From: an uncultured Desulfovibrionaceae bacterium
Lineage (GTDB): Bacteria > Desulfobacterota > Desulfovibrionia > Desulfovibrionales > Desulfovibrionaceae
Direction: 5' to 3'
Assembly: GCA_949741925.1 (NCBI GenBank)
Contig: CATJOY010000056.1
Coordinates: forward strand, 1-64,000
Length of the DNA stretch: 64,000 bases
Under the pieces are notes generated by a model. The model did no database searches. It was not told the DNA's origin and saw only the letters and a program-made list of their open reading frames with translations. Both the position numbers and the translations under genes were made by a program. Positions 1-64,000 of the stretch are shown piece after piece (the first letter of the stretch is position 1; each line of letters opens with the position of its first letter).

Positions 1-132
1 AAGATGATCCGCGCGCCGGCCTCTTTCCCTCCTCCGAGGCGCAGAGCAGGGAGTACGTTGCCGCTAGGTTCCCCAAACCTGCTGCTCCGGCGCTTTCAGC
101 GTTTCAGGCGCTCGGGGCTGGTTCCTTATATC

Positions 133-250
133 GTGCTGCCAGGTCTTCTTTTTCCCTGGCAGCCTCAACCGAAAAAAACTGGGGCGGCGTATGGCAAAGA
201 CGCCTTTGCCCACTTTTTTTCCGGCATTCTTCCCAGGAAAAACCGTTCGA
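133..250 (-). repeat. Diverged intergenic repeat, copy A
   Basis: Read on the opposite strand, this stretch aligns with copies B (54259-54427) and C (58979-59154). The shared blocks are a GCTGCCAGG-type block, a T-run followed by CCCTGGCAGCCTCAACCG, and then CGCCTTTGCCCACTTTTTTTC followed by an AGGAAAAACC box, in the same order and at similar spacing. It lies in the gene-free stretch 1-276 downstream of sfsA. I infer common ancestry from this by-eye alignment. Copy A is the most diverged of the three and lacks the distal AAAAAACATTTTG-type end. Confidence 0.5.
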
Positions 251-276
251 CGCCGCACGGAAAGGGCGGCTTGCCC

Positions 277-1047
277 CTAGCTTACACCGGATACCGGCAG
301 CCTTTGGCCGAGGCGGATGCCTTGCTCATCGGCGTAGGCGAGATAGGCATAGCTCTCCACGCCTACAGCGGCAGCTTCCATAAACAGCGTTGTATATACG
401 GAATCTACGTAATCCGCCGGGCCGAAACAACGCGCGTCAGGCCGCTGGATGCAATAAAAAAAGGCCGCGCGCTCGCCGGAGCGCACAATATCCATCATCT
501 CTCGCAGGTGCTTGTGAGCGCGTGCGCTGGTCGCATCCGGAAACGCCGCGCGCTCTTCTTCCACAAGGCTGACATTTTTACACTCAACCCATAGCGGCGT
601 TCTGCCGGGGGCGGTAAAAAGAGCATCCAGGCGGCTCTGCCCCCGCCTCGCCTCGGGCTTTATAGCTGTGTATTCGCCGGCCCAAGGGAGCAATCCCCGT
701 TCAAAGGCGGCGCGCAGCAGCCGGTTTGGGGTCAGGGTGTTCACCCCGGCCCAGATGCGGGAACCGGGCTGACCCCACAAGGGCCTTCCAGGCCGGGAAT
801 CCGGCAGGCCGATCAACTCCAGGGTCCAAGAAAGCTTCCGGCCTTCTTTCAGGGCGGGGGAAAGCAGCACCGGCGCTCCCGGGCGCAACAGCCCGGTCAT
901 GGCTCCGGAATTGTTGGTGTGGGCCCAGAGAGGACCGGAGGGGGAAGCGCATTCAACAAAAAACCGTTTGATCCGCCGGACCAAGAAGGCTTCGCGGCAG
1001 CCGGGTGGAAAAACGAGAAGAGGGTCACGCTGCATAGGTGGTCCCAT
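277..1047 (-). CDS. sfsA: SfsA family protein (sugar fermentation stimulation protein homolog)
   Basis: This 256-residue protein has the SfsA hallmarks. It shows the N-terminal HTNNSGAM signature, the central VECKNVSL segment that corresponds to the nuclease-like E-x-K core, and FPDATSARAHKHLREM near residue 180. Family members are about 230-250 residues, so this copy is full length. SfsA was named for stimulating maltose metabolism in E. coli and has been proposed to bind DNA; its biochemical role is still unclear. The gene stands alone, divergent from the aminotransferase at 1205. An ATG four codons downstream (1035) is an alternative start. Confidence 0.9.
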   Translation of the reverse strand: MGPPMQRDPLLVFPPGCREAFLVRRIKRFFVECASPSGPLWAHTNNSGAMTGLLRPGAPVLLSPALKEGRKLSWTLELIGLPDSRPGRPLWGQPGSRIWAGVNTLTPNRLLRAAFERGLLPWAGEYTAIKPEARRGQSRLDALFTAPGRTPLWVECKNVSLVEEERAAFPDATSARAHKHLREMMDIVRSGERAAFFYCIQRPDARCFGPADYVDSVYTTLFMEAAAVGVESYAYLAYADEQGIRLGQRLPVSGVS

Positions 1048-1204
1048 TATGACCGCACCCCCCGGAATTTACAAGCACCGTCTATCGTGCTAGTTTTTTT
1101 TCTTTGTGGGAAAACCGGCGCCGGAGTGCTGGTATGTATAACGGCGCATAGCGAATACCAGCCGCCGTTCCCGCGTCACGCATTTTACCCCGGGGAGCCT
1201 CGTT

Positions 1205-2377
1205 ATGAAATTATCGCAGCGTATCCTGAACATGACCCCTTCAGCCACCCTTGCCATCACCGCTCTTGCCGCCGATCTGAAGGCCCAAGGCAGAGATATC
1301 ATCAGCCTATCCATCGGCGAACCTGACTTTTTCACTCCGGATGTTATCGGGGATTCCGCCAAAAAAGCCATTGACGACCACTTCACCCGTTATACCGCCG
1401 AAGGCGGTATCATGGATCTTAAAAAAGCCGTGGCCGGGTATACGCATCGCCTTTACGGCGTCAACGCAGGGCCCGAGAACGTCACCATCACCAACGGCGG
1501 TAAGCAGGCGCTCTTCAACATCTTTATGACCCTGCTCAACCCCGGCGATGAAATCATTGTTCCCACCCCCTACTGGGTTAGTTATCCGACCATGGCCGAA
1601 TTTGCGGGCGCAAAACCTCTCTTCGTCAAAACGACCACCCAGGGCAATTTCAAAGTTACACCGGAAATGCTGGATGCAGCGAAAACCCCGGCTACCCGAA
1701 TGCTGGTCCTCAACTCCCCTTCCAACCCCTCCGGGGCCTGCTACACGGCTGCCGAAGTGGAAGCGCTGGCTAAATGGGCCCAGAACAATGATGTCATCAT
1801 CGTCAGTGATGAAATCTATGAGCAGCTTGTCTATGCCCCGGCCGTTATGGCCAGCTTCAGCCCTTGGTGGGAACAGGATAAAGAACACTTCATCATCACC
1901 AGCGGGGTGAGTAAATCCTATTCCATGACAGGCTGGCGTGTGGGCCATATTTTGGCGGATGCAAAAGTCATCAAGGCCCTGGGCGGATTCCAGGGGCAGA
2001 CGACCTCTAACGTCTGCTCCATTGCCCAGAAAGCAGCTCAGGCCGCGTTCAACAGCGATTTTTCCCTGGTTGCGCAAATGCGCGAAGCCTTCCAACGCCG
2101 CCGGGATCTGGCTATGGAGTATATCAAAACGTGGGAAAACGTCGAATGCCCGACCCCGGCAGGGGCTTTTTACATCTTCCCGGATGTGCATAAACTCTAC
2201 GGCAGCCGTTTCGCGGATTCCACGGCCCTGTGCAAAGAACTATTGGATAAGGCCGGTGTGGCTTTGGTGCCCGGCGTCGCCTTTGGCGATGACAACTGCA
2301 TCCGCATGTCCTATGCGGTCTCGGATGAAGCCCTGAAAACGGCTCTGGAGCGCATCGGCGGCTACCTCTACGGCTAG
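1205..2377 (+). CDS. aspC: Class I pyridoxal-phosphate aminotransferase (aspartate aminotransferase type)
   Basis: This 390-residue fold-type I aminotransferase likely moves amino groups between aspartate (or another amino acid) and 2-oxoglutarate. Visible motifs are the substrate-site SIGEPDF (about residue 36-42), SPSNPSGA (171-178), SDEIYEQLVY (201-210), and the Schiff-base lysine K237 in SGVSKSYSMTGWRVGH. Length and motifs match the aspartate aminotransferase subgroup found in Thermus and many anaerobes. Substrate choice between aspartate, prephenate and aromatic acids cannot be fixed by eye. A GGGGAG ribosome site lies 9-14 bases before the ATG. A large GC-rich hairpin follows the stop. 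Confidence 0.88.
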   Translation: MKLSQRILNMTPSATLAITALAADLKAQGRDIISLSIGEPDFFTPDVIGDSAKKAIDDHFTRYTAEGGIMDLKKAVAGYTHRLYGVNAGPENVTITNGGKQALFNIFMTLLNPGDEIIVPTPYWVSYPTMAEFAGAKPLFVKTTTQGNFKVTPEMLDAAKTPATRMLVLNSPSNPSGACYTAAEVEALAKWAQNNDVIIVSDEIYEQLVYAPAVMASFSPWWEQDKEHFIITSGVSKSYSMTGWRVGHILADAKVIKALGGFQGQTTSNVCSIAQKAAQAAFNSDFSLVAQMREAFQRRRDLAMEYIKTWENVECPTPAGAFYIFPDVHKLYGSRFADSTALCKELLDKAGVALVPGVAFGDDNCIRMSYAVSDEALKTALERIGGYLYG

Positions 2378-2397
2378 TGTTCTGAAACGTTTTGCGG

Positions 2398-2447
2398 CTG
2401 TTTCCCGCGGCGGCCGGGGCAAGGCCCCGGCCTGCACCGGGAAACAG
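2398..2447 (+). terminator. Large GC-rich hairpin after the aminotransferase gene
   Basis: CTGTTTCCCG (2398-2407) pairs with CGGGAAACAG (2438-2447). Inside it GGCCGGGGC (2412-2420) pairs with GCCCCGGCC (2424-2432), with a small internal loop between the two stems. It starts 20 bases after the aminotransferase stop. There is no U tract, so it may work as an RNA end-protector or a weak terminator. Confidence 0.5.
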
Positions 2448-2545
2448 GCCGGGAGTCATGGTGCAGGAGAGCGAAAAGCGTCTGGAAACACAGCGGCTGT
2501 GCCCACGGGAACAGTTACGCACTACGCAAGGGCAGACGGCATCAG

Positions 2546-2611
2546 TGTCTCACAACGCGGGATGCCCCGACCCAAACCATCTCCTGAGCTGAACAGCGTT
2601 GTCTCACAACG
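2546..2611 (+). promoter_or_regulatory. Repeated TGTCTCACAACG element upstream of pgi
   Basis: The 12-mer TGTCTCACAACG occurs at 2546-2557 and again at 2600-2611. The second copy is embedded in a palindrome, CGTTGT-CTC-ACAACG (2597-2611). The gap between the aminotransferase gene and pgi is otherwise non-coding. A repeated, partly palindromic element about 60 and 120 bases before a start codon fits a regulator site, but I recognise no regulator. Confidence 0.35.
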
Positions 2612-2669
2612 TAGTCCATCAGAAAACCAGTTTCATTATAGCGAGCAGCTCTCGTCTGAAGGAGACTTT

Positions 2670-4031
2670 ATGACAACCATCCCCGCTTCCCACACCATCA
2701 GTTGGGCCCGCGCCCGGGTGGGCCGTCTCTGCGGTACCGATATGGAAACCGGCGGATACGCCGCCAGGGCCTCGGAGATAGGCGGTCACCTGGCCAAGGA
2801 ACTTGCCGCGGGCAGACTCCCTTTTCTCTCCATGCCCTACCGGGCCGCCATGGAAGAGGCGATTCCCGCGGCACTCAACAGCATTTCCCATTGCCGCCAC
2901 TTGCTTCTTTTGGGCATAGGCGGTTCCGCCCTGGGAGCCAGGGCGCTGCAAAAGGCCTTTTTCCCGGCCCAGGACCGGCCCGGCCATAACGGCCCCTGGC
3001 TCTGGATCGCCGATAACGTTGATGCCTGCACGTTGGAGGCTTGGCTCACCGCGCTTCCGGCCGATCAAACTGCGGTGGCGGTCATCTCCAAATCAGGCGG
3101 CACCATCGAAACCCTCTCCCAGTATTTCTTGGTTAGGGAATGGTTGCAAAAAATGCTCGGGGCAGCCTGGAAAAAAAATGTGGTCATGATCACAGACGAA
3201 GCCAAGGGCTTTTTGCGCGAAGAAGCAAAACGCGAGGGCATGGTCAGCCTGCCCGTGCCCGACTATCTCGGCGGCCGCTACTCTGCCCTCTCGGCCGTGG
3301 GCATGTTCCCCGCCGCCTTTATGGGCATCGATTGGAAAGCCCTGATGCGCGGGGCCTCCGCCGTTGCCTCGCCGCTGGCCGCTGATCCGTTATCCCTTAG
3401 CAAGCACTCGGCTTGGGATCTGGCCATCTGGAACCGTCAGCTCATGGAAAACGCCTATTCGCAATTGATTTTCTTTACCTATATTCCCTTATGGTCCTCT
3501 CTCGGAGCCTGGTTCGGCCAACTCTGGGCCGAAAGCCTGGGCAAAAACGGCAAAGGCTCCATGCCCCTTCCCGCTGTCGGAGTTACAGACCAGCATTCGC
3601 TCCAGCAAATGTTCCTGGATGGTCCCAATGACAAAGGCTGCCTGTTCCTGCATTGCCCCAGCCTCCCACGGGGACGCACATTCGGGCCCGAGACGCCGGA
3701 ACAATGGGCCTATCTGCGAGGGCGCTCTTTCGGGGATCTGCTGGATGCCGAAGGGCTCGGCACACGGATGGCCCTTTCCCAAAGCAAGGTACCGACTGTA
3801 GAGCTCTGCATGGCCTCCGACGATGAGGAAGCCGCCGGTAGGCTCATGATGCTTCTGGAAATCACCACGGTCTTGACCGGGTATCTGCTGGATATTGATC
3901 CCTTGGATCAGCCCGCTGTGGAACTGGGCAAGCGCCTTGCCAACGCCCGCCTCGGCGCGCCGGGGTACCCCGAAGAACATAAGGCCCTAACGGCCTTTCT
4001 TTCCGGCAAAGGTCGGGAAAGCTCATTCTGA
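2670..4031 (+). CDS. pgi: Glucose-6-phosphate isomerase
   Basis: The 453-residue product interconverts glucose 6-phosphate and fructose 6-phosphate in the cytoplasm. It carries the PGI SIS-fold motifs LLLGIGGSALGARAL, VISKSGGTIETL, GGRYSALSAVGMFP and the ESLGKNGKG segment. The open frame extends 57 codons further upstream. The ATG at 2670 is chosen because GAAGGAGAC precedes it by 4-5 bases and because the protein family begins there. At about 450 residues it belongs to the shorter bacterial PGI class. Its stop codon overlaps the start of the following sensor kinase by one base (TGATG), so the two are probably translationally coupled, though their functions seem unrelated. Confidence 0.93.
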   Translation: MTTIPASHTISWARARVGRLCGTDMETGGYAARASEIGGHLAKELAAGRLPFLSMPYRAAMEEAIPAALNSISHCRHLLLLGIGGSALGARALQKAFFPAQDRPGHNGPWLWIADNVDACTLEAWLTALPADQTAVAVISKSGGTIETLSQYFLVREWLQKMLGAAWKKNVVMITDEAKGFLREEAKREGMVSLPVPDYLGGRYSALSAVGMFPAAFMGIDWKALMRGASAVASPLAADPLSLSKHSAWDLAIWNRQLMENAYSQLIFFTYIPLWSSLGAWFGQLWAESLGKNGKGSMPLPAVGVTDQHSLQQMFLDGPNDKGCLFLHCPSLPRGRTFGPETPEQWAYLRGRSFGDLLDAEGLGTRMALSQSKVPTVELCMASDDEEAAGRLMMLLEITTVLTGYLLDIDPLDQPAVELGKRLANARLGAPGYPEEHKALTAFLSGKGRESSF

Positions 4032-5770
4032 TGGCACACGTTCGGGCCGCCAGGGACACATCTTTGCAAAACGGCGAACCATCCGTCTCTGACGGCCCTT
4101 CCGCCATAAGGCCGGAGAAATCCTCCGCCAGGTTTAGGAACAGGCCCGGCAAACCGCCTGTTTCCTCTCCCCTTGACGGCACAGGGGATGCAGGCGGCTC
4201 CGGCCCGAAGGGCGGGAAGAAGGCTTCTGCCGCTCGCCACAGTATCCCTGGCAGCCTGAGTAGCGATACTTCCTCGCTCGGCATCGCCCGCTATCTTGCC
4301 TGGGTTACCCTGGTTCTGATCATGGGATTTGCTGTACTGCTGGCCTTTATCTTCGGCAATAAGGCCAGAGAAACCCTGTTTGCCAAACAGCGCAGTTTCG
4401 CCGGTATCATGGCCGAAAATCTTAACCACCAGATATTCATCCGTTTCACCTTGCCCACAGCCATGAGCTACGGCCATATCAGCCTAAGCCAGCAATTCCA
4501 ATATAATAACCTCGATTCCACAGTCCAGTCGCTGATCCACGGCATGCAGGTACACTCTCTGCGCATCTTTGACCATAACGGCAAGGTCACGTACTCGGCC
4601 TTCAATATCTTTGAACCGGGCCGGGATGACCTGGCCAGCGCCACTGTCACCCAGGCCGCTGCTTCGGAAAACGAAACCCCGATTTTTGAAATCGACTCCA
4701 AAATTCCTTTCTGGGAAGCCCTGTTCAAACCCTTTGATCTGGACAGCAACCAAAGTATCCTGCGTATGGAACCGGGAACCTTTTATCTCCGCACGACCTT
4801 TCCCATGCGCTCGACCATTCCCGTTTCACAAACAGGACCATTGCCCATTGAGGACTGGGCCGGCGCCGCCGACGGCCAAACCCAACGCCTGGGCGTGCTG
4901 GAGTTCACCCAAGATATCACTGAAGATATGATTGCCGTAGTGCAGTTTCAATGGACCATTGTCGGGATCACTCTCATCTCGGCCCTCGTGCTGTTTTTCT
5001 TACTGATGTTTTTCCTTCGCCGCGCTGAAAACGCTCTAGCCGCCCGGGTTGCCGAAGAACAACGCCTGCTCAACGAGCTGCACCAGCATGAAAAGCTGGC
5101 CGGCATGGGCCGGGTTGTTGCGGGTATCGCCCATGAAATCCGCAACCCCCTCGGCATCATCAGCTCCAGCGCAGAATTGCTGCTCCGCAGGGAATCAGCA
5201 AACCCGGTTAACAAAAAAATTCTGACCGCAATCTTTGAAGAAGCTCAGCGGCTTTCCAAAACAGTTCGCGATTTTCTGGATTACGCCCGGCCGCGGCCCG
5301 CTATGGAAGTTCCTGTAGATATGGCCCGGGTTATTCACGATGTTTTGGCCTTCCTGGAAGGCGAATTGCATGAAAAAAACATCAACGTAGCACTAGATCT
5401 GCCGTCACAAGATGGGCAACTGCTGGTTTCAGGCGATAAGGATTTCTTCTATCGAGCCGTGTACAATATTTTGATCAACAGCGTCCAGGCCATGAACGGA
5501 CCAGGAACAATCCGCATCCAGGGCCGATTCTTCAAAGAGGAGGACACGCCCATGGTTTCCCTCCTCTTCAGCGACAACGGGCCGGGCTTCCCCGCCGAAG
5601 AACGCGAACGCTTGTTGGACCCCTTTGTGACCACCAAGGATGACGGCACAGGCCTGGGCCTGCCCATCGTCAACACCATTTTCACCAGCCAGGGCGGCAG
5701 GCTTTCCCTGGAAGACGCCCCCGGCGGCGGCGCGCTGGTGCGTGTTATCCTGCCCGCGCATGCCGGCTGA
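4031..5770 (+). CDS. Membrane sensor histidine kinase
   Basis: This 579-residue two-component sensor starts with a polar 80-residue N-terminus of low complexity. A first membrane helix follows (about 88-109), then an extracytoplasmic sensing region (110-305), a second helix (about 308-329) and a short coiled linker. The HisKA domain has phospho-acceptor H368 in GIAHEIRNPLG. The ATPase domain has N-box residues around N479-N483, the G1 box SDNGPGF (514-520) and G2 GTGLGLPIV (539-547). No response regulator is adjacent, so it is an orphan kinase by position. The start overlaps the pgi stop. I recognise no named sensor domain in the periplasmic part, so the signal is unknown. Confidence 0.9.
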   Translation: MAHVRAARDTSLQNGEPSVSDGPSAIRPEKSSARFRNRPGKPPVSSPLDGTGDAGGSGPKGGKKASAARHSIPGSLSSDTSSLGIARYLAWVTLVLIMGFAVLLAFIFGNKARETLFAKQRSFAGIMAENLNHQIFIRFTLPTAMSYGHISLSQQFQYNNLDSTVQSLIHGMQVHSLRIFDHNGKVTYSAFNIFEPGRDDLASATVTQAAASENETPIFEIDSKIPFWEALFKPFDLDSNQSILRMEPGTFYLRTTFPMRSTIPVSQTGPLPIEDWAGAADGQTQRLGVLEFTQDITEDMIAVVQFQWTIVGITLISALVLFFLLMFFLRRAENALAARVAEEQRLLNELHQHEKLAGMGRVVAGIAHEIRNPLGIISSSAELLLRRESANPVNKKILTAIFEEAQRLSKTVRDFLDYARPRPAMEVPVDMARVIHDVLAFLEGELHEKNINVALDLPSQDGQLLVSGDKDFFYRAVYNILINSVQAMNGPGTIRIQGRFFKEEDTPMVSLLFSDNGPGFPAEERERLLDPFVTTKDDGTGLGLPIVNTIFTSQGGRLSLEDAPGGGALVRVILPAHAG

Positions 5771-6139
5771 CCCATCATGCCGTATAACGCCCCAAGCCGC
5801 ATGCCTCGGCGGTCAGGGCCTTGCTCCAAAGCCCGCTAAGGGAATACTCCCTCCTACACACTCCCAAAAGAGGATCACTCCGCACTTCCGCAGCAATGGG
5901 ATAAAGGAACATCATGCCTCTGTCCCGTAAGGGGGCAAATCAATCATCCCCTATCCCCGAACGAAAAACGCCTGCTAAGAATGCAGTTGAACTATTGCTA
6001 AACAGCCGTTTACCGGCAAGCAACGCTTTCCGGTAAACGGCTGTTTACACTACGTATTACCTCGTTTCTACAGGCTCTGCGAAGGCCATGCGGCTCCGGC
6101 CTGTGAGTCCAGTTCCCGGATAAAGCCCGGCAAATACGG
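5771..6139. other. Gene-free gap between convergent genes
   Basis: No convincing gene is present. A 40-codon frame (5914-6036, preceded by AAGGAAC) runs into the hairpin at 5999-6047 and has no recognisable product. The only clear structure is that hairpin, suited to separating the rightward kinase gene from the leftward zinc-ribbon gene. Confidence 0.6.
5999..6047. terminator. Perfect 18-bp inverted repeat between convergent genes
   Basis: TAAACAGCCGTTTACCGG (5999-6016) is perfectly complementary to 6030-6047, with a 13-base loop. It lies between the ends of the sensor kinase and zinc-ribbon genes. There is no U tract, but a stem this long and perfect would act on transcripts from either side. 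Confidence 0.55.
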
Positions 6140-6880
6140 CTATTCGCCCGAATCCGTAAAGTGCTCGCTCCAGTAAATAAGCCGCTGGCAATTGGGGCAA
6201 GAAAGTATCTGCGAACCTTTTTGCAGTTCAATATACCCTTGCGGCGGAATAGCGATATGGCATCCGGAACAGACCCCGCCGTTGACCGGCACAATAACCG
6301 GATACGGCAGGCGCTGACGGATGAACTCATAGCGCGCGAACACGGGCGGAGGCACTTCCTTGCCGGTTTCCTTCCGCCGGGCGTTCAGGCTTTCCAGGCG
6401 CGCCGAAGCTTCGCTCAGACGCTGCTCCAGGCCTTCTTCCTTGGTTTTCAGTTCGTCTTTGAGGTTGTTATACTGCCCGTCGATCTCCTCAAGGGAGACG
6501 TTCTGACGCTCCACCTCTTCAATCAGCGCCACACGCTCTTCCTCACGGGAACGGTTGCTCCGCTCCAGGGAATCCATCTCGCGCATCATGGCATGGTATT
6601 CCTTGGCGTTCCCCACCTGCATCAGCTTGTTCTTGCTGTTCTTGAGCTTATCCGCATCGGAATCAATATCAATATCCAAGCGCTTAGCCTGCTCACGCAG
6701 ATGCTTCAATTTTTCCTGGTGGCGCTCATGCTGCTCCTCCAGGGCCTTAAAGCGAGCGCGCAAATCCTCCAATTCTTTGGGGGCGCTCTCCATATCGGTC
6801 TGAATAGCGAAAATTTCGTCATCCACTTTCTGCAACGCGACCAGTTGTTCTATCTGTTTCAGATAAAGGCTCAAAATCAT
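6140..6880 (-). CDS. Coiled-coil protein with C4 zinc-ribbon domain
   Basis: The 246-residue protein is mostly a long charged coiled coil (about residues 5-180). It ends in a C4 zinc ribbon with CSGCHIAIPP and, about 20 residues later, CPNCQRLIY. This is the architecture of the widespread C4-type zinc-ribbon family that is often encoded next to NIF3-like genes, as here. The molecular role is unsettled; nucleic-acid or protein scaffolding has been suggested. Start choice: ATG 6880 directly abuts CTAGGAGG, which is too close for normal initiation. TTG 6874, two codons in, sits at ideal spacing and may be the true start. It follows the NIF3-like gene by 26 bases, so they are probably cotranscribed. 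Confidence 0.82.
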   Translation of the reverse strand: MILSLYLKQIEQLVALQKVDDEIFAIQTDMESAPKELEDLRARFKALEEQHERHQEKLKHLREQAKRLDIDIDSDADKLKNSKNKLMQVGNAKEYHAMMREMDSLERSNRSREEERVALIEEVERQNVSLEEIDGQYNNLKDELKTKEEGLEQRLSEASARLESLNARRKETGKEVPPPVFARYEFIRQRLPYPVIVPVNGGVCSGCHIAIPPQGYIELQKGSQILSCPNCQRLIYWSEHFTDSGE

Positions 6881-6906
6881 CCTCCTAGAGTATTTCAAGG
6901 GAAGCG

Positions 6907-7722
6907 TCAGGCCGCTCCGGAATCCTTGCCGCACCCCGGGCATGCAACATGCAAGGGGTTGCGGGAGTGGAAAAAACTCACCTCAATATCCGGCGCCTCA
7001 TTCCGGAGCAAATCGGCAAAACGTTGCATCATCGTGTGCTCCAGGGAAAAATGCCCCACATCCACCATGCCCAGCGGCGCTTCCAAGGCGGCGTGGTACT
7101 TAATGTCGCCGGTAATGTAAATATCCGCGCCTGCATCCTTGGCCGCGGCGGCCAGAGAGCCACCCGAACCGGGGCAACAGGCCACCCGCCGCACCAGTGA
7201 GGGAACAGGTCCGCAGCGCAACCAACCCGAGCAGCCCGCGAGAGAGGCAACACGATCCATGAAATCCGGGAATCTCTGCGCTTCCGGCAAATCACCGACA
7301 AAACCAAAACCATAGCCGGGGCCGCTCGGGGCGGGCAGATTCGAGGGTTCGAGAGCAGACAGGCCGGAGAGCTCCAAATCATACGCCAGCCAGGCCACCG
7401 GACCGGAAAGATTGGCATCCAGGCTGGTATGCGCGCTGTAAAGGGGAACATCATGCGTCAATAGCAGAGAAACAACAGCATGGTAGGCATCAAGAACATT
7501 CAAAAAACGGGGCTGCATAACCAAAGGATGATGTGCAAGAAGCATATCCGCCCCACTCTTCAAGGCTTCGGCAACAGCATCCGGAGTGGGATCCAGCACC
7601 ACCCCCAAATGAAAGGCGCTTTTTCTGCGGGAGGCGACCTGAAGCCCCGAAGCATCCCAGGACGCGGCAATGCCCGGCGGGGCATATCTTTCTATCAACC
7701 CAATAATTTCAGATACTTGCAT
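6907..7722 (-). CDS. NIF3-like (DUF34) dinuclear-metal protein
   Basis: This 271-residue member of the NIF3/YbgI family is sometimes annotated as GTP cyclohydrolase I type 2, with little experimental support. Candidate metal ligands are visible in LLAHHPLVM, SAHTSLDAN and, near the C-terminus, GHFSLEH, together with ITGDIKYH. The frame is open 33 codons further upstream. ATG 7722 is preferred because the family begins with a (M)xVSEIIGLIE-type sequence; the ribosome site there (GTGGAAAA) is weak. The C-terminal CPGCG tail is not a complete zinc site. It forms a leftward pair with the zinc-ribbon gene. Confidence 0.82.
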   Translation of the reverse strand: MQVSEIIGLIERYAPPGIAASWDASGLQVASRRKSAFHLGVVLDPTPDAVAEALKSGADMLLAHHPLVMQPRFLNVLDAYHAVVSLLLTHDVPLYSAHTSLDANLSGPVAWLAYDLELSGLSALEPSNLPAPSGPGYGFGFVGDLPEAQRFPDFMDRVASLAGCSGWLRCGPVPSLVRRVACCPGSGGSLAAAAKDAGADIYITGDIKYHAALEAPLGMVDVGHFSLEHTMMQRFADLLRNEAPDIEVSFFHSRNPLHVACPGCGKDSGAA

Positions 7723-8179
7723 GGTTTTTTCCACTAAAAGACAAGATGCTCCCTCCGCTGAAGCGAAAGAAGCATCCTGCGTTGCTGCTATGATCCGGGC
7801 ATTTTCCCGGTAAAAGGACATTCAAAGGGGCCCCCTGGTTTACTCTGCCATCGACTCCATGCGCCGACGGAGTCCGCAAAAAAGGAACTGTTGATAAATC
7901 ACGGGGAGTGACGATGCCTTTGGGGCGCACGTTTGTCAATGTATTTTTAGAATGCTTCGTCATACAAAGCAATGAGATATTGCACGTGCGGAAGGTTCGC
8001 GGCGAAACATGGTCTTCTATGGCGCATCCTGCGTCTTGCTCCCCGGGATGAAGCAAAAAAATCCCCTTTTACTCTCCAATGTCCGCTCTTCCCCTAGGGC
8101 CGGGGCAGAAAATAAACATGAGAGGAGGGTTTCTTTCCCACTCCTGTGTTTCCTTATTTTGGGGGCTGGAGGGGGAGAA
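7723..8179. other. Gene-free gap
   Basis: I see no convincing gene, RNA or repeat in these 457 bases. Frames across it are short, lack ribosome sites and resemble no family. A TTGACA hexamer on the minus strand (7939-7934) lacks a matching -10 box. The NIF3-like gene must be expressed from this region or from further upstream. Confidence 0.5.
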
Positions 8180-9031
8180 TTATTCTTCCTGGTGGGGCCC
8201 GGGGCAATCTCCCGTCCGCCCGAGGCCTTGGGCAGAAGACGGTACACGGCACGCGGCCGCTGCGGCGGCAAGACATCCCGCCTCTTCCCGGTCCTTTCCC
8301 GGAGCCAGGCGGTTTATCCGGCGGCAGATGCCCATAAACAGATCCACCTCGTGACGTCTCAGCCCGCTTCTGCGAAAAAAACGCCGCAAAGGCAGCATGA
8401 ACCACTCCGGGTTTTCCTCAGGGAGAAAATCAATGCCGATGAGAGTCGTTTTGAGAACCTCGAACAGGCGTTCCATTTCTTCCAGACTGGCCGGCGGCGA
8501 ATTCTTGCGTCCCCCAAGCTTGCGTCGCGGGTAAACTCCCTGGTCAAGCCCGGCCTTGAAACATTCATACACCATAAGCAGCACAGCCTGAGCCAGGTTA
8601 AGCGACGAGGCATCGGGCATCGTGGGTATAGAAACCAGCCTGGTGCACTGTTCGATCTCGCTGTTCTCCAACCCGGTATCCTCCGGGCCGAAGACAAGGG
8701 CCACCTCCCCGTCGTTAGGCCCGAGGGCCGCGATTTCCGCGGCCGCTCCGGCCGGGGAAACAATGCCGGTACGCCAGCCGCCTGTTCGGGCCGTTGTTCC
8801 GTACGCCAGGCTGAACGGCGCAAGCGCATCGGCCAGATGCTCCACCACCACAATCGAATCTAAAACGGCTTTCGCCTGGGGGGTGGCCAGGGCCTCGGCT
8901 TTTTCCCGCAACCAAAGTTCCGGAGCGACCAGTATCAGCCGGTTTATCCCAAAGTTGGCACACGCCCTGGCGGCCATGCCGATGTTCTCGGGAAAACGCG
9001 GTCGGGTCAGAATAACGGCGGAAACCGGCAT
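8180..9031 (-). CDS. TrmJ-like RNA methyltransferase (TrmH/SPOUT family)
   Basis: The 283-residue protein opens with VILTRPRFPENIGMAARACANFG, the group 1 SPOUT start. It continues with VFGPEDTGLEN (motif 2) and the knot motif IPTMPDASSLNLAQAV (motif 3). These identify a SAM-dependent 2'-O-methyltransferase of the TrmJ/YfiF-like class, acting on tRNA (position 32 in E. coli) or rRNA. The C-terminal 100 residues are family-specific and become alanine/proline-rich at the end. It lies 2 bases downstream of tag in the leftward direction, so the two genes are probably cotranscribed. Confidence 0.85.
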   Translation of the reverse strand: MPVSAVILTRPRFPENIGMAARACANFGINRLILVAPELWLREKAEALATPQAKAVLDSIVVVEHLADALAPFSLAYGTTARTGGWRTGIVSPAGAAAEIAALGPNDGEVALVFGPEDTGLENSEIEQCTRLVSIPTMPDASSLNLAQAVLLMVYECFKAGLDQGVYPRRKLGGRKNSPPASLEEMERLFEVLKTTLIGIDFLPEENPEWFMLPLRRFFRRSGLRRHEVDLFMGICRRINRLAPGKDREEAGCLAAAAAACRVPSSAQGLGRTGDCPGPHQEE

Positions 9032-9033
9032 GG

Positions 9034-9627
9034 CTACAACGTTACTTCAGCGGCACGAGCTGCGAGTTCCTCGTACCGGAAACAGTGTACCAGATGGTCG
9101 TTGACCAGGCCCGTGGCCTGCATATGGGCATACATGACCGTGGGACCAAGAAAGGAAAAGCCACGCCGCTTCAAATCCCTGGCAAGCGTTTCAGCAAGCG
9201 GCGTGACGGCGGGGACATCCTCGCCGCGTCGCCAAGCATTCACAAGAGGCCGGCCCTCCACGAATTGCCAGATATATTTGCAAAAGCTGCCGTATTCCTC
9301 TGCAATCGTTAAAAATGCCCCGGCATTATTGATGGCGGCCTCGATTTTTCTACGGTTGCGGACAATACCCGGATCCTGGAGCAAGCGCTCCACGTCCCTC
9401 GCGGTGAAACGAGCGACCTTGCTCGGGTCAAAGCCTTTAAAGGCTTTGCGGTACCCCTCGCGCTTTGCCAGGATGGTAGACCAGGAAAGCCCGGCCTGGG
9501 CCGACTCCAAGACCAAAAACTCAAACTGGCCGGCGTCGTCCAGACAAGGGAGGCCCCATTCGGTATCATGATAGAGAATTTCGCGCTCGTTCTTCATAGT
9601 CCAAGAGCAGCGCGGCGTATCGGGCAT
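9034..9627 (-). CDS. tag: DNA-3-methyladenine glycosylase I
   Basis: This 197-residue base-excision repair enzyme removes 3-methyladenine from alkylated DNA. The family is clear from CSWTM near the N-terminus, YHDTEWGLP, the LSWSTIL segment, and the C-terminal NDHLVHCFRY. The Zn-binding set of Tag (Cys near position 7, His near 20, and the C-terminal His and Cys) is present. Length equals the E. coli enzyme (187) within a few residues. The TrmJ-like gene follows after 2 bases. Confidence 0.93.
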   Translation of the reverse strand: MPDTPRCSWTMKNEREILYHDTEWGLPCLDDAGQFEFLVLESAQAGLSWSTILAKREGYRKAFKGFDPSKVARFTARDVERLLQDPGIVRNRRKIEAAINNAGAFLTIAEEYGSFCKYIWQFVEGRPLVNAWRRGEDVPAVTPLAETLARDLKRRGFSFLGPTVMYAHMQATGLVNDHLVHCFRYEELAARAAEVTL

Positions 9628-9653
9628 GGCGGCATCCGTATTCGTTTTGTAGC

Positions 9654-10034
9654 CTACCTTCCGGCAATGACGGTGATTTCCACATCAAGGCCGTCATCCA
9701 GGGCATTGACGCCAACAGCGGTTCGGGCAGGCGGATCATTGGGGAAAAACCGGCGGTATACCTCATTGAGTTCAGGCTTCTTGGAAAGATCAGTCATATG
9801 AATGGTCACACTCAGAACCTTATCCAGACTTGAGCCGACATCCTCGAGGGTATTCTTGATGTTGGTTAGGATAACTTCGGTCTGGTGGGCAACGCTGCCG
9901 CCCTCACATTCCCCGGTTTTTACGTTTTCGCTCATCTGGCCCGCAAGAAACAACAGATCGCCGTACCGTATAACAGAAGACCAGGGACCGGGCTGCGGCG
10001 CTTTTTCAGTAAAGAGAGCTTCTTTTTGGGGCAT
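9654..10034 (-). CDS. RidA family protein (reactive enamine/imine deaminase type)
   Basis: This 126-residue YjgF/YER057c/UK114 protein shows the family core: GDLLFLAGQMSEN, a TNIKNTLEDVGSSLDKV helix, VTIHMTDL and PPARTAVGVNAL with the conserved arginine. RidA proteins hydrolyse reactive 2-aminoacrylate-type enamines. This copy differs clearly from the second RidA at 31188 and may belong to another subgroup. ATG 10034 is used because AAGGAAAAG precedes it and the family starts there; the frame is open 43 codons further up. It stands between tag and the divergent dehydrogenase at 10180. Confidence 0.85.
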   Translation of the reverse strand: MPQKEALFTEKAPQPGPWSSVIRYGDLLFLAGQMSENVKTGECEGGSVAHQTEVILTNIKNTLEDVGSSLDKVLSVTIHMTDLSKKPELNEVYRRFFPNDPPARTAVGVNALDDGLDVEITVIAGR

Positions 10035-10179
10035 GGTCTTTTCCTTAAACTTACAGTAATATTCCGGCGCAGAGGAGGCAACAGCCTTCAGCCGCACCGT
10101 GCGGGATACTTCTACATAATGTTTTTTAATACAATGAGCCGGGGATAAGGTCAAGGAATGCAACCGGAAGGAGCTTTAC

Positions 10180-11154
10180 ATGCGCATCGTGGTATTGGAT
10201 GGATACACCTTGAACCCATCGGGAGACAATCCCTGGGACGCAGTGGCCGCCCTGGGCGACTTTACCTTGTACGACCGCACCAACCCGGCTGATGTTGTAG
10301 CGCGCGCCAAGGATGCAGATATCCTGATCTCCAACAAAGTCGTTCTGGATGCAAAAACAGTATCGCAACTCCCGAAGCTCAAGTTCATTTCAGTGCTCGC
10401 GACCGGCTATGACGTAATCGATCTTGCCACAACCGGCGCGCGCGGGGTGCCGGTTTCAAATGTTGTGGCCTATGGCGTGGATTCCGTTGCCCAACACGTT
10501 ATTGCTTTACTGATGGAGCTTTGCCGCGGCACAGGACGGCATGACGCCAGTGTCAAGCACGGCGACTGGGGCAAGGCCCGAGATTGGTGCTATTCGCTCA
10601 CCCCCCAACGCCAGCTGACCGGTATGGTCATGGGCATCGTGGGCTTTGGCAATAACGGCCGCAAGGTTGGTGAGTTGGCCCACGCCTTTGGCATGGAGGT
10701 CATTTCCTTCACGAAGCGGCCAACTAATCCTCCGGCCTACAAGCCCTTCCGTTTTGTGGATCTCGATACCCTCTTTCGGGAGTCTGAAGTCATCTCCCTG
10801 CATTGCCCGCTGACTGACCAGACCAGGCACCTGGTCAATGCCGAACGCATTGCCTCTATGCGCGATAAAGCATTCATCATTAATACCGCTCGCGGTCCCT
10901 TGCTCAATGAGGAGGATGTCGCGGCAGCCCTGCATTCCGGCAAACTCGGCGGTCTTGGCGCGGATGTGCTGACCATGGAGCCGCCTAGCCCGGATACCCC
11001 CCTGCTGACAGCGCCCAACACGGTCATCACCCCACACATCGCCTGGGCAACCTTGCATGCACGGCGTACCATTATGGCGATGACGGCTGAAAATATTCAG
11101 GCCTTCCTCGCGGGCAGGCCGCGCAATGTCGTCAACAGCGCCTTTCTCAAATAG
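10180..11154 (+). CDS. D-isomer 2-hydroxyacid dehydrogenase (glycerate/hydroxypyruvate type)
   Basis: The 324-residue NAD(P)-dependent oxidoreductase has the nucleotide-binding motif GIVGFGNNGRKV (about 150-161). Catalytic Arg lies in NTARGPLL, Glu in the ADVLTMEPP segment and His in TPHIAWA. The N-terminal VLDGYTLNPSGDNPW matches HprA-like glycerate dehydrogenases, so reduction of hydroxypyruvate or glyoxylate is likely. Substrate is an inference from similarity. GGAAGGAG lies 6-10 bases before the ATG. The motif has Asn where most relatives have Ile after GFGN, a conservative oddity. Confidence 0.88.
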   Translation: MRIVVLDGYTLNPSGDNPWDAVAALGDFTLYDRTNPADVVARAKDADILISNKVVLDAKTVSQLPKLKFISVLATGYDVIDLATTGARGVPVSNVVAYGVDSVAQHVIALLMELCRGTGRHDASVKHGDWGKARDWCYSLTPQRQLTGMVMGIVGFGNNGRKVGELAHAFGMEVISFTKRPTNPPAYKPFRFVDLDTLFRESEVISLHCPLTDQTRHLVNAERIASMRDKAFIINTARGPLLNEEDVAAALHSGKLGGLGADVLTMEPPSPDTPLLTAPNTVITPHIAWATLHARRTIMAMTAENIQAFLAGRPRNVVNSAFLK

Positions 11155-11589
11155 CCTGAGGCCGGGAGCCCGCCAAGGCCGCTGCGCCGCGGGGGCGGGA
11201 ACCCTCTTACGGGCGGCCTGCCCCGGCAACGGAGGACGTTCCTGACGCCCGACGGCCTGCGAAAGTACATCGTTTGCCCCTCCCCTGACTTTCATGGGGG
11301 GGCTCTTCAGGCAGATCAATCGGGCCTCTCTTCCGTTTCTCCCTCCTCCATGGATGTTCTCAAGAATTTCTTGTATTCCCAAAGTGAATTCCGTACTATT
11401 CATTTTACGGGCGCCCGGCAGCCGATGGGCTTTCATTGCTTGTCAGGCTCCGGAATGCGCCGGGATATTCACCGGCCTGCAGGTAGCAATGATCTTTTCG
11501 CCCATTCCCGGCGTGTTGGCCCCTTTTACGCCTATTTTGAAGGGGTCAACGCATATTCGTGCATATGGGCCTGACACCGGAGCAGCCTC
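11155..11589. other. Gene-free gap
   Basis: The first 70 bases after the dehydrogenase are very GC-rich with short self-complementary runs but no clean terminator. The rest shows no supportable gene; short frames here have no ribosome site or family resemblance. Promoter elements for the NUDIX gene were not identifiable. Confidence 0.5.
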
Positions 11590-12036
11590 ATGAACGAGCA
11601 GCAAATAGCTATACCCGGCGGAAGAAGATCTCCCGCCCCGACAGTGGATATGTTGATATACGATCCGGGTAAAGGCCTGGTGCTGGTCAGGCGGCGTAAC
11701 CCGCCGCCGGGCTGGGCTCTTCCCGGCGGCTTTGTGGACTACGGGGAAACCGTGGAAAACGCCGCGCTGCGCGAAACCCTTGAGGAGACCAATCTCCGCG
11801 TCCGGCTTGACGCTCTGTTCGGCGTTTACTCCGATCCGGCCAGAGATGCGCGCCACCATACCATCAGCACGGTTTTCATCTGTACGGCTCTGAATCCTGA
11901 CGCCGTAACCGGTGGCGATGATGCGGCCGAAGCCCGTTTTTTTCCGCTGGATGATCTCCCCCAGCCTATCGCCTTTGACCATGAAAGGATAATCATGGAT
12001 TTCAAGGCCCGGCTTGCGGCAGAACAGCAGCGCTGA
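11590..12036 (+). CDS. NUDIX hydrolase
   Basis: The 148-residue protein contains the NUDIX box as GGFVDYGETVENAAL followed by RETLEET. This provides the Mg-binding glutamates for cleaving a nucleoside diphosphate linked to another moiety. The preceding RRRNPPPGWALPGG segment is typical of the ADP-ribose pyrophosphatase/MutT-like branch. Substrate cannot be told. It is a single gene 193 bases upstream of glgA on the same strand; ADP-sugar turnover would fit that neighbourhood, but this is only suggestive. Confidence 0.85.
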   Translation: MNEQQIAIPGGRRSPAPTVDMLIYDPGKGLVLVRRRNPPPGWALPGGFVDYGETVENAALRETLEETNLRVRLDALFGVYSDPARDARHHTISTVFICTALNPDAVTGGDDAAEARFFPLDDLPQPIAFDHERIIMDFKARLAAEQQR

Positions 12037-12119
12037 GAATTTTTCCGGCGCTGGCGCGCCGGTGGTGTACTCTGCCGGGGAACGGCTGCCCTGCGGCATT
12101 CCCCGTCGCACGCTCCGGT

Positions 12120-12159
12120 AACGGTATTTTCGGCAACAAATATTCCGAACCATACCGTT
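12120..12159 (+). promoter_or_regulatory. Inverted repeat upstream of glgA
   Basis: AACGGTAT (12120-12127) pairs perfectly with ATACCGTT (12152-12159) across 24 bases, ending about 70 bases before the glgA start. It may be an operator or leader hairpin. No promoter boxes are clear enough to decide. Confidence 0.3.
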
Positions 12160-12229
12160 TGGACGCGAGCGGTCGGACTCAGACAAGGATATCCCGTTTT
12201 TTTCTGAACCGGAACGGCAGGAGGCTTTC

Positions 12230-13684
12230 ATGTCCGGTACCGTGTATTTTGCTACGTCGGAAATGTATCCTTTTTCCAAGAGCGGCGGCCTGGGCGACGT
12301 CATGGGCGCTCTGCCCCCGGCCTTGGCGAAAATGGGCATTCCCACGGCTGTGCTCACCCCGTTTTATGGGCGCCTGCGCACGGGGGAAGCCCAAATTCGG
12401 TTGGCCATGGAAAACCTCCATGTAGGCTATCCATGGGATCCCACCACCGTGGATGTCTTCGCCACCGAATACAAAGGCGTAACCGTTTATTTTTTGCACC
12501 GGGGCGAATATTTTGACCGCCGTCAGTATTATAATGAATACAAGGGCGATTATTTCGACAACGCTGAGCGATTTATTTTCTTTACCAGAGCTTGCTTTGC
12601 CTTTATCCGGGCTCAGGATGAACCGCCGGGCATCGTCCACGCCCACGACTGGCAGACAGCCCTCCTTCCGGCGTATATTCACTTTGCCCGGCCGAAAGAC
12701 GCGTTTTGGAGGCGGACCCGCACAGTGACCACAATCCATAATATCGCCTTTCAGGGGCGCTTCTCTTCCCGGCTTTTCAGAGGCTCAGGGCTCCCCTGGG
12801 AGGCCTGGAGCATGGATGGTTCAGAGTTCTACGGCGATTTCAACTTTTTGAAATCCGGCATTGCCTATTCCGATGGCATCAGCACAGTCAGCCCCAGCTA
12901 TGCTCGAGAAATTTTGACCGAACGTTTCGGCTACGGCCTGGATGGCATCCTGCGGACCCGCGAACAACATCTGGCAGGCATCCTCAACGGCGCGGATTAC
13001 GGTATTTGGGATCCCCGCGAAGATCGCTTCCTGCCCGCCCGCTATTCTCGGCAAGATGCCACTGGCAAAGCGGACTGCAAACTCTCGCTGATCAAGAGCC
13101 TGGGGCTTTCCACCCATCTGCTGGACCGCCCGCTCCTCGGCTTTATCGGCCGTTTGCGGGATCAGAAAGGCATTGATTTGGTCATGGACATCATTCCCGA
13201 ACTCATGGAACGGGATATCGGCCTGGTAGTACTCGGAGAGGGCGATCTCGGCTATGAACGTACTCTGGTGGAAATGAGCGAGGCCTACAAGGGAAAAATG
13301 CATGCCGTTGTGGCCTATACCGAAGAATTCGCCCACCGCATCCAGGCGGCCTCGGATTGCTTCCTGATGCCTTCACGTTACGAACCCTGCGGCCTGACCC
13401 AGATGTACGCGCTGCGCTATGGTTCGCTCCCCATTGCCACGGCGGTGGGTGGGTTGCGCGATACCATTGTGCCGCACCCGCACCCCAAATCCACCGGATT
13501 CATTTTCCAAGAAATAGATTCTCGCGCCCTCTTGCGAACCATTCTTGAGGCGACGGCGCTCTGGGAAAGCAATCCTGAGATCTGGCAAGATATGGTGCAC
13601 CGGGCTATGAGCCAGGCCTTTACCTGGGAAAAATCCAGCAAACAATATTTGGAGCTTTACCGGCAACTTGGCTATGACGCCTAA
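12230..13684 (+). CDS. glgA: Glycogen synthase (ADP-glucose type)
   Basis: This 484-residue GT5-family glycosyltransferase transfers glucose from ADP-glucose to growing alpha-1,4-glucan. Key motifs are the N-terminal KSGGLGDV (ADP-glucose binding), [31 protein letters not shown] and the C-terminal [17 protein letters not shown] with the catalytic Glu. Length is standard. A GGCAGGAGGC ribosome site precedes the ATG. glgB follows after 27 bases, so the pair is an operon. No ADP-glucose pyrophosphorylase (glgC) lies in this window. Confidence 0.95.
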
Positions 13685-13711
13685 CCAACCGGACTCGCAG
13701 GAGTTTTACTG

Positions 13712-15622
13712 ATGACAACAACCGCCTCCGACCGCACCAAGCCTGTTTTCCTCGAGCCCTTTGATCTCTATCTCTTCGGCCAGGGAGAGCATTGGGATCT
13801 TTACCGACTCCTCGGCGCGCATCCGGCAACCATGGATGGCGAGGAAGGCTACCGCTTCGCTGTCTGGGCGCCCAATGCCCGGGAAGTCTGCCTGGCCACC
13901 GAAAGCAACGCATGGCGTTGGGGAGAGCTCCCGTTATACCCGGTGGGCAGCTCCGGAGTTTGGGCAGCCTTTGTGCCGGGCATCCGCAAGGGCAACCTGT
14001 ACAAGTTTGGAATCCGGGGAGTGGATGGAGTTATCACCTATAAAACCGATCCCATGGCTTTTTTTGCGGAACTCCGTCCCGGCAACGCCTCTATAGCCTG
14101 GGATCTCGATACCTACACCTGGAACGACCGCGCCTGGATGGATCGCCGGGCCGCATCCGGCCCCCCTCTTGATGAAGCCATGAGCATTTATGAAATCCAT
14201 GTCGGCTCCTGGCGGCGTCGGCAGGGGGGGGGGCACCCCTTTCTTTCCTGGAACGAACTGGGCGATGCCCTGATTCCCTATGTCCAGGATATGGGCTTTA
14301 CCCATATTGAACTCCTTCCCCCGGCCGAGCACCCCCTGGATCTTTCCTGGGGCTACCAGACAGGGCACTATTACGCTCCATCATCACGCTTCGGCACGCC
14401 CGAAGATTTCAAAACCTTTATCGATCGTTGTCATCGGGAAGGGATAGGCGTCATTCTGGACTGGGTTCCGGCACACTTCCCCAAAGATGCCTGGGGCCTT
14501 GGGCGCTTCGACGGCACTGCCCTCTATGAGCACAGCGACCCCCGCTTGGGCGAACACCCCGACTGGGGCACCTATATCTTTAACTACGGACGCCACGAAG
14601 TACGCAACTTCCTTCTAGCCAATGCGCTCTACTGGCTCAAGGAATTCCACATTGACGGCATCCGCATTGATGCAGTGGCCTCCATGCTCTATTTGGATTA
14701 CTCCCGAAAGCCCGGGCAATGGCGGCCTAATGCCTATGGAGGCAAGGAGAATCTTGAGGCTATCGCCTTCTTGCGCGAGCTCAACACTGTTATCCACGGC
14801 CATTTTCCCGGCGCCATGACAATTGCCGAAGAATCAACCTCCTGGCCGGGGGTATCCCGCCCCGTCTATACCGGCGGACTCGGCTTTACCTTCAAATGGA
14901 ACATGGGCTGGATGCACGATACCCTCGGGTATATGCAGGAAGACCCCATTTACCGTTCCTACCACCACAACGCGCTGACCTTTTCCTTGCTCTACGCCTT
15001 TTCTGAAAACTTCGTCCTGCCGCTCTCACACGACGAGGTCGTACATGGCAAAAAAGCGCTCATTGCCAAAATGCCGGGGGATTCGTGGCAGCAGCAGGCC
15101 AATTTACGCCTGCTCTTCTCCTATATGTGGGCCCATCCAGGGAAAAAGCTCCTTTTCATGGGCTCAGAGTTCGGCCAGTGGAATGAATGGAACCAGGATA
15201 AAGAATTGGATTGGATGCTGCTACAATTCCCGCCCCACGACGGCTTGAGAGCGGCGCTCCGCGATCTGAACCATCTCTTGCGCTCAGAACCGGCTATGTA
15301 CCGCCAGGACCGGGATTGGCAAGGCTTTGAATGGATGGATTTTTCAGACTATAGGTCGTCTATTTATTCCTTTGTACGGCAAGCTGAAGGCGCGCGCCCC
15401 CTGCTTTGGGTCTTCAACTTCACTCCGGTGCCCCGGCTGGGCTACCATGTGCGTTGCCCCTTCGGCGGCGGCTGGAAGGAAATTTTTAATTCAGACAGTG
15501 CATATTACGGCGGCTCTAACGTGGGTAACTGGGGAAGAAGAGAAACGGAAAACCGCGGCGGCATGCCAAGCCTCTCCCTCTCTCTCCCTCCCTTGGGAGC
15601 GCTGGCGCTGGTTCCGGACTAG
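13712..15622 (+). CDS. glgB: 1,4-alpha-glucan branching enzyme
   Basis: The 636-residue GH13 enzyme makes alpha-1,6 branches in glycogen. An N-terminal CBM48-like module (about 25-125) precedes the catalytic barrel. Barrel signatures include DWVPAHFPKD, IRIDAVASMLY with the nucleophile Asp, TIAEESTSWPG with the acid/base Glu, and LPLSHDEVVHGKK with the third catalytic Asp. It is slightly shorter than E. coli GlgB (728) because it lacks the extra N1 module, as in many bacteria. It is cotranscribed with glgA and ends against the convergent PilZ gene across a short GC hairpin. Confidence 0.95.
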   Translation: MTTTASDRTKPVFLEPFDLYLFGQGEHWDLYRLLGAHPATMDGEEGYRFAVWAPNAREVCLATESNAWRWGELPLYPVGSSGVWAAFVPGIRKGNLYKFGIRGVDGVITYKTDPMAFFAELRPGNASIAWDLDTYTWNDRAWMDRRAASGPPLDEAMSIYEIHVGSWRRRQGGGHPFLSWNELGDALIPYVQDMGFTHIELLPPAEHPLDLSWGYQTGHYYAPSSRFGTPEDFKTFIDRCHREGIGVILDWVPAHFPKDAWGLGRFDGTALYEHSDPRLGEHPDWGTYIFNYGRHEVRNFLLANALYWLKEFHIDGIRIDAVASMLYLDYSRKPGQWRPNAYGGKENLEAIAFLRELNTVIHGHFPGAMTIAEESTSWPGVSRPVYTGGLGFTFKWNMGWMHDTLGYMQEDPIYRSYHHNALTFSLLYAFSENFVLPLSHDEVVHGKKALIAKMPGDSWQQQANLRLLFSYMWAHPGKKLLFMGSEFGQWNEWNQDKELDWMLLQFPPHDGLRAALRDLNHLLRSEPAMYRQDRDWQGFEWMDFSDYRSSIYSFVRQAEGARPLLWVFNFTPVPRLGYHVRCPFGGGWKEIFNSDSAYYGGSNVGNWGRRETENRGGMPSLSLSLPPLGALALVPD

Positions 15623-15628
15623 GTTGAG

Positions 15629-15647
15629 GCGGGGGCCCCGCCCCCGC
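15629..15647. terminator. GC hairpin between convergent glgB and PilZ genes
   Basis: GCGGGGGC (15629-15636) pairs with GCCCCCGC (15640-15647) around CCC. It fills the 25-base gap between the two stop codons. There is no U tract on either strand. Confidence 0.45.
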
Positions 15648-16727
15648 TCACTCGTTCAGCGAATCATTGTCCTTAGGACCGCGGAAAAGCTCTAGATGGC
15701 GGCGCATGATCCAATTGCCAAGAGGTTCAATCTCGCCGTTTCCTGAAAGGCGCAGCCATTCGATCTGACTACCCTTGGTTTTTTCCTTGGGACGAGCCCA
15801 GGCCAGAAACTGAAGACCGAGATTCATACCCCTGGTTTCAAAATCCAGAATGGGCACCTTAACGCGGGAGATCATCCAAAAACGCAGCCGGGCGGATTGA
15901 TCCGGATCCCAAAGATCCACCATAACCATGATCCGGTCGTTGATACGGATGTGCTCGATCTCCGTTGCCAAATGCTCGCGCGGAATATGCAGCTTGATGC
16001 CCCCGGCGGAAATATCCGTTACCAGAAACTGGCGGCTGATATTGGGATAATACACCAACGAAGGCTTGGGCCAACGCTGCAGATCCTCCTGAGCATCGTC
16101 TCCGGGCATATCGTCCCCACGCCAAAAGGCCGCGCCTAGCAGGTACTCTTCCGGAGGCGCAATGCGGAGATAGGAACGCTTTTGCCGGGATTCGATTTTC
16201 GCCGGGATATGTACACGGATGTGGCACAAACCGCCGTCAGAGCTAATATCCTTTACCGTTGAGGAAAAAGTATGGTAGAGATGCTGCCCCTGGTTATTAA
16301 CCTGGAAATAGCAGGTAACGGGCTTCTCCGCCCAGCGATTGGAAAGCTGCTGCAGGCCGGAAATTTCCAGAATGAGAAACGGCCCCTCGATACGCAGCCC
16401 CGTGCAGCGCAGCGAGGGCAACCGCCCGCCCTGATCAGGAGCAAATTGGAGTTCAAATTTAGAGCGCTGATCCAGGGCAAGACGCAACAGTTCGCGGATT
16501 TTCTTAGAATCCAAAACCCAATCTTCGGGAACGTAAACCCGTCGTTTATTGCGGATGGCAAGGATAATAATACAAATTAGGAGAACGGCAATAACCGCAA
16601 TAAGCCCCAAGATAATATCCATGGGAGCCTCATTCAAAGCTCTGTTAAGAAAAGAGTCCTTTATTTCCCCAAGGTAAGAGGCCTGAAAGCTCAACTCTTC
16701 CAGACCTGAAAACCATAAAAATCCCAT
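15648..16727 (-). CDS. Membrane-anchored PilZ-domain protein (c-di-GMP receptor candidate)
   Basis: The 359-residue protein has one transmembrane helix (about 38-58, IAVIAVLLICIIILAI), an YcgR-N-like flavour in the middle, and a PilZ domain. The c-di-GMP contacts are RSYLR (RxxxR) near residue 190 and DISAGG (D/NxSxxG) near residue 245. Such proteins usually tune flagellar or surface behaviour in response to c-di-GMP. A flagellar-type cluster and an HD-GYP phosphodiesterase gene elsewhere in the window fit this. ATG 16727 is chosen because TCAGGAGGAGCG immediately precedes it; a TTG five codons up is less likely. Confidence 0.82.
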   Translation of the reverse strand: MGFLWFSGLEELSFQASYLGEIKDSFLNRALNEAPMDIILGLIAVIAVLLICIIILAIRNKRRVYVPEDWVLDSKKIRELLRLALDQRSKFELQFAPDQGGRLPSLRCTGLRIEGPFLILEISGLQQLSNRWAEKPVTCYFQVNNQGQHLYHTFSSTVKDISSDGGLCHIRVHIPAKIESRQKRSYLRIAPPEEYLLGAAFWRGDDMPGDDAQEDLQRWPKPSLVYYPNISRQFLVTDISAGGIKLHIPREHLATEIEHIRINDRIMVMVDLWDPDQSARLRFWMISRVKVPILDFETRGMNLGLQFLAWARPKEKTKGSQIEWLRLSGNGEIEPLGNWIMRRHLELFRGPKDNDSLNE

Positions 16728-16958
16728 CGCTCCTCCTGACAATAAGTAGCCGCGGGCAAACCGGATCTAGCGCGCAACCGTAATGGAGCAGATTTTTTAT
16801 TACTACCATTAATCTGTAGGTATCGCAAGAGGATGAGGCAAACATTCCTTACCTGCCTTCCTCAGCCCCTCATCCCTTGGGCGGCGCGCAGCAAGTATAA
16901 AAAACTAAAGACGCTTCATAGTATATATTTTTGTAATATTTTCTACAGAGAATTCTCC

Positions 16959-17972
16959 TTAGAGAAGGTTGGACGGCCTTATCCGGCTGATGTCTTGCTG
17001 CCGGGTGGCAAGAGGTAGAGCTCCGTCGCCTCCTTGGCCGGATCGAACCAAAAAAGCACTCACAGTTTCAGCGGCAGCCACCAGCGAAGCCTGCCCCAGA
17101 TGAGCATAGCGCATGGTTGTTCTGGGGTCGCTGTGTCCAAGCAACTTTTGTACCTCATACAGTGAGTGCCCGGCATTCACCAAAAGGCTGGCAAAGGTAT
17201 GCCGCAGGTCGTGAACGCGCACATCGGTAAGGCCGAGCCCTCCCCGCAATCGGTTCCAGAAGATATAAATATCAGAGAGCGCTTTCCCCTGCGCATGGCC
17301 GGGAAAAAGCCATGGGCACCCGGGGCTGCGGGGAATAGCGCGAATGATCTGCACGGCCTCATCGGAGAGCGGAATATGACGCGGCTTGCCGGATTTGGAA
17401 AGGGGCACAGTGAGCAGACGCTGATCCAACCGCACGTTTTCCCATCGGGCCTTGAGTATTTCGCTCTTCCGCGCGCCAGTCAGAAGAAGCAGACGGATGG
17501 CGAGAGCCTCCGGGCGATCGCTTTTGAGCAATTCCTGCATGAGCCGTTGCGCTTCGTCTTGCGTAAGATAGCGTTCCCGCCGGGTATAAATTTTAAAAGG
17601 AGAGATGCCCGTGCATGGCGATTGCCCGGCGGGCAGCAGGCCATGCAGATTTGCCAGGGAGCAAATGCTCTTCAACACCGCAAAAATGCGGTTACACGTG
17701 GCCGGTGCCAAGCCGCGGGCGGCAAGCTGATGCAGCCAGTCTTCCACATCACTGCGGCGTATACCGGCAACCCCCCAATCTCCAAAGGCCGGGGAGAGAT
17801 ATTGTCTGGCAATGCGTTCATCGACACGCCAACTGCGCTTGCGGAGCCGGATGTGCGGCAAATAGACGGACGACACGAAGATATCAAGGGTGAATACATT
17901 GTTCCCCGCGGTTTTGCTCTGTTCTTCAGACAGCGAACCATTGATTAAGGACCAAAACGGATGACGGGCCAT
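16959..17972 (-). CDS. Orphan tyrosine recombinase (phage-type integrase)
   Basis: This 337-residue site-specific recombinase has an N-terminal SAM-like core-binding domain (about 30-125) and an intact catalytic domain. The catalytic set is all visible: R168 in TGARKSE, a lysine in SKSGKPRHIPL, H254 and R257 in HDLRHTF, H280 in LLGHSDP and nucleophile Y289 in MRYAHL. ATG 17972 follows AGGAG at about 8 bases; the frame is open 28 codons further up. No phage, plasmid or transposon genes, and no tRNA, are near it. It could be the remnant of an integrated element or a domesticated recombinase. Confidence 0.88.
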   Translation of the reverse strand: MARHPFWSLINGSLSEEQSKTAGNNVFTLDIFVSSVYLPHIRLRKRSWRVDERIARQYLSPAFGDWGVAGIRRSDVEDWLHQLAARGLAPATCNRIFAVLKSICSLANLHGLLPAGQSPCTGISPFKIYTRRERYLTQDEAQRLMQELLKSDRPEALAIRLLLLTGARKSEILKARWENVRLDQRLLTVPLSKSGKPRHIPLSDEAVQIIRAIPRSPGCPWLFPGHAQGKALSDIYIFWNRLRGGLGLTDVRVHDLRHTFASLLVNAGHSLYEVQKLLGHSDPRTTMRYAHLGQASLVAAAETVSAFLVRSGQGGDGALPLATRQQDISRIRPSNLL

Positions 17973-18352
17973 GCGGTGTGCTCCTGCAAAAGTGAAGAAG
18001 GGCGCCCTGCCAGAAGGTCTTTGCGTCCTGTAGGCAGACTTTGCACAGCCTATCACGTTTTTTTAACAACCTCCGGCAAAGGGGCAGCCACGCCGAGGCA
18101 ATTCAGAGAGGTAGGTGAGAATGGCATAACTCGCAAAAAAAATCAAATTTTTTAACAATTTAAGCAAAACTCTTTGCCTTACCCCGATCCTTTTCACGAG
18201 ATGGGCATGGCAGGCAAAAAAAAGTAACGTAGAGCAAGTATGCCGGTGGATTGTCTCAAGCGGGGGATAAAAAAGGAAGGGAACATGTTGGTGCAAGTCC
18301 TATGGCGCTCGAAGTAAAAGCGCCCGATGCCGATCCCCCCCTGCGTTTTTCC

Positions 18353-18368
18353 TGGCAAGGTCTTTGCA
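18353..18368 (+). promoter_or_regulatory. Sigma-54 promoter upstream of the FlgO-type cluster
   Basis: TGGCAAG-GTCT-TTGCA matches the -24/-12 consensus TGGCACG-N4-TTGCA at all but one position. The GG (18354-18355) and GC (18366-18367) are exactly 12 bases apart. Transcription would start near 18380, giving a leader of about 150 bases to the ATG at 18527. RpoN control of flagellar genes is well known in polar flagellates. Confidence 0.68.
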
Positions 18369-18466
18369 TTATACCCGATAGGAGAATATCCGGAGACGGC
18401 AATTTTTTCCCAGGGAACAGCCTGAGGCTTACGGGGAAGGATCACGGAGCCGGGGTGTATCCGGCT

Positions 18467-18493
18467 TAAGAAAAAAAGTCCTTCTGCCGATAA
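18467..18493 (+). promoter_or_regulatory. Sigma-28 (FliA) promoter upstream of the FlgO-type cluster
   Basis: TAAG, then 15 bases, then GCCGATAA (18486-18493). The -10 element is identical to the FliA consensus, the spacing is canonical, and the -35 box differs by one base from TAAA. The predicted start near 18500 gives a short leader ending in TTTGGAGGAATC before the ATG. With the sigma-54 site 100 bases upstream, this looks like tandem middle/late flagellar control. Confidence 0.65.
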
Positions 18494-18526
18494 GCGGGAT
18501 AGATGTATTCTTTGTTTGGAGGAATC

Positions 18527-19450
18527 ATGACCATAAACTGCAATACTGCCCCTTACGAGGCTGAATCCGGACGGCGCACGAAGCGCCGGCAGGAATATTT
18601 TTCCAGCCCCGGCCTGCTCCGGCGTCTGCTTTCTCCTGTTCTGCTGCTTACCTGCGTCCTCTGCGGGCCTCTCCCTGCGGCAGCATCCGAAATGTACGTT
18701 CCCGGAACCATGTCTGTTCCTGGAGGAATTGGCGTTATGAACGCCCTCCCTCTTCAAGAGGCCGGCACTAATGCCATGAACCGCGATAAAGCCAAGGTTT
18801 ACGCTTTCCCGGGCAATGATGCGGGGTTTGCCCTGCCCGGAGGCGATGGAGCCGTGTTGTGGGTTCCGGCGCCGACCCAAGGCCCTGCGGCAGCCGCTAT
18901 GGATGCCCGGGAACTCAAGCTTAAGGTCAGAGAACTGACCGAACAGCTGATTGCGGGGATGGACGGCGTGGCCTGGGGGACTATTGCCGTGCCCACCGTA
19001 TTCGTCAACCAGGATGATTTTACCCGCACTTCTTCCTTGGGCCGCTTCATGGCCGAACAGCTCTTTTACGAGTTCAACCAGCGCGGCTACCCCACTCGAG
19101 AATACCGGTTGGCCTCGCAGGTGCGTTCAAAAGAAGGGCGGGGCGAATTTCTGCTTTCCAGGGCTATCCCCCCGATCAGCGCTAAAAACAAAAGTCTGGT
19201 CTTTGTCGTCGGTACCTACTATGCAGACCGGCAGGCCATTTTTCTGAACGCCCGCCTGGTCCGGGGCACGGATGGCACGGTTCTGCGCACCGGCCAGGTT
19301 ATTCTTCCCAACAACGCCATGACCCGGCGGATGCTGGCCGGTGGAACCGGCAGGCAGGTCGCGAGCGGCTCTATCCCCGTCCGCGATTTCACCACCGCGA
19401 CCCACCCCACCAATCTGACCCCCATCGATCTGGGGCAGGATATTCACTGA
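18527..19450 (+). CDS. FlgO-domain outer-membrane/periplasmic protein
   Basis: The 307-residue protein has a long N-terminal export signal (basic stretch, then LLSPVLLLTCVLCGPLPAAA, cleavage near residue 53). Its C-terminal half (about 130-270) matches the FlgO domain: paired ELTEQLIAGM, TIAVPTVFVNQDDF, SSLGRFMAEQLFYEFNQRGY, and a VVGTYYADRQAIFLNARLV strand pair. FlgO in Vibrio is an outer-membrane protein needed for flagellar stability and motility. ATG 18527 follows TTTGGAGGAATC. It begins a cluster with a small lipoprotein (17 bases later) and a second FlgO-type gene. Flagellar promoters upstream strengthen the call. Confidence 0.75.
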   Translation: MTINCNTAPYEAESGRRTKRRQEYFSSPGLLRRLLSPVLLLTCVLCGPLPAAASEMYVPGTMSVPGGIGVMNALPLQEAGTNAMNRDKAKVYAFPGNDAGFALPGGDGAVLWVPAPTQGPAAAAMDARELKLKVRELTEQLIAGMDGVAWGTIAVPTVFVNQDDFTRTSSLGRFMAEQLFYEFNQRGYPTREYRLASQVRSKEGRGEFLLSRAIPPISAKNKSLVFVVGTYYADRQAIFLNARLVRGTDGTVLRTGQVILPNNAMTRRMLAGGTGRQVASGSIPVRDFTTATHPTNLTPIDLGQDIH

Positions 19451-19466
19451 AGCCGGGAGGACCACG

Positions 19467-19769
19467 ATGCAACGCATTTTCCTGATCTTCTGCCTGGGAG
19501 CGGCGCTGATCCCCGGCATGACGGCCTGCTCTTCCAAGAGCTACTACGGCGGCGCAACAGAACCCGGAGTTATCCGGACAGTGGACCACAACCCGGTAAG
19601 TCTGCTCAATTACAAACAGGCCAGAATATACAGCGCTCAGGGGCGTTACGAACTGGCTCGAGAACAATACCTGCTGGCCTATGCAGCGGCTGAAGGCGAT
19701 CCGGTTTTGCGTTCAACCCTGGCGCAGGAACTCAAAGCTGTGGATATGATGCTGCGCACTATGCGCTAA
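19467..19769 (+). CDS. Small lipoprotein, TPR-like
   Basis: This 100-residue lipoprotein has a signal peptide ending in the lipobox GMTAC (Cys21). The mature part has a helix pair (YKQARIYSAQGRYELAREQYLLAYAAAEGD) that reads as one tetratricopeptide-like unit. It lies 17 bases after the FlgO-type gene, so they are cotranscribed. Small lipoproteins (FlgP, FlgT neighbours) accompany FlgO in other flagellates, but I cannot equate this one with any of them. Confidence 0.72.
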   Translation: MQRIFLIFCLGAALIPGMTACSSKSYYGGATEPGVIRTVDHNPVSLLNYKQARIYSAQGRYELAREQYLLAYAAAEGDPVLRSTLAQELKAVDMMLRTMR

Positions 19770-19866
19770 GGGTGTTGCAAATACCACTCCACCTGTGAAA
19801 AGAGGCATGGTTCTCCCTGGCGGCCCAGTGGTTCCTTATACACGCGGTTTTCCCGGTTGCGATCGC

Positions 19867-19898
19867 CAAAGGGAAAAGGCGGCTTGCCGGCAGAAACA
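19867..19898 (+). repeat. Fragment resembling the dispersed repeat (copy D)
   Basis: AAGGGAAAAGGCGGCTTGCC followed by GGCAGAAAC resembles the distal part of copies B (near 54398-54425) and C (near 59123-59152), in the same orientation. Only about 30 bases are recognisable, so this is a partial or decayed copy. Confidence 0.35.
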
Positions 19899-19958
19899 AG
19901 AAGGCCCTCTCAGAATCTTTCGTCGGCCTGAAGCGTTCTTAGTTAGAAGGATATGCAT

Positions 19959-20603
19959 ATGAATATGATACTCTCCACATCCCGGACAGGTTCCGGAAAG
20001 ATTCTTCTCCCAGGGATCATTGTCGTGGCGCTGCTCCTTGCGGGCGCGAAAAGCGTCTTTGCCACCGAGTCTTTCATCTCCGTGGAAGGACAGGTGCCAC
20101 AGGCAGCCTCGGCCATGGCTCGCCAGATCGACCGCCAGATAGCCTATCGACTGCTTCAGCCTGAAACGCCCACTACCGGGGTTTCTCTCGCCGTTACCGT
20201 CCCCGTTGACGTCAATAATCTGGAAGAATCCAACCCCTTAGCCCGTCAGATGGCCGAGGAACTGGCCCGCTGGTTTGTGCAGGCCGGGTATTCGGTTCAG
20301 GAAATACGCAAGGGGCACGCGGTGCTGTACGAACAAGGCACCGGCGAAATGCTGCTGACTCGGCGCACGAATCTGTTGGAAAAACATTCGATCAAATCCG
20401 CGGCCATTCTTACGGGCACCTATACTGTAACCAACCGGGTGGTGCGCTTCAATATCCGGGTGCTCCAGACCGCCAGCCAGGAGGTGTTGGGCATGGCAAC
20501 TATCAGCGTCCCCTTGTCCAGTGAACTGAAACCCTTGCTGGGCATGGCTATGCACAGCGTCGGCATGGGCATAGAGCCCTCGGTGATGACCACACTCCCC
20601 TGA
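19959..20603 (+). CDS. Second FlgO-domain exported protein
   Basis: The 214-residue protein has a membrane/signal segment (about 14-35, ILLPGIIVVALLLAGAKSVF, then ATE). A FlgO-like domain follows: RQIDRQIAYRLL, VTVPVDVNNLEESNPLARQMAEEL, AGYSVQEIRKG, ILTGTYTVTNRVVRFNIRVL. It is paralogous in plan to the product at 18527. ATG 19959 is preferred over ATG 19953 because AAGG ends 8 bases before it. It lies 189 bases after the small lipoprotein and is followed by a good terminator, so it closes the flagellar-type cluster. Confidence 0.72.
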   Translation: MNMILSTSRTGSGKILLPGIIVVALLLAGAKSVFATESFISVEGQVPQAASAMARQIDRQIAYRLLQPETPTTGVSLAVTVPVDVNNLEESNPLARQMAEELARWFVQAGYSVQEIRKGHAVLYEQGTGEMLLTRRTNLLEKHSIKSAAILTGTYTVTNRVVRFNIRVLQTASQEVLGMATISVPLSSELKPLLGMAMHSVGMGIEPSVMTTLP

Positions 20604-20636
20604 GTTTACGACGCTCTCCCGCTGGAAAGCGCTCTG

Positions 20637-20684
20637 CCTCACTTCAGACGTTAGGTATTAACCGCGTATGAAGTGAGGTTTTTT
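20637..20684 (+). terminator. Rho-independent terminator of the flagellar-type cluster
   Basis: CCTCACTTCA (20637-20646) pairs perfectly with TGAAGTGAGG (20669-20678), followed by six T residues. It lies 34 bases after the second FlgO-type stop codon. Confidence 0.75.
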
Positions 20685-20961
20685 CCGACTGACGGCCCGG
20701 GGGGGGGGACAACGCGATGTAACAGCAGATAAGGGATCGGGACCATGGCGGATGCCGTTGCAATATGCGCCTCTCCCCCCTTGCGGCGCTGCCCGCTTTG
20801 GTGCGAACCCCACACAGGCCTTGCCTCCGAACCGCGGAGCGCTCTTTTCTCCGATCAGTGCCAAGCCAATGTTCCAGCCCTGACGGTTGCGGCTCTTTCC
20901 AGCCTACAGGAGCGAAATTTTCTTGACCTTCGGCGCATACTGGCATAGCACAATCTCAACA

Positions 20962-20980
20962 TCCTCCTAGTTTAGGAGGA
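20962..20980 (+). other. Hairpin enclosing a Shine-Dalgarno-like sequence
   Basis: TCCTCCTA (20962-20969) pairs with TAGGAGGA (20973-20980) around GTT. The paired strand is a near-perfect anti-ribosome-binding sequence. The next ATG is 49 bases away (21030), so it does not serve a recognised gene directly. It could be a protein or RNA-binding site, or mask a ribosome stand-by site. Confidence 0.35.
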
Positions 20981-21029
20981 ATTTCCCATCCTTATCGGAT
21001 CAAATACAACCCGACCAAAGTACAAGCAC

Positions 21030-21596
21030 ATGACCATGAGCGACACATTGCAAGCCGCCTTGCGAAAAGGGAGAGAAAAGATCATCGCCTGTTGGGTGAA
21101 ATCCGCTGATAATCTCTATCCTTTTGCCGCGGCCGGCCTGCTTCACTCTACGGCCGATGCTTTTGCCAATCCCGTGGGAGCGCGCAGCCGTGAGGCCGCC
21201 GGCCTGCTCTTCGACGCTATCCTGGATCCCGGCTATGACAGCGCTCGTCTGACCGCCGGTTTGGAGGAATTCCTGCGGGTTCGGGCTGTCCAGGACATGC
21301 GGCCGGAACAGGCTGTAGGGCCGGTTTTCTTTTTCAAACGGCTTATCCGGGACTATCTCGCGGAGGAAGAATTTCTTTTCGACGAGGAAAGCCGGATGCA
21401 AGTGCTTAGGCTGGAGACGCGCATTGATAATCTAGTTTTGCTGGCCTTCGGGCTCTATATGAATTGCCGTGAGGCGTTATTTTCGGTCAAACTCAATGAC
21501 ATGCAGCGGCGCAACAGCCAGTTGCTCCGTTTTGTCCAACGCTTCAATGTGCCCCAAGGCCCGGGAGAGGATCAGGAAGAGGTTACCGGCAGCTAA
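21030..21596 (+). CDS. RsbRD-N-domain protein upstream of dsrM
   Basis: This 188-residue, all-helical protein resembles the RsbT co-antagonist RsbRD N-terminal domain: ALRKGREKIIACWVKSA near the start, a hydrophobic globin-like helical core, and a charged tail. The same kind of gene precedes dsrMKJOP in Desulfovibrio. Position conservation suggests a regulatory or assembly role for the Dsr complex, but none is proven to my knowledge. No good ribosome site precedes ATG 21030 or the ATG at 21036. The gap to dsrM is 308 bases, so it may have its own transcript. Confidence 0.7.
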   Translation: MTMSDTLQAALRKGREKIIACWVKSADNLYPFAAAGLLHSTADAFANPVGARSREAAGLLFDAILDPGYDSARLTAGLEEFLRVRAVQDMRPEQAVGPVFFFKRLIRDYLAEEEFLFDEESRMQVLRLETRIDNLVLLAFGLYMNCREALFSVKLNDMQRRNSQLLRFVQRFNVPQGPGEDQEEVTGS

Positions 21597-21904
21597 TGTT
21601 CCCTGCCCTCTCCTGAACATCCGGAAAGGTCTTGTGAACATAAAAAGTTTTTGCCCTTCACGGTATGTGGGGTAAAGAAGTCAATTCCACGAAACCGCGG
21701 AATTGGCCGCAGGGGCGCAGTATCCCCAACGTTGAGGCGAGCCCCGGATATTCCGGGCCTTCCGGCTACGCGACAGCGCCCCGCAGGGGCGCACAGGATA
21801 CGCCGCGTTTCTTCTGCCTGCCGGACCGCGCCAGCGGTTTTGCAAGGAGAAAACACGGCCGCCGGAGACATCTGCCTCCCGGTGAGGCATTGCAGGAGGT
21901 ACGC
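21597..21904. other. Leader region of dsrM
   Basis: The frame of dsrM is open across most of this region, but the true start is at 21905. Visible structure is an inverted repeat CAATTCC (21682-21688)/GGAATTG (21699-21705), a possible operator, and GC-rich local pairs such as CCCGG-atatt-CCGGG near 21745. No promoter boxes are clear. Confidence 0.45.
21682..21705 (+). promoter_or_regulatory. Inverted repeat in the dsrM leader
   Basis: CAATTCC and GGAATTG are perfect complements separated by 10 bases, about 200 bases before dsrM. Spacing fits a dimeric regulator site or a small hairpin. No regulator can be assigned. Confidence 0.3.
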
Positions 21905-22912
21905 ATGGCATTTTCCCTGATGATGGCTCTTTCTATCGCCGTTATCGCCGGAGTGGGCGCGGGGCTCGGTCTGGAGTACTTTTTTGGCATCGTGTTGCCG
22001 TTGGCCGCGGTGCTGGTCTTTATCGCCGGCGTGGTTTGGCGGGTAATCGGCTGGGCCAGAGCGCCTGTGCCCTTCTCCATCGCCACTACGGGCGGTCAGC
22101 AGAAATCCCTGCCCTGGATCAAGCCTGCCTGTCTGGATGCACCGTACACCTCTGTCGGGGTTATCGGGCGCATGGTTCTGGAAGCCGTTACCTTCCGTTC
22201 CCTTTTCCGTAACACGGCCGCCGAGATGCGCGGTGAAGGGGATGAACCGAGGCTGATCTATTGGTCTTCCAAATGGCTGTGGGCCTTTGGCCTGCTTTTT
22301 CACGCCGCTTTTTTTCTGGTGCTGTTCCGACATTTTCGTTTCTTTCTGGAGCCGGTGCCCTTTTTCATCCCCTGGATTGAAAATCTGGATGGCCTCATGC
22401 AGTTCGGTGTGCCGCGGTTTTTCATGTCTGATGCGCTCCTCCTGGCCGCGGTGCTCTTTTTGTTGCTGCGCCGCCTGAAAGATCCGAAGCTTCGTTACAT
22501 TTCGCTTCCGGCTGACTACTTTCCCCTCTTTGTTTTACTGGGGATCATCATTTCCGGCATTGCCCTGCGCTATTTCGCTAAATCAGACGTGGCCTCCATC
22601 AAGGTGCTGACCATGGGGTTGGTAACCCTCAACCCGGTTCTGCCCGAAGGCGTTGGTACGACCTTTTTCGTGCATCTCACCTTTGTCAGCGTCCTCCTGA
22701 TATATCTACCTTTCAGCAAGCTTATGCACATGGCGGGCATCTTTTTCTCGCCGACGCGGAATATGCCGTGCAATACAAGGCAGTACCGCCACATCAACCC
22801 CTGGAATCCGCCTAAGAAATACCGCACCTATGCCGAATACGAGGATGAATTCCGCGAGGTGATGGCCGAAGCGGGGCTCCCGCTGGAAAAGCAACCGGAA
22901 GAGGAGAAATAA
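21905..22912 (+). CDS. dsrM: DsrM, membrane cytochrome b-type subunit of the DsrMKJOP complex
   Basis: The 335-residue integral membrane protein has five to six hydrophobic helices and resembles the gamma subunit of respiratory nitrate reductase. It should bind two b hemes and exchange electrons with menaquinol for sulfite reduction. Conserved segments include SSKWLWAFGLLFHAAFFLVLFRH in the middle and VHLTFVSVLLIYLPFSKLMHM near the end, with the heme-ligand histidines. ATG 21905 is fixed by GCAGGAGGTACGC immediately upstream. dsrK starts 9 bases after its stop. This is the first gene of an operon in the order M-K-J-O-P. Confidence 0.94.
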   Translation: MAFSLMMALSIAVIAGVGAGLGLEYFFGIVLPLAAVLVFIAGVVWRVIGWARAPVPFSIATTGGQQKSLPWIKPACLDAPYTSVGVIGRMVLEAVTFRSLFRNTAAEMRGEGDEPRLIYWSSKWLWAFGLLFHAAFFLVLFRHFRFFLEPVPFFIPWIENLDGLMQFGVPRFFMSDALLLAAVLFLLLRRLKDPKLRYISLPADYFPLFVLLGIIISGIALRYFAKSDVASIKVLTMGLVTLNPVLPEGVGTTFFVHLTFVSVLLIYLPFSKLMHMAGIFFSPTRNMPCNTRQYRHINPWNPPKKYRTYAEYEDEFREVMAEAGLPLEKQPEEEK

Positions 22913-22921
22913 GGAAACGCC

Positions 22922-24625
22922 ATGGCAAAATTACCTTCCCTTCAGGAACTGGCCAAAAGCAGCCTACCGCGTTTCCCCGGCGCTACCCTTGAGGGCGTCG
23001 GTTGGATGCGCACCAAGCCGGTGTTCACACCCGGTTCGTATTGTTACCCGGCCAAGCTGGAAACCATGCAGAAGCTGGGCATGCCCAACCCGCATGAATG
23101 GTCCCCGGAAGACGAGGATTGGAACCTGCCGCAGGGCTGGGAAAAGATCATTCACAACGCCTTTGCGGACCGGTTGAAAAAATACCGTTCCCTCCGGTTG
23201 TTCATGGATATCTGCGTGCGTTGCGGCGCCTGTGCCGATAAATGCCACTTTTTCCTCGGCACGGGAGATCCTAAAAACATGCCCGTGCTCCGGGCGGAAC
23301 TCTTGCGTTCGGTCTACCGCAAGGATTTTACAACTGCCGGAAGGTTGTTGGGCAAGGTCGGCGGTTCCCGCGCCTTGGATCCCTCGGTGATCAAGGAGTG
23401 GTTCTCCTATTTTTATCAGTGCACCGAATGCCGCCGCTGTTCGCTCTTCTGCCCTTACGGCATTGATACGGCCGAGATCACCATGATCGCCCGTGAATTA
23501 CTGCATGAGGTGGGTCTCGGCATCCACTGGATCATGGACCCGGTTTCCAACTGCAACCGCACCGGTAACCATTTGGGCATCCAGCCTCAGGCCTTCAAGG
23601 AAATTGTAGAGTTTCTCTGCGAGGATATTGAAACTATTACCGGCATCAACATCACCCCGCCCTTTAACGAAAAGGGGCATGAAATCCTCTTCATCACCCC
23701 CTCGGGCGACGTTTTTGCCGAACCGGGCATTTATACCTTCATGGGCTATCTGATGCTCTTCCATGAACTGGGCCTGGATTATACCCTTTCAACCTATGCC
23801 TCGGAAGGCGGCAACTTCGGGCTCTTCACCTCTTCGGAGATGATGAAGAAGATCAACGCCAAGATGTATGCCGAGGCTGAACGGTTGGGGGTAAAATGGA
23901 TTCTGGGCGGGGAATGTGGCCACATGTGGCGGGTCATCCACCAGTATATGGATACGGTGAACGGCCCTGCGCCTAAAAACATGGTCACCCCGGTCAGCCC
24001 CATCACCGGAACGAAGTTTGACTACGCCTCCTCTACGAAGATGATCCACATTGCGGAATTCACCGCGGATCTCATCAAGCACGATAAGCTGAACTTGAAG
24101 CCTTCACGCAACGACCACCTTACGGTTACCTTCCACGATTCCTGTAACCCGGCCAGAGCCATGGGCATGCTGGAAGAGCCGCGCGAGGTGCTCCGGGCCG
24201 TCTGCAATAACTTTGTGGAAATGCCTGCCAACACTATCCGCGAGCAAACCTTCTGCTGCGGCTCCGGCTCAGGCTTGAACACTGAGGAAATCATGGAATT
24301 GCGCATGCGCGCCGGTTTGCCGCGCGGCAACGCCCTGCGCCACGTGCAGTTGAAGCACGGGGTGAACGCCATGGCCTGCGTCTGCGCCATTGATCGGGCA
24401 ACTCTGCCCCCGCTAGCCGATTATTGGGCTCCCGGCGTCACCGTTACCGGCCTACACGAGCTGGTGGCCAACGCCCTCGTTATGAAGGGTGAGATACCGC
24501 GCACCATGGACCTCAGGCAGGAAGACCTGGAATACCCGGATGAGGTTCCCGACGATGAGGCCGCGGAAAACGCGGCCGGTTCCGACGACCGGGGCAAAGC
24601 CGGCCAGGAGGTCCAGGATGTATAA
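22922..24625 (+). CDS. dsrK: DsrK, iron-sulfur subunit of the DsrMKJOP complex
   Basis: This 567-residue HdrD-like protein faces the cytoplasm and is thought to hand electrons to DsrC trisulfide. Two [4Fe-4S] motifs are at C98-C108 (CVRCGACADKC) and C167-C177 (CTECRRCSLFC). Two CCG-type sets (GECGHMWR and FHDSCNPARAMG, with FCCGSGSGLN) bind the special catalytic cluster. The acidic C-terminal tail (PDDEAAENAAGSDD) is outside the core. Its stop overlaps the dsrJ start by 8 bases, which argues for coupled translation. Confidence 0.95.
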   Translation: MAKLPSLQELAKSSLPRFPGATLEGVGWMRTKPVFTPGSYCYPAKLETMQKLGMPNPHEWSPEDEDWNLPQGWEKIIHNAFADRLKKYRSLRLFMDICVRCGACADKCHFFLGTGDPKNMPVLRAELLRSVYRKDFTTAGRLLGKVGGSRALDPSVIKEWFSYFYQCTECRRCSLFCPYGIDTAEITMIARELLHEVGLGIHWIMDPVSNCNRTGNHLGIQPQAFKEIVEFLCEDIETITGINITPPFNEKGHEILFITPSGDVFAEPGIYTFMGYLMLFHELGLDYTLSTYASEGGNFGLFTSSEMMKKINAKMYAEAERLGVKWILGGECGHMWRVIHQYMDTVNGPAPKNMVTPVSPITGTKFDYASSTKMIHIAEFTADLIKHDKLNLKPSRNDHLTVTFHDSCNPARAMGMLEEPREVLRAVCNNFVEMPANTIREQTFCCGSGSGLNTEEIMELRMRAGLPRGNALRHVQLKHGVNAMACVCAIDRATLPPLADYWAPGVTVTGLHELVANALVMKGEIPRTMDLRQEDLEYPDEVPDDEAAENAAGSDDRGKAGQEVQDV

Positions 24626-25025
24626 CGCTCGTTATGTTATTCCCGCTCTGCTTGTTTTTATCATTCTGATAACGCTTCCCTTCTGGGTGAATGTGGTCAC
24701 CCCGGAATATTCCCGGCCGGAACTGGTCCTCCCCGCCGGTGCCGAAGCGTGCGTGGAACCCGTGGAATATATGCGGGCCGAGCATATGCGCCTGCTCAAT
24801 GAATGGCGTGATGCCGCGCTCAGGGAGGGGAAGCGGGTCTACACCTCCAGCACCGGTCAGGTCTGGGATATCAACCTCCAGAACACCTGCATGCATTGCC
24901 ATACCGATAAGGCAGGCTTCTGCGACGCTTGCCATGATTCCAACAGCGTTGATCCCTACTGCTGGGATTGCCATATCGAGCCCGGCGCGGTAACCGGGGC
25001 TTCGGGCAACGGAGGTAAACAATGA
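24618..25025 (+). CDS. dsrJ: DsrJ, periplasmic triheme cytochrome c subunit
   Basis: The 135-residue protein is anchored by an uncleaved N-terminal helix (about 6-25). It has three CxxCH heme sites at 91-95 (CMHCH), 102-106 (CDACH) and 115-119 (CWDCH). The conserved Cys45 in ACVEPVEYMR corresponds to the unusual heme-ligand cysteine described for DsrJ. It faces the periplasm and is part of the DsrJOP module. ATG 24618 overlaps the end of dsrK, and its TGA overlaps the dsrO ATG (ATGA). Confidence 0.93.
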   Translation: MYNARYVIPALLVFIILITLPFWVNVVTPEYSRPELVLPAGAEACVEPVEYMRAEHMRLLNEWRDAALREGKRVYTSSTGQVWDINLQNTCMHCHTDKAGFCDACHDSNSVDPYCWDCHIEPGAVTGASGNGGKQ

Positions 25026-25780
25026 AGCGACGCCAGTTTCTGCAAGCCGTCATGGCCACCGCTGCCGTCAGCCTGGTCCCTTCTCTCCCCCTGGGGGCCG
25101 CCCCCGGCCGGGAAACCTTTTCCGAGGGCTCCAAGGCGCTCAAAGCCGGACGTTGGGCTATGGTCATCGATACCCGCAAGATGAATGATCCCCGGCTCCA
25201 GAAAAAGGTTATTGAGGCCTGCCACAGCCGCCACAACGTGCCGGATATCGAAGGGCCACAGGAAATCAAATGGATTTGGACCGATAGCTATGACCATACC
25301 TTTCCGGAACAGCTCAACAACTACCCGGCCCAAACCCTGACCGACCGCCGGTTTCTGCTGCTCTGCAACCACTGTGAAAATCCCCCCTGCGTTCGGGTTT
25401 GCCCTACCCAAGCCACCTTCAAGCGGGATGACGGCATTGTGGTTATGGATTACCACCGCTGCATCGGTTGCCGCTTCTGCATGGCGGGCTGCCCTTACGG
25501 AGCCAGAAGCTTTAACTTCAGCGACCCGCAGGAATATGTCAAAACGCCCAACCCTAAGTTCCCCATGCGCATGCGCGGTGTGGTGGAGAAGTGCACCTTC
25601 TGCTCAGAACAACTGGCCAAAGGCGAACTTCCCTACTGTGTGCAGGCCTCTGAGGGCGGCATCCTGTTCGGCGACTTGAACGACCCGGCCTCGGACGTGC
25701 GCAAGGCGCTGCTCTCCGCCATCAGCATCAGGCGCAAACCCAGCCTGGGCACGCAGCCGGGCGTTTACTACATACTGTAA
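25022..25780 (+). CDS. dsrO: DsrO, periplasmic ferredoxin-like subunit
   Basis: The 252-residue protein has a twin-arginine signal (KRRQFLQ, then a hydrophobic stretch ending near AAPG at about 29), so it is exported folded. It carries cysteine clusters of the DmsB/NrfC type: CNHCENPPCVRVCP (115-128), CIGCRFCMAGCP (148-159) and CTFCSEQ...C further on. It relays electrons between DsrJ and DsrP. The first 4Fe-4S motif of the family appears reduced to a single Cys67, leaving about three clusters, as in other DsrO proteins. Confidence 0.93.
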   Translation: MKRRQFLQAVMATAAVSLVPSLPLGAAPGRETFSEGSKALKAGRWAMVIDTRKMNDPRLQKKVIEACHSRHNVPDIEGPQEIKWIWTDSYDHTFPEQLNNYPAQTLTDRRFLLLCNHCENPPCVRVCPTQATFKRDDGIVVMDYHRCIGCRFCMAGCPYGARSFNFSDPQEYVKTPNPKFPMRMRGVVEKCTFCSEQLAKGELPYCVQASEGGILFGDLNDPASDVRKALLSAISIRRKPSLGTQPGVYYIL

Positions 25781-25792
25781 GGAGAGTGTCCG

Positions 25793-26956
25793 ATGATAGA
25801 TAAACTCCTCAAGGGCGCGCCCCGGTTTTACGCCTGGCTGGGCCTGCTGGCCTTTATCATTATGATCGGGGCCGGAGCCTATCTCTACCAGCTTCTCTGC
25901 GGCCTCTCAGTGACCGGGCTCTCCCGTAACGTATCCTGGGGCATGTATATTGCCCAGTTCACGTACCTGGTGGGCGTGGCCGCCAGTGCGGTCATGCTGG
26001 TGCTGCCCACCTACTTCCACGGCTTCAAGCCCTTCCGCAAAATGCTTATTCTCGGCGAATTCATGGCCATCGCCGCAGTAATCATGTGCATGCTTTTTAT
26101 CACCGTAGACTTAGGGCAGCCGCAACGGGTGCTCAACGTCATTCTTCATCCCACGCCCCATTCGGTTATGTTCTGGGATATGCTGGTGCTTTCGGGGTAT
26201 CTGCTGCTGAACCTCCTTGTGGGGTGGGTCGGCCTGGAGTGCGAGCAACAAGGTGTTGAGCCGCCCAAGTGGATCAAAAAACTGGTCTACCTCTCGGTTA
26301 TCTGGGCCTTTTCCATCCATACGGTCACGGCCTTTCTATACGCGGGCATTCCGGGCAGGCATTACTGGTTGACCGCCATCATGGCCGCTCGCTTCCTGGC
26401 CTCGGCCTTCTGTTCAGGACCGGCCATTCTGCTTCTGTTAGCGCTGCTGCTGAAACGCCTGACCCGCTTCGACCCCGGCAAGGAAGCCATTAGGGTTTTA
26501 TCCATCATCATCGCCTATGCGATGGCTATCAACATTTTCTTCTATCTGCTGGAAGTCTTCACTGCCTTTTACAGTCAGATTCCCGGTCACATGCACCCGC
26601 TCGCCTTTCTCTTCTCGGGGCATGACGGCCACGGCAACTGGATTAACGGCTGGATGTGGCTGGCCGCCTTTCTGGGTCTTTTCAGTCTGGTGCTGTTGGT
26701 CACCCCTTCTTTGCGCAACAATGAAAAGATTCTGCCCTATGCCCTGGTCATGCTGGTCATCGCTACGTGGATTGATAAGGGATTGGCCCTTCTCTACGCG
26801 GGGTTCAACCCAACTATGTTTGATACCTATACCAACTATGTCCCCTCGCTGACGGAACTGGCCATCTCGCTGGGTGTCTATGCCGTTGGGGCGTTGATTG
26901 TCTCCTGCCTCTGGAAAATTGCCTTGGATGTTAAGAAGGAAGCCGGAACCTTCTAA
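25793..26956 (+). CDS. dsrP: DsrP, NrfD-like membrane subunit
   Basis: The 387-residue protein has about ten transmembrane helices and belongs to the NrfD/PsrC family of quinone-interacting membrane anchors. It is the second membrane module of the Dsr complex and should exchange electrons with the menaquinone pool from the periplasmic side. It starts 12 bases after dsrO with GGAGAGTGTCC ahead of the ATG. A strong terminator follows 22 bases after the stop, ending the operon. Confidence 0.93.
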   Translation: MIDKLLKGAPRFYAWLGLLAFIIMIGAGAYLYQLLCGLSVTGLSRNVSWGMYIAQFTYLVGVAASAVMLVLPTYFHGFKPFRKMLILGEFMAIAAVIMCMLFITVDLGQPQRVLNVILHPTPHSVMFWDMLVLSGYLLLNLLVGWVGLECEQQGVEPPKWIKKLVYLSVIWAFSIHTVTAFLYAGIPGRHYWLTAIMAARFLASAFCSGPAILLLLALLLKRLTRFDPGKEAIRVLSIIIAYAMAINIFFYLLEVFTAFYSQIPGHMHPLAFLFSGHDGHGNWINGWMWLAAFLGLFSLVLLVTPSLRNNEKILPYALVMLVIATWIDKGLALLYAGFNPTMFDTYTNYVPSLTELAISLGVYAVGALIVSCLWKIALDVKKEAGTF

Positions 26957-26978
26957 AAAATGCTCCGGTATGCTCCAC

Positions 26979-27009
26979 CCCCGGAACCTTTGGTTCCGGG
27001 GTTTTTTTT
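26979..27009 (+). terminator. Rho-independent terminator of the dsrMKJOP operon
   Basis: CCCCGGAACC (26979-26988) pairs perfectly with GGTTCCGGGG (26992-27001) around TTT, followed by eight T residues. It is the strongest terminator in the window. Confidence 0.92.
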
Positions 27010-27133
27010 CTCTTATTTCTTGCAACGGGCTTTTGCCGTTATTGCACGAATAATGGCACAGCTCCCGGAGGCCGCCTTGCCTTCGCCTCAGGCAAGATGT
27101 ATATTTTTCCATCTCTGATTTTCAGGAGCACAC

Positions 27134-27916
27134 ATGCGCATCATCAGTCTTTTTGTCCTCTCCTGCCTGCTGTGGGCCTGTTCCCCGGCACTCCACGGCG
27201 TCAGCGGCAGTGCCGTTGTCACAACCTCCTACCCCGGCGCGGCGCTCACCGCGAACGCTCCCCTTACCTTGCAAGGCTGGGGCTCCCGCTGGGTGGCAGT
27301 TGCCAGCGAAAGCCCTTTAGAAAATCCTACATTCTCCATGGATTTTGCCATGTATTCCCCCACCGGCGAAGGGCCGGTTACGCAACATGCCCATGTTTTG
27401 GCAGCCAGGCTCTATGACGGCGACCTATGGCGGTTTGACCTGGAAAACTCTTTAAGCGCGGGCGCATTCAATTACAGCCAGTTTACCGGCAATGACGGCC
27501 GGACCTGGACCATGCAGCTCATGGCGGTTCCCTCAGCCGAGGATTGGTTCAGCGCAATCTGGTTGGAAAACGGACGCCAGGTTCCGGAAACCTGGCTGAC
27601 GGCCCGCTATACGGCCACGCCTGACACAGATCTGCGCCTGGCGGCCGAGTACCGCGAGCCGTGGCCACATTGCCTGGACCCGGATATTGTCCAGACTCCG
27701 GCTAACTACGCCTTTGTGCCACGAGATTGCCTAAAAGACTTTCTTGACAGAGCCCACAATGCTTTCACAGCCTCAGCCTCACCGGGAGAAGTTCAGGAAC
27801 TAAGGGCTCCGGAGGCTTCGCCCTTGGTGATCACTACAGGCCCCTTGGATACCCGGCATATCATCGGAACAGTGAGGAGCAGGGAACCACTCCACCTCTG
27901 GCCGGGCCTTCGATGA
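27134..27916 (+). CDS. Lipoprotein of unknown function (paralog 1)
   Basis: The 260-residue protein has a signal peptide with a lipobox near LLWAC (Cys16) and a mature part rich in beta structure. It contains LTANAPLTLQGWGSRW, MDFAMYSPTGEGPVTQHAHVLAA and EYREPWPHCLD, all of which have counterparts in the next gene's product. The pair may belong to the DUF4851-type lipoproteins of Desulfovibrio, but I am not certain of that name. TTTCAGGAGCACAC precedes the ATG. It has its own position after the dsr terminator. Confidence 0.7.
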   Translation: MRIISLFVLSCLLWACSPALHGVSGSAVVTTSYPGAALTANAPLTLQGWGSRWVAVASESPLENPTFSMDFAMYSPTGEGPVTQHAHVLAARLYDGDLWRFDLENSLSAGAFNYSQFTGNDGRTWTMQLMAVPSAEDWFSAIWLENGRQVPETWLTARYTATPDTDLRLAAEYREPWPHCLDPDIVQTPANYAFVPRDCLKDFLDRAHNAFTASASPGEVQELRAPEASPLVITTGPLDTRHIIGTVRSREPLHLWPGLR

Positions 27917-28096
27917 CCACCTGGCGCGGTCGGAAGCCCCGGCCGCGCCTCGGCAGGCATACGCGCCAAGCGCTCTCTCCTTGCAAGACGAGTGATATGC
28001 CACTTTACCTCGCGGTGGTATGCGTTATACTATAAATGGTCCGTCCGCTTGCAGGCGGTTCCCAAAGGCCGGCCTTCCGGCGAAAACGGAGATACT

Positions 28097-28885
28097 ATGC
28101 AAAGCGCGTTGCGTATGCTGCTTTTCTCTCTCTCCCTTGTGGTTGCCGCCTGTTCTCCTTCCAGAACCGGAATGAACGGCAATACCCTGACCACGAACGC
28201 CAGGCCGTATGTCAGCATGACAGCCAACGCCCCGTTGGCTCTCCAGGGGACGGGCAGGCTTTGGATTAGCGGCGAAGTAACCTCTAAACTTTCCACCCCC
28301 CTGGTTTCCTTGGACTATGCTCTTTTTTCGGACAACGCTTCCGGTCCGGTAACCAATTCCGCTCATATCTTCCTGGCAAAAATCCAGGATTCGACCGCCT
28401 GGTACTTCACCCCTGATTCCTGGCCGCTGTGTGGTATCGTGGCCTCGGGCCTGACCCTGGGAGCGGATGTTCTTCCCTGGCCTTCCCGGATCATCAAAAC
28501 GCCGGCGGCCGGCGACTGGATTAGCGAGATGTGGCGGGCCAACGGCCGCAACGTGCCGGAATACTGGATCGTCAAGCGCTGGGCGGCCATCCTTGACAGC
28601 GACACAAAAGCCATCATGGAATACCGCGAGCCCTGGCCTGACTGTCTGGAAGAATACCTGCCCGGCAGCATTATGTTCAGCGGCGACAACGGACAATGCC
28701 TACACCACTTCCTTAAGCGTTCCGCAGAGGCCTTCAGCGTCGGTTTTGAACCGGCGGCCTTCCCGAACGGCTCTTCCCTCCCCCCAGGCCTCAAGCCCAG
28801 CGGCACCATGCCCGCAACCAAGAACCTTATCGGTGAAATCAGTCGGTATGCTGCCGGCGGCGATAACGACTCGTGGGAACCGTAA
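28097..28885 (+). CDS. Lipoprotein of unknown function (paralog 2)
   Basis: The 262-residue lipoprotein has its lipobox at VVAAC (Cys19). Its motifs SMTANAPLALQGTGRLW, LDYALFSDNASGPVTNSAHIFLA and MEYREPWPDCLEEYL align with paralog 1 throughout, so the two arose by tandem duplication and diverged. ATG 28097 follows GGAGATACT; the frame is open 35 codons upstream. The E1-like gene follows after 35 bases on the same strand, which suggests cotranscription. No function is known to me. Confidence 0.7.
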   Translation: MQSALRMLLFSLSLVVAACSPSRTGMNGNTLTTNARPYVSMTANAPLALQGTGRLWISGEVTSKLSTPLVSLDYALFSDNASGPVTNSAHIFLAKIQDSTAWYFTPDSWPLCGIVASGLTLGADVLPWPSRIIKTPAAGDWISEMWRANGRNVPEYWIVKRWAAILDSDTKAIMEYREPWPDCLEEYLPGSIMFSGDNGQCLHHFLKRSAEAFSVGFEPAAFPNGSSLPPGLKPSGTMPATKNLIGEISRYAAGGDNDSWEP

Positions 28886-28920
28886 GCGCTGCCGCCTGCT
28901 ATTCTTAGGGGTAAAAGAGC

Positions 28921-29784
28921 ATGAAAGACACTGAACCCTTGCTTTATGACGCAAATTTGCCCGCTAAGCCGGCTCCCCTGAGTACACTGCATCACAATGA
29001 CGGCGGTCGCTCCGGCACACCGGATATGCCTACTCTATCCGCGTTGGCCCGGCGCACAGGGCAAACGCGGTTGCAAACCATGATCTCCTATCTGGAAAAC
29101 AATCGCTGGCCCCGCAGATTTATAGCGAACCGCTCCTTTTTCTCCGCCGCAGACCAGATCCGTTTGCTCAAAAGCACTGTGGCCGTTATGGGCCTGGGCA
29201 AGCGCGGCGGCATGGTTGCCCTTCTGCTCGCCCGCTACGGCATCGGCAAATTTATCCTCTGCGATCAAGAGCGCTTCACCGAGGAAAACCTAACCGGACA
29301 ACACCTGTGCAGCGAACAGTGTATAGGCATGAACAAGGCCTGCGTCTCCCGTGACGAACTTTTGCGTATCGCTTCGCACGCCGAGTATTCCTGCTTTTCC
29401 GGCTTCAGCGATTCCGCCCATCTCGCGGCCATCCTTCAAGGCGCGGATGTGGTCATCGATTGCCTGGGAAAAAGTAAAGACCGGCCCTTGCTCCACAACG
29501 CCGCCTTGAGCATGGGGATGACTCTCATCCACAGTTCCGCCAAAGAACGGGATGGCTTTGTTCTGATCAGCGCCCCGGAACGGCAAACCGTTACAAGATT
29601 CTACGGTACGCCGACCTACTCACCGGAGAACAGCCCGAACCTCCTTTCCGATATCCCCAACCTTGGCCCGGCCTTTATAGGAGGTCTTCAGGCCCATGCC
29701 GCCATCAAAACCATATTGCGGCAAGAGGGGACAACTGCTTCTTTCCCCCTTGATCTGCCTGATCTCGAATATTTTGCCCTGTAA
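28921..29784 (+). CDS. E1-like ThiF-fold protein
   Basis: The 287-residue protein has an unassigned, polar 75-residue N-terminus. A Rossmann domain of the ThiF/MoeB/HesA type follows: VMGLGKRGGMVALLLARYG (GxGxxG, about 90-108), CDQERFTEENLTGQH (the acidic nucleotide-binding loop) and DCLGKSKDRPLLHN. E1 enzymes adenylate the C-terminus of a ubiquitin-like or sulfur-carrier protein. The CxxC zinc pairs of MoeB are absent, and no small Gly-Gly carrier gene is adjacent. It therefore resembles TcdA-like or orphan E1 proteins. Substrate unknown. Confidence 0.72.
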   Translation: MKDTEPLLYDANLPAKPAPLSTLHHNDGGRSGTPDMPTLSALARRTGQTRLQTMISYLENNRWPRRFIANRSFFSAADQIRLLKSTVAVMGLGKRGGMVALLLARYGIGKFILCDQERFTEENLTGQHLCSEQCIGMNKACVSRDELLRIASHAEYSCFSGFSDSAHLAAILQGADVVIDCLGKSKDRPLLHNAALSMGMTLIHSSAKERDGFVLISAPERQTVTRFYGTPTYSPENSPNLLSDIPNLGPAFIGGLQAHAAIKTILRQEGTTASFPLDLPDLEYFAL

Positions 29785-29973
29785 ACACAACAACCTCGCC
29801 CCCGATACCCGGCATCGCCGGATTATAGGGGCGCATGCCGCGGTTGCATTTTGTTTCCTGATCATGAAAAAGACGTAGCGGAACCTGGAGAAACGTTCCA
29901 CAGCCGGATCCGGCAATGGTCCACGCCCCCCAAGCCCAAGCAACAAGAACTCTTGTCTCATGCGGCAATTTGG

Positions 29974-30001
29974 TTTACGAAAACCGCTGCACCAATATAC
30001 T
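29974..30001 (+). promoter_or_regulatory. Sigma-70-type promoter of ilvE
   Basis: TTTACG (29974-29979), a 16-base spacer, then TATACT (29996-30001). Transcription would start near 30008, leaving a short leader with CCGGAGG before the ATG at 30033. Confidence 0.5.
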
Positions 30002-30032
30002 GTTTTTTTATTGGAAACCGGAGGCATTGAGT

Positions 30033-31112
30033 ATGAACATCAGCTACAAACTTCTCGATACATCCAAACGCGGCTCCCTCCCTTCGGGAGACCTTCCGTT
30101 CGGCGCGTTGCGCACCGACCACATGTTTGTGGCCGATTACCATGACGGCGAATGGCATGATCCCCGCATTGTGCCTTACGGCCCCTTTGAGATTCTGCCT
30201 GGAGCCATGTGCCTGCACTACGGTCAAACCCTTTTTGAAGGCATCAAAGCATTCCCCCATCCGGATGGCGAAATCTATCTTTTCCGGGGTGATGAAAATA
30301 TCAAACGCCTGAACCATTCCGCCCGTATCATGCTGATGCCGGAAGTTCCGGCCGAACTCCAGATGGAAGGCATGATGCGTCTGCTGGACATCGAACGGAA
30401 TTGGTGCCCCAAAGAACATGAATCATCTATGTACGTCCGCCCCTTCATGTTTGCCACGCAGGATTCTCTGGGGGTGAAAGCAAGCGCGAGCTATACCTAC
30501 TGCGTCATGCTCTCTCCCTCCGGTCCTTACTATAAAGGCGGCTTCTCCAAGGCCCTGCGCTTGCTGATCACAAAGCAGTACCACCGCGCTGTTTCCGGAG
30601 GCACGGGGTCTTCCAAGTGCGGCGGCAACTATGGCGCATCGCTCAGAGCTCAGGCATACGCGGCCACTAAAGGTTGCTCCCAAGTGCTCTACCTCGATGC
30701 CGCCAACAAGTACATTGAAGAAGTGGGCACCATGAACCACTACCATGTTATGAAGGACGGCACTTTTATTATTCCGGAATTCAACGATTCCATCCTGCGT
30801 TCCGTCACCTCGCTTTCGGTGCTGGAATTGGGGCAGGCCGGGATCATCAAAGCCAGAACCGAGCACATTGCCCTGGATGATTTCCTGGCCGGTCTGAAAT
30901 CCGGCGATATTATCGAAGCCGGCGGCTTCGGCACCGCGGCCGTCGTCAGCCCTGTGGGCACCTATCTTCTGGAAGACGGCACGGAAATCACTGTGGGCGA
31001 TGGCGGTATAGGCAAACATTCCCGGGATCTGTACACCTATTACAGTGGCATCCAAACCGGCAGGCAGGCTGCGCCCCAAGGCTGGCTGCTCAAAGTGCCC
31101 CGCTATGTATAA
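30033..31112 (+). CDS. ilvE: Branched-chain amino acid aminotransferase
   Basis: This 359-residue fold-type IV aminotransferase performs the last step of Leu, Ile and Val synthesis. Class signatures include LHYGQTLFEGIKAF, RPFMFATQDSLGV, GGTGSSKCGGNYGASL followed by the PLP-handling LYLDAANKYIEEVGTMN segment, and SPVGTYLLEDG. The protein is of the longer (about 360-residue) class II type. ATG 30033 follows CCGGAGGCATTGAGT. ridA follows after 75 bases. This is the common ilvE-ridA arrangement, since RidA removes enamines produced in branched-chain metabolism. Confidence 0.93.
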   Translation: MNISYKLLDTSKRGSLPSGDLPFGALRTDHMFVADYHDGEWHDPRIVPYGPFEILPGAMCLHYGQTLFEGIKAFPHPDGEIYLFRGDENIKRLNHSARIMLMPEVPAELQMEGMMRLLDIERNWCPKEHESSMYVRPFMFATQDSLGVKASASYTYCVMLSPSGPYYKGGFSKALRLLITKQYHRAVSGGTGSSKCGGNYGASLRAQAYAATKGCSQVLYLDAANKYIEEVGTMNHYHVMKDGTFIIPEFNDSILRSVTSLSVLELGQAGIIKARTEHIALDDFLAGLKSGDIIEAGGFGTAAVVSPVGTYLLEDGTEITVGDGGIGKHSRDLYTYYSGIQTGRQAAPQGWLLKVPRYV

Positions 31113-31187
31113 TTGTTGCCCTGCCGGAACAGGCGGGGTATGTATATGCCTGAGGCATGTAGACGTTTAAATATCAAGGAGCATACT

Positions 31188-31568
31188 ATGGCAGAAGTCA
31201 TCCACAGCCCCAAAGCGCCCGACGCCATCGGCCCCTATGTGCAAGCGCAGGCGACGGAATCCCTGATCTTCACATCAGGTCAGATCGGCATTAAAAACGG
31301 CGAACTTCCCGCTGATTTTGAAGAGCAGGCTCGCAATGTTTTGGAAAACATCAAAGCAGTGCTCGAAGCCGGCGGAAGCAGCTTGGACAAGGTAATCAAA
31401 TCATTGGTCTTTTTGAAAAATATGGACGATTTCAACAAGTTCAACGCTCTCTACGCAGAGTACTTCGCAGCCCCCTGCCCGGCTCGTTCCTGCGTGGAAG
31501 TGGGCAGACTTCCCAAGGATGCCTTGGTCGAAATGGAAGTAATCGCCGAACGCTGGCATGTAAAATAA
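31188..31568 (+). CDS. ridA: RidA, 2-iminobutanoate/2-iminopropanoate deaminase
   Basis: This 126-residue canonical RidA has the start SPKAPDAIGPYVQA, then LIFTSGQIG, QARNVLENIKAVLEAGGSSLDKVIK and PARSCVEVGRLPKDALVEME. The conserved Arg (PARSCVEV) and Glu (VEMEVIAE) of the active site are present. It hydrolyses reactive enamines from threonine/serine dehydratase reactions. ATG 31188 follows AAGGAGCATACT. It sits behind ilvE and before a hairpin terminator. Confidence 0.92.
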   Translation: MAEVIHSPKAPDAIGPYVQAQATESLIFTSGQIGIKNGELPADFEEQARNVLENIKAVLEAGGSSLDKVIKSLVFLKNMDDFNKFNALYAEYFAAPCPARSCVEVGRLPKDALVEMEVIAERWHVK

Positions 31569-32025
31569 ACTCTGATAGAATGTTCTAATGACGGCGCGCA
31601 GTCAAGAGGCTGCGCGCCGTTTGTCACGTTGAAGCTCTCACCACCCCTTCGTTTCAGCCCGAGGCGCCTTTTCCTTGTTTTTTCCGACTGACAACGCCAA
31701 GAGATAAGAGGGCTTTCAGGAAAAATTTATTTGGAGACAGCCCCGGGGCAGGTTCTCCCTCCCAAAACGTGCAAACCGGCCTCTGCCGGCATCCCCGGGC
31801 ATTGCCAAATCCCCAAAGACAGTTTATAAGAAAGAGAGCTTTTTGTGCTTACGTTTTCCGCTTCATAGCGGGTAAAGTCACTATGGCAATCTTACGGGTT
31901 TTGTTGCTTTAGCTCACAAGGCCCGGCATTATATGAATAAAGAGTACTGTAAAAAATGCTCTGCTGCACATTTTATACAGGCGCTCCCGAGTGTGTAACA
32001 CAGCAACGGACGCAGGGGATCTCGT
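31569..32025. other. Gap between ridA and the HD-GYP gene
   Basis: After the hairpin at 31591-31620 there is no supportable gene. Segment 31708-31732 (GAGGGCTTTCAGGAAAAATTT) resembles the proximal end of the dispersed repeat. GTTTTTTCCGACTGAC at 31677-31692 repeats exactly at 20678-20693. A possible promoter for the HD-GYP gene is TTGCTT (31904-31909), a 17-base spacer, CATTAT (31927-31932). Confidence 0.45.
31591..31622 (+). terminator. Hairpin terminator after ridA
   Basis: ACGGCGCGCAG (31591-31601) pairs perfectly with CTGCGCGCCGT (31610-31620) across an 8-base loop, then TTGT. It is strong in stem and weak in U tract. Confidence 0.65.
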
Positions 32026-33126
32026 GTGGAATATGAAACTCCGATCAAACCTACTATTCTGGTTGTAGACGATACGCCGGATAACATAACGCTTTTATGC
32101 GCCCTTCTCGGTGACCAATACAAAAACAAGGTAGCAACCAGCGGCCAGCGGGCGCTCAAAATAGCTTTTGCCGAACCGCATCCCGACCTTATCCTCCTGG
32201 ACATCATGATGCCCGATATGGATGGCTACGAAGTTTGCCGTGAGCTTAAGGCAAACCCTGCTACCGCCAATATACCGGTCATTTTCCTCACCGCGAAAAG
32301 CCAGGATGAAGATGAAACCCGCGGTTTTGAATTCGGCGCTGTGGATTACATCACCAAGCCCATCAACCCGCCTATCCTCATGGCCCGGGTTCAGACACAT
32401 ATTGCCCTCAAGCACGCCAGATCAACCCTGGAACGGCAAAACGAACGGCTGGACCAACAAGTCAAGCAGCGAACCCGTCAGCTTGAATCGCTTCAGGATG
32501 CATTAATCATCTCCATGGCCTCGTTGGCGGAAACTCGCGATAACGAGACAGGGCACCATATCCGCCGTACCCAATACTATATCCGCGAATTGGCGCAGAG
32601 CTTGCGCGACAACCCCCGTTTTTCCTCTCTGGATGATAAGACCATAGACTTGATTTATAAATCGGCGCCTTTGCATGATATCGGAAAAGTGGGCGTGCCG
32701 GATCGTATTCTTCTTAAGCCCGGCCGCTTGACGCCTGAGGAATTTGAGGCCATGAAGCGCCACACCATCTATGGCCGCGATACCTTGGTGACTGCGGAAA
32801 AGACGCTGGGCACGACGGAAAACTTTCTCAGCGTAGCCAAGGATATAGCCTATTACCACCATGAGAAATGGGATGGTTCCGGGTATCCTGAGGGCATTTG
32901 CGGGGATGCCATTCCTGTTGCCGCCCGGCTCATGGCTCTGGTGGATGTCTATGATGCCTTGATTAGCCGCAGGCCCTATAAAGAACCACTTTCTCATGCG
33001 CAGGCCGTTGAGATTATCGTCAAAGGCGCAGGTGCCCACTTCGACCCGGATATTGTTGACGGCTTCCTGCGTACTCAGGATTTTTTTGCTGATATGGCCC
33101 TGCGTTACGCCGACGCATTGGAATAA
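32026..33126 (+). CDS. Response regulator with HD-GYP c-di-GMP phosphodiesterase domain
   Basis: The 366-residue protein has an N-terminal receiver domain (1-125; acidic pocket LVVDD, phospho-acceptor D59 in LLDIMMPDMDG, and the switch Lys in TKPIN). A coiled linker and an RpfG-type HD-GYP domain follow. Visible HD-GYP marks are HDIGKVGVPDRIL, the HHEKWDGSGYPEG box, and VDVYDALISRRPYK. It should hydrolyse c-di-GMP in response to phosphorylation by an unlinked kinase. Translation likely begins at GTG 32026 after AGGGGATCTC. cbiK follows after 19 bases. Confidence 0.92.
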   Translation: MEYETPIKPTILVVDDTPDNITLLCALLGDQYKNKVATSGQRALKIAFAEPHPDLILLDIMMPDMDGYEVCRELKANPATANIPVIFLTAKSQDEDETRGFEFGAVDYITKPINPPILMARVQTHIALKHARSTLERQNERLDQQVKQRTRQLESLQDALIISMASLAETRDNETGHHIRRTQYYIRELAQSLRDNPRFSSLDDKTIDLIYKSAPLHDIGKVGVPDRILLKPGRLTPEEFEAMKRHTIYGRDTLVTAEKTLGTTENFLSVAKDIAYYHHEKWDGSGYPEGICGDAIPVAARLMALVDVYDALISRRPYKEPLSHAQAVEIIVKGAGAHFDPDIVDGFLRTQDFFADMALRYADALE

Positions 33127-33145
33127 ACGATCTCACCTCACAACC

Positions 33146-33928
33146 ATGGATCAGCGGATTCCGGGCATTATTCTTGCTGCTTTCGGAACTGCCCGGCCCC
33201 GGTGTCTTTCGGTGCTTGAGGGCTTCGCAGCCCGGGCCAGAGCCCGGTTTCCCGGGGTTCCTCTTGCCTGGGCTTTCAGCGCCCATTTTCTCGGACGGGA
33301 GGGGAGCAAGAGATGGCCAAGCCTGGAAAGCGCCTGCCGAGATTTGACCGCCTATGGCGTTCAAGCTCTTGTTGTTCAACCACTGCACTGTATCCCCGGG
33401 GCCGAGCACGCCTCCCTGAAGAACCGGCTTAACCATCTGAAAAGCGTTGTGCCCGGCCCCGTGGTCTTGGGCTCTCCCCTACTGCGCAATGAAGACGATG
33501 CCCAAGACCTGGCTCTTCTCATGCACGGCCTCACCCCTCCGGATGATCCAGAGGAAATACGGCTCTGGGTCGGGCACGGCAGCAGCCACACCGGTTCGCA
33601 AGGCTACCGGCAACTCGCCGCCGCCATGGAGGCGGTTTCTCCCCGACTCCTGCTTGCTGAACTTCGCCCGGCAGAGAGCTTTGACCACACCCTGGAACGA
33701 CTGCGCCGCAAGCACTGCAAACGAGTCATGCTGCTCCCTTTCTTTTCTCTGACCGGCCTCCACGCAAACCGCGACCTCGGCGGAAACTGCCCGGAATCTT
33801 GGAAGATGCGGCTGGAACGCCACGGCGTTCATGTGCGCTTTATCCCCAAAGGGATGCTGGAATATCCCGAATTTTCCTCGCTCTGGCTCAACAGACTATC
33901 TGAGGCCCTAAAGGGCCTTTTCTCGTAA
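33146..33928 (+). CDS. cbiK: Sirohydrochlorin cobalt/iron chelatase, CbiK type
   Basis: The 260-residue class II chelatase inserts Co2+ or Fe2+ into sirohydrochlorin for cobalamin or siroheme. The start IILAAFGTARP, the central VGHGSSHTGSQGYRQL with metal-site His, and LPFFSLTGLHANRDLGG with the second His match CbiK. No signal peptide is present, so this is the cytoplasmic form rather than the periplasmic CbiK-P known from Desulfovibrio. Siroheme supply suits a sulfite reducer. No ribosome site is obvious. A hairpin (AGGCCCT/AGGGCCT, then TTTTCTC) overlaps its last codons. Confidence 0.87.
   Translation: MDQRIPGIILAAFGTARPRCLSVLEGFAARARARFPGVPLAWAFSAHFLGREGSKRWPSLESACRDLTAYGVQALVVQPLHCIPGAEHASLKNRLNHLKSVVPGPVVLGSPLLRNEDDAQDLALLMHGLTPPDDPEEIRLWVGHGSSHTGSQGYRQLAAAMEAVSPRLLLAELRPAESFDHTLERLRRKHCKRVMLLPFFSLTGLHANRDLGGNCPESWKMRLERHGVHVRFIPKGMLEYPEFSSLWLNRLSEALKGLFS
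33903..33925 (+). terminator. Terminator-like hairpin overlapping the cbiK 3' end
   Basis: AGGCCCT (33903-33909) pairs with AGGGCCT (33912-33918), followed by TTTCTC. It lies in the last codons of cbiK and ends transcription of the HD-GYP/cbiK pair. Confidence 0.45.
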
Positions 33929-34039
33929 ATTTTTCCTGCCAAGCCACCATTTTCAGATGCAAAGCAGCGCCCCGCTTCGGCAATAGCCACGTTCAAAGCG
34001 CCTCAGCCCTGGTTGACTATGATTTTTTTTACTGTTATT

Positions 34040-34068
34040 TGGCATACCAAATGGAGTTTGGTATGCCA
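34040..34068 (+). promoter_or_regulatory. Perfect 12-bp operator overlapping the gntR start
   Basis: TGGCATACCAAA (34040-34051) and TTTGGTATGCCA (34057-34068) form a perfect inverted repeat with a 5-base spacer. The core TGGTATGCCA has the shape of GntR/FadR-family operators (TGGTxxxACCA-like). It covers the candidate start codons of the regulator, with a TTGACT box just upstream (34013-34018). This strongly suggests autorepression. No second copy was seen before tctC. Confidence 0.82.
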
Positions 34069-34752
34069 GAAACCCAATGGATCGAGGTATGCTACCCCCC
34101 CCTTCAGGAAGAAGATAAAGAAAAAACCCTGGCGGTTACGGCATATGAAAAGCTAATCCGCATGGTTGTCTCCCTGGAGATACGCCCTGGAGCACTTCTT
34201 CAGGAACGCCATCTTGCGGAAATGCTAAACATGAGCCGCACGCCCCTGCGCGAAGCGCTGACCCGGCTCTGCCATGAGAAATGGATAACCATCAATGCGC
34301 GGCGGAATATCGTTGTCAGGCCGGTGAACGCCACAACCATTCGTGAAGTCTTTGAAGTTCGCGAAATGCTGGAACTCCACGGCGTCGATCGTGTCGTTGG
34401 CGATGACGCCACGCATGCCGCATTTGTGAATATGTCGCTTGTTCATGACATCATGACCAACATGCATATTAACAACTTTGACTATATTCTAACCAACCAA
34501 AAATTTCATGCCTATCTGGGCACCATTGACCGTAACTCCCTGATCTGCGGCCTTTGGGAGAGAATGAACCTGGAAAATGTCCGGCTTGCTATGCTGGCTT
34601 TGGAGCTGACGCCACAACGCCGGGAGGTTGCCCACGACGAACACAGGGCGATTCTTGAGGCCCTGCTGCGGCGAGACGACACGGTTGCGAGGAAAAACCT
34701 GCTGGCCCACCTGCGGGTCATCCGACGGAATTTGGAACGTGTGCTGGGCTGA
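34063..34752 (+). CDS. GntR-family (FadR/FCD subfamily) transcription regulator
   Basis: The 229-residue regulator has a winged-helix DNA-binding domain (about 25-85, with ERHLAEMLNMSRTPLREALTRL). A C-terminal all-helical FCD ligand domain follows (about 95-229, with FEVREMLELHGV, FHAYLGTIDRN and HDEHRAILEALLRRD). FCD regulators usually sense small organic acids. It lies 69 bases upstream of tctC, so it most likely controls that carboxylate transporter. ATG 34063 is preferred because TGGAG stands 6 bases before it. TTG 34039 and ATG 34051 are in-frame alternatives, and all lie in the operator. Confidence 0.88.
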   Translation: MPETQWIEVCYPPLQEEDKEKTLAVTAYEKLIRMVVSLEIRPGALLQERHLAEMLNMSRTPLREALTRLCHEKWITINARRNIVVRPVNATTIREVFEVREMLELHGVDRVVGDDATHAAFVNMSLVHDIMTNMHINNFDYILTNQKFHAYLGTIDRNSLICGLWERMNLENVRLAMLALELTPQRREVAHDEHRAILEALLRRDDTVARKNLLAHLRVIRRNLERVLG

Positions 34753-34821
34753 CCCTTCTCGGGCTCCCGGCTTTGGAAAAAACTCATTTTCTGTGTACCC
34801 TTTAACGCTGAGGAGTCCGTT

Positions 34822-35781
34822 ATGCGGAATATGTTTGTCTTGCTGTGCGCGGCGCTGTTTACGGTTGGCGTTATCGCCACGCCTGCCAAGGCTGCCTGGC
34901 CTGATCGTCCGATCAGAATCATAGTGCCTTTCAATCCCGGTGCGGGGACGGATCAGCAAGGGCGTCTGGTGGAAAAAGAATTTAAGGAAACCTTCGGACA
35001 ACCGCTCAACTTTGTGTACAAACCCGGCGCGGACGGCGCCATAGGCGCAACCGAGCTGGCCAATTCCCGTCCGGATGGCTACACTATAGGCCTGTACGCC
35101 TTCCCGCTCATGGTCATGGGCCCGCTTCTCGGAAAGGGCAAATATGGCCCCGAAAGTTTCGATTACTTGGGCATTTCCTGTAAGGATGTGGCCGTGCTGG
35201 TCGTGCCTAAGGACAGTCCCATCAAGAGCTTTGAAGACTTTGTGACACAAGCCAAGGCCAACCCCGGCAAGCTGCGGGTCGGCGTCGTGGAAATCCTCGG
35301 GCCTACGCACATTACAGCCCTGAGGCTCCAACAGCAGGGAGTGCCCATGAATATCGTGCCCCACGCCGGCGGCTCCAAGGCCATGGTGGCCGTTCTGGGC
35401 GGGCATATCGACGCCCTGCTGGCCGTAACCGGCGCCTCGCTCAACTCAGCCAGCAAACTAAATTTCCTTGCCGTTGCCAGCGATGAGCCAGAAGCGCTTC
35501 TACCCGGAGTTCCTACGTTCAAGGAAAAAGGCTTTGACATCGTTTCGGCGTTTGCCCGCGTATGGCTCGCGCCCAAAGGTCTGCCCGCCGATGTGAAACA
35601 GCGGCTGGGCGAAGGGCTGAAGAGCATCTACGCCCGGGAAGATGTGAAGGAACGCCATGATAAGGCCGGTCTGCCCGTCCGTTTTGAAGATGGCACGGTG
35701 CTCAACCAGTGGATCGATGCTTTTATGCCTGAAGCCAGGGGGCTTGTAGACCTGTATAACCAGCAAAAAGCCCAACAGTAG
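34822..35781 (+). CDS. tctC: TctC-type tripartite tricarboxylate transporter substrate-binding protein
   Basis: The 319-residue periplasmic protein has a signal peptide (1-24, ending PAKA-AW). The Bug/TctC fold starts with WPDRPIRIIVPFNPGAGTDQQ. Other family marks are GADGAIGATELANSRPDGYT and AGGSKAMVAVLGGHIDAL. It captures a carboxylate (citrate, tartrate, aromatic or other acid) and delivers it to the membrane unit encoded next. GAGGAGTCCGTT precedes the ATG. It is in an operon with the fused tctAB gene. Confidence 0.92.
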   Translation: MRNMFVLLCAALFTVGVIATPAKAAWPDRPIRIIVPFNPGAGTDQQGRLVEKEFKETFGQPLNFVYKPGADGAIGATELANSRPDGYTIGLYAFPLMVMGPLLGKGKYGPESFDYLGISCKDVAVLVVPKDSPIKSFEDFVTQAKANPGKLRVGVVEILGPTHITALRLQQQGVPMNIVPHAGGSKAMVAVLGGHIDALLAVTGASLNSASKLNFLAVASDEPEALLPGVPTFKEKGFDIVSAFARVWLAPKGLPADVKQRLGEGLKSIYAREDVKERHDKAGLPVRFEDGTVLNQWIDAFMPEARGLVDLYNQQKAQQ

Positions 35782-35861
35782 CCCACCAATGGGGAGGGAT
35801 GCTCGCGCCTCCCTCCCCCCTCTCCGGCGCGATGCCGCGTCGCGGTTTCCAGAGGTGCCTT

Positions 35862-37856
35862 ATGGAATCCAGTATGCTTTCTCTTTTCCTTTCGAGCCTG
35901 GGATTTGTTTTCAGCCCGACGACCCTGCTGATCATGGTCATCGGGCTGGTCGTCGGCATTATCGGCGGCATGGTCCCCGGAATCACCACGGTAACGGCCA
36001 TTGCTCTGTTCATTCCCTTCACCTTCAGCATGGCCCCAACTCTTGCCCTGGCCGCTCTGGGGGCGGTGTATTGCGGAGCTATGTATGGGGGAGCGAACGC
36101 CGCTATTCTGATTAATACCCCCGGAGCCCCTGGATCCATCGCCACGGCGCTGGACGGCTACCCCATGACCCGTAACGGCCGCGCCCCGGAAGCGCTGTTC
36201 ACGGCGTTGCTGGCCTCCTGCTTTGGCGGCTTTGTCGGCGCTGTCATGCTTCTGGCGTTTTTCGAGCCCTTAGCCTCCCTGGCCTTGCATTTCGGTTCTG
36301 AAGCCTTCTTCTGGATGGCTATTTTCGGGCTCACAACCTTGGCCGCCATGTCACAAGGCATGGTCCTCAAAAGCCTGCTCGGAGGCGTTCTCGGCCTGGG
36401 GCTGAGCACCATCGGCCTGGATCCGTCCGACGGTATTCCGCGCTTTACGTTCGGTATTTTTGATCTGCTCCAAGGCTTTGACATGATCGTCCTCATGACC
36501 AGCCTTTTCTCTTTCTCGCAGATGCTGTTGCTGTTGGAAAGCCCGGATGAGTACATTGCCAAATACCGCCCCCAACCCGGAGCGTTTCTACGTTCTCTAA
36601 AAACACTGTTTGTACGCAATAAACTTCTGGCCGGCATTTCCTCCGTAGCAGGGGCCTTTATAGGCGGGCTTCCGGGAGCCGGGGGAAGCGTTGCCGCCAT
36701 TATTCTCTACAATGAGGCCAAACGTTGGGATAAAAATCCCGAACGCTACGGTTCCGGTGTTCCTGAAGGGGTCATGGTGCCGGAAAGCGCCAATAACGCC
36801 AGCGTCGGCGGGGCCCTTGTGCCCCTGCTTTCCCTGGGCATTCCCGGCAGCGCGGCGGCGGCGGTGCTTATGGGTGGCCTTTTGGCCCAAGGGCTTGCTC
36901 CGGGGCCGCAGCTTATGGAAACGCACCCGGATATTGCCTATGGCTTCATTTACAGCCTCATTTTCGCGAACATCCTTATGTTGCCTGTAGGCTATGTGCT
37001 GGCCCGGGTTTGCACCAAAATTCTGGATGTGCCCAAGCTGTATGTCATTCCGGCGATCATTACGCTTTCTCTTATCGGTTCGTATTCGTTGCGGAACAGC
37101 ATGTTCGACGTGTTGGTATTGATTGTGGCGGGCGGTGTCTCCTATCTGCTGCTCAAGGCCAAAATTCAACCGGCATGTATCGCCCTGGGCGTAGTCTTGG
37201 GGCCCATCGTGGAAGAGAATTTAAACAACACTCTGATACGCGCGCACTCAGATGCTTCTCCTCTCGATTTATTCGTTTTTTCGCCGCTTTCTGCAACATT
37301 CATCATCCTGAGTATTGTGGCCTTGGTACTTCCAGTGGCCATGCAGAGACTGAAAAAGGGCAAAGAGGCCCGTATGGCGCGGCCTGTCTCAACCGCGTGC
37401 CTTTACAGATACGATTTCTGGGTGGTTGCTCTGCTTGCCGCGGGAGGCGCTTTTTTCTTGTGGCAGAGTTCGCTCTTGACCGGGAATTCCGCAGTGTTTC
37501 CCGAAGTAGTTTTCGGCCTGGTCGTTGTGCTCGCCATTCTGACGCTTTGCTCCGAATTCTTTAGCGAGCCGGCGAGGCAATCGACTTTTTCCCCGGCCGC
37601 CCTGGCCAATGTAGCCGTCTACTTTTTTCTTGCCCTGGCAACATATGCCTTGCTTGATATCGTCGGTTTTTACAGCTCCATGTTCTTATGCGTTACAGCA
37701 ATGATCCTTTTCGGTCTACGGCGTATCCGCCGCGTCCCCCTGAACATAAGCAACCTTGCAAAGGCAGTGGCCGTTTCCGGATTACTCGTTTTAGCGGAAT
37801 GGTTATGTTTTGGGGTGCTGGTTAAAGTGCCCGCTCCGGAAGGCCTGCTTTTCTGA
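35862..37856 (+). CDS. Fused TctA-TctB membrane component of a tripartite tricarboxylate transporter
   Basis: In this 664-residue protein residues 1 to about 500 are a TctA permease with about 11-12 helices. Marks include GMVPGITTVTAIALFIPF, GGANAAILINTPGAPGSIATAL and GGLPGAGGSV; the central repeat and glycine-rich loops are intact. The last 160 residues (from about YRYDFWVV) carry four more helices typical of the small TctB subunit, here fused at the C-terminus. AGAGGTGCCTT precedes ATG 35862; the frame is open 21 codons further up. It moves the TctC-bound acid inward, driven by a cation gradient. Confidence 0.9.
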   Translation: MESSMLSLFLSSLGFVFSPTTLLIMVIGLVVGIIGGMVPGITTVTAIALFIPFTFSMAPTLALAALGAVYCGAMYGGANAAILINTPGAPGSIATALDGYPMTRNGRAPEALFTALLASCFGGFVGAVMLLAFFEPLASLALHFGSEAFFWMAIFGLTTLAAMSQGMVLKSLLGGVLGLGLSTIGLDPSDGIPRFTFGIFDLLQGFDMIVLMTSLFSFSQMLLLLESPDEYIAKYRPQPGAFLRSLKTLFVRNKLLAGISSVAGAFIGGLPGAGGSVAAIILYNEAKRWDKNPERYGSGVPEGVMVPESANNASVGGALVPLLSLGIPGSAAAAVLMGGLLAQGLAPGPQLMETHPDIAYGFIYSLIFANILMLPVGYVLARVCTKILDVPKLYVIPAIITLSLIGSYSLRNSMFDVLVLIVAGGVSYLLLKAKIQPACIALGVVLGPIVEENLNNTLIRAHSDASPLDLFVFSPLSATFIILSIVALVLPVAMQRLKKGKEARMARPVSTACLYRYDFWVVALLAAGGAFFLWQSSLLTGNSAVFPEVVFGLVVVLAILTLCSEFFSEPARQSTFSPAALANVAVYFFLALATYALLDIVGFYSSMFLCVTAMILFGLRRIRRVPLNISNLAKAVAVSGLLVLAEWLCFGVLVKVPAPEGLLF

Positions 37857-37867
37857 CGGTTTGATCC

Positions 37868-37905
37868 TTGCCGTGCGCTTTTTTCCGGCCCGGCAGGGGA
37901 AATCA
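37868..37905 (-). repeat. Fragment resembling the dispersed repeat (copy F)
   Basis: GCCGTGCGCTTTTTTCCGG followed by CGGCAGGGGAAATC resembles the reverse complement of the central part of copies B and C (a GCCCGCTTTTTCC block, a gap, then a GTGCCGGGGAAGAAAATC-like block). Only about 38 bases match, so it is a fragment or chance likeness. Confidence 0.28.
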
Positions 37906-37982
37906 ATGAATCTCCGTATAAACAACTCCGAGAAAAGGGCCATGAAAAGACCGCCCAGCGCGGTATGACCAAAGGAGAGACG

Positions 37983-38540
37983 ATGACTCAGGACTGGATT
38001 GAACGGATACCTGAACTTGGTCTTTTGCAAGAGACGGCGCTGCGCGAGCAATGCGTAGCGGTATTTACGGATGCCTGCCGTCAAGGCGGCTGGACGCCGA
38101 AAGAGTTGGATGCCATTCCCATGACATTGGGCTATCCCGGCGCTCCCAGCCTGCGCACGCACATCAGAGCGGTAGCCCGGCTGGCGCACCAGACCTTCAT
38201 GGTCTTCAGGGAACTGCACACGGATACCCGACTTTTGCCGGATTACCCCCTACTGCTGGCCGGCGCGCTGCTGCACGATGTGGGGAAGCTCCTGGAATAT
38301 ACCCGGACGCCCGACGGAGACTTTACGTTCTCCAGACAAGGACTTTTGCTCCGGCATCCCTTTTCCGGGGCAATGCTGGCCGCCGCGCACGGCCTGCCTG
38401 ATGCCGTAACACACATTATTGCGGTTCACGCTCGAGAAGGAGACGGCAGCCCCCGCTCGGTAGAGGCACGGATAGTCAATAAAGCGGATTTGCTGCATTT
38501 TGAAAGCGTACGCGACTTGCTTGCGGCTTCATCTGCGTAA
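37983..38540 (+). CDS. HD-domain phosphohydrolase
   Basis: The 185-residue protein has an HD-domain core with RTHIRAVARLAHQTF providing the first His, LLAGALLHDVGKLLEY the HD pair, and a later HPFSGAMLAA / ITHIIAVHAREGDG set. This looks like a metal-dependent phosphohydrolase of the HDIG branch. Substrate is unknown. ATG 37983 follows AAAGGAGAGACG. It lies 126 bases after the transporter gene and may be part of the same transcript. It ends at a hairpin facing the leftward redox genes. Confidence 0.75.
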   Translation: MTQDWIERIPELGLLQETALREQCVAVFTDACRQGGWTPKELDAIPMTLGYPGAPSLRTHIRAVARLAHQTFMVFRELHTDTRLLPDYPLLLAGALLHDVGKLLEYTRTPDGDFTFSRQGLLLRHPFSGAMLAAAHGLPDAVTHIIAVHAREGDGSPRSVEARIVNKADLLHFESVRDLLAASSA

Positions 38541-38547
38541 AAGAATA

Positions 38548-38577
38548 CGCCGGCCGAAGCTGCGACATCGGCCGGCG
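38548..38577. terminator. Hairpin between convergent HD gene and redox pair
   Basis: CGCCGGCCGA (38548-38557) pairs perfectly with TCGGCCGGCG (38568-38577) across 10 bases. On the minus strand it is followed by TATTCTTTT, so it terminates the ferredoxin-thioredoxin-reductase-like transcript and probably the HD gene too. Confidence 0.6.
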
Positions 38578-38616
38578 GCAGGCCGCCTCCGCGATTAAGG
38601 GGCTTGCAGGCCGCCA

Positions 38617-38994
38617 TCACAAAAGAATGTTACCGGGATCGCGCCGATCCGGAACCACCGGCGTACTTTGTTGTTCCTGATCCCAGCGTTCGTTCCATTC
38701 CTTACTGACATACAACCCGCAAAAGCAGGCCTCGAACTCGTTGACATCTTGCTCCCGGTAGCTACAAGGACAAATAATATCCTTATCCGCTTCGTAGGTT
38801 CCATTGGCCAAACGGCAGGGGCAGGCCATATACCCATACCGGGCCTTGGTGACCAAAAGCTGTTCCAGCAGCTCCATGGTCATGCTGTCGTCTCGGTTAA
38901 AATAATATCCTTTGGCCTCCTGGAGAGGCTGTAGGGTATTGCGCAACGAATGCGGCGTCATTCCCGAAGCGTGAGATTCTCCTTGTCTGTTCAT
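38617..38994 (-). CDS. Ferredoxin:thioredoxin reductase catalytic-domain protein
   Basis: The 125-residue protein has the FTR beta-subunit cysteine pattern: CPCR, then CPCSYR after 14 residues, then CFCGLYVS after 12 more. It also has the flanking YGYMACPC and the N-terminal GYYFNRDDSMTMELLEQLL. FTR holds a [4Fe-4S] cluster next to a redox-active disulfide and reduces thioredoxin-like proteins with electrons from ferredoxin. Its ATG overlaps the stop of the upstream glutaredoxin-like gene (ATGA), so the latter is the obvious partner. Spacing between motifs matches the non-plant type. Confidence 0.88.
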   Translation of the reverse strand: MNRQGESHASGMTPHSLRNTLQPLQEAKGYYFNRDDSMTMELLEQLLVTKARYGYMACPCRLANGTYEADKDIICPCSYREQDVNEFEACFCGLYVSKEWNERWDQEQQSTPVVPDRRDPGNILL

Positions 38995-39248
38995 GGGATG
39001 TACTTCGCCAGCTTTTGCTCTTGAAAGCCGATGATAACGCTGCCGCCATCCGGAACGACAATGGTCGGGAACGACATGTTGGGATTATATCCTTTAACTT
39101 CAGCCAACACTCTATCCCTAGCTTCGCCTTCTTGGAGGTCCACGTCAATAAACTCATAGGGAATGTGATGGCTGTTCAAATATTCCTTGGTATGCCGGCA
39201 GTGTATACAGGTAGACAAAGCATACAGTTTTAGAACGGGATGTGCCAT
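38991..39248 (-). CDS. Glutaredoxin-like protein, probable FTR partner
   Basis: This 85-residue thioredoxin-fold protein has a CxxC active site (STCIHCRHTKEYL) and the cis-proline segment SFPTIVVPDGG. The HIPYEFIDVDLQEGE stretch is typical of glutaredoxin/NrdH-like proteins. ATG 39248 follows AAGGAGCTGTT; the frame is open 22 codons upstream. Translational overlap with the FTR gene means the two are made together. This suggests a ferredoxin-driven thiol reduction pair, an inference from gene order. Confidence 0.85.
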   Translation of the reverse strand: MAHPVLKLYALSTCIHCRHTKEYLNSHHIPYEFIDVDLQEGEARDRVLAEVKGYNPNMSFPTIVVPDGGSVIIGFQEQKLAKYIP

Positions 39249-39300
39249 AACAGCTCCTTGCTTATTCGATATACTGTATAGAATAGCGCCTTGGTTCAGT

Positions 39301-39867
39301 TCAGGCAAGCGCATTAGCTACAAAGCGGGCAAGATATCTAATCAGCTCAGCAAGCGAAGCAAAGGGCTCTTCGGGCCCGTCCATGGCGCTCACCCCGTAT
39401 ATCCCCAGGTTCTCCAATCTTCTCTCCGATGCTGCGGCATCGGCCAAATCCAAATTCGGAATATTCCACCTGATGGTCAACACCTGCAGCACCCTCTGCG
39501 GCTTCAGCGCCCCTTCCGCCTGCTCTCTCTCCGTCCCCGTGCCCCCAGGTAAAATGCTGATGCGCAATGTTCTCCCATCCAATTCCCAGGCGATCCTCTC
39601 CCTCTCCGCTTCGGGCATGGCCTCGCGCATTCGGGCCAAGGCATCAGCCACGGCCTCCAGTTTCCTCCGGCCTATCCCCTCCAAGCGCTCCAGAAAATCC
39701 CGGCGCAAGCGTTCGGCTTCCCGACGCGCTTCAAGTTCTTGTGAAAGCATCGCTCCCGCTTCATGCAAGGCCGCCCGGTCTTTTCCGCCTCCCCAGGCCC
39801 GCAGGCAGTGGACCAGACCCCAAAAAAGCGCTAGCACAACGAATCCGAGAATAAGATTGATATGCAT
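39301..39867 (-). CDS. Membrane-anchored coiled-coil protein of unknown function
   Basis: The 188-residue protein has one N-terminal membrane helix (about 3-22, INLILGFVVLALFWGLVHCL). A strongly charged helical region (about 35-100, rich in E, R and L) follows, then a small mixed C-terminal domain. No family is recognised. ATG 39867 follows GGAGGAGGGGC. It lies 52 bases upstream of the glutaredoxin-like gene on the same strand, so it may share its transcript. Confidence 0.6.
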   Translation of the reverse strand: MHINLILGFVVLALFWGLVHCLRAWGGGKDRAALHEAGAMLSQELEARREAERLRRDFLERLEGIGRRKLEAVADALARMREAMPEAERERIAWELDGRTLRISILPGGTGTEREQAEGALKPQRVLQVLTIRWNIPNLDLADAAASERRLENLGIYGVSAMDGPEEPFASLAELIRYLARFVANALA

Positions 39868-40263
39868 GCCCCTCCTCCGCATCTTTCCGACCTAGCCCTT
39901 CCATCCATAGAAAAGCCCGATGCCAGCATGCCAAACTGAAGCCGTCGGGTCGAGCAAAAAGGCGCTTCTCCCGGCCCGTTGCAAAAGCCCGTTCCCGCTC
40001 AAATCCCTCCTGCCGGCCAGTTTCCAGCCAAACGGTTTACACGTCGGCATATTTGCCATATACTGCAAACTCACCCACTTCTCAGGGCATTTCGTCATAA
40101 ACGCTCTCTTTCATAATGAAATGCTCCGACGGTGTGAAGCGCACGCCGCAAGGGTTCTTGCCAGCCCGACGGCGTCAAGCGGACTTCTCAGGCGCACATT
40201 GCTGCAGGACGCATCCCCCTGCCCGCAGGGGGTTTCCCCCAACTTCATCTTAGGGAGATATTC
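39868..40263. other. Promoter and leader region of the EF-G-like gene
   Basis: The first 160 bases show no structure that I recognise. A good rightward promoter lies at 40036-40064, giving a leader of about 190 bases. Near its end is a GC hairpin, CCCCCTGC (40215-40222)/GCAGGGGG (40225-40232), followed by a TTTCCCCC run and CTTAGGGAGATATTC before the ATG. No gene is supported. Confidence 0.5.
40036..40064 (+). promoter_or_regulatory. Sigma-70-type promoter of the EF-G-like gene
   Basis: TTTACA (40036-40041), a 17-base spacer, TATACT (40059-40064). Both hexamers match consensus at five of six positions with ideal spacing. Transcription would start near 40071. Confidence 0.62.
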
Positions 40264-42330
40264 ATGTCCAACGTTACTGATGCACAAAGAACTTACGCGC
40301 TTGTCGGCACTGGAGGTTGCGGTAAAACCACGCTGGCGGAGATGCTTCTCTTCCGGGCCGGGGTTATCAACCGCCTGGGAAAAATCGAGGACGGCACCAG
40401 CGCCCTTGACTACGAACCTGAGGAAATAAAACGCCGGGGGAGCATTCAACCGGGTGTGGCTACGTTTTTGTGGGAAAAAAACCGTCACTTTTTTCTGGAT
40501 ATCCCGGGCGACAATAACTTTACAGGCGATATCGACTACCTGCTGACGGCGGCCGACGCTGCTGTTTTTGTCATTGACGCCGTGGACGGAGTGCGCCCGC
40601 TGACTAAAAAACAATGGTCCCATGTGCAAAACGCCGGCATTCCGGCCTGCTGCTTCATCAACAAGCTCGATCGCGACCGGGCTGATTTTGATATGGCCAT
40701 GAGCGGGCTCTCCACTATTTTGGGCATCCGTACCGTGTTGCTCTATGCGCCCATAGGCAGCCAGGCCGATTTCAAAGGTCTGGTGGATGTTCTGGGCCGT
40801 AAGGCGCTTTTTTTCGGTCCGGACGGCACGACCACCAGCGGCGATATCCCGGCCGATATAGCCGACGCCATGGCCGCTTTGCGCGAAGCCGTGGTTGAGA
40901 ATATTGCCGAAAGTGATGAAACCCTGATGGAAAAATACCTTGAAGAAGGCGAACTCAGCGATGAAGAGGTGGCCCAAGGCCTGCGCGCCGGGGTGCTCTC
41001 CCGCGAACTGGTGCCCGTTATCGCCGGTTCCGCTCTGGAAAACAAGGGCGGCGGGGAACTGCTGCACCTAATCCAAGAGCTTCTGCCCGCCCCTACGGAA
41101 CATGCCCCTTGGCAGGGAACCGATGGCTCCGAGCGGGCCAGTTCCCCGGATAGCTCCCCGGCCTGCTTCGTTTTTAAGACCATTGCCGATCCCTTTGCGG
41201 GCCAGCTCAGTTTGGTGCGGGTTCTCTCCGGTTCCATCAGCAGCGAATCCAACCTCAAAAATATGACCAGCGGCGAAAACGAACGCCTCGGCACCCCGAT
41301 TCTGCTTAGCGGCAAAAACCAGACCCCCACCAAAGAGCCACTCTATGCCGGAGCCATTGCCGCCATCGCCAAACTCAAAAATACCAAAACGGGCGATACC
41401 CTCTGTATAGATAAAGAGCCCTTTATCCTGAAGACTCCGGCACTGCCGCCGCAGCTGATTTCCTATGCTCTGGCCCCCAAGGAAAAAGGCGATGAAGACA
41501 AGGTTTTCTCAGCCATGCAGCGGCTGCTTGATGAAGATATCTCCCTGAAACTTTCCCGTGATGAGGAAACCGGCGATATTTTAGTTTCCGGCATGGGGCA
41601 ACTGCATATCGAAATTTCCGTAGAAAAGGCCAAGCGCCGTTATAAAACCGAAATTCTCCTGAAAACGCCCAAAGTGCCTTACCGTGAAACCATCAAAGGC
41701 AAGGCCCAAGTTCAAGGACGCCACAAGAAACAAAGCGGCGGTCGCGGCCAATTCGGCGATTGCTGGGTGGAATTCGAGCCTCTGGGACGCGGAGAAGGGT
41801 ATCAATTTGAAGACGCCATTGTCGGCGGCGCGGTACCCCGCCAGTATATTCCCGCCGTGGACAAGGGCATTCAGGAAGCCGCGGCGCGCGGGTTTATTGC
41901 GGGCTACCCCATGGTAGATTTCAAGGCAAAACTCTACGACGGCAGCTACCACACCGTAGATTCTTCGGAAATGGCCTTTAAAGTAGCCGGGTCCCTGGCC
42001 TTTAAAAAAGCTATGGAAACATGCCGCCCCACCCTGCTCGAACCCGTCGTCACCCTCTCAATCTCCATTCCGGATGAGTACATGGGCGATGTTATCGGCG
42101 ATCTCTCCAGCCGTCGGGGCAAAGTTTTGGGCTCCGATTCCCAGGCGGGCATCACCGAAGTCAAAGCCAATGTGCCGATGAACGAAATCCTGCGTTACGC
42201 GCCGGATCTGCGATCCATGACCGGAGGCCAAGGCGTCTTTACCATGGAATTCTCGCATTACGAGGAAGCCCCGCAGCCGGTGGCCGAGAAGGTCATGGCT
42301 GAATACAAAAAGGAGAAGGGAGAAGAATAG
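40264..42330 (+). CDS. EF-G-like translational GTPase (EF-G2 type)
   Basis: This 688-residue protein has all five EF-G domains. G1 is GTGGCGKTT (15-23), switch I RRGSIQPGVA, G3 DIPGDNNF (79-86), G4 NKLD (near 139). The C-terminal part is typical domain IV/V (GRGQFGDCWVEFEPL, MGDVIGDLSSRRGKV, MTGGQGVFTMEFSHYEE). In canonical EF-G the G3 motif is DTPGH and its His activates GTP hydrolysis; here that residue is Asp83. This marks a divergent second EF-G, possibly slower or with a different ribosome task. TTAGGGAGATATTC precedes the ATG. Confidence 0.88.
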   Translation: MSNVTDAQRTYALVGTGGCGKTTLAEMLLFRAGVINRLGKIEDGTSALDYEPEEIKRRGSIQPGVATFLWEKNRHFFLDIPGDNNFTGDIDYLLTAADAAVFVIDAVDGVRPLTKKQWSHVQNAGIPACCFINKLDRDRADFDMAMSGLSTILGIRTVLLYAPIGSQADFKGLVDVLGRKALFFGPDGTTTSGDIPADIADAMAALREAVVENIAESDETLMEKYLEEGELSDEEVAQGLRAGVLSRELVPVIAGSALENKGGGELLHLIQELLPAPTEHAPWQGTDGSERASSPDSSPACFVFKTIADPFAGQLSLVRVLSGSISSESNLKNMTSGENERLGTPILLSGKNQTPTKEPLYAGAIAAIAKLKNTKTGDTLCIDKEPFILKTPALPPQLISYALAPKEKGDEDKVFSAMQRLLDEDISLKLSRDEETGDILVSGMGQLHIEISVEKAKRRYKTEILLKTPKVPYRETIKGKAQVQGRHKKQSGGRGQFGDCWVEFEPLGRGEGYQFEDAIVGGAVPRQYIPAVDKGIQEAAARGFIAGYPMVDFKAKLYDGSYHTVDSSEMAFKVAGSLAFKKAMETCRPTLLEPVVTLSISIPDEYMGDVIGDLSSRRGKVLGSDSQAGITEVKANVPMNEILRYAPDLRSMTGGQGVFTMEFSHYEEAPQPVAEKVMAEYKKEKGEE

Positions 42331-42339
42331 CCGTTCCCG

Positions 42340-42391
42340 CCTCCCGACAACAAAAATTCCCGCTCCGGCGGGAATTTTTGTTGTCGGGAGG
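42340..42391. terminator. Perfect 24-bp hairpin after the EF-G-like gene
   Basis: Positions 42340-42363 are perfectly complementary to 42368-42391 around the tetraloop TCCG. The stem contains GACAACAAAAATTCCCGC on one side, so the descending arm has TTTTTGTTG. It begins 10 bases after the stop codon. It could terminate in either direction and protect the mRNA end. Confidence 0.75.
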
Positions 42392-42463
42392 GATGTTCCG
42401 GCATCCGCATGCCCGCTGCCCCAGCCCTAACCAACGCGCCTTCTTGTACGCCCGGGAGAAATC

Positions 42464-43669
42464 ATGGCCACGACCATTCTGCTTATCAACGCCTGTCCCG
42501 GAGGGACAGAACCTACCAATATTCTAATTCGAGACGGCCGGATTGCGGCCATGGCCCCCACGCTGGTCGAACCTGCCGACGAAATCGTTGATTGCGCGGG
42601 GGCACAGGTGCTGCCCAGTTTTATTGACGCCCACGTCCATCTGGATAAAACCCGCATTGGAGATGACCATCGCCTACACCACATCAAAACCGCAACAGTG
42701 GCCCAACGGGCCGCCAATGAGCGGGAGCTCAGGCGCAAACTACGCCATGACCCGCGCTTTTTTGGCTCCAATCTGCTGCGGCAGCTTGCCGTTATGGGAA
42801 CAACCCATGTGCGTAGCCACATCGATATCGACCCGGAGATCAAACTGAACCATGTAGAAGCCATCCTGGAAATACGCGAGCAATTCAGGCCGTATATGGA
42901 GATCCAACTGGTCGCTTTCCCCCAATCCGGCATAGTCAAATCCCCCGGCGTCATAGAATACATGGCTGAAGCCCTCGCCATGGGCGTGGACCTTATCGGC
43001 GGTCTGGACCCGCAAACCTTTGATAACGACCTGAACGGGAACCTCAACGCAATCTTTGCTTTGGCCGAAAAGGCCGGAGTCGGGCTGGATATTCACCTGC
43101 ACGAACCTGGGGAGACAGGCCTGGTCTCCCTGATGGGCATCATAGAACGAGCCCGAGCCTTGGGCATGAAGGATATGGTCACCATTTCGCATTGCTTTGC
43201 CCTGGGGCAGATAGACCAGGCAAGGCTTGACACGGTGCTGCCCCAGATCCGCGATCTTGGCATCAGCATAGTGACCAGCGCTCCGGGCGGCATAGATTTC
43301 CCTCCTGTGGAAAAACTTCTCAAGGCCGGTGTGCTCTACGCGGGGGTTTCCGACAATATCCAGGATATGTGGTCTCCTTGGGGCAACGGCGATCAGCTTG
43401 AGCGGGCTATGCTGCTGGCCTACCGCAACGGTTTCCGCGCCGATGAACTGATCCGGCTGTGTTACGAGATGGTCACCTCCATCCCCGCGCAACTGTTCAA
43501 CCTCGAAGGCCACAGCATCTCCGGACTCAGGCCCGGAGCCCCGGCCAACCTTACAGCATTCCCGGCTGAAGATGTAGAATCTGCCGTGCTGCAACGCCCC
43601 CCACGCCTTTTCACCATAAAGGAGGGACGCTTCATCGCCAAAGAGGGTCAAGCCCTCATACCCGTGTAG
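42464..43669 (+). CDS. Cytosine deaminase-like amidohydrolase
   Basis: The 401-residue amidohydrolase-superfamily enzyme has metal and catalytic residues in DAHVHLDKT (HxH), LDIHLHEPGE (His and general-base Glu), TISHCFALG (His) and VSDNIQDMWSP (Asp). The pattern is that of cytosine deaminase (CodA) and of AtzC-type N-isopropylammelide hydrolases. It should hydrolyse an exocyclic amine on a pyrimidine or triazine-like ring. Exact substrate is unresolved. CGGGAGAAATC precedes the ATG. It stands alone, with no permease adjacent. Confidence 0.85.
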   Translation: MATTILLINACPGGTEPTNILIRDGRIAAMAPTLVEPADEIVDCAGAQVLPSFIDAHVHLDKTRIGDDHRLHHIKTATVAQRAANERELRRKLRHDPRFFGSNLLRQLAVMGTTHVRSHIDIDPEIKLNHVEAILEIREQFRPYMEIQLVAFPQSGIVKSPGVIEYMAEALAMGVDLIGGLDPQTFDNDLNGNLNAIFALAEKAGVGLDIHLHEPGETGLVSLMGIIERARALGMKDMVTISHCFALGQIDQARLDTVLPQIRDLGISIVTSAPGGIDFPPVEKLLKAGVLYAGVSDNIQDMWSPWGNGDQLERAMLLAYRNGFRADELIRLCYEMVTSIPAQLFNLEGHSISGLRPGAPANLTAFPAEDVESAVLQRPPRLFTIKEGRFIAKEGQALIPV

Positions 43670-43900
43670 CCTGGTGATCTGCTTTTTACTTGCGCAAAGT
43701 ACGGATGCCTGTCAAATAAACGGTATCCTTGCTTCGCACGATGCTGCACGCACCTGGCGGAGAGCGCAACGCCCGGGTTCGTTGTTCCCCGGCGGCATGG
43801 AGTGCCTCCATGGCATACATCCGGCTGTTCCGGCCGGAAAAATTACATCCTGCCGACTCAAGACCCGAGGTCGCGTATCGAAAAGCAGAAGGAGAGCCGA

Positions 43901-45511
43901 ATGAAAGTTCAGTTTCTCGGGGCCGCCCAGACGGTGACCGGCTCCTGTTACATGATAGAGGCCCTCGGCAGGCGTTTTGCCGTGGATTGCGGTATGCACC
44001 AGGGCAACAAAGCCATTGAGGAACGTAATGAGAATACGGAAATCTACCGCGCCTCGGATATTGAGTTTTTTCTGGTAACCCACGCGCATATCGACCACTC
44101 GGGATTGCTGCCCAAAATGGCCGCTGAGGGATTTTCCGGCCCGATTTACTGCACCGAACCGACCGGCGCCCTTTTGAGTATTATGCTGGCCGACAGCGCC
44201 CATATCCAAGAAATGGACGCCGTCTGGGAGACCCGCAAGCGCGTCCGCAAAGGAGCCAAACCGGTCTCTCCGCTGTATACGGCGGAAGACGCGGCCAAGG
44301 CTACCTCTTTACTCTCGGCGGTCAGCTATGATCAGAGTTTTACCCCCGCGCCCGGCATCACTGTGACCTTTCGCAATGCCGGGCATATCCTGGGGGCGGC
44401 CTTTCTGGAGATAGTTGTTGTTGAAGAGGAAAAAACTACCCGCGTGGTCTTTTCCGGAGATCTGGGCCGTCCGGAGGCGTTGATTGTGGATAATCCGGAA
44501 ACCCCTGCCATCCAGGCGGATTATCTATTTCTGGAATCCACTTACGGAGACCGCGACCACAAGGATGAAAACACTAGCCGGGAAGAACTCGGCCAAGCCA
44601 TTGCCTATAGCTATCCGCGCAAGGGTAAAGTTATCATTCCCGCCTTTGCCGTTGAACGTACCCAAGAGGTGCTTTATTCCCTGTTCCTCCTGCGTAAGGA
44701 GGGCAAGCTCCCGAAAGATCTGCCCATCTTCGTGGATAGCCCGCTAGCCATCAAGGCTACGGAAATCTTCCGCCAGCATCCTCAATACTACGACGACGAT
44801 TTAAAAGCCTTGCTGCAGCAGGGCGAAGATCCCTTTTCCATGCCCGAAATCCGTTATACGCCGAGCATGCAGGAATCACAGGCCATCAACGCCTATGAAG
44901 GCCCGGCCATCATCATCGCCGCCAGCGGTATGTGTAACGCGGGCCGTATCAGGCACCACCTGCGCCATAACCTCTGGCGTCCCGAAGCCAGCATCGTTTT
45001 TGTCGGCTACCAAGGCGTAGGCACGCCCGGGCGAAAAATCGTGGATGGCGCCGAATCTATCCGGATTCTCGGTGAAGATACCGCGGTCCGAGCGAAAATC
45101 TTCACCATTAACGGCTTCTCCGCCCATGCCGGCCAAAGCCAAATCATGGCTTGGTTGGCGTCTTTTACGCGGAAGGAGCTGAAAGTCCTTCTAGTACATG
45201 GTGAAGAAAAGTCCCAAGGCATTCTGGCCGGCCTAATCCGGGAGCACTTGCATCTGGAAGTCCTCATACCTTCCTATCTTGAAGAAATGACCCTGCTGCC
45301 CGGCCGCGAGGTGATGGTGCAGGCGGATCGTACAAAAGCCGAACCCACGGTGGATTGGGAGCTTTTGGTGCAGGATCTGGAAGCCAAAGCGGCGCTGTTG
45401 CGCTCGCGTATGGCCGCCTTGCCCGGAAGGGATTGGCCGACCCAAGCGGAATTGCGGGACAAGCTCCTAGAGATCAACGGCGAAATCATGCGGCTTGTTT
45501 CCCAGATATAG
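43901..45511 (+). CDS. Metallo-beta-lactamase/beta-CASP ribonuclease
   Basis: The 536-residue protein has a metallo-beta-lactamase core with THAHIDHSG (HxHxDH), NAGHILGAA (His) and SGDLG (Asp). A beta-CASP insertion follows with ESTYGDRDH, PAFAVERTQEVLY, SGMCNAGRIRHHL and INGFSAHAGQ (final His). This is the CPSF-like/YshA type found in bacteria, likely an RNA-cleaving hydrolase. A C-terminal 60-residue helical tail has no known match. ATG 43901 follows AGAAGGAGAGCCGA; the frame is open 33 codons upstream. rsmD starts 12 bases after its stop. Confidence 0.9.
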   Translation: MKVQFLGAAQTVTGSCYMIEALGRRFAVDCGMHQGNKAIEERNENTEIYRASDIEFFLVTHAHIDHSGLLPKMAAEGFSGPIYCTEPTGALLSIMLADSAHIQEMDAVWETRKRVRKGAKPVSPLYTAEDAAKATSLLSAVSYDQSFTPAPGITVTFRNAGHILGAAFLEIVVVEEEKTTRVVFSGDLGRPEALIVDNPETPAIQADYLFLESTYGDRDHKDENTSREELGQAIAYSYPRKGKVIIPAFAVERTQEVLYSLFLLRKEGKLPKDLPIFVDSPLAIKATEIFRQHPQYYDDDLKALLQQGEDPFSMPEIRYTPSMQESQAINAYEGPAIIIAASGMCNAGRIRHHLRHNLWRPEASIVFVGYQGVGTPGRKIVDGAESIRILGEDTAVRAKIFTINGFSAHAGQSQIMAWLASFTRKELKVLLVHGEEKSQGILAGLIREHLHLEVLIPSYLEEMTLLPGREVMVQADRTKAEPTVDWELLVQDLEAKAALLRSRMAALPGRDWPTQAELRDKLLEINGEIMRLVSQI

Positions 45512-45523
45512 AGCGTTGCAGCC

Positions 45524-46084
45524 ATGCGTATCATTGCAGGAGCATTACGGGGCAGGCCGCTCAAAACAACCTCCGGGCCGGGGTACCGCCCGGCCATGGG
45601 CAAGGTGCGGCAGGCCCTTTTTTCCATGCTGGAGGCCCGGGGCGTTCGCTGGGAGGAGTGCCGGGTGCTGGATCTTTTTGCAGGCAGCGGCAGCCTCGGT
45701 TTTGAGGCCCTTTCCCGAGGCGCGGCCTATGTGCTGTTTGTGGAGGCCGCGCGCAAGGCCGCCCACCTGATTGAAGAAAATGCGCGCACCTTCAATCTTG
45801 ATCCTGCCCGCTACGCGGTACGGGCAGAGGAAGCCCGGCAGGTTCTTGGCAAACGATGCGATACGCCGTTTCAGATTGTTTTCATAGACCCGCCCTATGG
45901 CAAGCACCTGCTCGGCCCATCGTTACAGGCAGTTATGCGCAACAAGTGGCTGGCCGAAGAGGGCATTATCAACGCGGAACTTGAGGGCAGGCTGCCCTTT
46001 TCTCCGAAAGAAGCCTACCCGGATCTTGTCTGCATTGGGGACCGGGCCTACGGCCAAACGCGAGTTGTATTATGGACACGCTGA
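45524..46084 (+). CDS. rsmD: 16S rRNA m2G966 methyltransferase
   Basis: This 186-residue Rossmann-fold methyltransferase methylates N2 of G966 in 16S rRNA. Marks are MRIIAGALRGRPL at the start, RPAMGKVRQALFSML, the SAM-binding VLDLFAGSGSLGFEALSRGA, and the catalytic IDPPYGK. Length matches E. coli RsmD (198). coaD overlaps its end by 13 bases, the common rsmD-coaD pairing. Confidence 0.94.
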   Translation: MRIIAGALRGRPLKTTSGPGYRPAMGKVRQALFSMLEARGVRWEECRVLDLFAGSGSLGFEALSRGAAYVLFVEAARKAAHLIEENARTFNLDPARYAVRAEEARQVLGKRCDTPFQIVFIDPPYGKHLLGPSLQAVMRNKWLAEEGIINAELEGRLPFSPKEAYPDLVCIGDRAYGQTRVVLWTR

Positions 46085-46599
46085 GTGAACGCATCGCCAT
46101 TTACCCGGGCACCTTCGATCCCCTGACCAACGGTCATGTCAGTCTGACGCGCCGGGCCTGTGAACTCTTTGATACCGTTATCGTTGCCGTAGCCAACGAC
46201 ACCAGCAAAAAAACCCTGTTCAGTCTGGAAGAGCGCGTGGCCATTGCCGAAGAGACCTTCCGGAACACCCCGAAGGTCAAAGTGGAAGCCTTTGCCGGCC
46301 TGACCGTGGATTTTGCCGAATCCCACGGCTCCCGCATCCTTGTGCGCGGTCTGCGGGCAGTTTCGGATTTTGAATATGAGTTCCAACTTGCCCTGCTTAA
46401 CCGCAAAATGAAACCCCACATCCAAACCATGTTCCTGATGACGGACTATCAATGGCTGTTCATCAGCTCGACAATTATCAAATCCGCGGCCAGTCTGGGT
46501 GGAGAGATCAAGGAGCTGGTGCCGTGGGCGGCATATAGACGCTTGCGGGAAAAATACGGGTATCCTCTTGAGGAGCCCCTCATACCGGGTACCATTTAA
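46072..46599 (+). CDS. coaD: Phosphopantetheine adenylyltransferase
   Basis: This 175-residue enzyme makes dephospho-CoA from ATP and 4'-phosphopantetheine. It shows the nucleotidyltransferase motif YPGTFDPLTNGH near residue 12, the ISSTIIK segment, and VRGLRAVSDFEYEFQLALLNR. The length is slightly above the E. coli enzyme (159). It overlaps the rsmD 3' end, so initiation is coupled to rsmD translation. Confidence 0.95.
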   Translation: MDTLSERIAIYPGTFDPLTNGHVSLTRRACELFDTVIVAVANDTSKKTLFSLEERVAIAEETFRNTPKVKVEAFAGLTVDFAESHGSRILVRGLRAVSDFEYEFQLALLNRKMKPHIQTMFLMTDYQWLFISSTIIKSAASLGGEIKELVPWAAYRRLREKYGYPLEEPLIPGTI

Positions 46600-46879
46600 T
46601 ACGGCCTCTTCCCTCTTTCCAGGGGCTGGGGTCGCCCCGGCGGGGGGAAACGCCTCCCGGCCTCATAAGGCAAGAAAAAGAGGCTTTGCAAGACATCGAG
46701 TCCCTGTGGAGCAATTCGGCCGGAGCCTGGCCGCTTTTTATCGCGCAGCTCCAGAAACCTTCGGCCTCTTCCCGGCAACCGGCGTCTGCCTCCGGCCTGG
46801 CCGCAGCGGGCACCACCTCCACATGTAACAACGCCGTAAAGCGGCCGCATGCCGGAGCCGCTGAAACAATCCGCCCGAG

Positions 46880-47947
46880 ATGATCATGCAGCAGACAGAC
46901 GCTCTCCTTGCGGCCGATATCGGCGGCACGCACAGTAGGTTCGCCCTGTTCCGGTTGGTGCGCCACCAAGACCGGGCACACCTCCGCCTGGAAAAAAGTA
47001 TTGTTTTTCAAACCAAAGCATATGCCGGTATCACGGAAGTTGTGGCGGAACTGGAGCGTACCGACAAAGGCAAGGCCTTTCTGCCCCCGTCGGGAAGTCC
47101 CGAACGCCCCGTAGCCGCAGTGCTGGCTATACCGGGACCAGCTGCCGTCAGCAGCCCCTCGGAGTCGGCGGATCGGGAGGAAGAGGTTCAGCTGCCCAAT
47201 GTGCGATGGCCGATTTCCTGGCGGGAAGCCGCTTCCGCCCTGGGTATTCCAACGGTCCGGCTGATCAACGATTTTGTGGCTCAAGGGTTTGCCTGCGCCG
47301 CCGTGCCGGAAATTCTGGAGACTGAGGAAATCATCCCCGGCGTTTCCCGTGAGGGAGCCCCTATTGCTTTGGTCGGCGCTGGAACCGGCCTGGGCCAATG
47401 CCTGATTTTTCCTTGGAGCGTTCCCTTTATCCAACCCTCCGAAGGCGGGCACACGCCCTACCCCTTTCTCAACGAGGAGGAGGCCGCCTTTGGCCGGGTT
47501 TTGGCCAGGGCCGCAGGCACGGAGGTTGCGGAACGGGATCACATCCTTTCCGGTACCGGCGTGGCGGCACTCTACCACCACATGACCGGGCTCACGCTCA
47601 GCCACCATGAGGCCACAGCCCGCCTGGCCCGAGGCCTGCCAGAAGATGCGGGAATCCTGGAAGCCTATGCCCGTTTTTATGCCCGGGCCTGCCGTGATTT
47701 TGTCATCATGAGCCTGGCCAGGGGGGGCTTGTTTATCACCGGGGGGATGGCCTCGCGGCTTCCGGCGGCGTTGCGGCACCCGGAATTTCTGCGGGAGTTT
47801 CACAACATGCAGTCCGTACGGCACATTCTCGAACAGGTGCCGGTACGCCATGTGTGCAACCAGGCGGCCGGTCTCTGGGGGGCGGCTGTTTTTGCCGCGC
47901 TTTCGTTGTACGGCGAGCTGAACCTCCAGGCGGAAGAGCACCGGTGA
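46880..47947 (+). CDS. glk: Glucokinase
   Basis: The 355-residue kinase of the E. coli Glk family phosphorylates glucose with ATP. Marks are LLAADIGGTHSRFALF (phosphate 1), VAAVLAIPGPA, RLINDFVAQGFA, VGAGTGLGQCLIF and PSEGGHTPY. With Pgi and GlgA/GlgB in this window it connects free glucose and glycogen turnover to glycolysis. The ATG at 46886 is an alternative start; neither has a strong ribosome site. The stop overlaps the miaA GTG (GTGA), so the two are coupled. Confidence 0.88.
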   Translation: MIMQQTDALLAADIGGTHSRFALFRLVRHQDRAHLRLEKSIVFQTKAYAGITEVVAELERTDKGKAFLPPSGSPERPVAAVLAIPGPAAVSSPSESADREEEVQLPNVRWPISWREAASALGIPTVRLINDFVAQGFACAAVPEILETEEIIPGVSREGAPIALVGAGTGLGQCLIFPWSVPFIQPSEGGHTPYPFLNEEEAAFGRVLARAAGTEVAERDHILSGTGVAALYHHMTGLTLSHHEATARLARGLPEDAGILEAYARFYARACRDFVIMSLARGGLFITGGMASRLPAALRHPEFLREFHNMQSVRHILEQVPVRHVCNQAAGLWGAAVFAALSLYGELNLQAEEHR

Positions 47948-48864
47948 AGCCCATTGTCTGCCTCGCCGGGGCTACGGGTACAGGCAAAAGCGCGGCGGCA
48001 CTGGCACTTGCCGAGCGATTTTCAGGCGTCATCATCAATGCCGACTCACGGCAAACCTACCGTGATTTTCCGATCATCACAGCCCAACCGGACACTGCAG
48101 AGCAGGCTTCTTGCCCTCACAGGCTTTACGGCTTTCTGCAAACTGCTGACAAGCTCAGCGCAGGGAGCTGGCGGGAGCTGGCCGTGCGGGAAATAGAGAC
48201 CGCCGCCGAAGGCGGCAGCCTGGCCATCCTGGTGGGGGGCACCGGGTTGTACTTGCAAACCCTGACCCAGGGCATTGCGCCTATTCCTCCGGTTCCCCCG
48301 GAAACGGCTTCAGCCTGGGAGGAACGCCTTTCCCGTGAAGGACCACAGGCACTGCACCGCGTTCTGGTAGAACGAGACCCGGATTCAGCAAGACGGCTGC
48401 ACCCCAACGACGGCCAACGCATCACCAGAGCCTTGGCTGTTCTGGAGGGCACAGGAAAACCTTTGGGGCACTGGCATAGCCTGCCCCTCCCCCCGCCCTG
48501 CTACCGGGCCTTGTTCCTGCGGCTGGATATGCCGTTAGAGGAGTTGACCCCCCACCTGGCGGCCAGGATCGAGAAGATGCTGATGGGCGGGGCGTTAGAA
48601 GAGGCGCAAAAAGCCCTTGAGCACTGCGCTGATCCCGGCGCGCCCGGCTGGTCCGGCATCGGCTGCGCGGAACTTTTCCAGCACCTTGCCGGAAAAATCA
48701 GCCTGGATGCATGCCGGACTCTGTGGCTGAAAAACACCAGAGCATATGCCAAACGGCAAATCACCTGGTTCAGACACCACGGAGCGCCGGAAGCCTTTGC
48801 CCCCGACGACACCAAGGGGATGCTAACGCGCTGCGCCACGTTTCTGGCTGCAAACGGTCCGTGA
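47944..48864 (+). CDS. miaA: tRNA dimethylallyltransferase
   Basis: This 306-residue enzyme adds an isopentenyl group to A37 of tRNAs reading U-starting codons. It shows the P-loop GATGTGKS (9-16), INADSRQTYRDFPI with the catalytic Asp, LVGGTGLYLQTL, and the C-terminal WLKNTRAYAKRQITWFR. GTG 47944 is chosen as the start because the family N-terminus begins there and it overlaps the glk stop. A GC-rich hairpin separates it from the convergent metG. Confidence 0.93.
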   Translation: MKPIVCLAGATGTGKSAAALALAERFSGVIINADSRQTYRDFPIITAQPDTAEQASCPHRLYGFLQTADKLSAGSWRELAVREIETAAEGGSLAILVGGTGLYLQTLTQGIAPIPPVPPETASAWEERLSREGPQALHRVLVERDPDSARRLHPNDGQRITRALAVLEGTGKPLGHWHSLPLPPPCYRALFLRLDMPLEELTPHLAARIEKMLMGGALEEAQKALEHCADPGAPGWSGIGCAELFQHLAGKISLDACRTLWLKNTRAYAKRQITWFRHHGAPEAFAPDDTKGMLTRCATFLAANGP

Positions 48865-48909
48865 AAACCGTTCGGCCAGGGGAGGAAATATTCTGTAAAG
48901 AAAAGACCG

Positions 48910-48939
48910 GGGGAGAGGAAAAAATGCGTTCCTCTCCCC
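48910..48939 (-). terminator. Terminator of metG
   Basis: GGGGAGAGGAA (48910-48920) pairs perfectly with TTCCTCTCCCC (48929-48939). On the minus strand the stem is followed by GGTCTTTTCTTTAC, a usable U-rich tract. It lies just past the metG stop and also faces miaA. Confidence 0.7.
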
Positions 48940-48949
48940 TGCTCATCAT

Positions 48950-50884
48950 TTAGGCTATGGAGCTCCCGTCAGCAACGGGGGCTTCAACGGTGATGAGTCT
49001 GAGCGTATCGCCATCAGCAGCGGTCAGAAGCATACCTTTGGATTCAAGGCCGCGCAGCATGCGGGGGGCGAGATTGGCCACAACGGCCACCTGCTTGCCA
49101 ACAAGGCTTTCGGGAGAAAAATGCCGGGCAATGCCGCTGATTATCTGGCGCGGCGTTCCTTCCCCCAAATCGATTTCCAGGCGCAGAAGCTTATCCGCGT
49201 TGGGATGTTGTTCGGCGACAAGAATAGTCCCGATTTTCAATTCCAACTTTTGGAAATCAGCATACTCAATGTTCCCCGGGGCAGACGATTCCGGGGCAAC
49301 CTTGGCGGGTTTAGCAGCGGATTGTTGGGAAGCTGCCCTCTTCTTTTCCGGATCGACTCTGGGAAAGAGGTTGGAAGCGGCGGCCAGAGGCGTTCCGGGC
49401 ATCAGCAGACCGAAGGAACCAATTTCATCTTTAAGCAACCGCTTTTCCTCATCCCCGGGGCAGCCGAGCTGGGAGAGCATGGTCGCGGCCGTTTCGGGCA
49501 TGACCGGCGCCAGAGAAAGAGCCACCTTCCGCATGGATTCCAACAAGGTATACAGCACCGTGCCCAGCCTGACGGTATCCCCGGCTTTGGCAAGGGCCCA
49601 GGGAGCAGCGGAATCCACATACTTGTTCAAATGGCGCACCAACTCCCAGAGGGCTTCCAGCGCAGAAGAGGTGCGCACTTCGCCGAACAGGCTCTGGAAG
49701 TTGCCGAGGGCCGTATCCGCCAGTTCGCGGACATAGCTTTCAGCCTCGCCGTATTCCGCAGGGGCGGGCACGGTACTGTGGCAAAACTTGGCAGCCATGC
49801 TAAGGACGCGGGAAAACAGGTTGCCGAGATCGTTGGCCAAGTCGGCGTTCAAACGGGCGATAAAGGCTTCTTCAGTAAAGTTGCCGTCGCTGCCGAAGTG
49901 CATATCCCGCAATAGAAAGTAACGGAACGCATCCAAGCCGTATGTATCAACATACTCCAAGGGCGCGACAACATTGCCAAGACTTTTGGACATCTTGGTA
50001 TCCCGGGTCAACCAATATCCGTGTACGTTGAGATGCCGGTAGGGTTCGAGACCGGCGGCTTTCAGCATGGTTGGCCAGAAGATGGCGTGGGGCTTCAGAA
50101 TATCCTTAGCCACCAGGTGCTCCTCACCGGGCCAAAGCGCTTCAAACGTGCTGTTGTCGGGCCAGCCCAGAGCGGAAATATAACTAATCAGAGCATCAAA
50201 CCAAACATAGCAGACATAGTTCTCGTCGAAAGGCAGATCAATACCCCAGGTCAAACGGCTCTTGGGCCGGGAAATACAGAGATCCTCCAAGGCTCCGGAA
50301 TCCAACAGGCTCAATACCTCGCTCCGGTAACGCTCGGGCCGGATAAAGTCCGGGTTGGCCAGAATGTGCTCCTTGAGCCAGCCTTGATACTTAGACATGC
50401 GGAAAAAGTAATTTTTCTCGCTAATGTACTCGGGTTTGACCAAATGCTGGGGGCACAATCCCTCTTCGGTCAGTTCTTTTTCGGTGTAAAAACGCTCGCA
50501 GCCAAAGCAGTAATGGCCGCCATACTCGCCAAAGTAAATATCACCGTTATCATAAACTCGCTGCAGAAACGTTTGGACAGCTTTTTTATGGGCTTTGCCG
50601 GTAGTTCTGACAAAGCGATCCGGCTGCACGCCAAGCCGCGGCCAGAGTTCGCTAAATTCCCGGCTTATGGCATCAGTAAAGGCAGCCGGGGTTTGTCCGG
50701 CCTTTTCCGCCGCCTGGACAATTTTGTCGCCGTGTTCATCGGTGCCGGTAACAAAAAAACTCCTGCGCCCCATCATGCGTTGAAACCGGACGAGGCTATC
50801 GCCCAGTATCGTTGTATAGGCATGGCCGAGGTGCGGTTTCGCATTCACATAGTAAATGGGGGTTGTTAACGAGTAAGGCAGCAC
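48950..50884 (-). CDS. metG: Methionyl-tRNA synthetase
   Basis: The 644-residue class I synthetase has the HIGH box as HLGH in YYVNAKPHLGHAYTT, KMSKS in TKMSKSLGN, and a zinc knuckle CFGCERFYT with CPQH. After the anticodon-binding helices there is a linker rich in K, A and S. A C-terminal EMAPII/Trbp-like tRNA-binding OB domain follows (about 545-644, FQKLELKIGTILVAEQHPNA). This is the long, dimer-forming MetG type. It lies 255 bases downstream of the PSP1 gene on the same strand. Confidence 0.96.
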   Translation of the reverse strand: MLPYSLTTPIYYVNAKPHLGHAYTTILGDSLVRFQRMMGRRSFFVTGTDEHGDKIVQAAEKAGQTPAAFTDAISREFSELWPRLGVQPDRFVRTTGKAHKKAVQTFLQRVYDNGDIYFGEYGGHYCFGCERFYTEKELTEEGLCPQHLVKPEYISEKNYFFRMSKYQGWLKEHILANPDFIRPERYRSEVLSLLDSGALEDLCISRPKSRLTWGIDLPFDENYVCYVWFDALISYISALGWPDNSTFEALWPGEEHLVAKDILKPHAIFWPTMLKAAGLEPYRHLNVHGYWLTRDTKMSKSLGNVVAPLEYVDTYGLDAFRYFLLRDMHFGSDGNFTEEAFIARLNADLANDLGNLFSRVLSMAAKFCHSTVPAPAEYGEAESYVRELADTALGNFQSLFGEVRTSSALEALWELVRHLNKYVDSAAPWALAKAGDTVRLGTVLYTLLESMRKVALSLAPVMPETAATMLSQLGCPGDEEKRLLKDEIGSFGLLMPGTPLAAASNLFPRVDPEKKRAASQQSAAKPAKVAPESSAPGNIEYADFQKLELKIGTILVAEQHPNADKLLRLEIDLGEGTPRQIISGIARHFSPESLVGKQVAVVANLAPRMLRGLESKGMLLTAADGDTLRLITVEAPVADGSSIA

Positions 50885-51139
50885 GAAAAAACTCCGGGAC
50901 TAAAGGGTTATCGGGCAATGCCCCATGTCGGACATCCAGGCCCGGCAGAAATACGCTTTAAGCGCCTCATAGTTTACACAGATGCTGAAGGCAGCTTCCA
51001 ACTCCATTGCCGCCTTTTTTTCCCGGACGGCATCAGCCGGAAAAAAACGAGTTCGGGACAGGTGGATATGCCCGCGTTTTCCGTCCTCCATGCCGGAGAA
51101 AAAAACAGCTTTTCTCCGGGGGCACAAATTCTTGAGCCC

Positions 51140-53092
51140 CTAGCGTCTGCCGCCGCGGGACTTGGGACGACCGCCCGGGCGAGGTCTGCGGACTCCGGGG
51201 CGGGATTCATCTCCCGGTCCGGGCTGACGGCGCACCGGCGCAAGGCCGAAAATCGAATCACCGCCGTCCTGCCAGTCCTCATCACAAGGGGGAAAGCGGC
51301 TGCCCGATGTTTCTGCCGCCTCGGAAATCCCGCTCTTCCCGCCATCCGTCTCCCCTCCGGAAGAACTCGGACCACCAGAGCTTGGAGTAGGACAAGCCAG
51401 AAGATCGGCAGCCGCAAACAAATCATCGTGGGGAAAGGCAGACTCGGAAGCAGTCTGCCGCCGCGGATGGGCACGCTCCCCTCGGGCTGCTCGCTCAGAC
51501 CGTTCGCTCGAACTTGCCGGGCCGGGACGCTCACGCCGTTCAGAACGGCCGGGGAAAGCACGTTCTTGGCGGTCTCCTGCCCCGGGACGATCAAAAGATT
51601 CCGCTCGGCTCCCCCGTTCCCGGCGATCCGGCCGGGGCGCTTCAGGAGCATGGCCGCGCCCGTCGGCCCCGGGAGCCTGTCCAGAGCGATCAGGACGACG
51701 CCTATCCCTCGGGCCTTCGCGTCCGGCCTCCGGCCTGCCTTGCTCACGTTCGGCGCGCCCGTTATCCCTTCTAGTCTGGGCCTGCCCCGCCTGGGGAACA
51801 AACTGCCCCCCCGGAAGGGATGCCTCATTCCGGCGCGGTTCCAGGTCTTTCCATTCCTCCAGGCTAAGTTCGAGTTCTTCGTTGGCCTCGCTCAGCACGC
51901 TGATGGTTTCCCGAAACATGTTGGCCCGGAGAACCCGCATAGGGCCTTTGCTGGTGAGATATTTCTTACCCAACTTGGGGCAACGCCGGTAAAATTCGTC
52001 GTAGTTCTCCTGCTCGTAGGCAAGGCAACAAAGCAGCCGACCGCAGATACCGGAAATTTTAGCCGGATTCAGAAAAATATTCTGTTCCTTGGCCATTTTA
52101 ATGGCCACAGAGACAAAATTACGCAGGTAACGGCGGCAACAGCAGACCATGCCACAGTTGCCCACTGCGCCCAGCATCTGGGTTTCGTGGCGCACGCCTA
52201 TCTGGCGCAACTCTATACGGGTGCGGTATTTGCGAACCAGATCCTTGACCAATTCACGAAAATCAATACGCGACGGGGCGGTAAAATAAAAAGCAATCTT
52301 GCTTCGGTCGTGAGTAACTTCTACATCCACCAGCTTCATATCCAGGCTGCGCTGACGAATGCACTCCTGGCAGTAGGTTCGAGCTTCGGAAGCTAAGAAA
52401 CGATTTTTTTCCGCCAGGTCTACATCTTCGGGCTTGGCAAAGCCCAGCACCTCTCCCCGACAGCCTCCGGCCCCCTCGCCAAGACAAGCCGGGTCCATAT
52501 GCCGGAGAACGGCCAGCTCCCCGAGGGCAGCGCCGGATTCGGTTTCGACCATCAGCTTTTCCCCGGGCATAAGGCGCCTGCCTTGTTCGCGCAACCCTCG
52601 AAGTTCCTGTTGCAAGCCGCTGCCCACTTCAAAAAAACACATCGGCCCGGAGCGAGAAAGCCGCACGCCGGCCAGCAAAGGCAAAGAAGCATCGCCATCT
52701 TCCCAATCAAAGCCCGGAAAACCGGAACGGCTGCCTGTATCGGGAACATCTTCATCCGGCATATTCTGATTCGACTGTCTGGCAAAGGCACACTCGTGGA
52801 GCGCACCAGGCAGAGATGAGGGGCCAAGCCCCTCATCCGACCAGGGTTGCAACGACGCGGCCTCTTTGCCACAAGACGCGGTACCGGGGCTGCCGAAACC
52901 TTCCGTCGCACCTTCCTGCGAAGGCAGCGGACCTGCTTGCAGAACAGGGGCAGGGTCCAGGGCAATGGCAGTGTGTTCCGACGAAGCCGTAGCAGCAACG
53001 GCCGGTTCGCATCCCTCGCCGCAGGGTCCGGCGGAATGCGGGCAGGTAAATTGCGGGTCACTCACAGGCTGTACAAGCCTCCATAGTTTCAT
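51140..53092 (-). CDS. PSP1-domain (RicT/YaaT-like) protein with long disordered tails
   Basis: In this 650-residue protein a PSP1 core lies at about 180-430. It includes GEVLGFAKPEDVDL, YTAPSRIDFRELV-like strands, and a cysteine-rich part with NCGMVCCCRRYL and GICGRLLCCLAYE that resembles the Fe-S-binding cysteines of RicT. RicT of Bacillus works with RicA/RicF in RNA maturation. Around the core are a 130-residue low-complexity N-terminus and a 210-residue C-terminus packed with R, G, E, P and D (many RxxR and RG steps), which looks RNA-binding. Relatives are usually 250-450 residues, so the tails are unusual. The upstream start is tentative. Confidence 0.82.
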   Translation of the reverse strand: MKLWRLVQPVSDPQFTCPHSAGPCGEGCEPAVAATASSEHTAIALDPAPVLQAGPLPSQEGATEGFGSPGTASCGKEAASLQPWSDEGLGPSSLPGALHECAFARQSNQNMPDEDVPDTGSRSGFPGFDWEDGDASLPLLAGVRLSRSGPMCFFEVGSGLQQELRGLREQGRRLMPGEKLMVETESGAALGELAVLRHMDPACLGEGAGGCRGEVLGFAKPEDVDLAEKNRFLASEARTYCQECIRQRSLDMKLVDVEVTHDRSKIAFYFTAPSRIDFRELVKDLVRKYRTRIELRQIGVRHETQMLGAVGNCGMVCCCRRYLRNFVSVAIKMAKEQNIFLNPAKISGICGRLLCCLAYEQENYDEFYRRCPKLGKKYLTSKGPMRVLRANMFRETISVLSEANEELELSLEEWKDLEPRRNEASLPGGQFVPQAGQAQTRRDNGRAEREQGRPEAGREGPRDRRRPDRSGQAPGADGRGHAPEAPRPDRRERGSRAESFDRPGAGDRQERAFPGRSERRERPGPASSSERSERAARGERAHPRRQTASESAFPHDDLFAAADLLACPTPSSGGPSSSGGETDGGKSGISEAAETSGSRFPPCDEDWQDGGDSIFGLAPVRRQPGPGDESRPGVRRPRPGGRPKSRGGRR

Positions 53093-53317
53093 ACCGGGAA
53101 CAACAAGGAAAACGGGGCATCCCGCTCCAGGCTTCCTCCCGTCAAGCGCTCGGCGTTTCCGACCGGGAAAACCCCTCTCGGCAAACAGCGAGCATAATTT
53201 CTTAGTTTCTTTATCGTCCGGCTGTCAATATTTCTGTACCCCGGAACAGCTCTGCGGAGAGATCAACCTGGGTACACTGCCCGCGAAAAAATCGGGCGAT
53301 GGCCGGGGCAGTATGCG

Positions 53318-54073
53318 TCACGGGTACATGGCATCCCGCAATTTTGCGAGACAGGCCATATCCGTAAAATCAAAACGCAGCGGGGTCAGTGTTGCCCATC
53401 CCTCATCCAAAAGTGCCTTGTCGGAGCCCGACCGCACGTTCTCCGGAGGAATTTCCCCGTTCAGCCACCAGTACGACGTGCCGCGCGGATCCTGACGCTC
53501 CTCGTACCAATCTCTCCAGGCGGCATCTGTCTGTTCGCACAGCGCCAAGCCCTTATATTCGGCTACAGGGCAGGCCGGCAGGTTTAGGTTCACCACCCGG
53601 CGCTGGGGTATGGCCTGCCAGGGAATACGCTCCATAACCGCAACCGCGAAACGGGCTTCTGCGGTGATATCGGCAATGCGAAAGGAATTATAAGAAACAG
53701 CCATGGCCGGAAATCCCAGACAAGCTGCCTCGCGGGCCGCCGCCACCGTACCTGAGTACATAATATCCGGCCCCACGTTCGCCCCGGCGTTAATACCGGA
53801 AATAACCATATCGGGTTTTTGCTCCAGCACCTTGCCGATGGCCAGCTTGACGCAGTCCGCCGGAGTGCCGTAGACTGCTGTTCCGGAAAAATCGGTCTCT
53901 TCAACACGCCGTGCCCGCAGGGGGTTCAGAATTGTAATGGCATGGCCCACGGCGGATTGTTCCGCCATGGGGGCAACCACCTGGACTTCATGCCCCTTTT
54001 CGCGCAGGGCCCTAGTCAGAGCCCGCAGTCCCGGCGCATGGATGCCATCGTCGTTGGTAACAAGAATATTCAT
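53318..54073 (-). CDS. surE: 5'/3'-nucleotidase SurE
   Basis: This 251-residue metal-dependent nucleotidase has the SurE start MNILVTNDDGIHAPGL with the metal-binding Asp pair. It continues with VVAPMAEQSAVGHAITI, GTPADCVKLAIG, and SGINAGANVGPDIMYSGTVAAAREA with the metal-site Asn. It hydrolyses nucleoside 5'/3'-monophosphates and short polyphosphates. TCTGAGGAAACCACCGC precedes the ATG. It lies 226 bases upstream of the PSP1 gene on the same strand, possibly with its own promoter. Confidence 0.95.
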   Translation of the reverse strand: MNILVTNDDGIHAPGLRALTRALREKGHEVQVVAPMAEQSAVGHAITILNPLRARRVEETDFSGTAVYGTPADCVKLAIGKVLEQKPDMVISGINAGANVGPDIMYSGTVAAAREAACLGFPAMAVSYNSFRIADITAEARFAVAVMERIPWQAIPQRRVVNLNLPACPVAEYKGLALCEQTDAAWRDWYEERQDPRGTSYWWLNGEIPPENVRSGSDKALLDEGWATLTPLRFDFTDMACLAKLRDAMYP

Positions 54074-54487
54074 GCGGTGGTTTCCTCAGAGCATTTCATC
54101 ATTGCAGCATATCCGGAATACTGTTCCGGCCGCCCCCCGGGAAGCCGAAGCGCACGCCGCATCCCTGCGACCGAAAATGTATACAGCCCCCGGCAGCCAC
54201 TCGCCGAGGGAACATCCTGAAATTGACAAGCGGAGCCAAACAGGACACCATCTGCTCCGCCGCCCCGCAGGGGCTGTTTTGAAAAACATTTTGTCCGCAA
54301 AAAGGCGATTTTCTTCCCCGGCACGGAAAACGGGAAAAAGCGGGCAAAGACGTACCGGGCACAGGCTGAGTTCGTTTCTCCCGATTGACGCCGCCGGGGG
54401 AAAAGGCGACGGTGCAGCAGAAATATCTTTCGAGCAGCCTCCGGGATGCGAAATCCCGTTCTTTTCCTGAAAAGGCTTATACCGAAT
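54074..54487. other. Gap between divergent surE and the YhaM-like gene, holding repeat copy B
   Basis: No gene is supported in these 414 bases. GAGCATTT stands at 54089-54096. Repeat copy B fills 54259-54427. The rest is GC-rich without clean promoter boxes. Confidence 0.5.
54259..54427 (+). repeat. Diverged intergenic repeat, copy B
   Basis: It aligns over its full length with copy C (58979-59154) in the same orientation. Shared blocks, in order, are GCCGCC, GGGGCT, an AAAAACAT-like block, a TCCGC-AAAA block, CCCCGGCA, GGAAAA/CGAAAA, CGGGCAAAG/CGGACGAAG, CCGATTGACGCCGCCGGGGG (against GGCTGAAGCTGCCGGGG), and CAGCAGAAAT. The opposite-strand frame remains open in both and gives similar peptides (for example LFADKMFFKTAPAG against LFADNIFFESPSG). 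Confidence 0.7.
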
Positions 54488-55552
54488 ATGGATAAAACAC
54501 AATTCATCGCCGACCTTAAAAACGGCCAGGAAGTTGCTTCCCTGTTCCTTTTGGCCTCTTCTCAACAAGGCCAGGCCAGAAACGGCCCCTTCTGGAAGCT
54601 TGAGTTACGGGACAACACCGGCAGCATCGAGGCCAAAATCTGGAGCCCTCAAAGCCAGGCCCACACAGAATTACCGCCCGGCTGCATCGCAGAAATCAAG
54701 GGACGCGTCGGCAGTTACCGCGAGCGTCTGGAAATCGCTGTAGATACCTTACGCCTGCTTTCACCCGAGCAACAGGCCTGCCTGGATATCAGCCAATTCA
54801 TGGCTGCCAGCGCGCGCAGCCCGGAGGTGATGCTTGAGGAACTACGCTCCCTGGGCCGCGCACATTTCAGCCACAGCCCTTGGCGTAAACTGATCTTGGG
54901 CATCCTGGAGAGCGACGAAATAAGCGCCCTCATGCCCTTGGCCCCGGCCGCCAAAGGCATGCACCACGCCTATGCCGGAGGGCTTCTGGAACACACCCTT
55001 TCGGTTGCCCGCGTCTGTCTTATACTGGCTGACCATTACCCCTTCCTGGATAAACAGGTTCTGCTTGCAGGAGCCATCTGCCACGACCTCGGCAAGCTAT
55101 GGGAATTGCGCCAAGGTCTGGCTACGGAGTATACCACTCCCGGCAGGCTCCTCGGTCACATGCAGCAGGTCCTGGATTTCCTGGAGCCCCGCCTGAAAAA
55201 ATCTGGCCTGGAAGAAGATCTAGCCCTCCACCTCAAGCACCTGATCCTCAGCCACCACGGCAGCCATGAATTCGGCTCCTCCCGTCTGCCGGCTACTGCC
55301 GAAGCCTTTGTGCTCCACTACGCGGATAACATCGACGCCAAACTTAACCAGGTACAGACCGCCTTATCCTGCGTTCCCGAAGGAGAAACCGGGTGGTCGC
55401 CATATAACCCCGGTCTTGAGCGGTTTCTGTTTCGGGCCCCGGCCAGCCCCGCAAAAGATAAAAAGCGCGGGCGTTCCCCCGCTCCCGCGGAGCCCGGGCA
55501 GACAGGCCAGCTCTCCTTACTGATCGATCCCCTACCCGACGGCGGTGCGTAG
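54488..55552 (+). CDS. YhaM-like 3'-5' exoribonuclease (OB fold plus HD domain)
   Basis: The 354-residue protein has an N-terminal OB fold (about 10-105, with [25 protein letters not shown] and IEAKIWSPQ). An HD domain follows (about 150-320, [19 protein letters not shown], then [14 protein letters not shown], then LILSHHG). This order is that of YhaM/Cbf1 nucleases that degrade RNA and DNA from the 3' end. The C-terminal 30 residues are polar and variable. ATG 54488 is chosen; only a weak AAAAGG lies upstream, and ATG 54446 is an alternative. tmk follows at once. Confidence 0.85.
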
Positions 55553-55553
55553 T

Positions 55554-56192
55554 ATGTTTATCAGTTTTGAAGGTGGAGAGGGTTCCGGCAAAAGCAGCGC
55601 GCTGGCTGGTCTGGCCACCTTGCTCAAAAGCCGGGGTCTACGTGTGCTGGTTACCCGAGAGCCTGGGGGCAGCCCCCTGGGAGCGGTCGTACGCAAAATT
55701 CTGCTGGACCCGCGCAACAACAACATAGCCCCAAAAGCCGAACTCTTCCTCTATCTGGCGGACCGCGCCCAGCATGTGGCCACAGTTATTCGCCCGGCCT
55801 TGGAAAACGGCGATATCGTCCTTACCGACCGCTACGCCGATTCAACCATCGTCTATCAGGGATTCGGCCGGGGACTTGACCCAGAAGAACTGCTGGCCCT
55901 GAACGAGAACGCTGTAGATGGATTATGGCCCGACCGTACCTTTCTTTTCGATTTGGACCCCGCAACCGGGCTCGCCCGAGCCCGCGAGCGAAACAAACGG
56001 GAAGGCACGGCAGTAACCGAAGGACGCTTCGAGGCGGAACATGTGACCTTTCATCAACAGGTGCGGGAGGGATTTCTCGCTTGGGCCGCCCGTTTCCCGC
56101 AACGATATCGGATTATTGACGCCTCGCGCCCGCAGGCCGAAGTACTGGCCGCCACCCTGGCCGAAGTAGAGGCCCTGCTTAGCCAGCCGTAA
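55554..56192 (+). CDS. tmk: Thymidylate kinase
   Basis: This 212-residue kinase converts dTMP to dTDP. It has the P-loop [10 protein letters not shown] (4-13), the DRY motif [17 protein letters not shown] (about 91-107), [10 protein letters not shown] and a LID-like region [17 protein letters not shown]. It starts one base after the YhaM-like stop codon, so the two are cotranscribed. A GTG three codons upstream is a possible alternative start. A short GC hairpin follows. Confidence 0.95.
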
Positions 56193-56217
56193 AATAGCCA
56201 AGCCTGCCCAGCCTAAC

Positions 56218-56237
56218 CGGGGGAGGACTCTCCCCCG
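56218..56237. terminator. Hairpin after tmk
   Basis: CGGGGGAG (56218-56225) pairs perfectly with CTCCCCCG (56230-56237) around GACT, 26 bases after the tmk stop. There is no U tract. Confidence 0.4.
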
Positions 56238-56369
56238 AAAGAGTATACTGCCTGGCGCTATAGGGCGCTCATATCCCCCTTACCAATAAAAGCCCTCCTC
56301 CCGCAAAAGATGCAACCAGGGGGACAGGACTCCCGGCTGAGCGCAGGCAAAGGTATTTACCAACACATA

Positions 56370-56400
56370 AGAGGGAAGACCATCAACAGGCCTTCCCTCT
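56370..56400 (-). terminator. Terminator-like hairpin of rplM-rpsI
   Basis: AGAGGGAAG (56370-56378) pairs with CTTCCCTCT (56392-56400) across 13 bases, 22 bases past the rpsI stop on the minus strand. It is followed by TATGTGTTGG, only moderately U-rich. Confidence 0.5.
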
Positions 56401-56421
56401 CCATTGGCAAAAGCAATACAA

Positions 56422-56814
56422 TTAACGCTTGGAGTATTGGTACCGAGCGCGGGCAGCGCGCAGACCGTACTTTTTACGTTCTTTCTTGCGGGCGTCCCGA
56501 GTAAGGAGACCGGCTTTTTTAAGCACGCCACGCAGAGAAGCATCCACGCTCAGAAGAGCGCGGGAAATACCGTGGCGTACCGCTTCGGCTTGACCGCTGA
56601 CGCCGCCTCCGGCCACATTGACCTTTACATCCACCTTTTCCAGCATCTTGCTGAGCACCAGCGGTTGCCTGATGATCATCTGCAACGACTTGCGCGGAAA
56701 ATAATTTTCAAAAGGGCGTCCGTTGATCTCAATGTTCCCGGTGCCGCTGTAAAGACGCGTCCGCGCCGTGGCATTCTTGCGGCGGCCTGTGCCGTAATTG
56801 AATTCACTCGACAT
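56422..56814 (-). CDS. rpsI: Ribosomal protein S9
   Basis: This 130-residue small-subunit protein has the S9 signature [19 protein letters not shown] in the middle and the universal C-terminus with [10 protein letters not shown], whose last residues reach the P site. Length is as expected. It follows rplM by 10 bases on the minus strand, the standard rplM-rpsI operon. Confidence 0.97.
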
Positions 56815-56824
56815 AGTTCAATCC

Positions 56825-57256
56825 TTACAGGGAAAGGGGCGTGGGTTTTTGCGCCTCGTGGGGATGCGAGGGACCAGCATACACTTTCAGCTTTTTGAGC
56901 ATAGCCCGGCCGAGACGGTTACGGGGAAGCATGCCTTTGACCGCCGCCATTAATGCAAACGCAGGTTTCTTTTCTAAAACGGTCTGCAGGCTGGTTTCCT
57001 TGATCCCGCCAACATACCCCGTGTGACGGTAATACTTTTTTTGCAACAGCTTATTGCCGGTCACTTTGATCTTCTCACAGTTGACCACAACAATGAAATC
57101 GCCGTTATCCACATGCGGGGCGAACTCGGGCTTGTGCTTGCCCCGCAGGCGATGGGCCAGCACAGCAGCCAGACGGCCAAGAATCTGCCCTTCGGCGTCA
57201 ACCGTATACCATTGGCGCTTGATATCTTCAGGCTTGGGGCTGAAGGTTTTCATCAT
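56825..57256 (-). CDS. rplM: Ribosomal protein L13
   Basis: The 143-residue large-subunit protein starts [20 protein letters not shown]. It has [40 protein letters not shown] and [18 protein letters not shown], all typical of L13. ATG 57256 (or the next codon, 57253) is fixed by AAGGAGACGTT directly upstream. It is first in the rplM-rpsI operon with a clear promoter. Confidence 0.97.
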
Positions 57257-57600
57257 AACGTCTCCTTGCATCGCAACTCGAAAGGTGAACTACTTATTCG
57301 TTTCGTAGGCCTCTGTCAATGGAAAATTACCGCGAGAGCACGGGTGACCTTTGCCCGGAGACATGCTACATAGAAAATGCACGGGGGCTTGACGCAAGAA
57401 AGCACAAAGTCACAAAGAATTCGCGAATCCCAGCGGAACCGCCGCGGTCTCGCTTGCGGTTCATAGAGCCTATCCGGAGAAATATTTTCTGAGTTTTGCG
57501 CCAGAGCACAAGCGGCCATTACATCACTGCCCGCCCGGTTCGCATTGTTTTTACCGGTACCGCGCTTTTTTAGGTATACCTTGTTCCCCCGGAGTTTTCA
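57257..57600. other. Divergent promoter region between rplM and an HD-domain gene
   Basis: It contains the rplM promoter (57291-57319, leftward). Rightward toward 57601 there is CCGGAG before the ATG and a TATACC box near 57572, but no convincing -35. No gene or repeat is seen in the 344 bases. Confidence 0.5.
57291..57319 (-). promoter_or_regulatory. Sigma-70 promoter of rplM-rpsI
   Basis: On the minus strand: TTGACA (57319-57314), a 17-base spacer, TAAGTA (57296-57291). The -35 box is a perfect match with ideal spacing. Transcription would start near 57284, about 28 bases before the ATG. Confidence 0.75.
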
Positions 57601-58845
57601 ATGGCCGGCATACGCAAAAACCTTCTCCAGTTCATATTTTCCGGCGCCTATATGAAACGCTGGAACGACAAACTCCGCCCGGCCGAATTGACGGAGGTAG
57701 ATAAACAAGGCCACAAGATGATCATGGCATGGCTTCTTTGCCTGCTCAACGCCGGAACGCTCTCTCCGGAAGAACGTCGCCGTCTGGAGATGACCGTAAC
57801 TGAAGGCGGCATCTTTGATTATTTTTTCCGCCTGGTAGTCACGGATATCAAACCGCCGGTGTTCTACCGCATCGCCGCTAACCCCGAACATTACCGCCAG
57901 TTGGCCTCCTGGGCCCTCGGGGAGCTGGAACACCGGATCAAACCCGTGGATGAAGCGCTCTGGGAACGCCTGCAATGCTACGTACTGAAGCCCAAGGGCA
58001 ATACTCTGGCCGAACGCATTCTTGACGCCGCGCACCACTATGCCAGCTACTGGGAATTCAGCCTGCTCAAGCCGCTCAACGGCTTTGACGACGAACTCCA
58101 AGAAATCGAGGAAAGTTTCAGAAAAAGCCTGGAATCCCACCGTGATCTGGTCGGCGTGACTGATCTTTTGGACCGGGAGAAATCCTCGGCGTTCAAAAAA
58201 TTCGCCGTGCTCTGCGGTCAACTCCGCTTCCAGAAACGCTGGTCCCAGACCCCGCGCATCCCGGAAACGTCGGTCATGGGGCACATGTTCATTGTAGCTT
58301 GCATCGCCTTTTTCTTCAGTCTGGCCGTAGACGCATGCCCCGTCCGGCGGCTCAACAATTTTTTCGCGGGTCTGCTCCATGATCTGCCCGAAGTGCTGAC
58401 CCGCGATATTATTTTTCCCGTCAAAAAGTCTGTTGAAGGCCTTGATTCTCTCATTCATGAATACGAAGAAGAAGAACTGCGCCGCAGAATCATCTCCCCC
58501 CTGCTGGCCGACGGGCACAACGGCATAGTAGACCGCCTGGCCTATTATCTCGGACTGGCCACGGGTTCGGAATTTCACGCCACGGTTCTAGAGAACGGCC
58601 TTGTCCGTCGGGTCAGCTTTGCCGAACTTCAGGAAGACTATAACCAGGATTGCTTCGACCCCAAGGACGGGGAGCTGCTCAAGGCTTGCGACAGTCTGGC
58701 CGCCTTCATCGAGGCCTATACAGCCGTACGCAACGGCATTACCTCAGATCAACTTCAACAGGCCATCTGGCGTCTGAGAGAAAACAACCGCAATCAGGAA
58801 TTCGGCCCTCTCCATTTGGGCGCGCTGTTTGCTGATTTTGACTAG
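57601..58845 (+). CDS. HD-domain hydrolase (YfbR-like)
   Basis: The 414-residue soluble protein has an HD-domain half resembling the YfbR/HD_3 branch. ETSVMGHMFIVACIAFF supplies the first His, LLHDLPEVLTRDIIFPVK the HD pair and following Glu, and CDSLAAFIEAYTAV the last Asp. YfbR is a 5'-deoxynucleotidase of about 200 residues; here an extra 200-residue N-terminal helical region precedes the domain. Substrate unknown. CCCCCGGAGTTTTCA precedes the ATG. It stands alone, divergent from rplM. Confidence 0.8.
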   Translation: MAGIRKNLLQFIFSGAYMKRWNDKLRPAELTEVDKQGHKMIMAWLLCLLNAGTLSPEERRRLEMTVTEGGIFDYFFRLVVTDIKPPVFYRIAANPEHYRQLASWALGELEHRIKPVDEALWERLQCYVLKPKGNTLAERILDAAHHYASYWEFSLLKPLNGFDDELQEIEESFRKSLESHRDLVGVTDLLDREKSSAFKKFAVLCGQLRFQKRWSQTPRIPETSVMGHMFIVACIAFFFSLAVDACPVRRLNNFFAGLLHDLPEVLTRDIIFPVKKSVEGLDSLIHEYEEEELRRRIISPLLADGHNGIVDRLAYYLGLATGSEFHATVLENGLVRRVSFAELQEDYNQDCFDPKDGELLKACDSLAAFIEAYTAVRNGITSDQLQQAIWRLRENNRNQEFGPLHLGALFADFD

Positions 58846-59289
58846 GATCTGACGTCACACCTGCCCTTTTGCCCGCCGCCAGCCTCAAAAAGCCTTTGTA
58901 TTCCGCTCGCGGACCATACCAGACATGCCTTATATAAAAAGACTTCCTTCCTTGGGAGAAAACAACGTTTCGCCTCGTGCCGCCAGGCCCGAGGGGCTTT
59001 CAAAAAATATGTTATCCGCGAAAAGACAAATTTCCCTCCCCCGGCAAGAAAGACGAAAAAGAGCGGACGAAGGCGGAACATTTGGATATGCTCCGAAATC
59101 ATTTGTTCCCGGCTGAAGCTGCCGGGGAAAAAACGGTTTGCCAGCAGAAATGCCGCATGGTTCCCTCTGCGCCCTCTTGCTCACTGCCCCGGGCTGTTGC
59201 TCATAAAAACCCCTTGCACGCTGTGCCGGAAACAGCATGCCAAGGGGGCCAACAGCCCTCAAAAGCCGTAGTCATCGAAACCCGGCCGA
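58846..59289. other. Gap between convergent genes, holding repeat copy C
   Basis: This 444-base gap has no gene supported by ribosome site or family likeness. Repeat copy C occupies 58979-59154. The rest is unstructured to my eye. Confidence 0.5.
58979..59154 (+). repeat. Diverged intergenic repeat, copy C
   Basis: It aligns over about 175 bases with copy B and, in inverse orientation, with copy A. Blocks in order: GCCGCCAGG, GAGGGGCTTTCAAAAAATAT, TCCGCGAAAAGACAAATTTC, CCCCGGCAAGAAAGACGAAA, GAGCGGACGAAGG, TTTGTTCCCGGCTGAAGC, TGCCGGGGAAAAAACGG, CAGCAGAAATGCC. It seems the best preserved copy here. Confidence 0.7.
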
Positions 59290-60036
59290 TCAGATGGTTA
59301 CATCAAGAGAAACGGACGCCAAGGATGGCCCCCCTGCAGACTCTCCCTCCCCCAAACGTGGGGAGGCTGCCGGTTCCTGAAGCGGGATTTCTCGGAATAG
59401 ACGCTCAGGAATCCGGGATTCCGCGGGCAGGTCTTGCCCGGCAGCAGCGGGAGCCATTTCCACGGGAACCATCCTCTCTTCTTCAAAGGGCAGATCGGGG
59501 GTGCCTTCCGCATCCCGGGAACCCATGGCCCGCGCAGCAGCCTCTTTCATTGCCTCCCTGCTTTTCTTCAGTTCCTCTTCGGAGCGGTCTTGCACTTCCT
59601 TGTTGATAACCAAGGTTACCGCCTTCCTGGCCCGGAGCCCTGCCGTCGCTTTAACCATGCTGGCAACATTGGAGTCAGAGCCGCGCGCAGACCGGGCAGC
59701 GATTTCATAATTCATGGCGGCCATGACGCTGGTTATGGTGGAAGACAGTCTGTTGGAGAGGCTTTGCTCATCCCGAAAAGCATTCAGAGAGGCCTGGGTA
59801 TAGCGGGATTTTGCAAAATCATCACGAAAGAAGTTGCCGGACATAAGGTTGGATGCCTGCGAAAACGCCGTATTTCCAGCATTTTCTCCTGCAACGGCTG
59901 CAGCCTGAAGAAGAGCCGTGTCGGCATCCTCTGCCGTTCCGGGATTTCCCGCGGCAGCCTCCTCTCGCATTGTTTGCAGCAGATCATGAATGCCCGCCCC
60001 CTCAAGACCGGAACCGGCGATAGGTTCTCTTCGCAT
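59290..60036 (-). CDS. Unknown protein with helical N-terminal region, flagellar-type promoter
   Basis: The 248-residue protein is alanine-, serine- and glutamate-rich. The first 165 residues look helical, with serine-rich segments (NRLSSTITSVMAAMNYEIAA). The last 80 are acidic and proline-rich, probably disordered. There is no signal peptide or known domain. ATG 60036 follows GGAGGCGCCT. The minus-strand sequence upstream holds GCCGATAA, the FliA -10 element, so a flagellum-related role is possible. A similar upstream neighbour at 60207 is on the same strand, separated by a terminator. Confidence 0.6.
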   Translation of the reverse strand: MRREPIAGSGLEGAGIHDLLQTMREEAAAGNPGTAEDADTALLQAAAVAGENAGNTAFSQASNLMSGNFFRDDFAKSRYTQASLNAFRDEQSLSNRLSSTITSVMAAMNYEIAARSARGSDSNVASMVKATAGLRARKAVTLVINKEVQDRSEEELKKSREAMKEAAARAMGSRDAEGTPDLPFEEERMVPVEMAPAAAGQDLPAESRIPERLFREIPLQEPAASPRLGEGESAGGPSLASVSLDVTI

Positions 60037-60078
60037 AGGCGCCTCCCTGTTTTCCAATCGGTATATTCACCACTTCCT

Positions 60079-60086
60079 TTATCGGC
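60079..60086 (-). promoter_or_regulatory. Sigma-28-like -10 element
   Basis: On the minus strand GCCGATAA (60086-60079) matches the FliA -10 consensus exactly, about 43 bases before the ATG at 60036. The -35 region (TATTATAA at the standard spacing) matches poorly, so the call is tentative. Confidence 0.4.
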
Positions 60087-60147
60087 AAAAAAGAAAATTA
60101 TAATATACTTTTTGACCGTCCATTTTGGCTCCTGCCCTAAAAACAAA

Positions 60148-60183
60148 CCCCCTCCTTTTCCGCCAAGACAGAAAAGGAGGGGG
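60148..60183 (-). terminator. Terminator after the gene at 60207
   Basis: CCCCCTCCTTTTC (60148-60160) pairs perfectly with GAAAAGGAGGGGG (60171-60183) across 10 bases. On the minus strand the stem is followed by TTTGTTTTTAG, a good U-rich tract. Confidence 0.78.
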
Positions 60184-60206
60184 CGTTTACAGCCGCCGTG
60201 CCTGGT

Positions 60207-60704
60207 TTACAAATAATCGCCCCGGTTGAACTTAACGCTCTCCGTTGCCGTTAACACCTCAAGTTCATTTACCATGGCCTCAAGACCCGCGTCTCGCGAA
60301 CCAAGCCCCGGCACAGCCCGGCGCAAGGCCTTAACGCCTCTATCCATATCCTGGAGCAAGGCATAGGCGCCGCGGAGATCGTCGCTCCCATGGGAGGAAA
60401 GGGACGAAGCATAAGCATCCATCTGGCCTAACAGGCCTTCAATGCTCAGCGCCACCGAGCCAAGGGCGATTCCCTCCGCGTCTTCAGTTGCCTCCTCTCC
60501 GCCCTCGAGAATACCCAAGGTAGAAGCAAGAGGTGCCAGCGGGCCGCTTTGCAGCGGCGCCGGGACGGCGGTCTCTTCCAGACCTTGCACAGCGCTCAGG
60601 TTTTCCGCGAGAAGGGCGTCGAAAGACCCGCCCTCCTTGGGCGTTTTGCGCACTTCGCTCTGCTGTTGTTGCAAAGCCTGGAGTTGATCATTGCGTATTT
60701 TCAT
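60207..60704 (-). CDS. Unknown acidic protein
   Basis: This 165-residue, acidic, soluble protein has no domain I recognise. The N-terminus MKIRNDQLQALQQQQSEVRK leads into a short disordered region. Residues 80-160 look like a helical bundle (GSVALSIEGLLGQMDAYASSL, GAYALLQDMDRGVKALRRAV). Its style recalls small flagellum-associated proteins of Desulfovibrio, but that is only an impression. CGAGGAGGCGTT precedes the ATG. It has a strong extended -10 promoter and its own terminator, so it is a single-gene unit. Confidence 0.65.
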   Translation of the reverse strand: MKIRNDQLQALQQQQSEVRKTPKEGGSFDALLAENLSAVQGLEETAVPAPLQSGPLAPLASTLGILEGGEEATEDAEGIALGSVALSIEGLLGQMDAYASSLSSHGSDDLRGAYALLQDMDRGVKALRRAVPGLGSRDAGLEAMVNELEVLTATESVKFNRGDYL

Positions 60705-60779
60705 AACGCCTCCTCGAGCATTTCAGGCTTAAGAGCATCGCAATCAGGGCAGAAACCCGCCTGCGATACACTTGTGGAC

Positions 60780-60802
60780 GTTGCGAAGCAAGGCTTTGCA
60801 AC
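60780..60802. repeat. Inverted repeat GTTGCGAAGC/GCTTTGCAAC
   Basis: The two 10-base arms (60780-60789 and 60793-60802) pair with a single G-T mismatch around AAG. The hairpin lies in the leader of the leftward transcript starting near 60804, right at its 5' end. Confidence 0.5.
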
Positions 60803-60805
60803 ATC

Positions 60806-60850
60806 AGAGCATTATATCATAAAAAAACAGTTTCAATGACAAAATGCTCT
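60806..60850. repeat. Inverted repeat AGAGCATT/AATGCTCT spanning the promoter
   Basis: AGAGCATT (60806-60813) and AATGCTCT (60843-60850) are perfect complements 29 bases apart. The left arm overlaps the -10 box of the leftward promoter and the right arm lies just upstream of the -35 position. They frame the promoter like a two-site operator. The same octamer core recurs in other gaps. Confidence 0.5.
60811..60819 (-). promoter_or_regulatory. Extended -10 promoter of the gene at 60207
   Basis: On the minus strand TGATATAAT (60819-60811) is a perfect extended -10 box (TG-N-TATAAT). A CATTGA box lies 16 bases upstream. Transcription would begin near 60804, giving a leader of about 100 bases. 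Confidence 0.55.
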
Positions 60851-61554
60851 ACCACGTTTCGCCGCATCCTACATATCTCGGGCCGGAAGAACCATACGGA
60901 CCGTTCAGCCCTGGTGGTTGCCTGCACAGCGCCTTCCATCGCGGGATCGGCGACCGGCGGCACATTATGCGCCTTCGGTATAACCCTGCTCTAGAAAAAG
61001 CAAAAAGCATACCAGAGAGAGAAAAACTATATCGTATTGAATTTATTGTATATAATAAAAAATTTTTCCCGGCAATTTCTGCCGTTCAGGAAAACTCTGC
61101 CGCTGCAGGCCGTCTTCCGGGGTATATCCGCCCCCAAAGCCTCGGGCTCCAAGCAGCGCCGCCGGTAGCCAGCCCCGCAAAAGGAGCATGGTCAGGCTCC
61201 CAAAAGATTTTCCTTGTCCCAAGAGGAGATGCGGCGGTTCTCTCCTCACATCGCTTCCCCATAGACGCCCCCCTTACCCATGAGAAAGCATACTGTCGGA
61301 GCACCCCCTCCCGCCGCCTGCTCCGCCCGCTTCTTCCGGTATTCCGCGCTCCGGTCGCCACAAGAAAAAGCCCGGCATGGCCTTTGTACCCCCTACCGGA
61401 TACTTGTCTCTCTCATAAAAAGCGTTTACTTTTACGGAGTAGTACATACTGCCGGTTAAAGGGCTTGTAGCAAAGTCCACCGGTTCCATGCGAACACCAT
61501 CCGCCGCGGCTGCGGCAGCCGGAGCCATTCCGGCGTCTGAAAAGGAGGTATCCC

Positions 61555-61998
61555 ATGCCGTCTATCAAGAAGATTCTCTGTGCGGTGGACCTTTCCGATC
61601 ACAGCAAATCCGTTGCTGAGTATGCCCAAGTGCTTGCTAAAAGCATGGACGCCGAGATTACGGTCCTGTATGCCGCCCCTTCGCTCAGCCAGTATGTCGG
61701 ATTTCATGTCCCCCCGAGTTCCATTGAAAACTTTGTGGGCGAGATCGTCTCGGGTGCGGAAAAATCCATGGAAGCCTTCGTTGCCGAGAACTTCAGCGGC
61801 GTTAAAGTCGAAGGCAAGATCATCAGCGGATACGCCGCTCAGGAAATTCTAAACTACGCCACCAACAACGAGATCGACTTGATCATCATGGGAACGCACG
61901 GCCGTACCGGCATCGATCGGATGCTCTTCGGCTCCGTAGCGGAAAAGGTGGTCAAGGCCGCCACCATGCCTGTTATGACCATCCGCCCGAATTACTGA
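61555..61998 (+). CDS. Universal stress protein (UspA family)
   Basis: The 147-residue single-domain Usp has the start KKILCAVDLSDHSKSVAEYA and the ATP-binding motif GTHGRTGIDRMLFGSVAEKV (GxxG-x9-GS). The last strand PVMTIRP is also typical. ATP-binding Usp proteins support survival in stress; the precise role is unknown. AAAAGGAGGTATCCC precedes the ATG, a very strong ribosome site that suggests high expression. It is a single gene with hairpins downstream. Confidence 0.93.
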   Translation: MPSIKKILCAVDLSDHSKSVAEYAQVLAKSMDAEITVLYAAPSLSQYVGFHVPPSSIENFVGEIVSGAEKSMEAFVAENFSGVKVEGKIISGYAAQEILNYATNNEIDLIIMGTHGRTGIDRMLFGSVAEKVVKAATMPVMTIRPNY

Positions 61999-62150
61999 AA
62001 CAGGCGCTCCGAGCGGCACATTTGAAGCCTGTTGTGTTCTTAGTAAACTCCGAGAGTATGCCGGCGGCCGTCCCTACAAGCAGGGGGAGCGACGTTTACG
62101 CCATATACCGCCTGTAGCTGCAACGGCAGCAGACATCCTCCCCTCTCTGA

Positions 62151-62193
62151 CGGGCGTCTCCCGGCGGCGGAACAGGCCGTGGGGAGACGCCCG
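62151..62193. terminator. Perfect 12-bp hairpin between usp and gph
   Basis: CGGGCGTCTCCC (62151-62162) pairs with GGGAGACGCCCG (62182-62193) across 19 bases. It lies between the convergent stress-protein and phosphatase genes. No U tract follows on either strand. Confidence 0.5.
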
Positions 62194-62245
62194 GGAAAGC
62201 ATTGCTCCGGCATATCAATCCGGCCCGCGACAGGCTAACGCCGGG

Positions 62246-62908
62246 TCAAACCCCCGCATCCAAGAGCGGCAGAAGATCCATGGGCTTGTCAAGCAGATAC
62301 TTAGCCCCGTTATCCAGGAGTTCCTCCCGCGTGCGAAAGCCCCACAGGACGCCAACCGGCACCATTTCCGCATTGCGGGCCGTTTCCATATCCGTTTTGG
62401 TATCCCCCATAAACAGTATCTCCCGAGCCGCAAGGCCAAGCTTCCCGGCCATGGATAAGGCAACGCCGGGCTCCGGCTTGGCCGGAACCAAGGGGGAGGG
62501 GCTCCCTTGCACCATGGCAAAAAGTCCTGCAGGGAAAAAGCGATCCACCACAGCGCGTGTAGCCGGGTGGGGCTTATTGGAGAGCACAGCTAAAACCATC
62601 CCCCTCTGCCGCAAGGCTTCCAGCAAATCATTGATGCCGTCGTAAGGGCGGGTTTTGTGATCCCAGAGGAGAGCGTACCGTTCTTGCGCCGTCTCAAGAA
62701 GGCGCTGTTTCAGGGCCGGGGAAGCATCCGCGGGGGCGCTTCGCTCTACAAGCATCCCCATGCCGTTGCCCACGAAATATTTGTACTCGGCCACATCGTG
62801 CACCGGCAGCCCTTCACGTTGCAAAGCAAAATTCATGGAGTCGGCAAGATCGTCGATACTGTCCAGAAGTGTTCCGTCTAGATCAAAAAACACGGCTCGA
62901 AAGGGCAT
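62246..62908 (-). CDS. gph: HAD-family phosphatase, phosphoglycolate phosphatase type
   Basis: This 220-residue HAD hydrolase has motif I DLDGTLLDS (9-17), motif II LSNKP, the Lys of motif III in PAKPEPGVAL, and motif IV GDTKTDMETA. The helical cap between motifs I and II is the Gph type. It most likely removes phosphate from 2-phosphoglycolate, but related HAD enzymes accept other sugar phosphates. CAGGAGGTAGC precedes the ATG. No operon partner is apparent. Confidence 0.87.
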   Translation of the reverse strand: MPFRAVFFDLDGTLLDSIDDLADSMNFALQREGLPVHDVAEYKYFVGNGMGMLVERSAPADASPALKQRLLETAQERYALLWDHKTRPYDGINDLLEALRQRGMVLAVLSNKPHPATRAVVDRFFPAGLFAMVQGSPSPLVPAKPEPGVALSMAGKLGLAAREILFMGDTKTDMETARNAEMVPVGVLWGFRTREELLDNGAKYLLDKPMDLLPLLDAGV

Positions 62909-63421
62909 GCTACCTCCTGAGGGCTGTTTCTCGATGCTTGTCCGCGCCAGAAGCGCCCGTTTCCATACGGCCGGTCACTCTAAGCCCCCGGAACCAAGCC
63001 GCCTCTCCATATGCGCTCTTCTTCCTCCGGAACCGGCTGGATTTCCGGAGAACCGGCACTCCATGGCCCTCGAAAGCCTAAGGCGACCGGCGCAAGCGTC
63101 AAACCGAGGCACGATACCGGAGAACTCCGGTCTTGTCGATGGCAAAACAGCAAGACTTCCCCCGGACCGGAAGGATTCCACAGAGCGCGGTATCCGCCTC
63201 TCGTGGCGAGGGTGAGTCTGCGAAGGCATACCCCGCCGTTGCCGGCTTCTCCATTGAATGGCGGGCTACCCGGCAAGCGGCGGCTGTTTTCTTCAGCCCC
63301 CGGAAATTCGTTGGACATCCCCCTAAAAATGTGTATGGGTACTGCCTACGTTGCCTGCAGAGCACGGTTTTTCTGCGGCGGAAAAATGACATGCCTTTCG
63401 GAAGGAGCGGCAGGTCTTAGT
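62909..63421. other. Gene-free gap before the DMT transporter gene
   Basis: Frames of up to 151 codons cross these 513 bases in several phases, none with a ribosome site at good spacing or any family resemblance. No repeat, terminator or promoter is clear. Confidence 0.5.
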
Positions 63422-64000
63422 ATGGCGTACATGGGCATAGGGGAAATCGCCGCAGTGATCACGGCGCTGAGCTGGGCCGGCTCCTGCCAGATCCACACGA
63501 CAGCCGGTCGTATCTTGGGGGCTACCAACGTAACCGTGGCCCGGGTTCCGCTCTATATCATCAGCCTGGGCATGGTGGCTTTTCTGACGGGAGCGGATAC
63601 CGGCCTTCCCTCCGGAGCCTTTGTTTTCCTGCTGCTTTCAGCCCTCCTCGGCATTACCATCAGCGATACCGCCTTTTATGTAACCTGCGTCGGCATCGGC
63701 CCGCGCTTGGGCCTCCTCCTGCAATCCCTTTCCTCCAGCGTGGCAGCCCTGCTCGGCTTTCTGGTGCTGGGGGAAAACATCGGCCTCATGGGGATTTGCG
63801 GCATTCTGACCGCCACCTTTGGCGTTGCTTTCGTGTTGATGGAGGGCGGGCTTAAAACGGGCACGAATCTTGAGGGCGTACCCCGCTCCCAACTTCTGCG
63901 AGGCATCTTTTTCGGATTGATCACAGCCTTTTCCTTGGGTCTCAGCTTCCTGCTCTACCGTCAGGCCCTGCTGCTCGGCGTCTCGCCAGTTTGGGGAGCT
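63422..64000 (+). CDS. DMT-family transporter (EamA type), truncated by the window end
   Basis: The first 193 residues of a membrane protein run off the window. Six or more hydrophobic helices are visible, with the EamA-like pattern of paired halves: ITALSWAGSCQIHTTAGRILG at the start, SALLGITISDTAFYVTCVGIGPRLGLL, and SVAALLGFLVLGEN with the conserved GE. The second half begins at LLRGIFFGLITAFSLGLSFLLY. These are drug/metabolite exporters of unknown substrate. ATG 63422 is the first in frame; the nearest AAGGAG is 14 bases away, so ATG 63431 is also possible. Confidence 0.8.
   Translation, partial: MAYMGIGEIAAVITALSWAGSCQIHTTAGRILGATNVTVARVPLYIISLGMVAFLTGADTGLPSGAFVFLLLSALLGITISDTAFYVTCVGIGPRLGLLLQSLSSSVAALLGFLVLGENIGLMGICGILTATFGVAFVLMEGGLKTGTNLEGVPRSQLLRGIFFGLITAFSLGLSFLLYRQALLLGVSPVWGA

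Follow-up and report, generated by a model that had tools for sequence, protein, structure and literature searches.

A Desulfovibrionaceae operon of two FlgO types and a small lipoprotein, preceded by sigma-54- and sigma-28-type promoter sites

What does a pair of FlgO genes, arranged around a small lipoprotein gene and preceded by promoter-like sites for two flagellar sigma factors, contribute to a Desulfovibrionaceae cell? FlgO, the FlgO ring and sigma-54/sigma-28 flagellar cascades are already known. In Vibrio, the H-ring at the outer membrane is built from FlgO and FlgT and is gone when the lipoprotein FlgP is lost, and both flgO and flgP are of the sigma-54 class (PMC6504787). Arcobacter butzleri has a FlgO homologue without FlgP, and tomography there revealed a disk whose 5–6 concentric rings lie close against the outer membrane, as described in a 2018 survey (PMC5758724). 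Homology searches in that survey are reported to have found no accessory motor proteins, FlgO included, in the delta-proteobacteria, whereas 50 of the 59 genomes that we searched from relatives in the order have FlgO matches. In D. vulgaris, two studies report sigma-54 control of the flagellum through the FlbD-like DVU1063 (PMC3333781, PMC4641369). We found in print, within the open-licence PMC literature, no FlgO in Desulfovibrio motors, no two-FlgO operon, no recurring double promoter of this kind and no tomography image of a Desulfovibrio flagellar motor.

We propose, with a probability of roughly 0.72, that the operon is a Desulfovibrionaceae flagellar accessory in which two FlgO types and a TPR lipoprotein form an outer-membrane ring module, transcribed under RpoN and then under FliA.

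Two FlgO genes flank a small lipoprotein gene

The window, by which we mean the whole 64-kb stretch of DNA analysed, comes from a Desulfovibrionaceae genome of 2.79 Mb (98% complete, 109 contigs). Among the named loci retrieved, its nearest relative is Desulfovibrio sp. OttesenSCG-928-I05, with 59% identity in gene A. The features of the operon are as follows.

18352–18368, + strand: sigma-54 (RpoN) promoter-like site CTGGCAAGGTCTTTGCA, with TGGCAAG-GTCT-TTGCA from 18353
18467–18493, + strand: sigma-28 (FliA) promoter-like site TAAG-N15-GCCGATAA, an exact match
18518–18522, + strand: GGAGG ribosome-binding sequence of gene A, read from the sequence; GGAGGAA-N-CATG in the sister genome too
18527–19450, + strand: flgO-A (gene A), 307 aa; FlgO domain at residues 136–264; C-terminal DxGxDIH; Sec-type signal peptide by eye
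19467–19769, + strand: small lipoprotein gene, 100 aa; single TPR-like helical hairpin plus capping helix
19953–20603, + strand: flgO-B (gene B), 216 aa; FlgO domain at residues 55–189; C-terminal PSVxTxLP; signal peptide by eye
20636–20685, + strand: intrinsic-terminator-like hairpin with a T run after it, at the end of the operon; fold −24.4 kcal/mol, z −4.78

For gene A the most likely start is 18527, preceded by the GGAGG and a better choice on sequence grounds than the 18503 of the longest open reading frame. At the other end, none of 200 shuffles folded as well as the closing hairpin, which a pattern scan for terminators with a loop limit of 8 did not list. The 183 bases between the middle gene and flgO-B leave space enough for a separate promoter. 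Sigma-site scoring gave no match in this gap in the window, and of 49 B loci, 5 had a match upstream of flgO-B at the thresholds used, that of the window not being one of these.

Both outer genes encode members of the FlgO family. The products of genes A and B match PF17680 at E 4.3e-29 (101.4 bits) and E 8.9e-28 (97.2 bits), against a Pfam cut-off of 22.6 bits, in agreement with an earlier sequence-only reading that had both promoter sites pointing at a FlgO-domain gene; both proteins thus pass the profile check which that reading had proposed. Family profiles, each built from 15 orthologues and searched against solved structures, matched solved FlgO (9yfg/9yh6/9yh7, 9yds) at E 3.5e-21 for A and E 3.8e-11 for B. 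Three of these entries together contain 174 FlgO chains and the remaining one contains 58, so that there are 58 per entry, as would suit a large ring.

In the middle protein there is a hydrophobic, lipobox-like leader ending in a cysteine, a flexible linker and, in its structural model, a confident three-helix TPR-like domain at residues 43–99. Across 15 orthologues the leader cysteine is nearly, not fully, invariant; residues of a GRxELA stretch and the final arginine are invariant. Pfam returned TPR models alone, all below their cut-offs. Assignment to a named family was tried without success for this protein: the NCBIfam search gave no match and the fold search, which had no match at E 0.001 or better, gave generic TPR or helical ones. 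The Pfam matches, the leader cysteine and the three-helix model together bear out the description of two FlgO-type genes flanking a small TPR-like lipoprotein.

The same reading had set this arrangement apart from the FlgO–FlgP–FlgT set of Vibrio, and our searches support it: the window's own genome has no match to FlgT_M (PF16539) and none to LPP20 (PF02169), the family to which we take FlgP to belong, so what is present here does not appear to be the Vibrio set. Among the 59 genomes of relatives, FlgT_M matches were found in three, all weak, one of them at the cut-off inside a 940-aa frame; LPP20 matches were found in 12 at E 0.001, of which four exceeded the cut-off.

The operon does not adjoin flagellar structural genes: none was present among the neighbours scanned in the window and in relatives, which are housekeeping, regulatory or unassigned genes. 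On its 3′ side lies an RsbRD_N-domain gene, and the genes downstream are, judging from their translations, presumably dsrM, dsrK, dsrJ, dsrO and dsrP of sulfate reduction. On the 5′ side, a XerC/D-like integrase gene sits between a PilZ-like gene and flgO-A (window 16959–18056 and 15648–16742, both on the − strand). At L052, the sister locus, flgO-A and the PilZ-like gene are immediate divergent neighbours with no integrase between them, and the integrase therefore looks inserted; the window yielded no tRNA, and flanking repeats were not seen.

Sigma-54- and sigma-28-type sites recur upstream of gene A

The sites at 18353 and 18467, which had been read as consensus sigma-54 and sigma-28 promoters with correct spacing, are both there as described. 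Chance matches were considered for these promoter sites and rejected on three counts. First, the 64-kb window has a single match to YTGGCANG-N4-TTGCW (chance mean 0.07) and, even when one mismatch is tolerated, a single match to the sigma-28 pattern, which is exact (chance mean 0.17). Second, across the whole 2.79-Mb genome the exact sigma-28 core occurs 5 times and its reversed-pattern control 2 times, and the sigma-54 core occurs 13 times and its control 3 times. The two cores fall on one strand within 150 bp of each other at two places in the genome alone, the flgO operon and the front of fliD (FliD_N E 1.6e-18; locus L114); arithmetic from the core counts gives an expectation of about 0.004 such pairs genome-wide. 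Third, the sites are enriched in relatives, as set out below. The genome also encodes both sigma factors, RpoN (E 1.5e-61) and FliA (E 3.8e-76).

At fliD the sigma-28 core lies upstream of the sigma-54 core, 31 bases apart, an order opposite to that at the flgO operon.

Upstream regions of relatives were scored with consensus sequences for both sigma factors. Three of 50 A loci, with fewer than 700 bases upstream (L058, L079, L107), were left out, and the remaining 47 were compared with 581 controls, which are mechanical open reading frames of at least 250 aa from the same loci rather than curated genes; because the loci share kinship, the counts that follow are not independent events. Upstream of gene A, 34 of the 47 loci have a sigma-28-type site, against 24 of the 581 controls. 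Sites scoring at least 11 for sigma-28 and at least 14 for sigma-54 occur together in 13 of 47 loci and in none of the controls. In many Desulfovibrio loci the sigma-54 site is a GGAA variant. When this variant was allowed and the sigma-54 site was placed 40–140 bp before the sigma-28 site, the ordered pair was found in 21 of 47 loci and 2 of 581 controls, with thresholds that are partly post hoc, having been widened after the stricter scoring was seen. As this test was shaped by the earlier one and the loci are related, we do not use its p-value as evidence. In the 21 paired loci the sigma-54-type site comes first, by 63–115 bp; among them is the sister genome (L074), with a comparable sigma-54 site 110 bp before its sigma-28 site.

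Before the sigma-54 site, a AAGCCAAG block recurs in several loci of Desulfovibrio, L095, L098 and L113 among them, and is perhaps part of the divergent gene's promoter.

The wider spread of the sigma-28-type site raises the alternative that FliA alone drives the operon as a late gene set, the sigma-54-like site being a relic or lacking an activator, with no layering. Several lineages have the sigma-28-type site alone, Nitratidesulfovibrio among them, so layering is not universal; the Nitratidesulfovibrio-type loci L078, L080, L085 and L100 gave no convincing sigma-54 site, a difference from the D. vulgaris regulon under DVU1063, which belongs to the same family and in which flagellar genes are reported to be under sigma-54 (PMC4641369, PMC3333781). 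Transcription by FliA alone would also agree with the sequence near the window's sigma-54 site, where we found no clear FlbD-type enhancer site, the sole candidate being a GGCA-N5-TGCC-like site with one mismatch at about 18398. Against FliA as the only driver stand the ordered pairs in relatives, the sister genome included, and the placing of Vibrio flgO in the sigma-54 class (PMC6504787). We regard this alternative as unlikely, although it is the strongest of the three considered. Layered control, as the sequence-only reading had suggested, is supported though not proven: the order of sigma-54 site followed by sigma-28 site recurs in relatives, rpoN and fliA are present, and fliD has both types of site.

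The operon is conserved and accompanies the flagellum

Gene order is conserved. Of 19 tandem loci, namely the window and 18 others that were fetched, 15 have the middle gene, and the order A, lipoprotein, B is found in 39 of 40 named loci recovered with the A profile, the 40th, L085, stopping at a contig end. Named loci with the operon include Desulfovibrio, Nitratidesulfovibrio, Halodesulfovibrio and Mailhella. When 84 FlgO domains were placed in a tree, the 24 of type A grouped together (support 1.0), and the 24 of type B made up a second clade with two further sequences (support 0.993), which argues that the two FlgO types are old rather than products of a recent duplication.

A second FlgO system occurs in Desulfovibrionales (L032–L052; for example, L032:7015–9587 and L052:1284–2962), in which FlgO lies beside a lipoprotein of about 240 aa. 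Of 39 loci, 19 have this lipoprotein (19 members in all), which matched none of the Pfam families scanned; in L050 it carries a fused OmpA domain (E 8.5e-21). The window's genome has two FlgO matches, A and B, and its sister G001 also has the second system.

The module is linked to the flagellum by co-occurrence. The window's own genome encodes flagellin, FliG and FliD. Among 288 genomes of the family, 153 matched both the B profile and FliG, 43 matched neither, 11 matched the B profile alone and 81 matched FliG alone, so that FliG was present in 153 of the 164 genomes positive for the B profile. Nine of the 11 genomes with the B profile alone are under 90% complete. Within one genus range of 77 genomes (genomes 84–160, bounds inferred from the numbering, genomes without an entry in the match tables included), 53 had both, 16 had neither, 4 had B alone and 4 had FliG alone; module and FliG thus agree in 69 genomes and are discordant in 8. 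The 81 of 288 genomes with FliG and no B-profile match indicate that the module is not needed for the flagellum as such: it is an accessory which some flagellated lineages are without. On the same count, the idea that FlgO is a constant companion of flagella was rejected.

Two genomes, G146 and G026, are 98–99% complete and have a B-profile match without a FliG match, the match in G026 being a distant FlgO. They are candidate cases of a FlgO function apart from the flagellum, or of a flagellum lost recently.

Could A and B be general envelope factors, engaged for example in export or cell-wall work, that are merely co-regulated with flagella? The structural model of A (mean pLDDT of 65, a middling value, with the FlgO domain better than the remainder) leaves room for this idea, as does the position of the module away from flagellar structural genes: the closest fold to the model is LpoB (Z 9.2, rmsd 3.0, 118 residues aligned), followed by TolB and PelC. 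The flagellar ring protein FlgT appears in the same list (Z 5.8, rmsd 4.3, 107 residues aligned), and the alpha/beta fold that the model of A shares with LpoB, TolB, PelC and FlgT by itself shows no function. The solved FlgO entries are absent from the fold lists of A, whose library runs to April 2026; we tie A to solved FlgO through the sequence match. At E values up to 1, FlgO is the only solved protein that the A profile hits. With this specificity and the agreement of module and FliG across the genus range, we consider a general envelope role improbable, more so than transcription by FliA alone. Single consensus matches do arise by chance, as the genome control counts show, but that promoter sites and gene labels alike are chance matches is scarcely credible given the FlgO E-values, the uniqueness of the sites in the window and their enrichment in relatives.

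Discussion

Our preferred reading, a flagellar accessory with two FlgO types, would place A and B in the periplasm or at the outer membrane as part of the motor. By analogy with the Vibrio H-ring and the Arcobacter FlgO-associated disk, the FlgO proteins would most likely encircle the L-ring beneath the outer membrane, in a single ring or in two concentric ones. The lipoprotein may anchor or join these rings, replacing FlgP and FlgT, and the module would then have a role in motility. We infer from the promoter sites that RpoN would start transcription during hook-basal body building and that the FliA promoter would take over after FlgM export, so that ring subunits would be supplied during and after assembly; transcription would end at the terminator-like hairpin after flgO-B.

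Comparison with known systems shows what is shared and what is not. Like the Vibrio flgO/flgP/flgT genes, which are under flagellar sigma-54 control (PMC6504787), the genes here pair a FlgO-family protein with a lipoprotein partner and a sigma-54-type site, and, as with the Vibrio H-ring genes, the lipoprotein gene shares an operon with flgO. Unlike Vibrio, there are two FlgO paralogues rather than one, a sigma-28-type site is added, and the lipoprotein is of TPR type with no LPP20 match, in a genome with no FlgT_M match. The Arcobacter butzleri disk, whose concentric rings were seen by tomography (PMC5758724), shares with our case a FlgO that occurs without FlgP there and without an LPP20 match in the window's genome here; what differs is that here there are two FlgO paralogues and that a lipoprotein gene stands in their operon.

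A bolder and more tentative idea, which we hold with less confidence than its negation, is that the operon encodes a third kind of outer-membrane flagellar disk: a hetero-ring or a concentric ring pair made of two dedicated FlgO paralogues linked by a one-repeat TPR lipoprotein, without FlgT or FlgP, in which RpoN-then-FliA supply would match ring growth to the stage of assembly.

FlgO matches in most of the relatives surveyed here sit against the published report of none in the delta-proteobacteria (PMC5758724). The predicted motor structure could be sought directly by cryo-tomography in a laboratory strain, and with its two natural paralogues the operon lends itself to the question of how a FlgO ring is put together when FlgT is missing. 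In Desulfovibrionaceae, gut species included, the two-FlgO operon tracks the flagellum.
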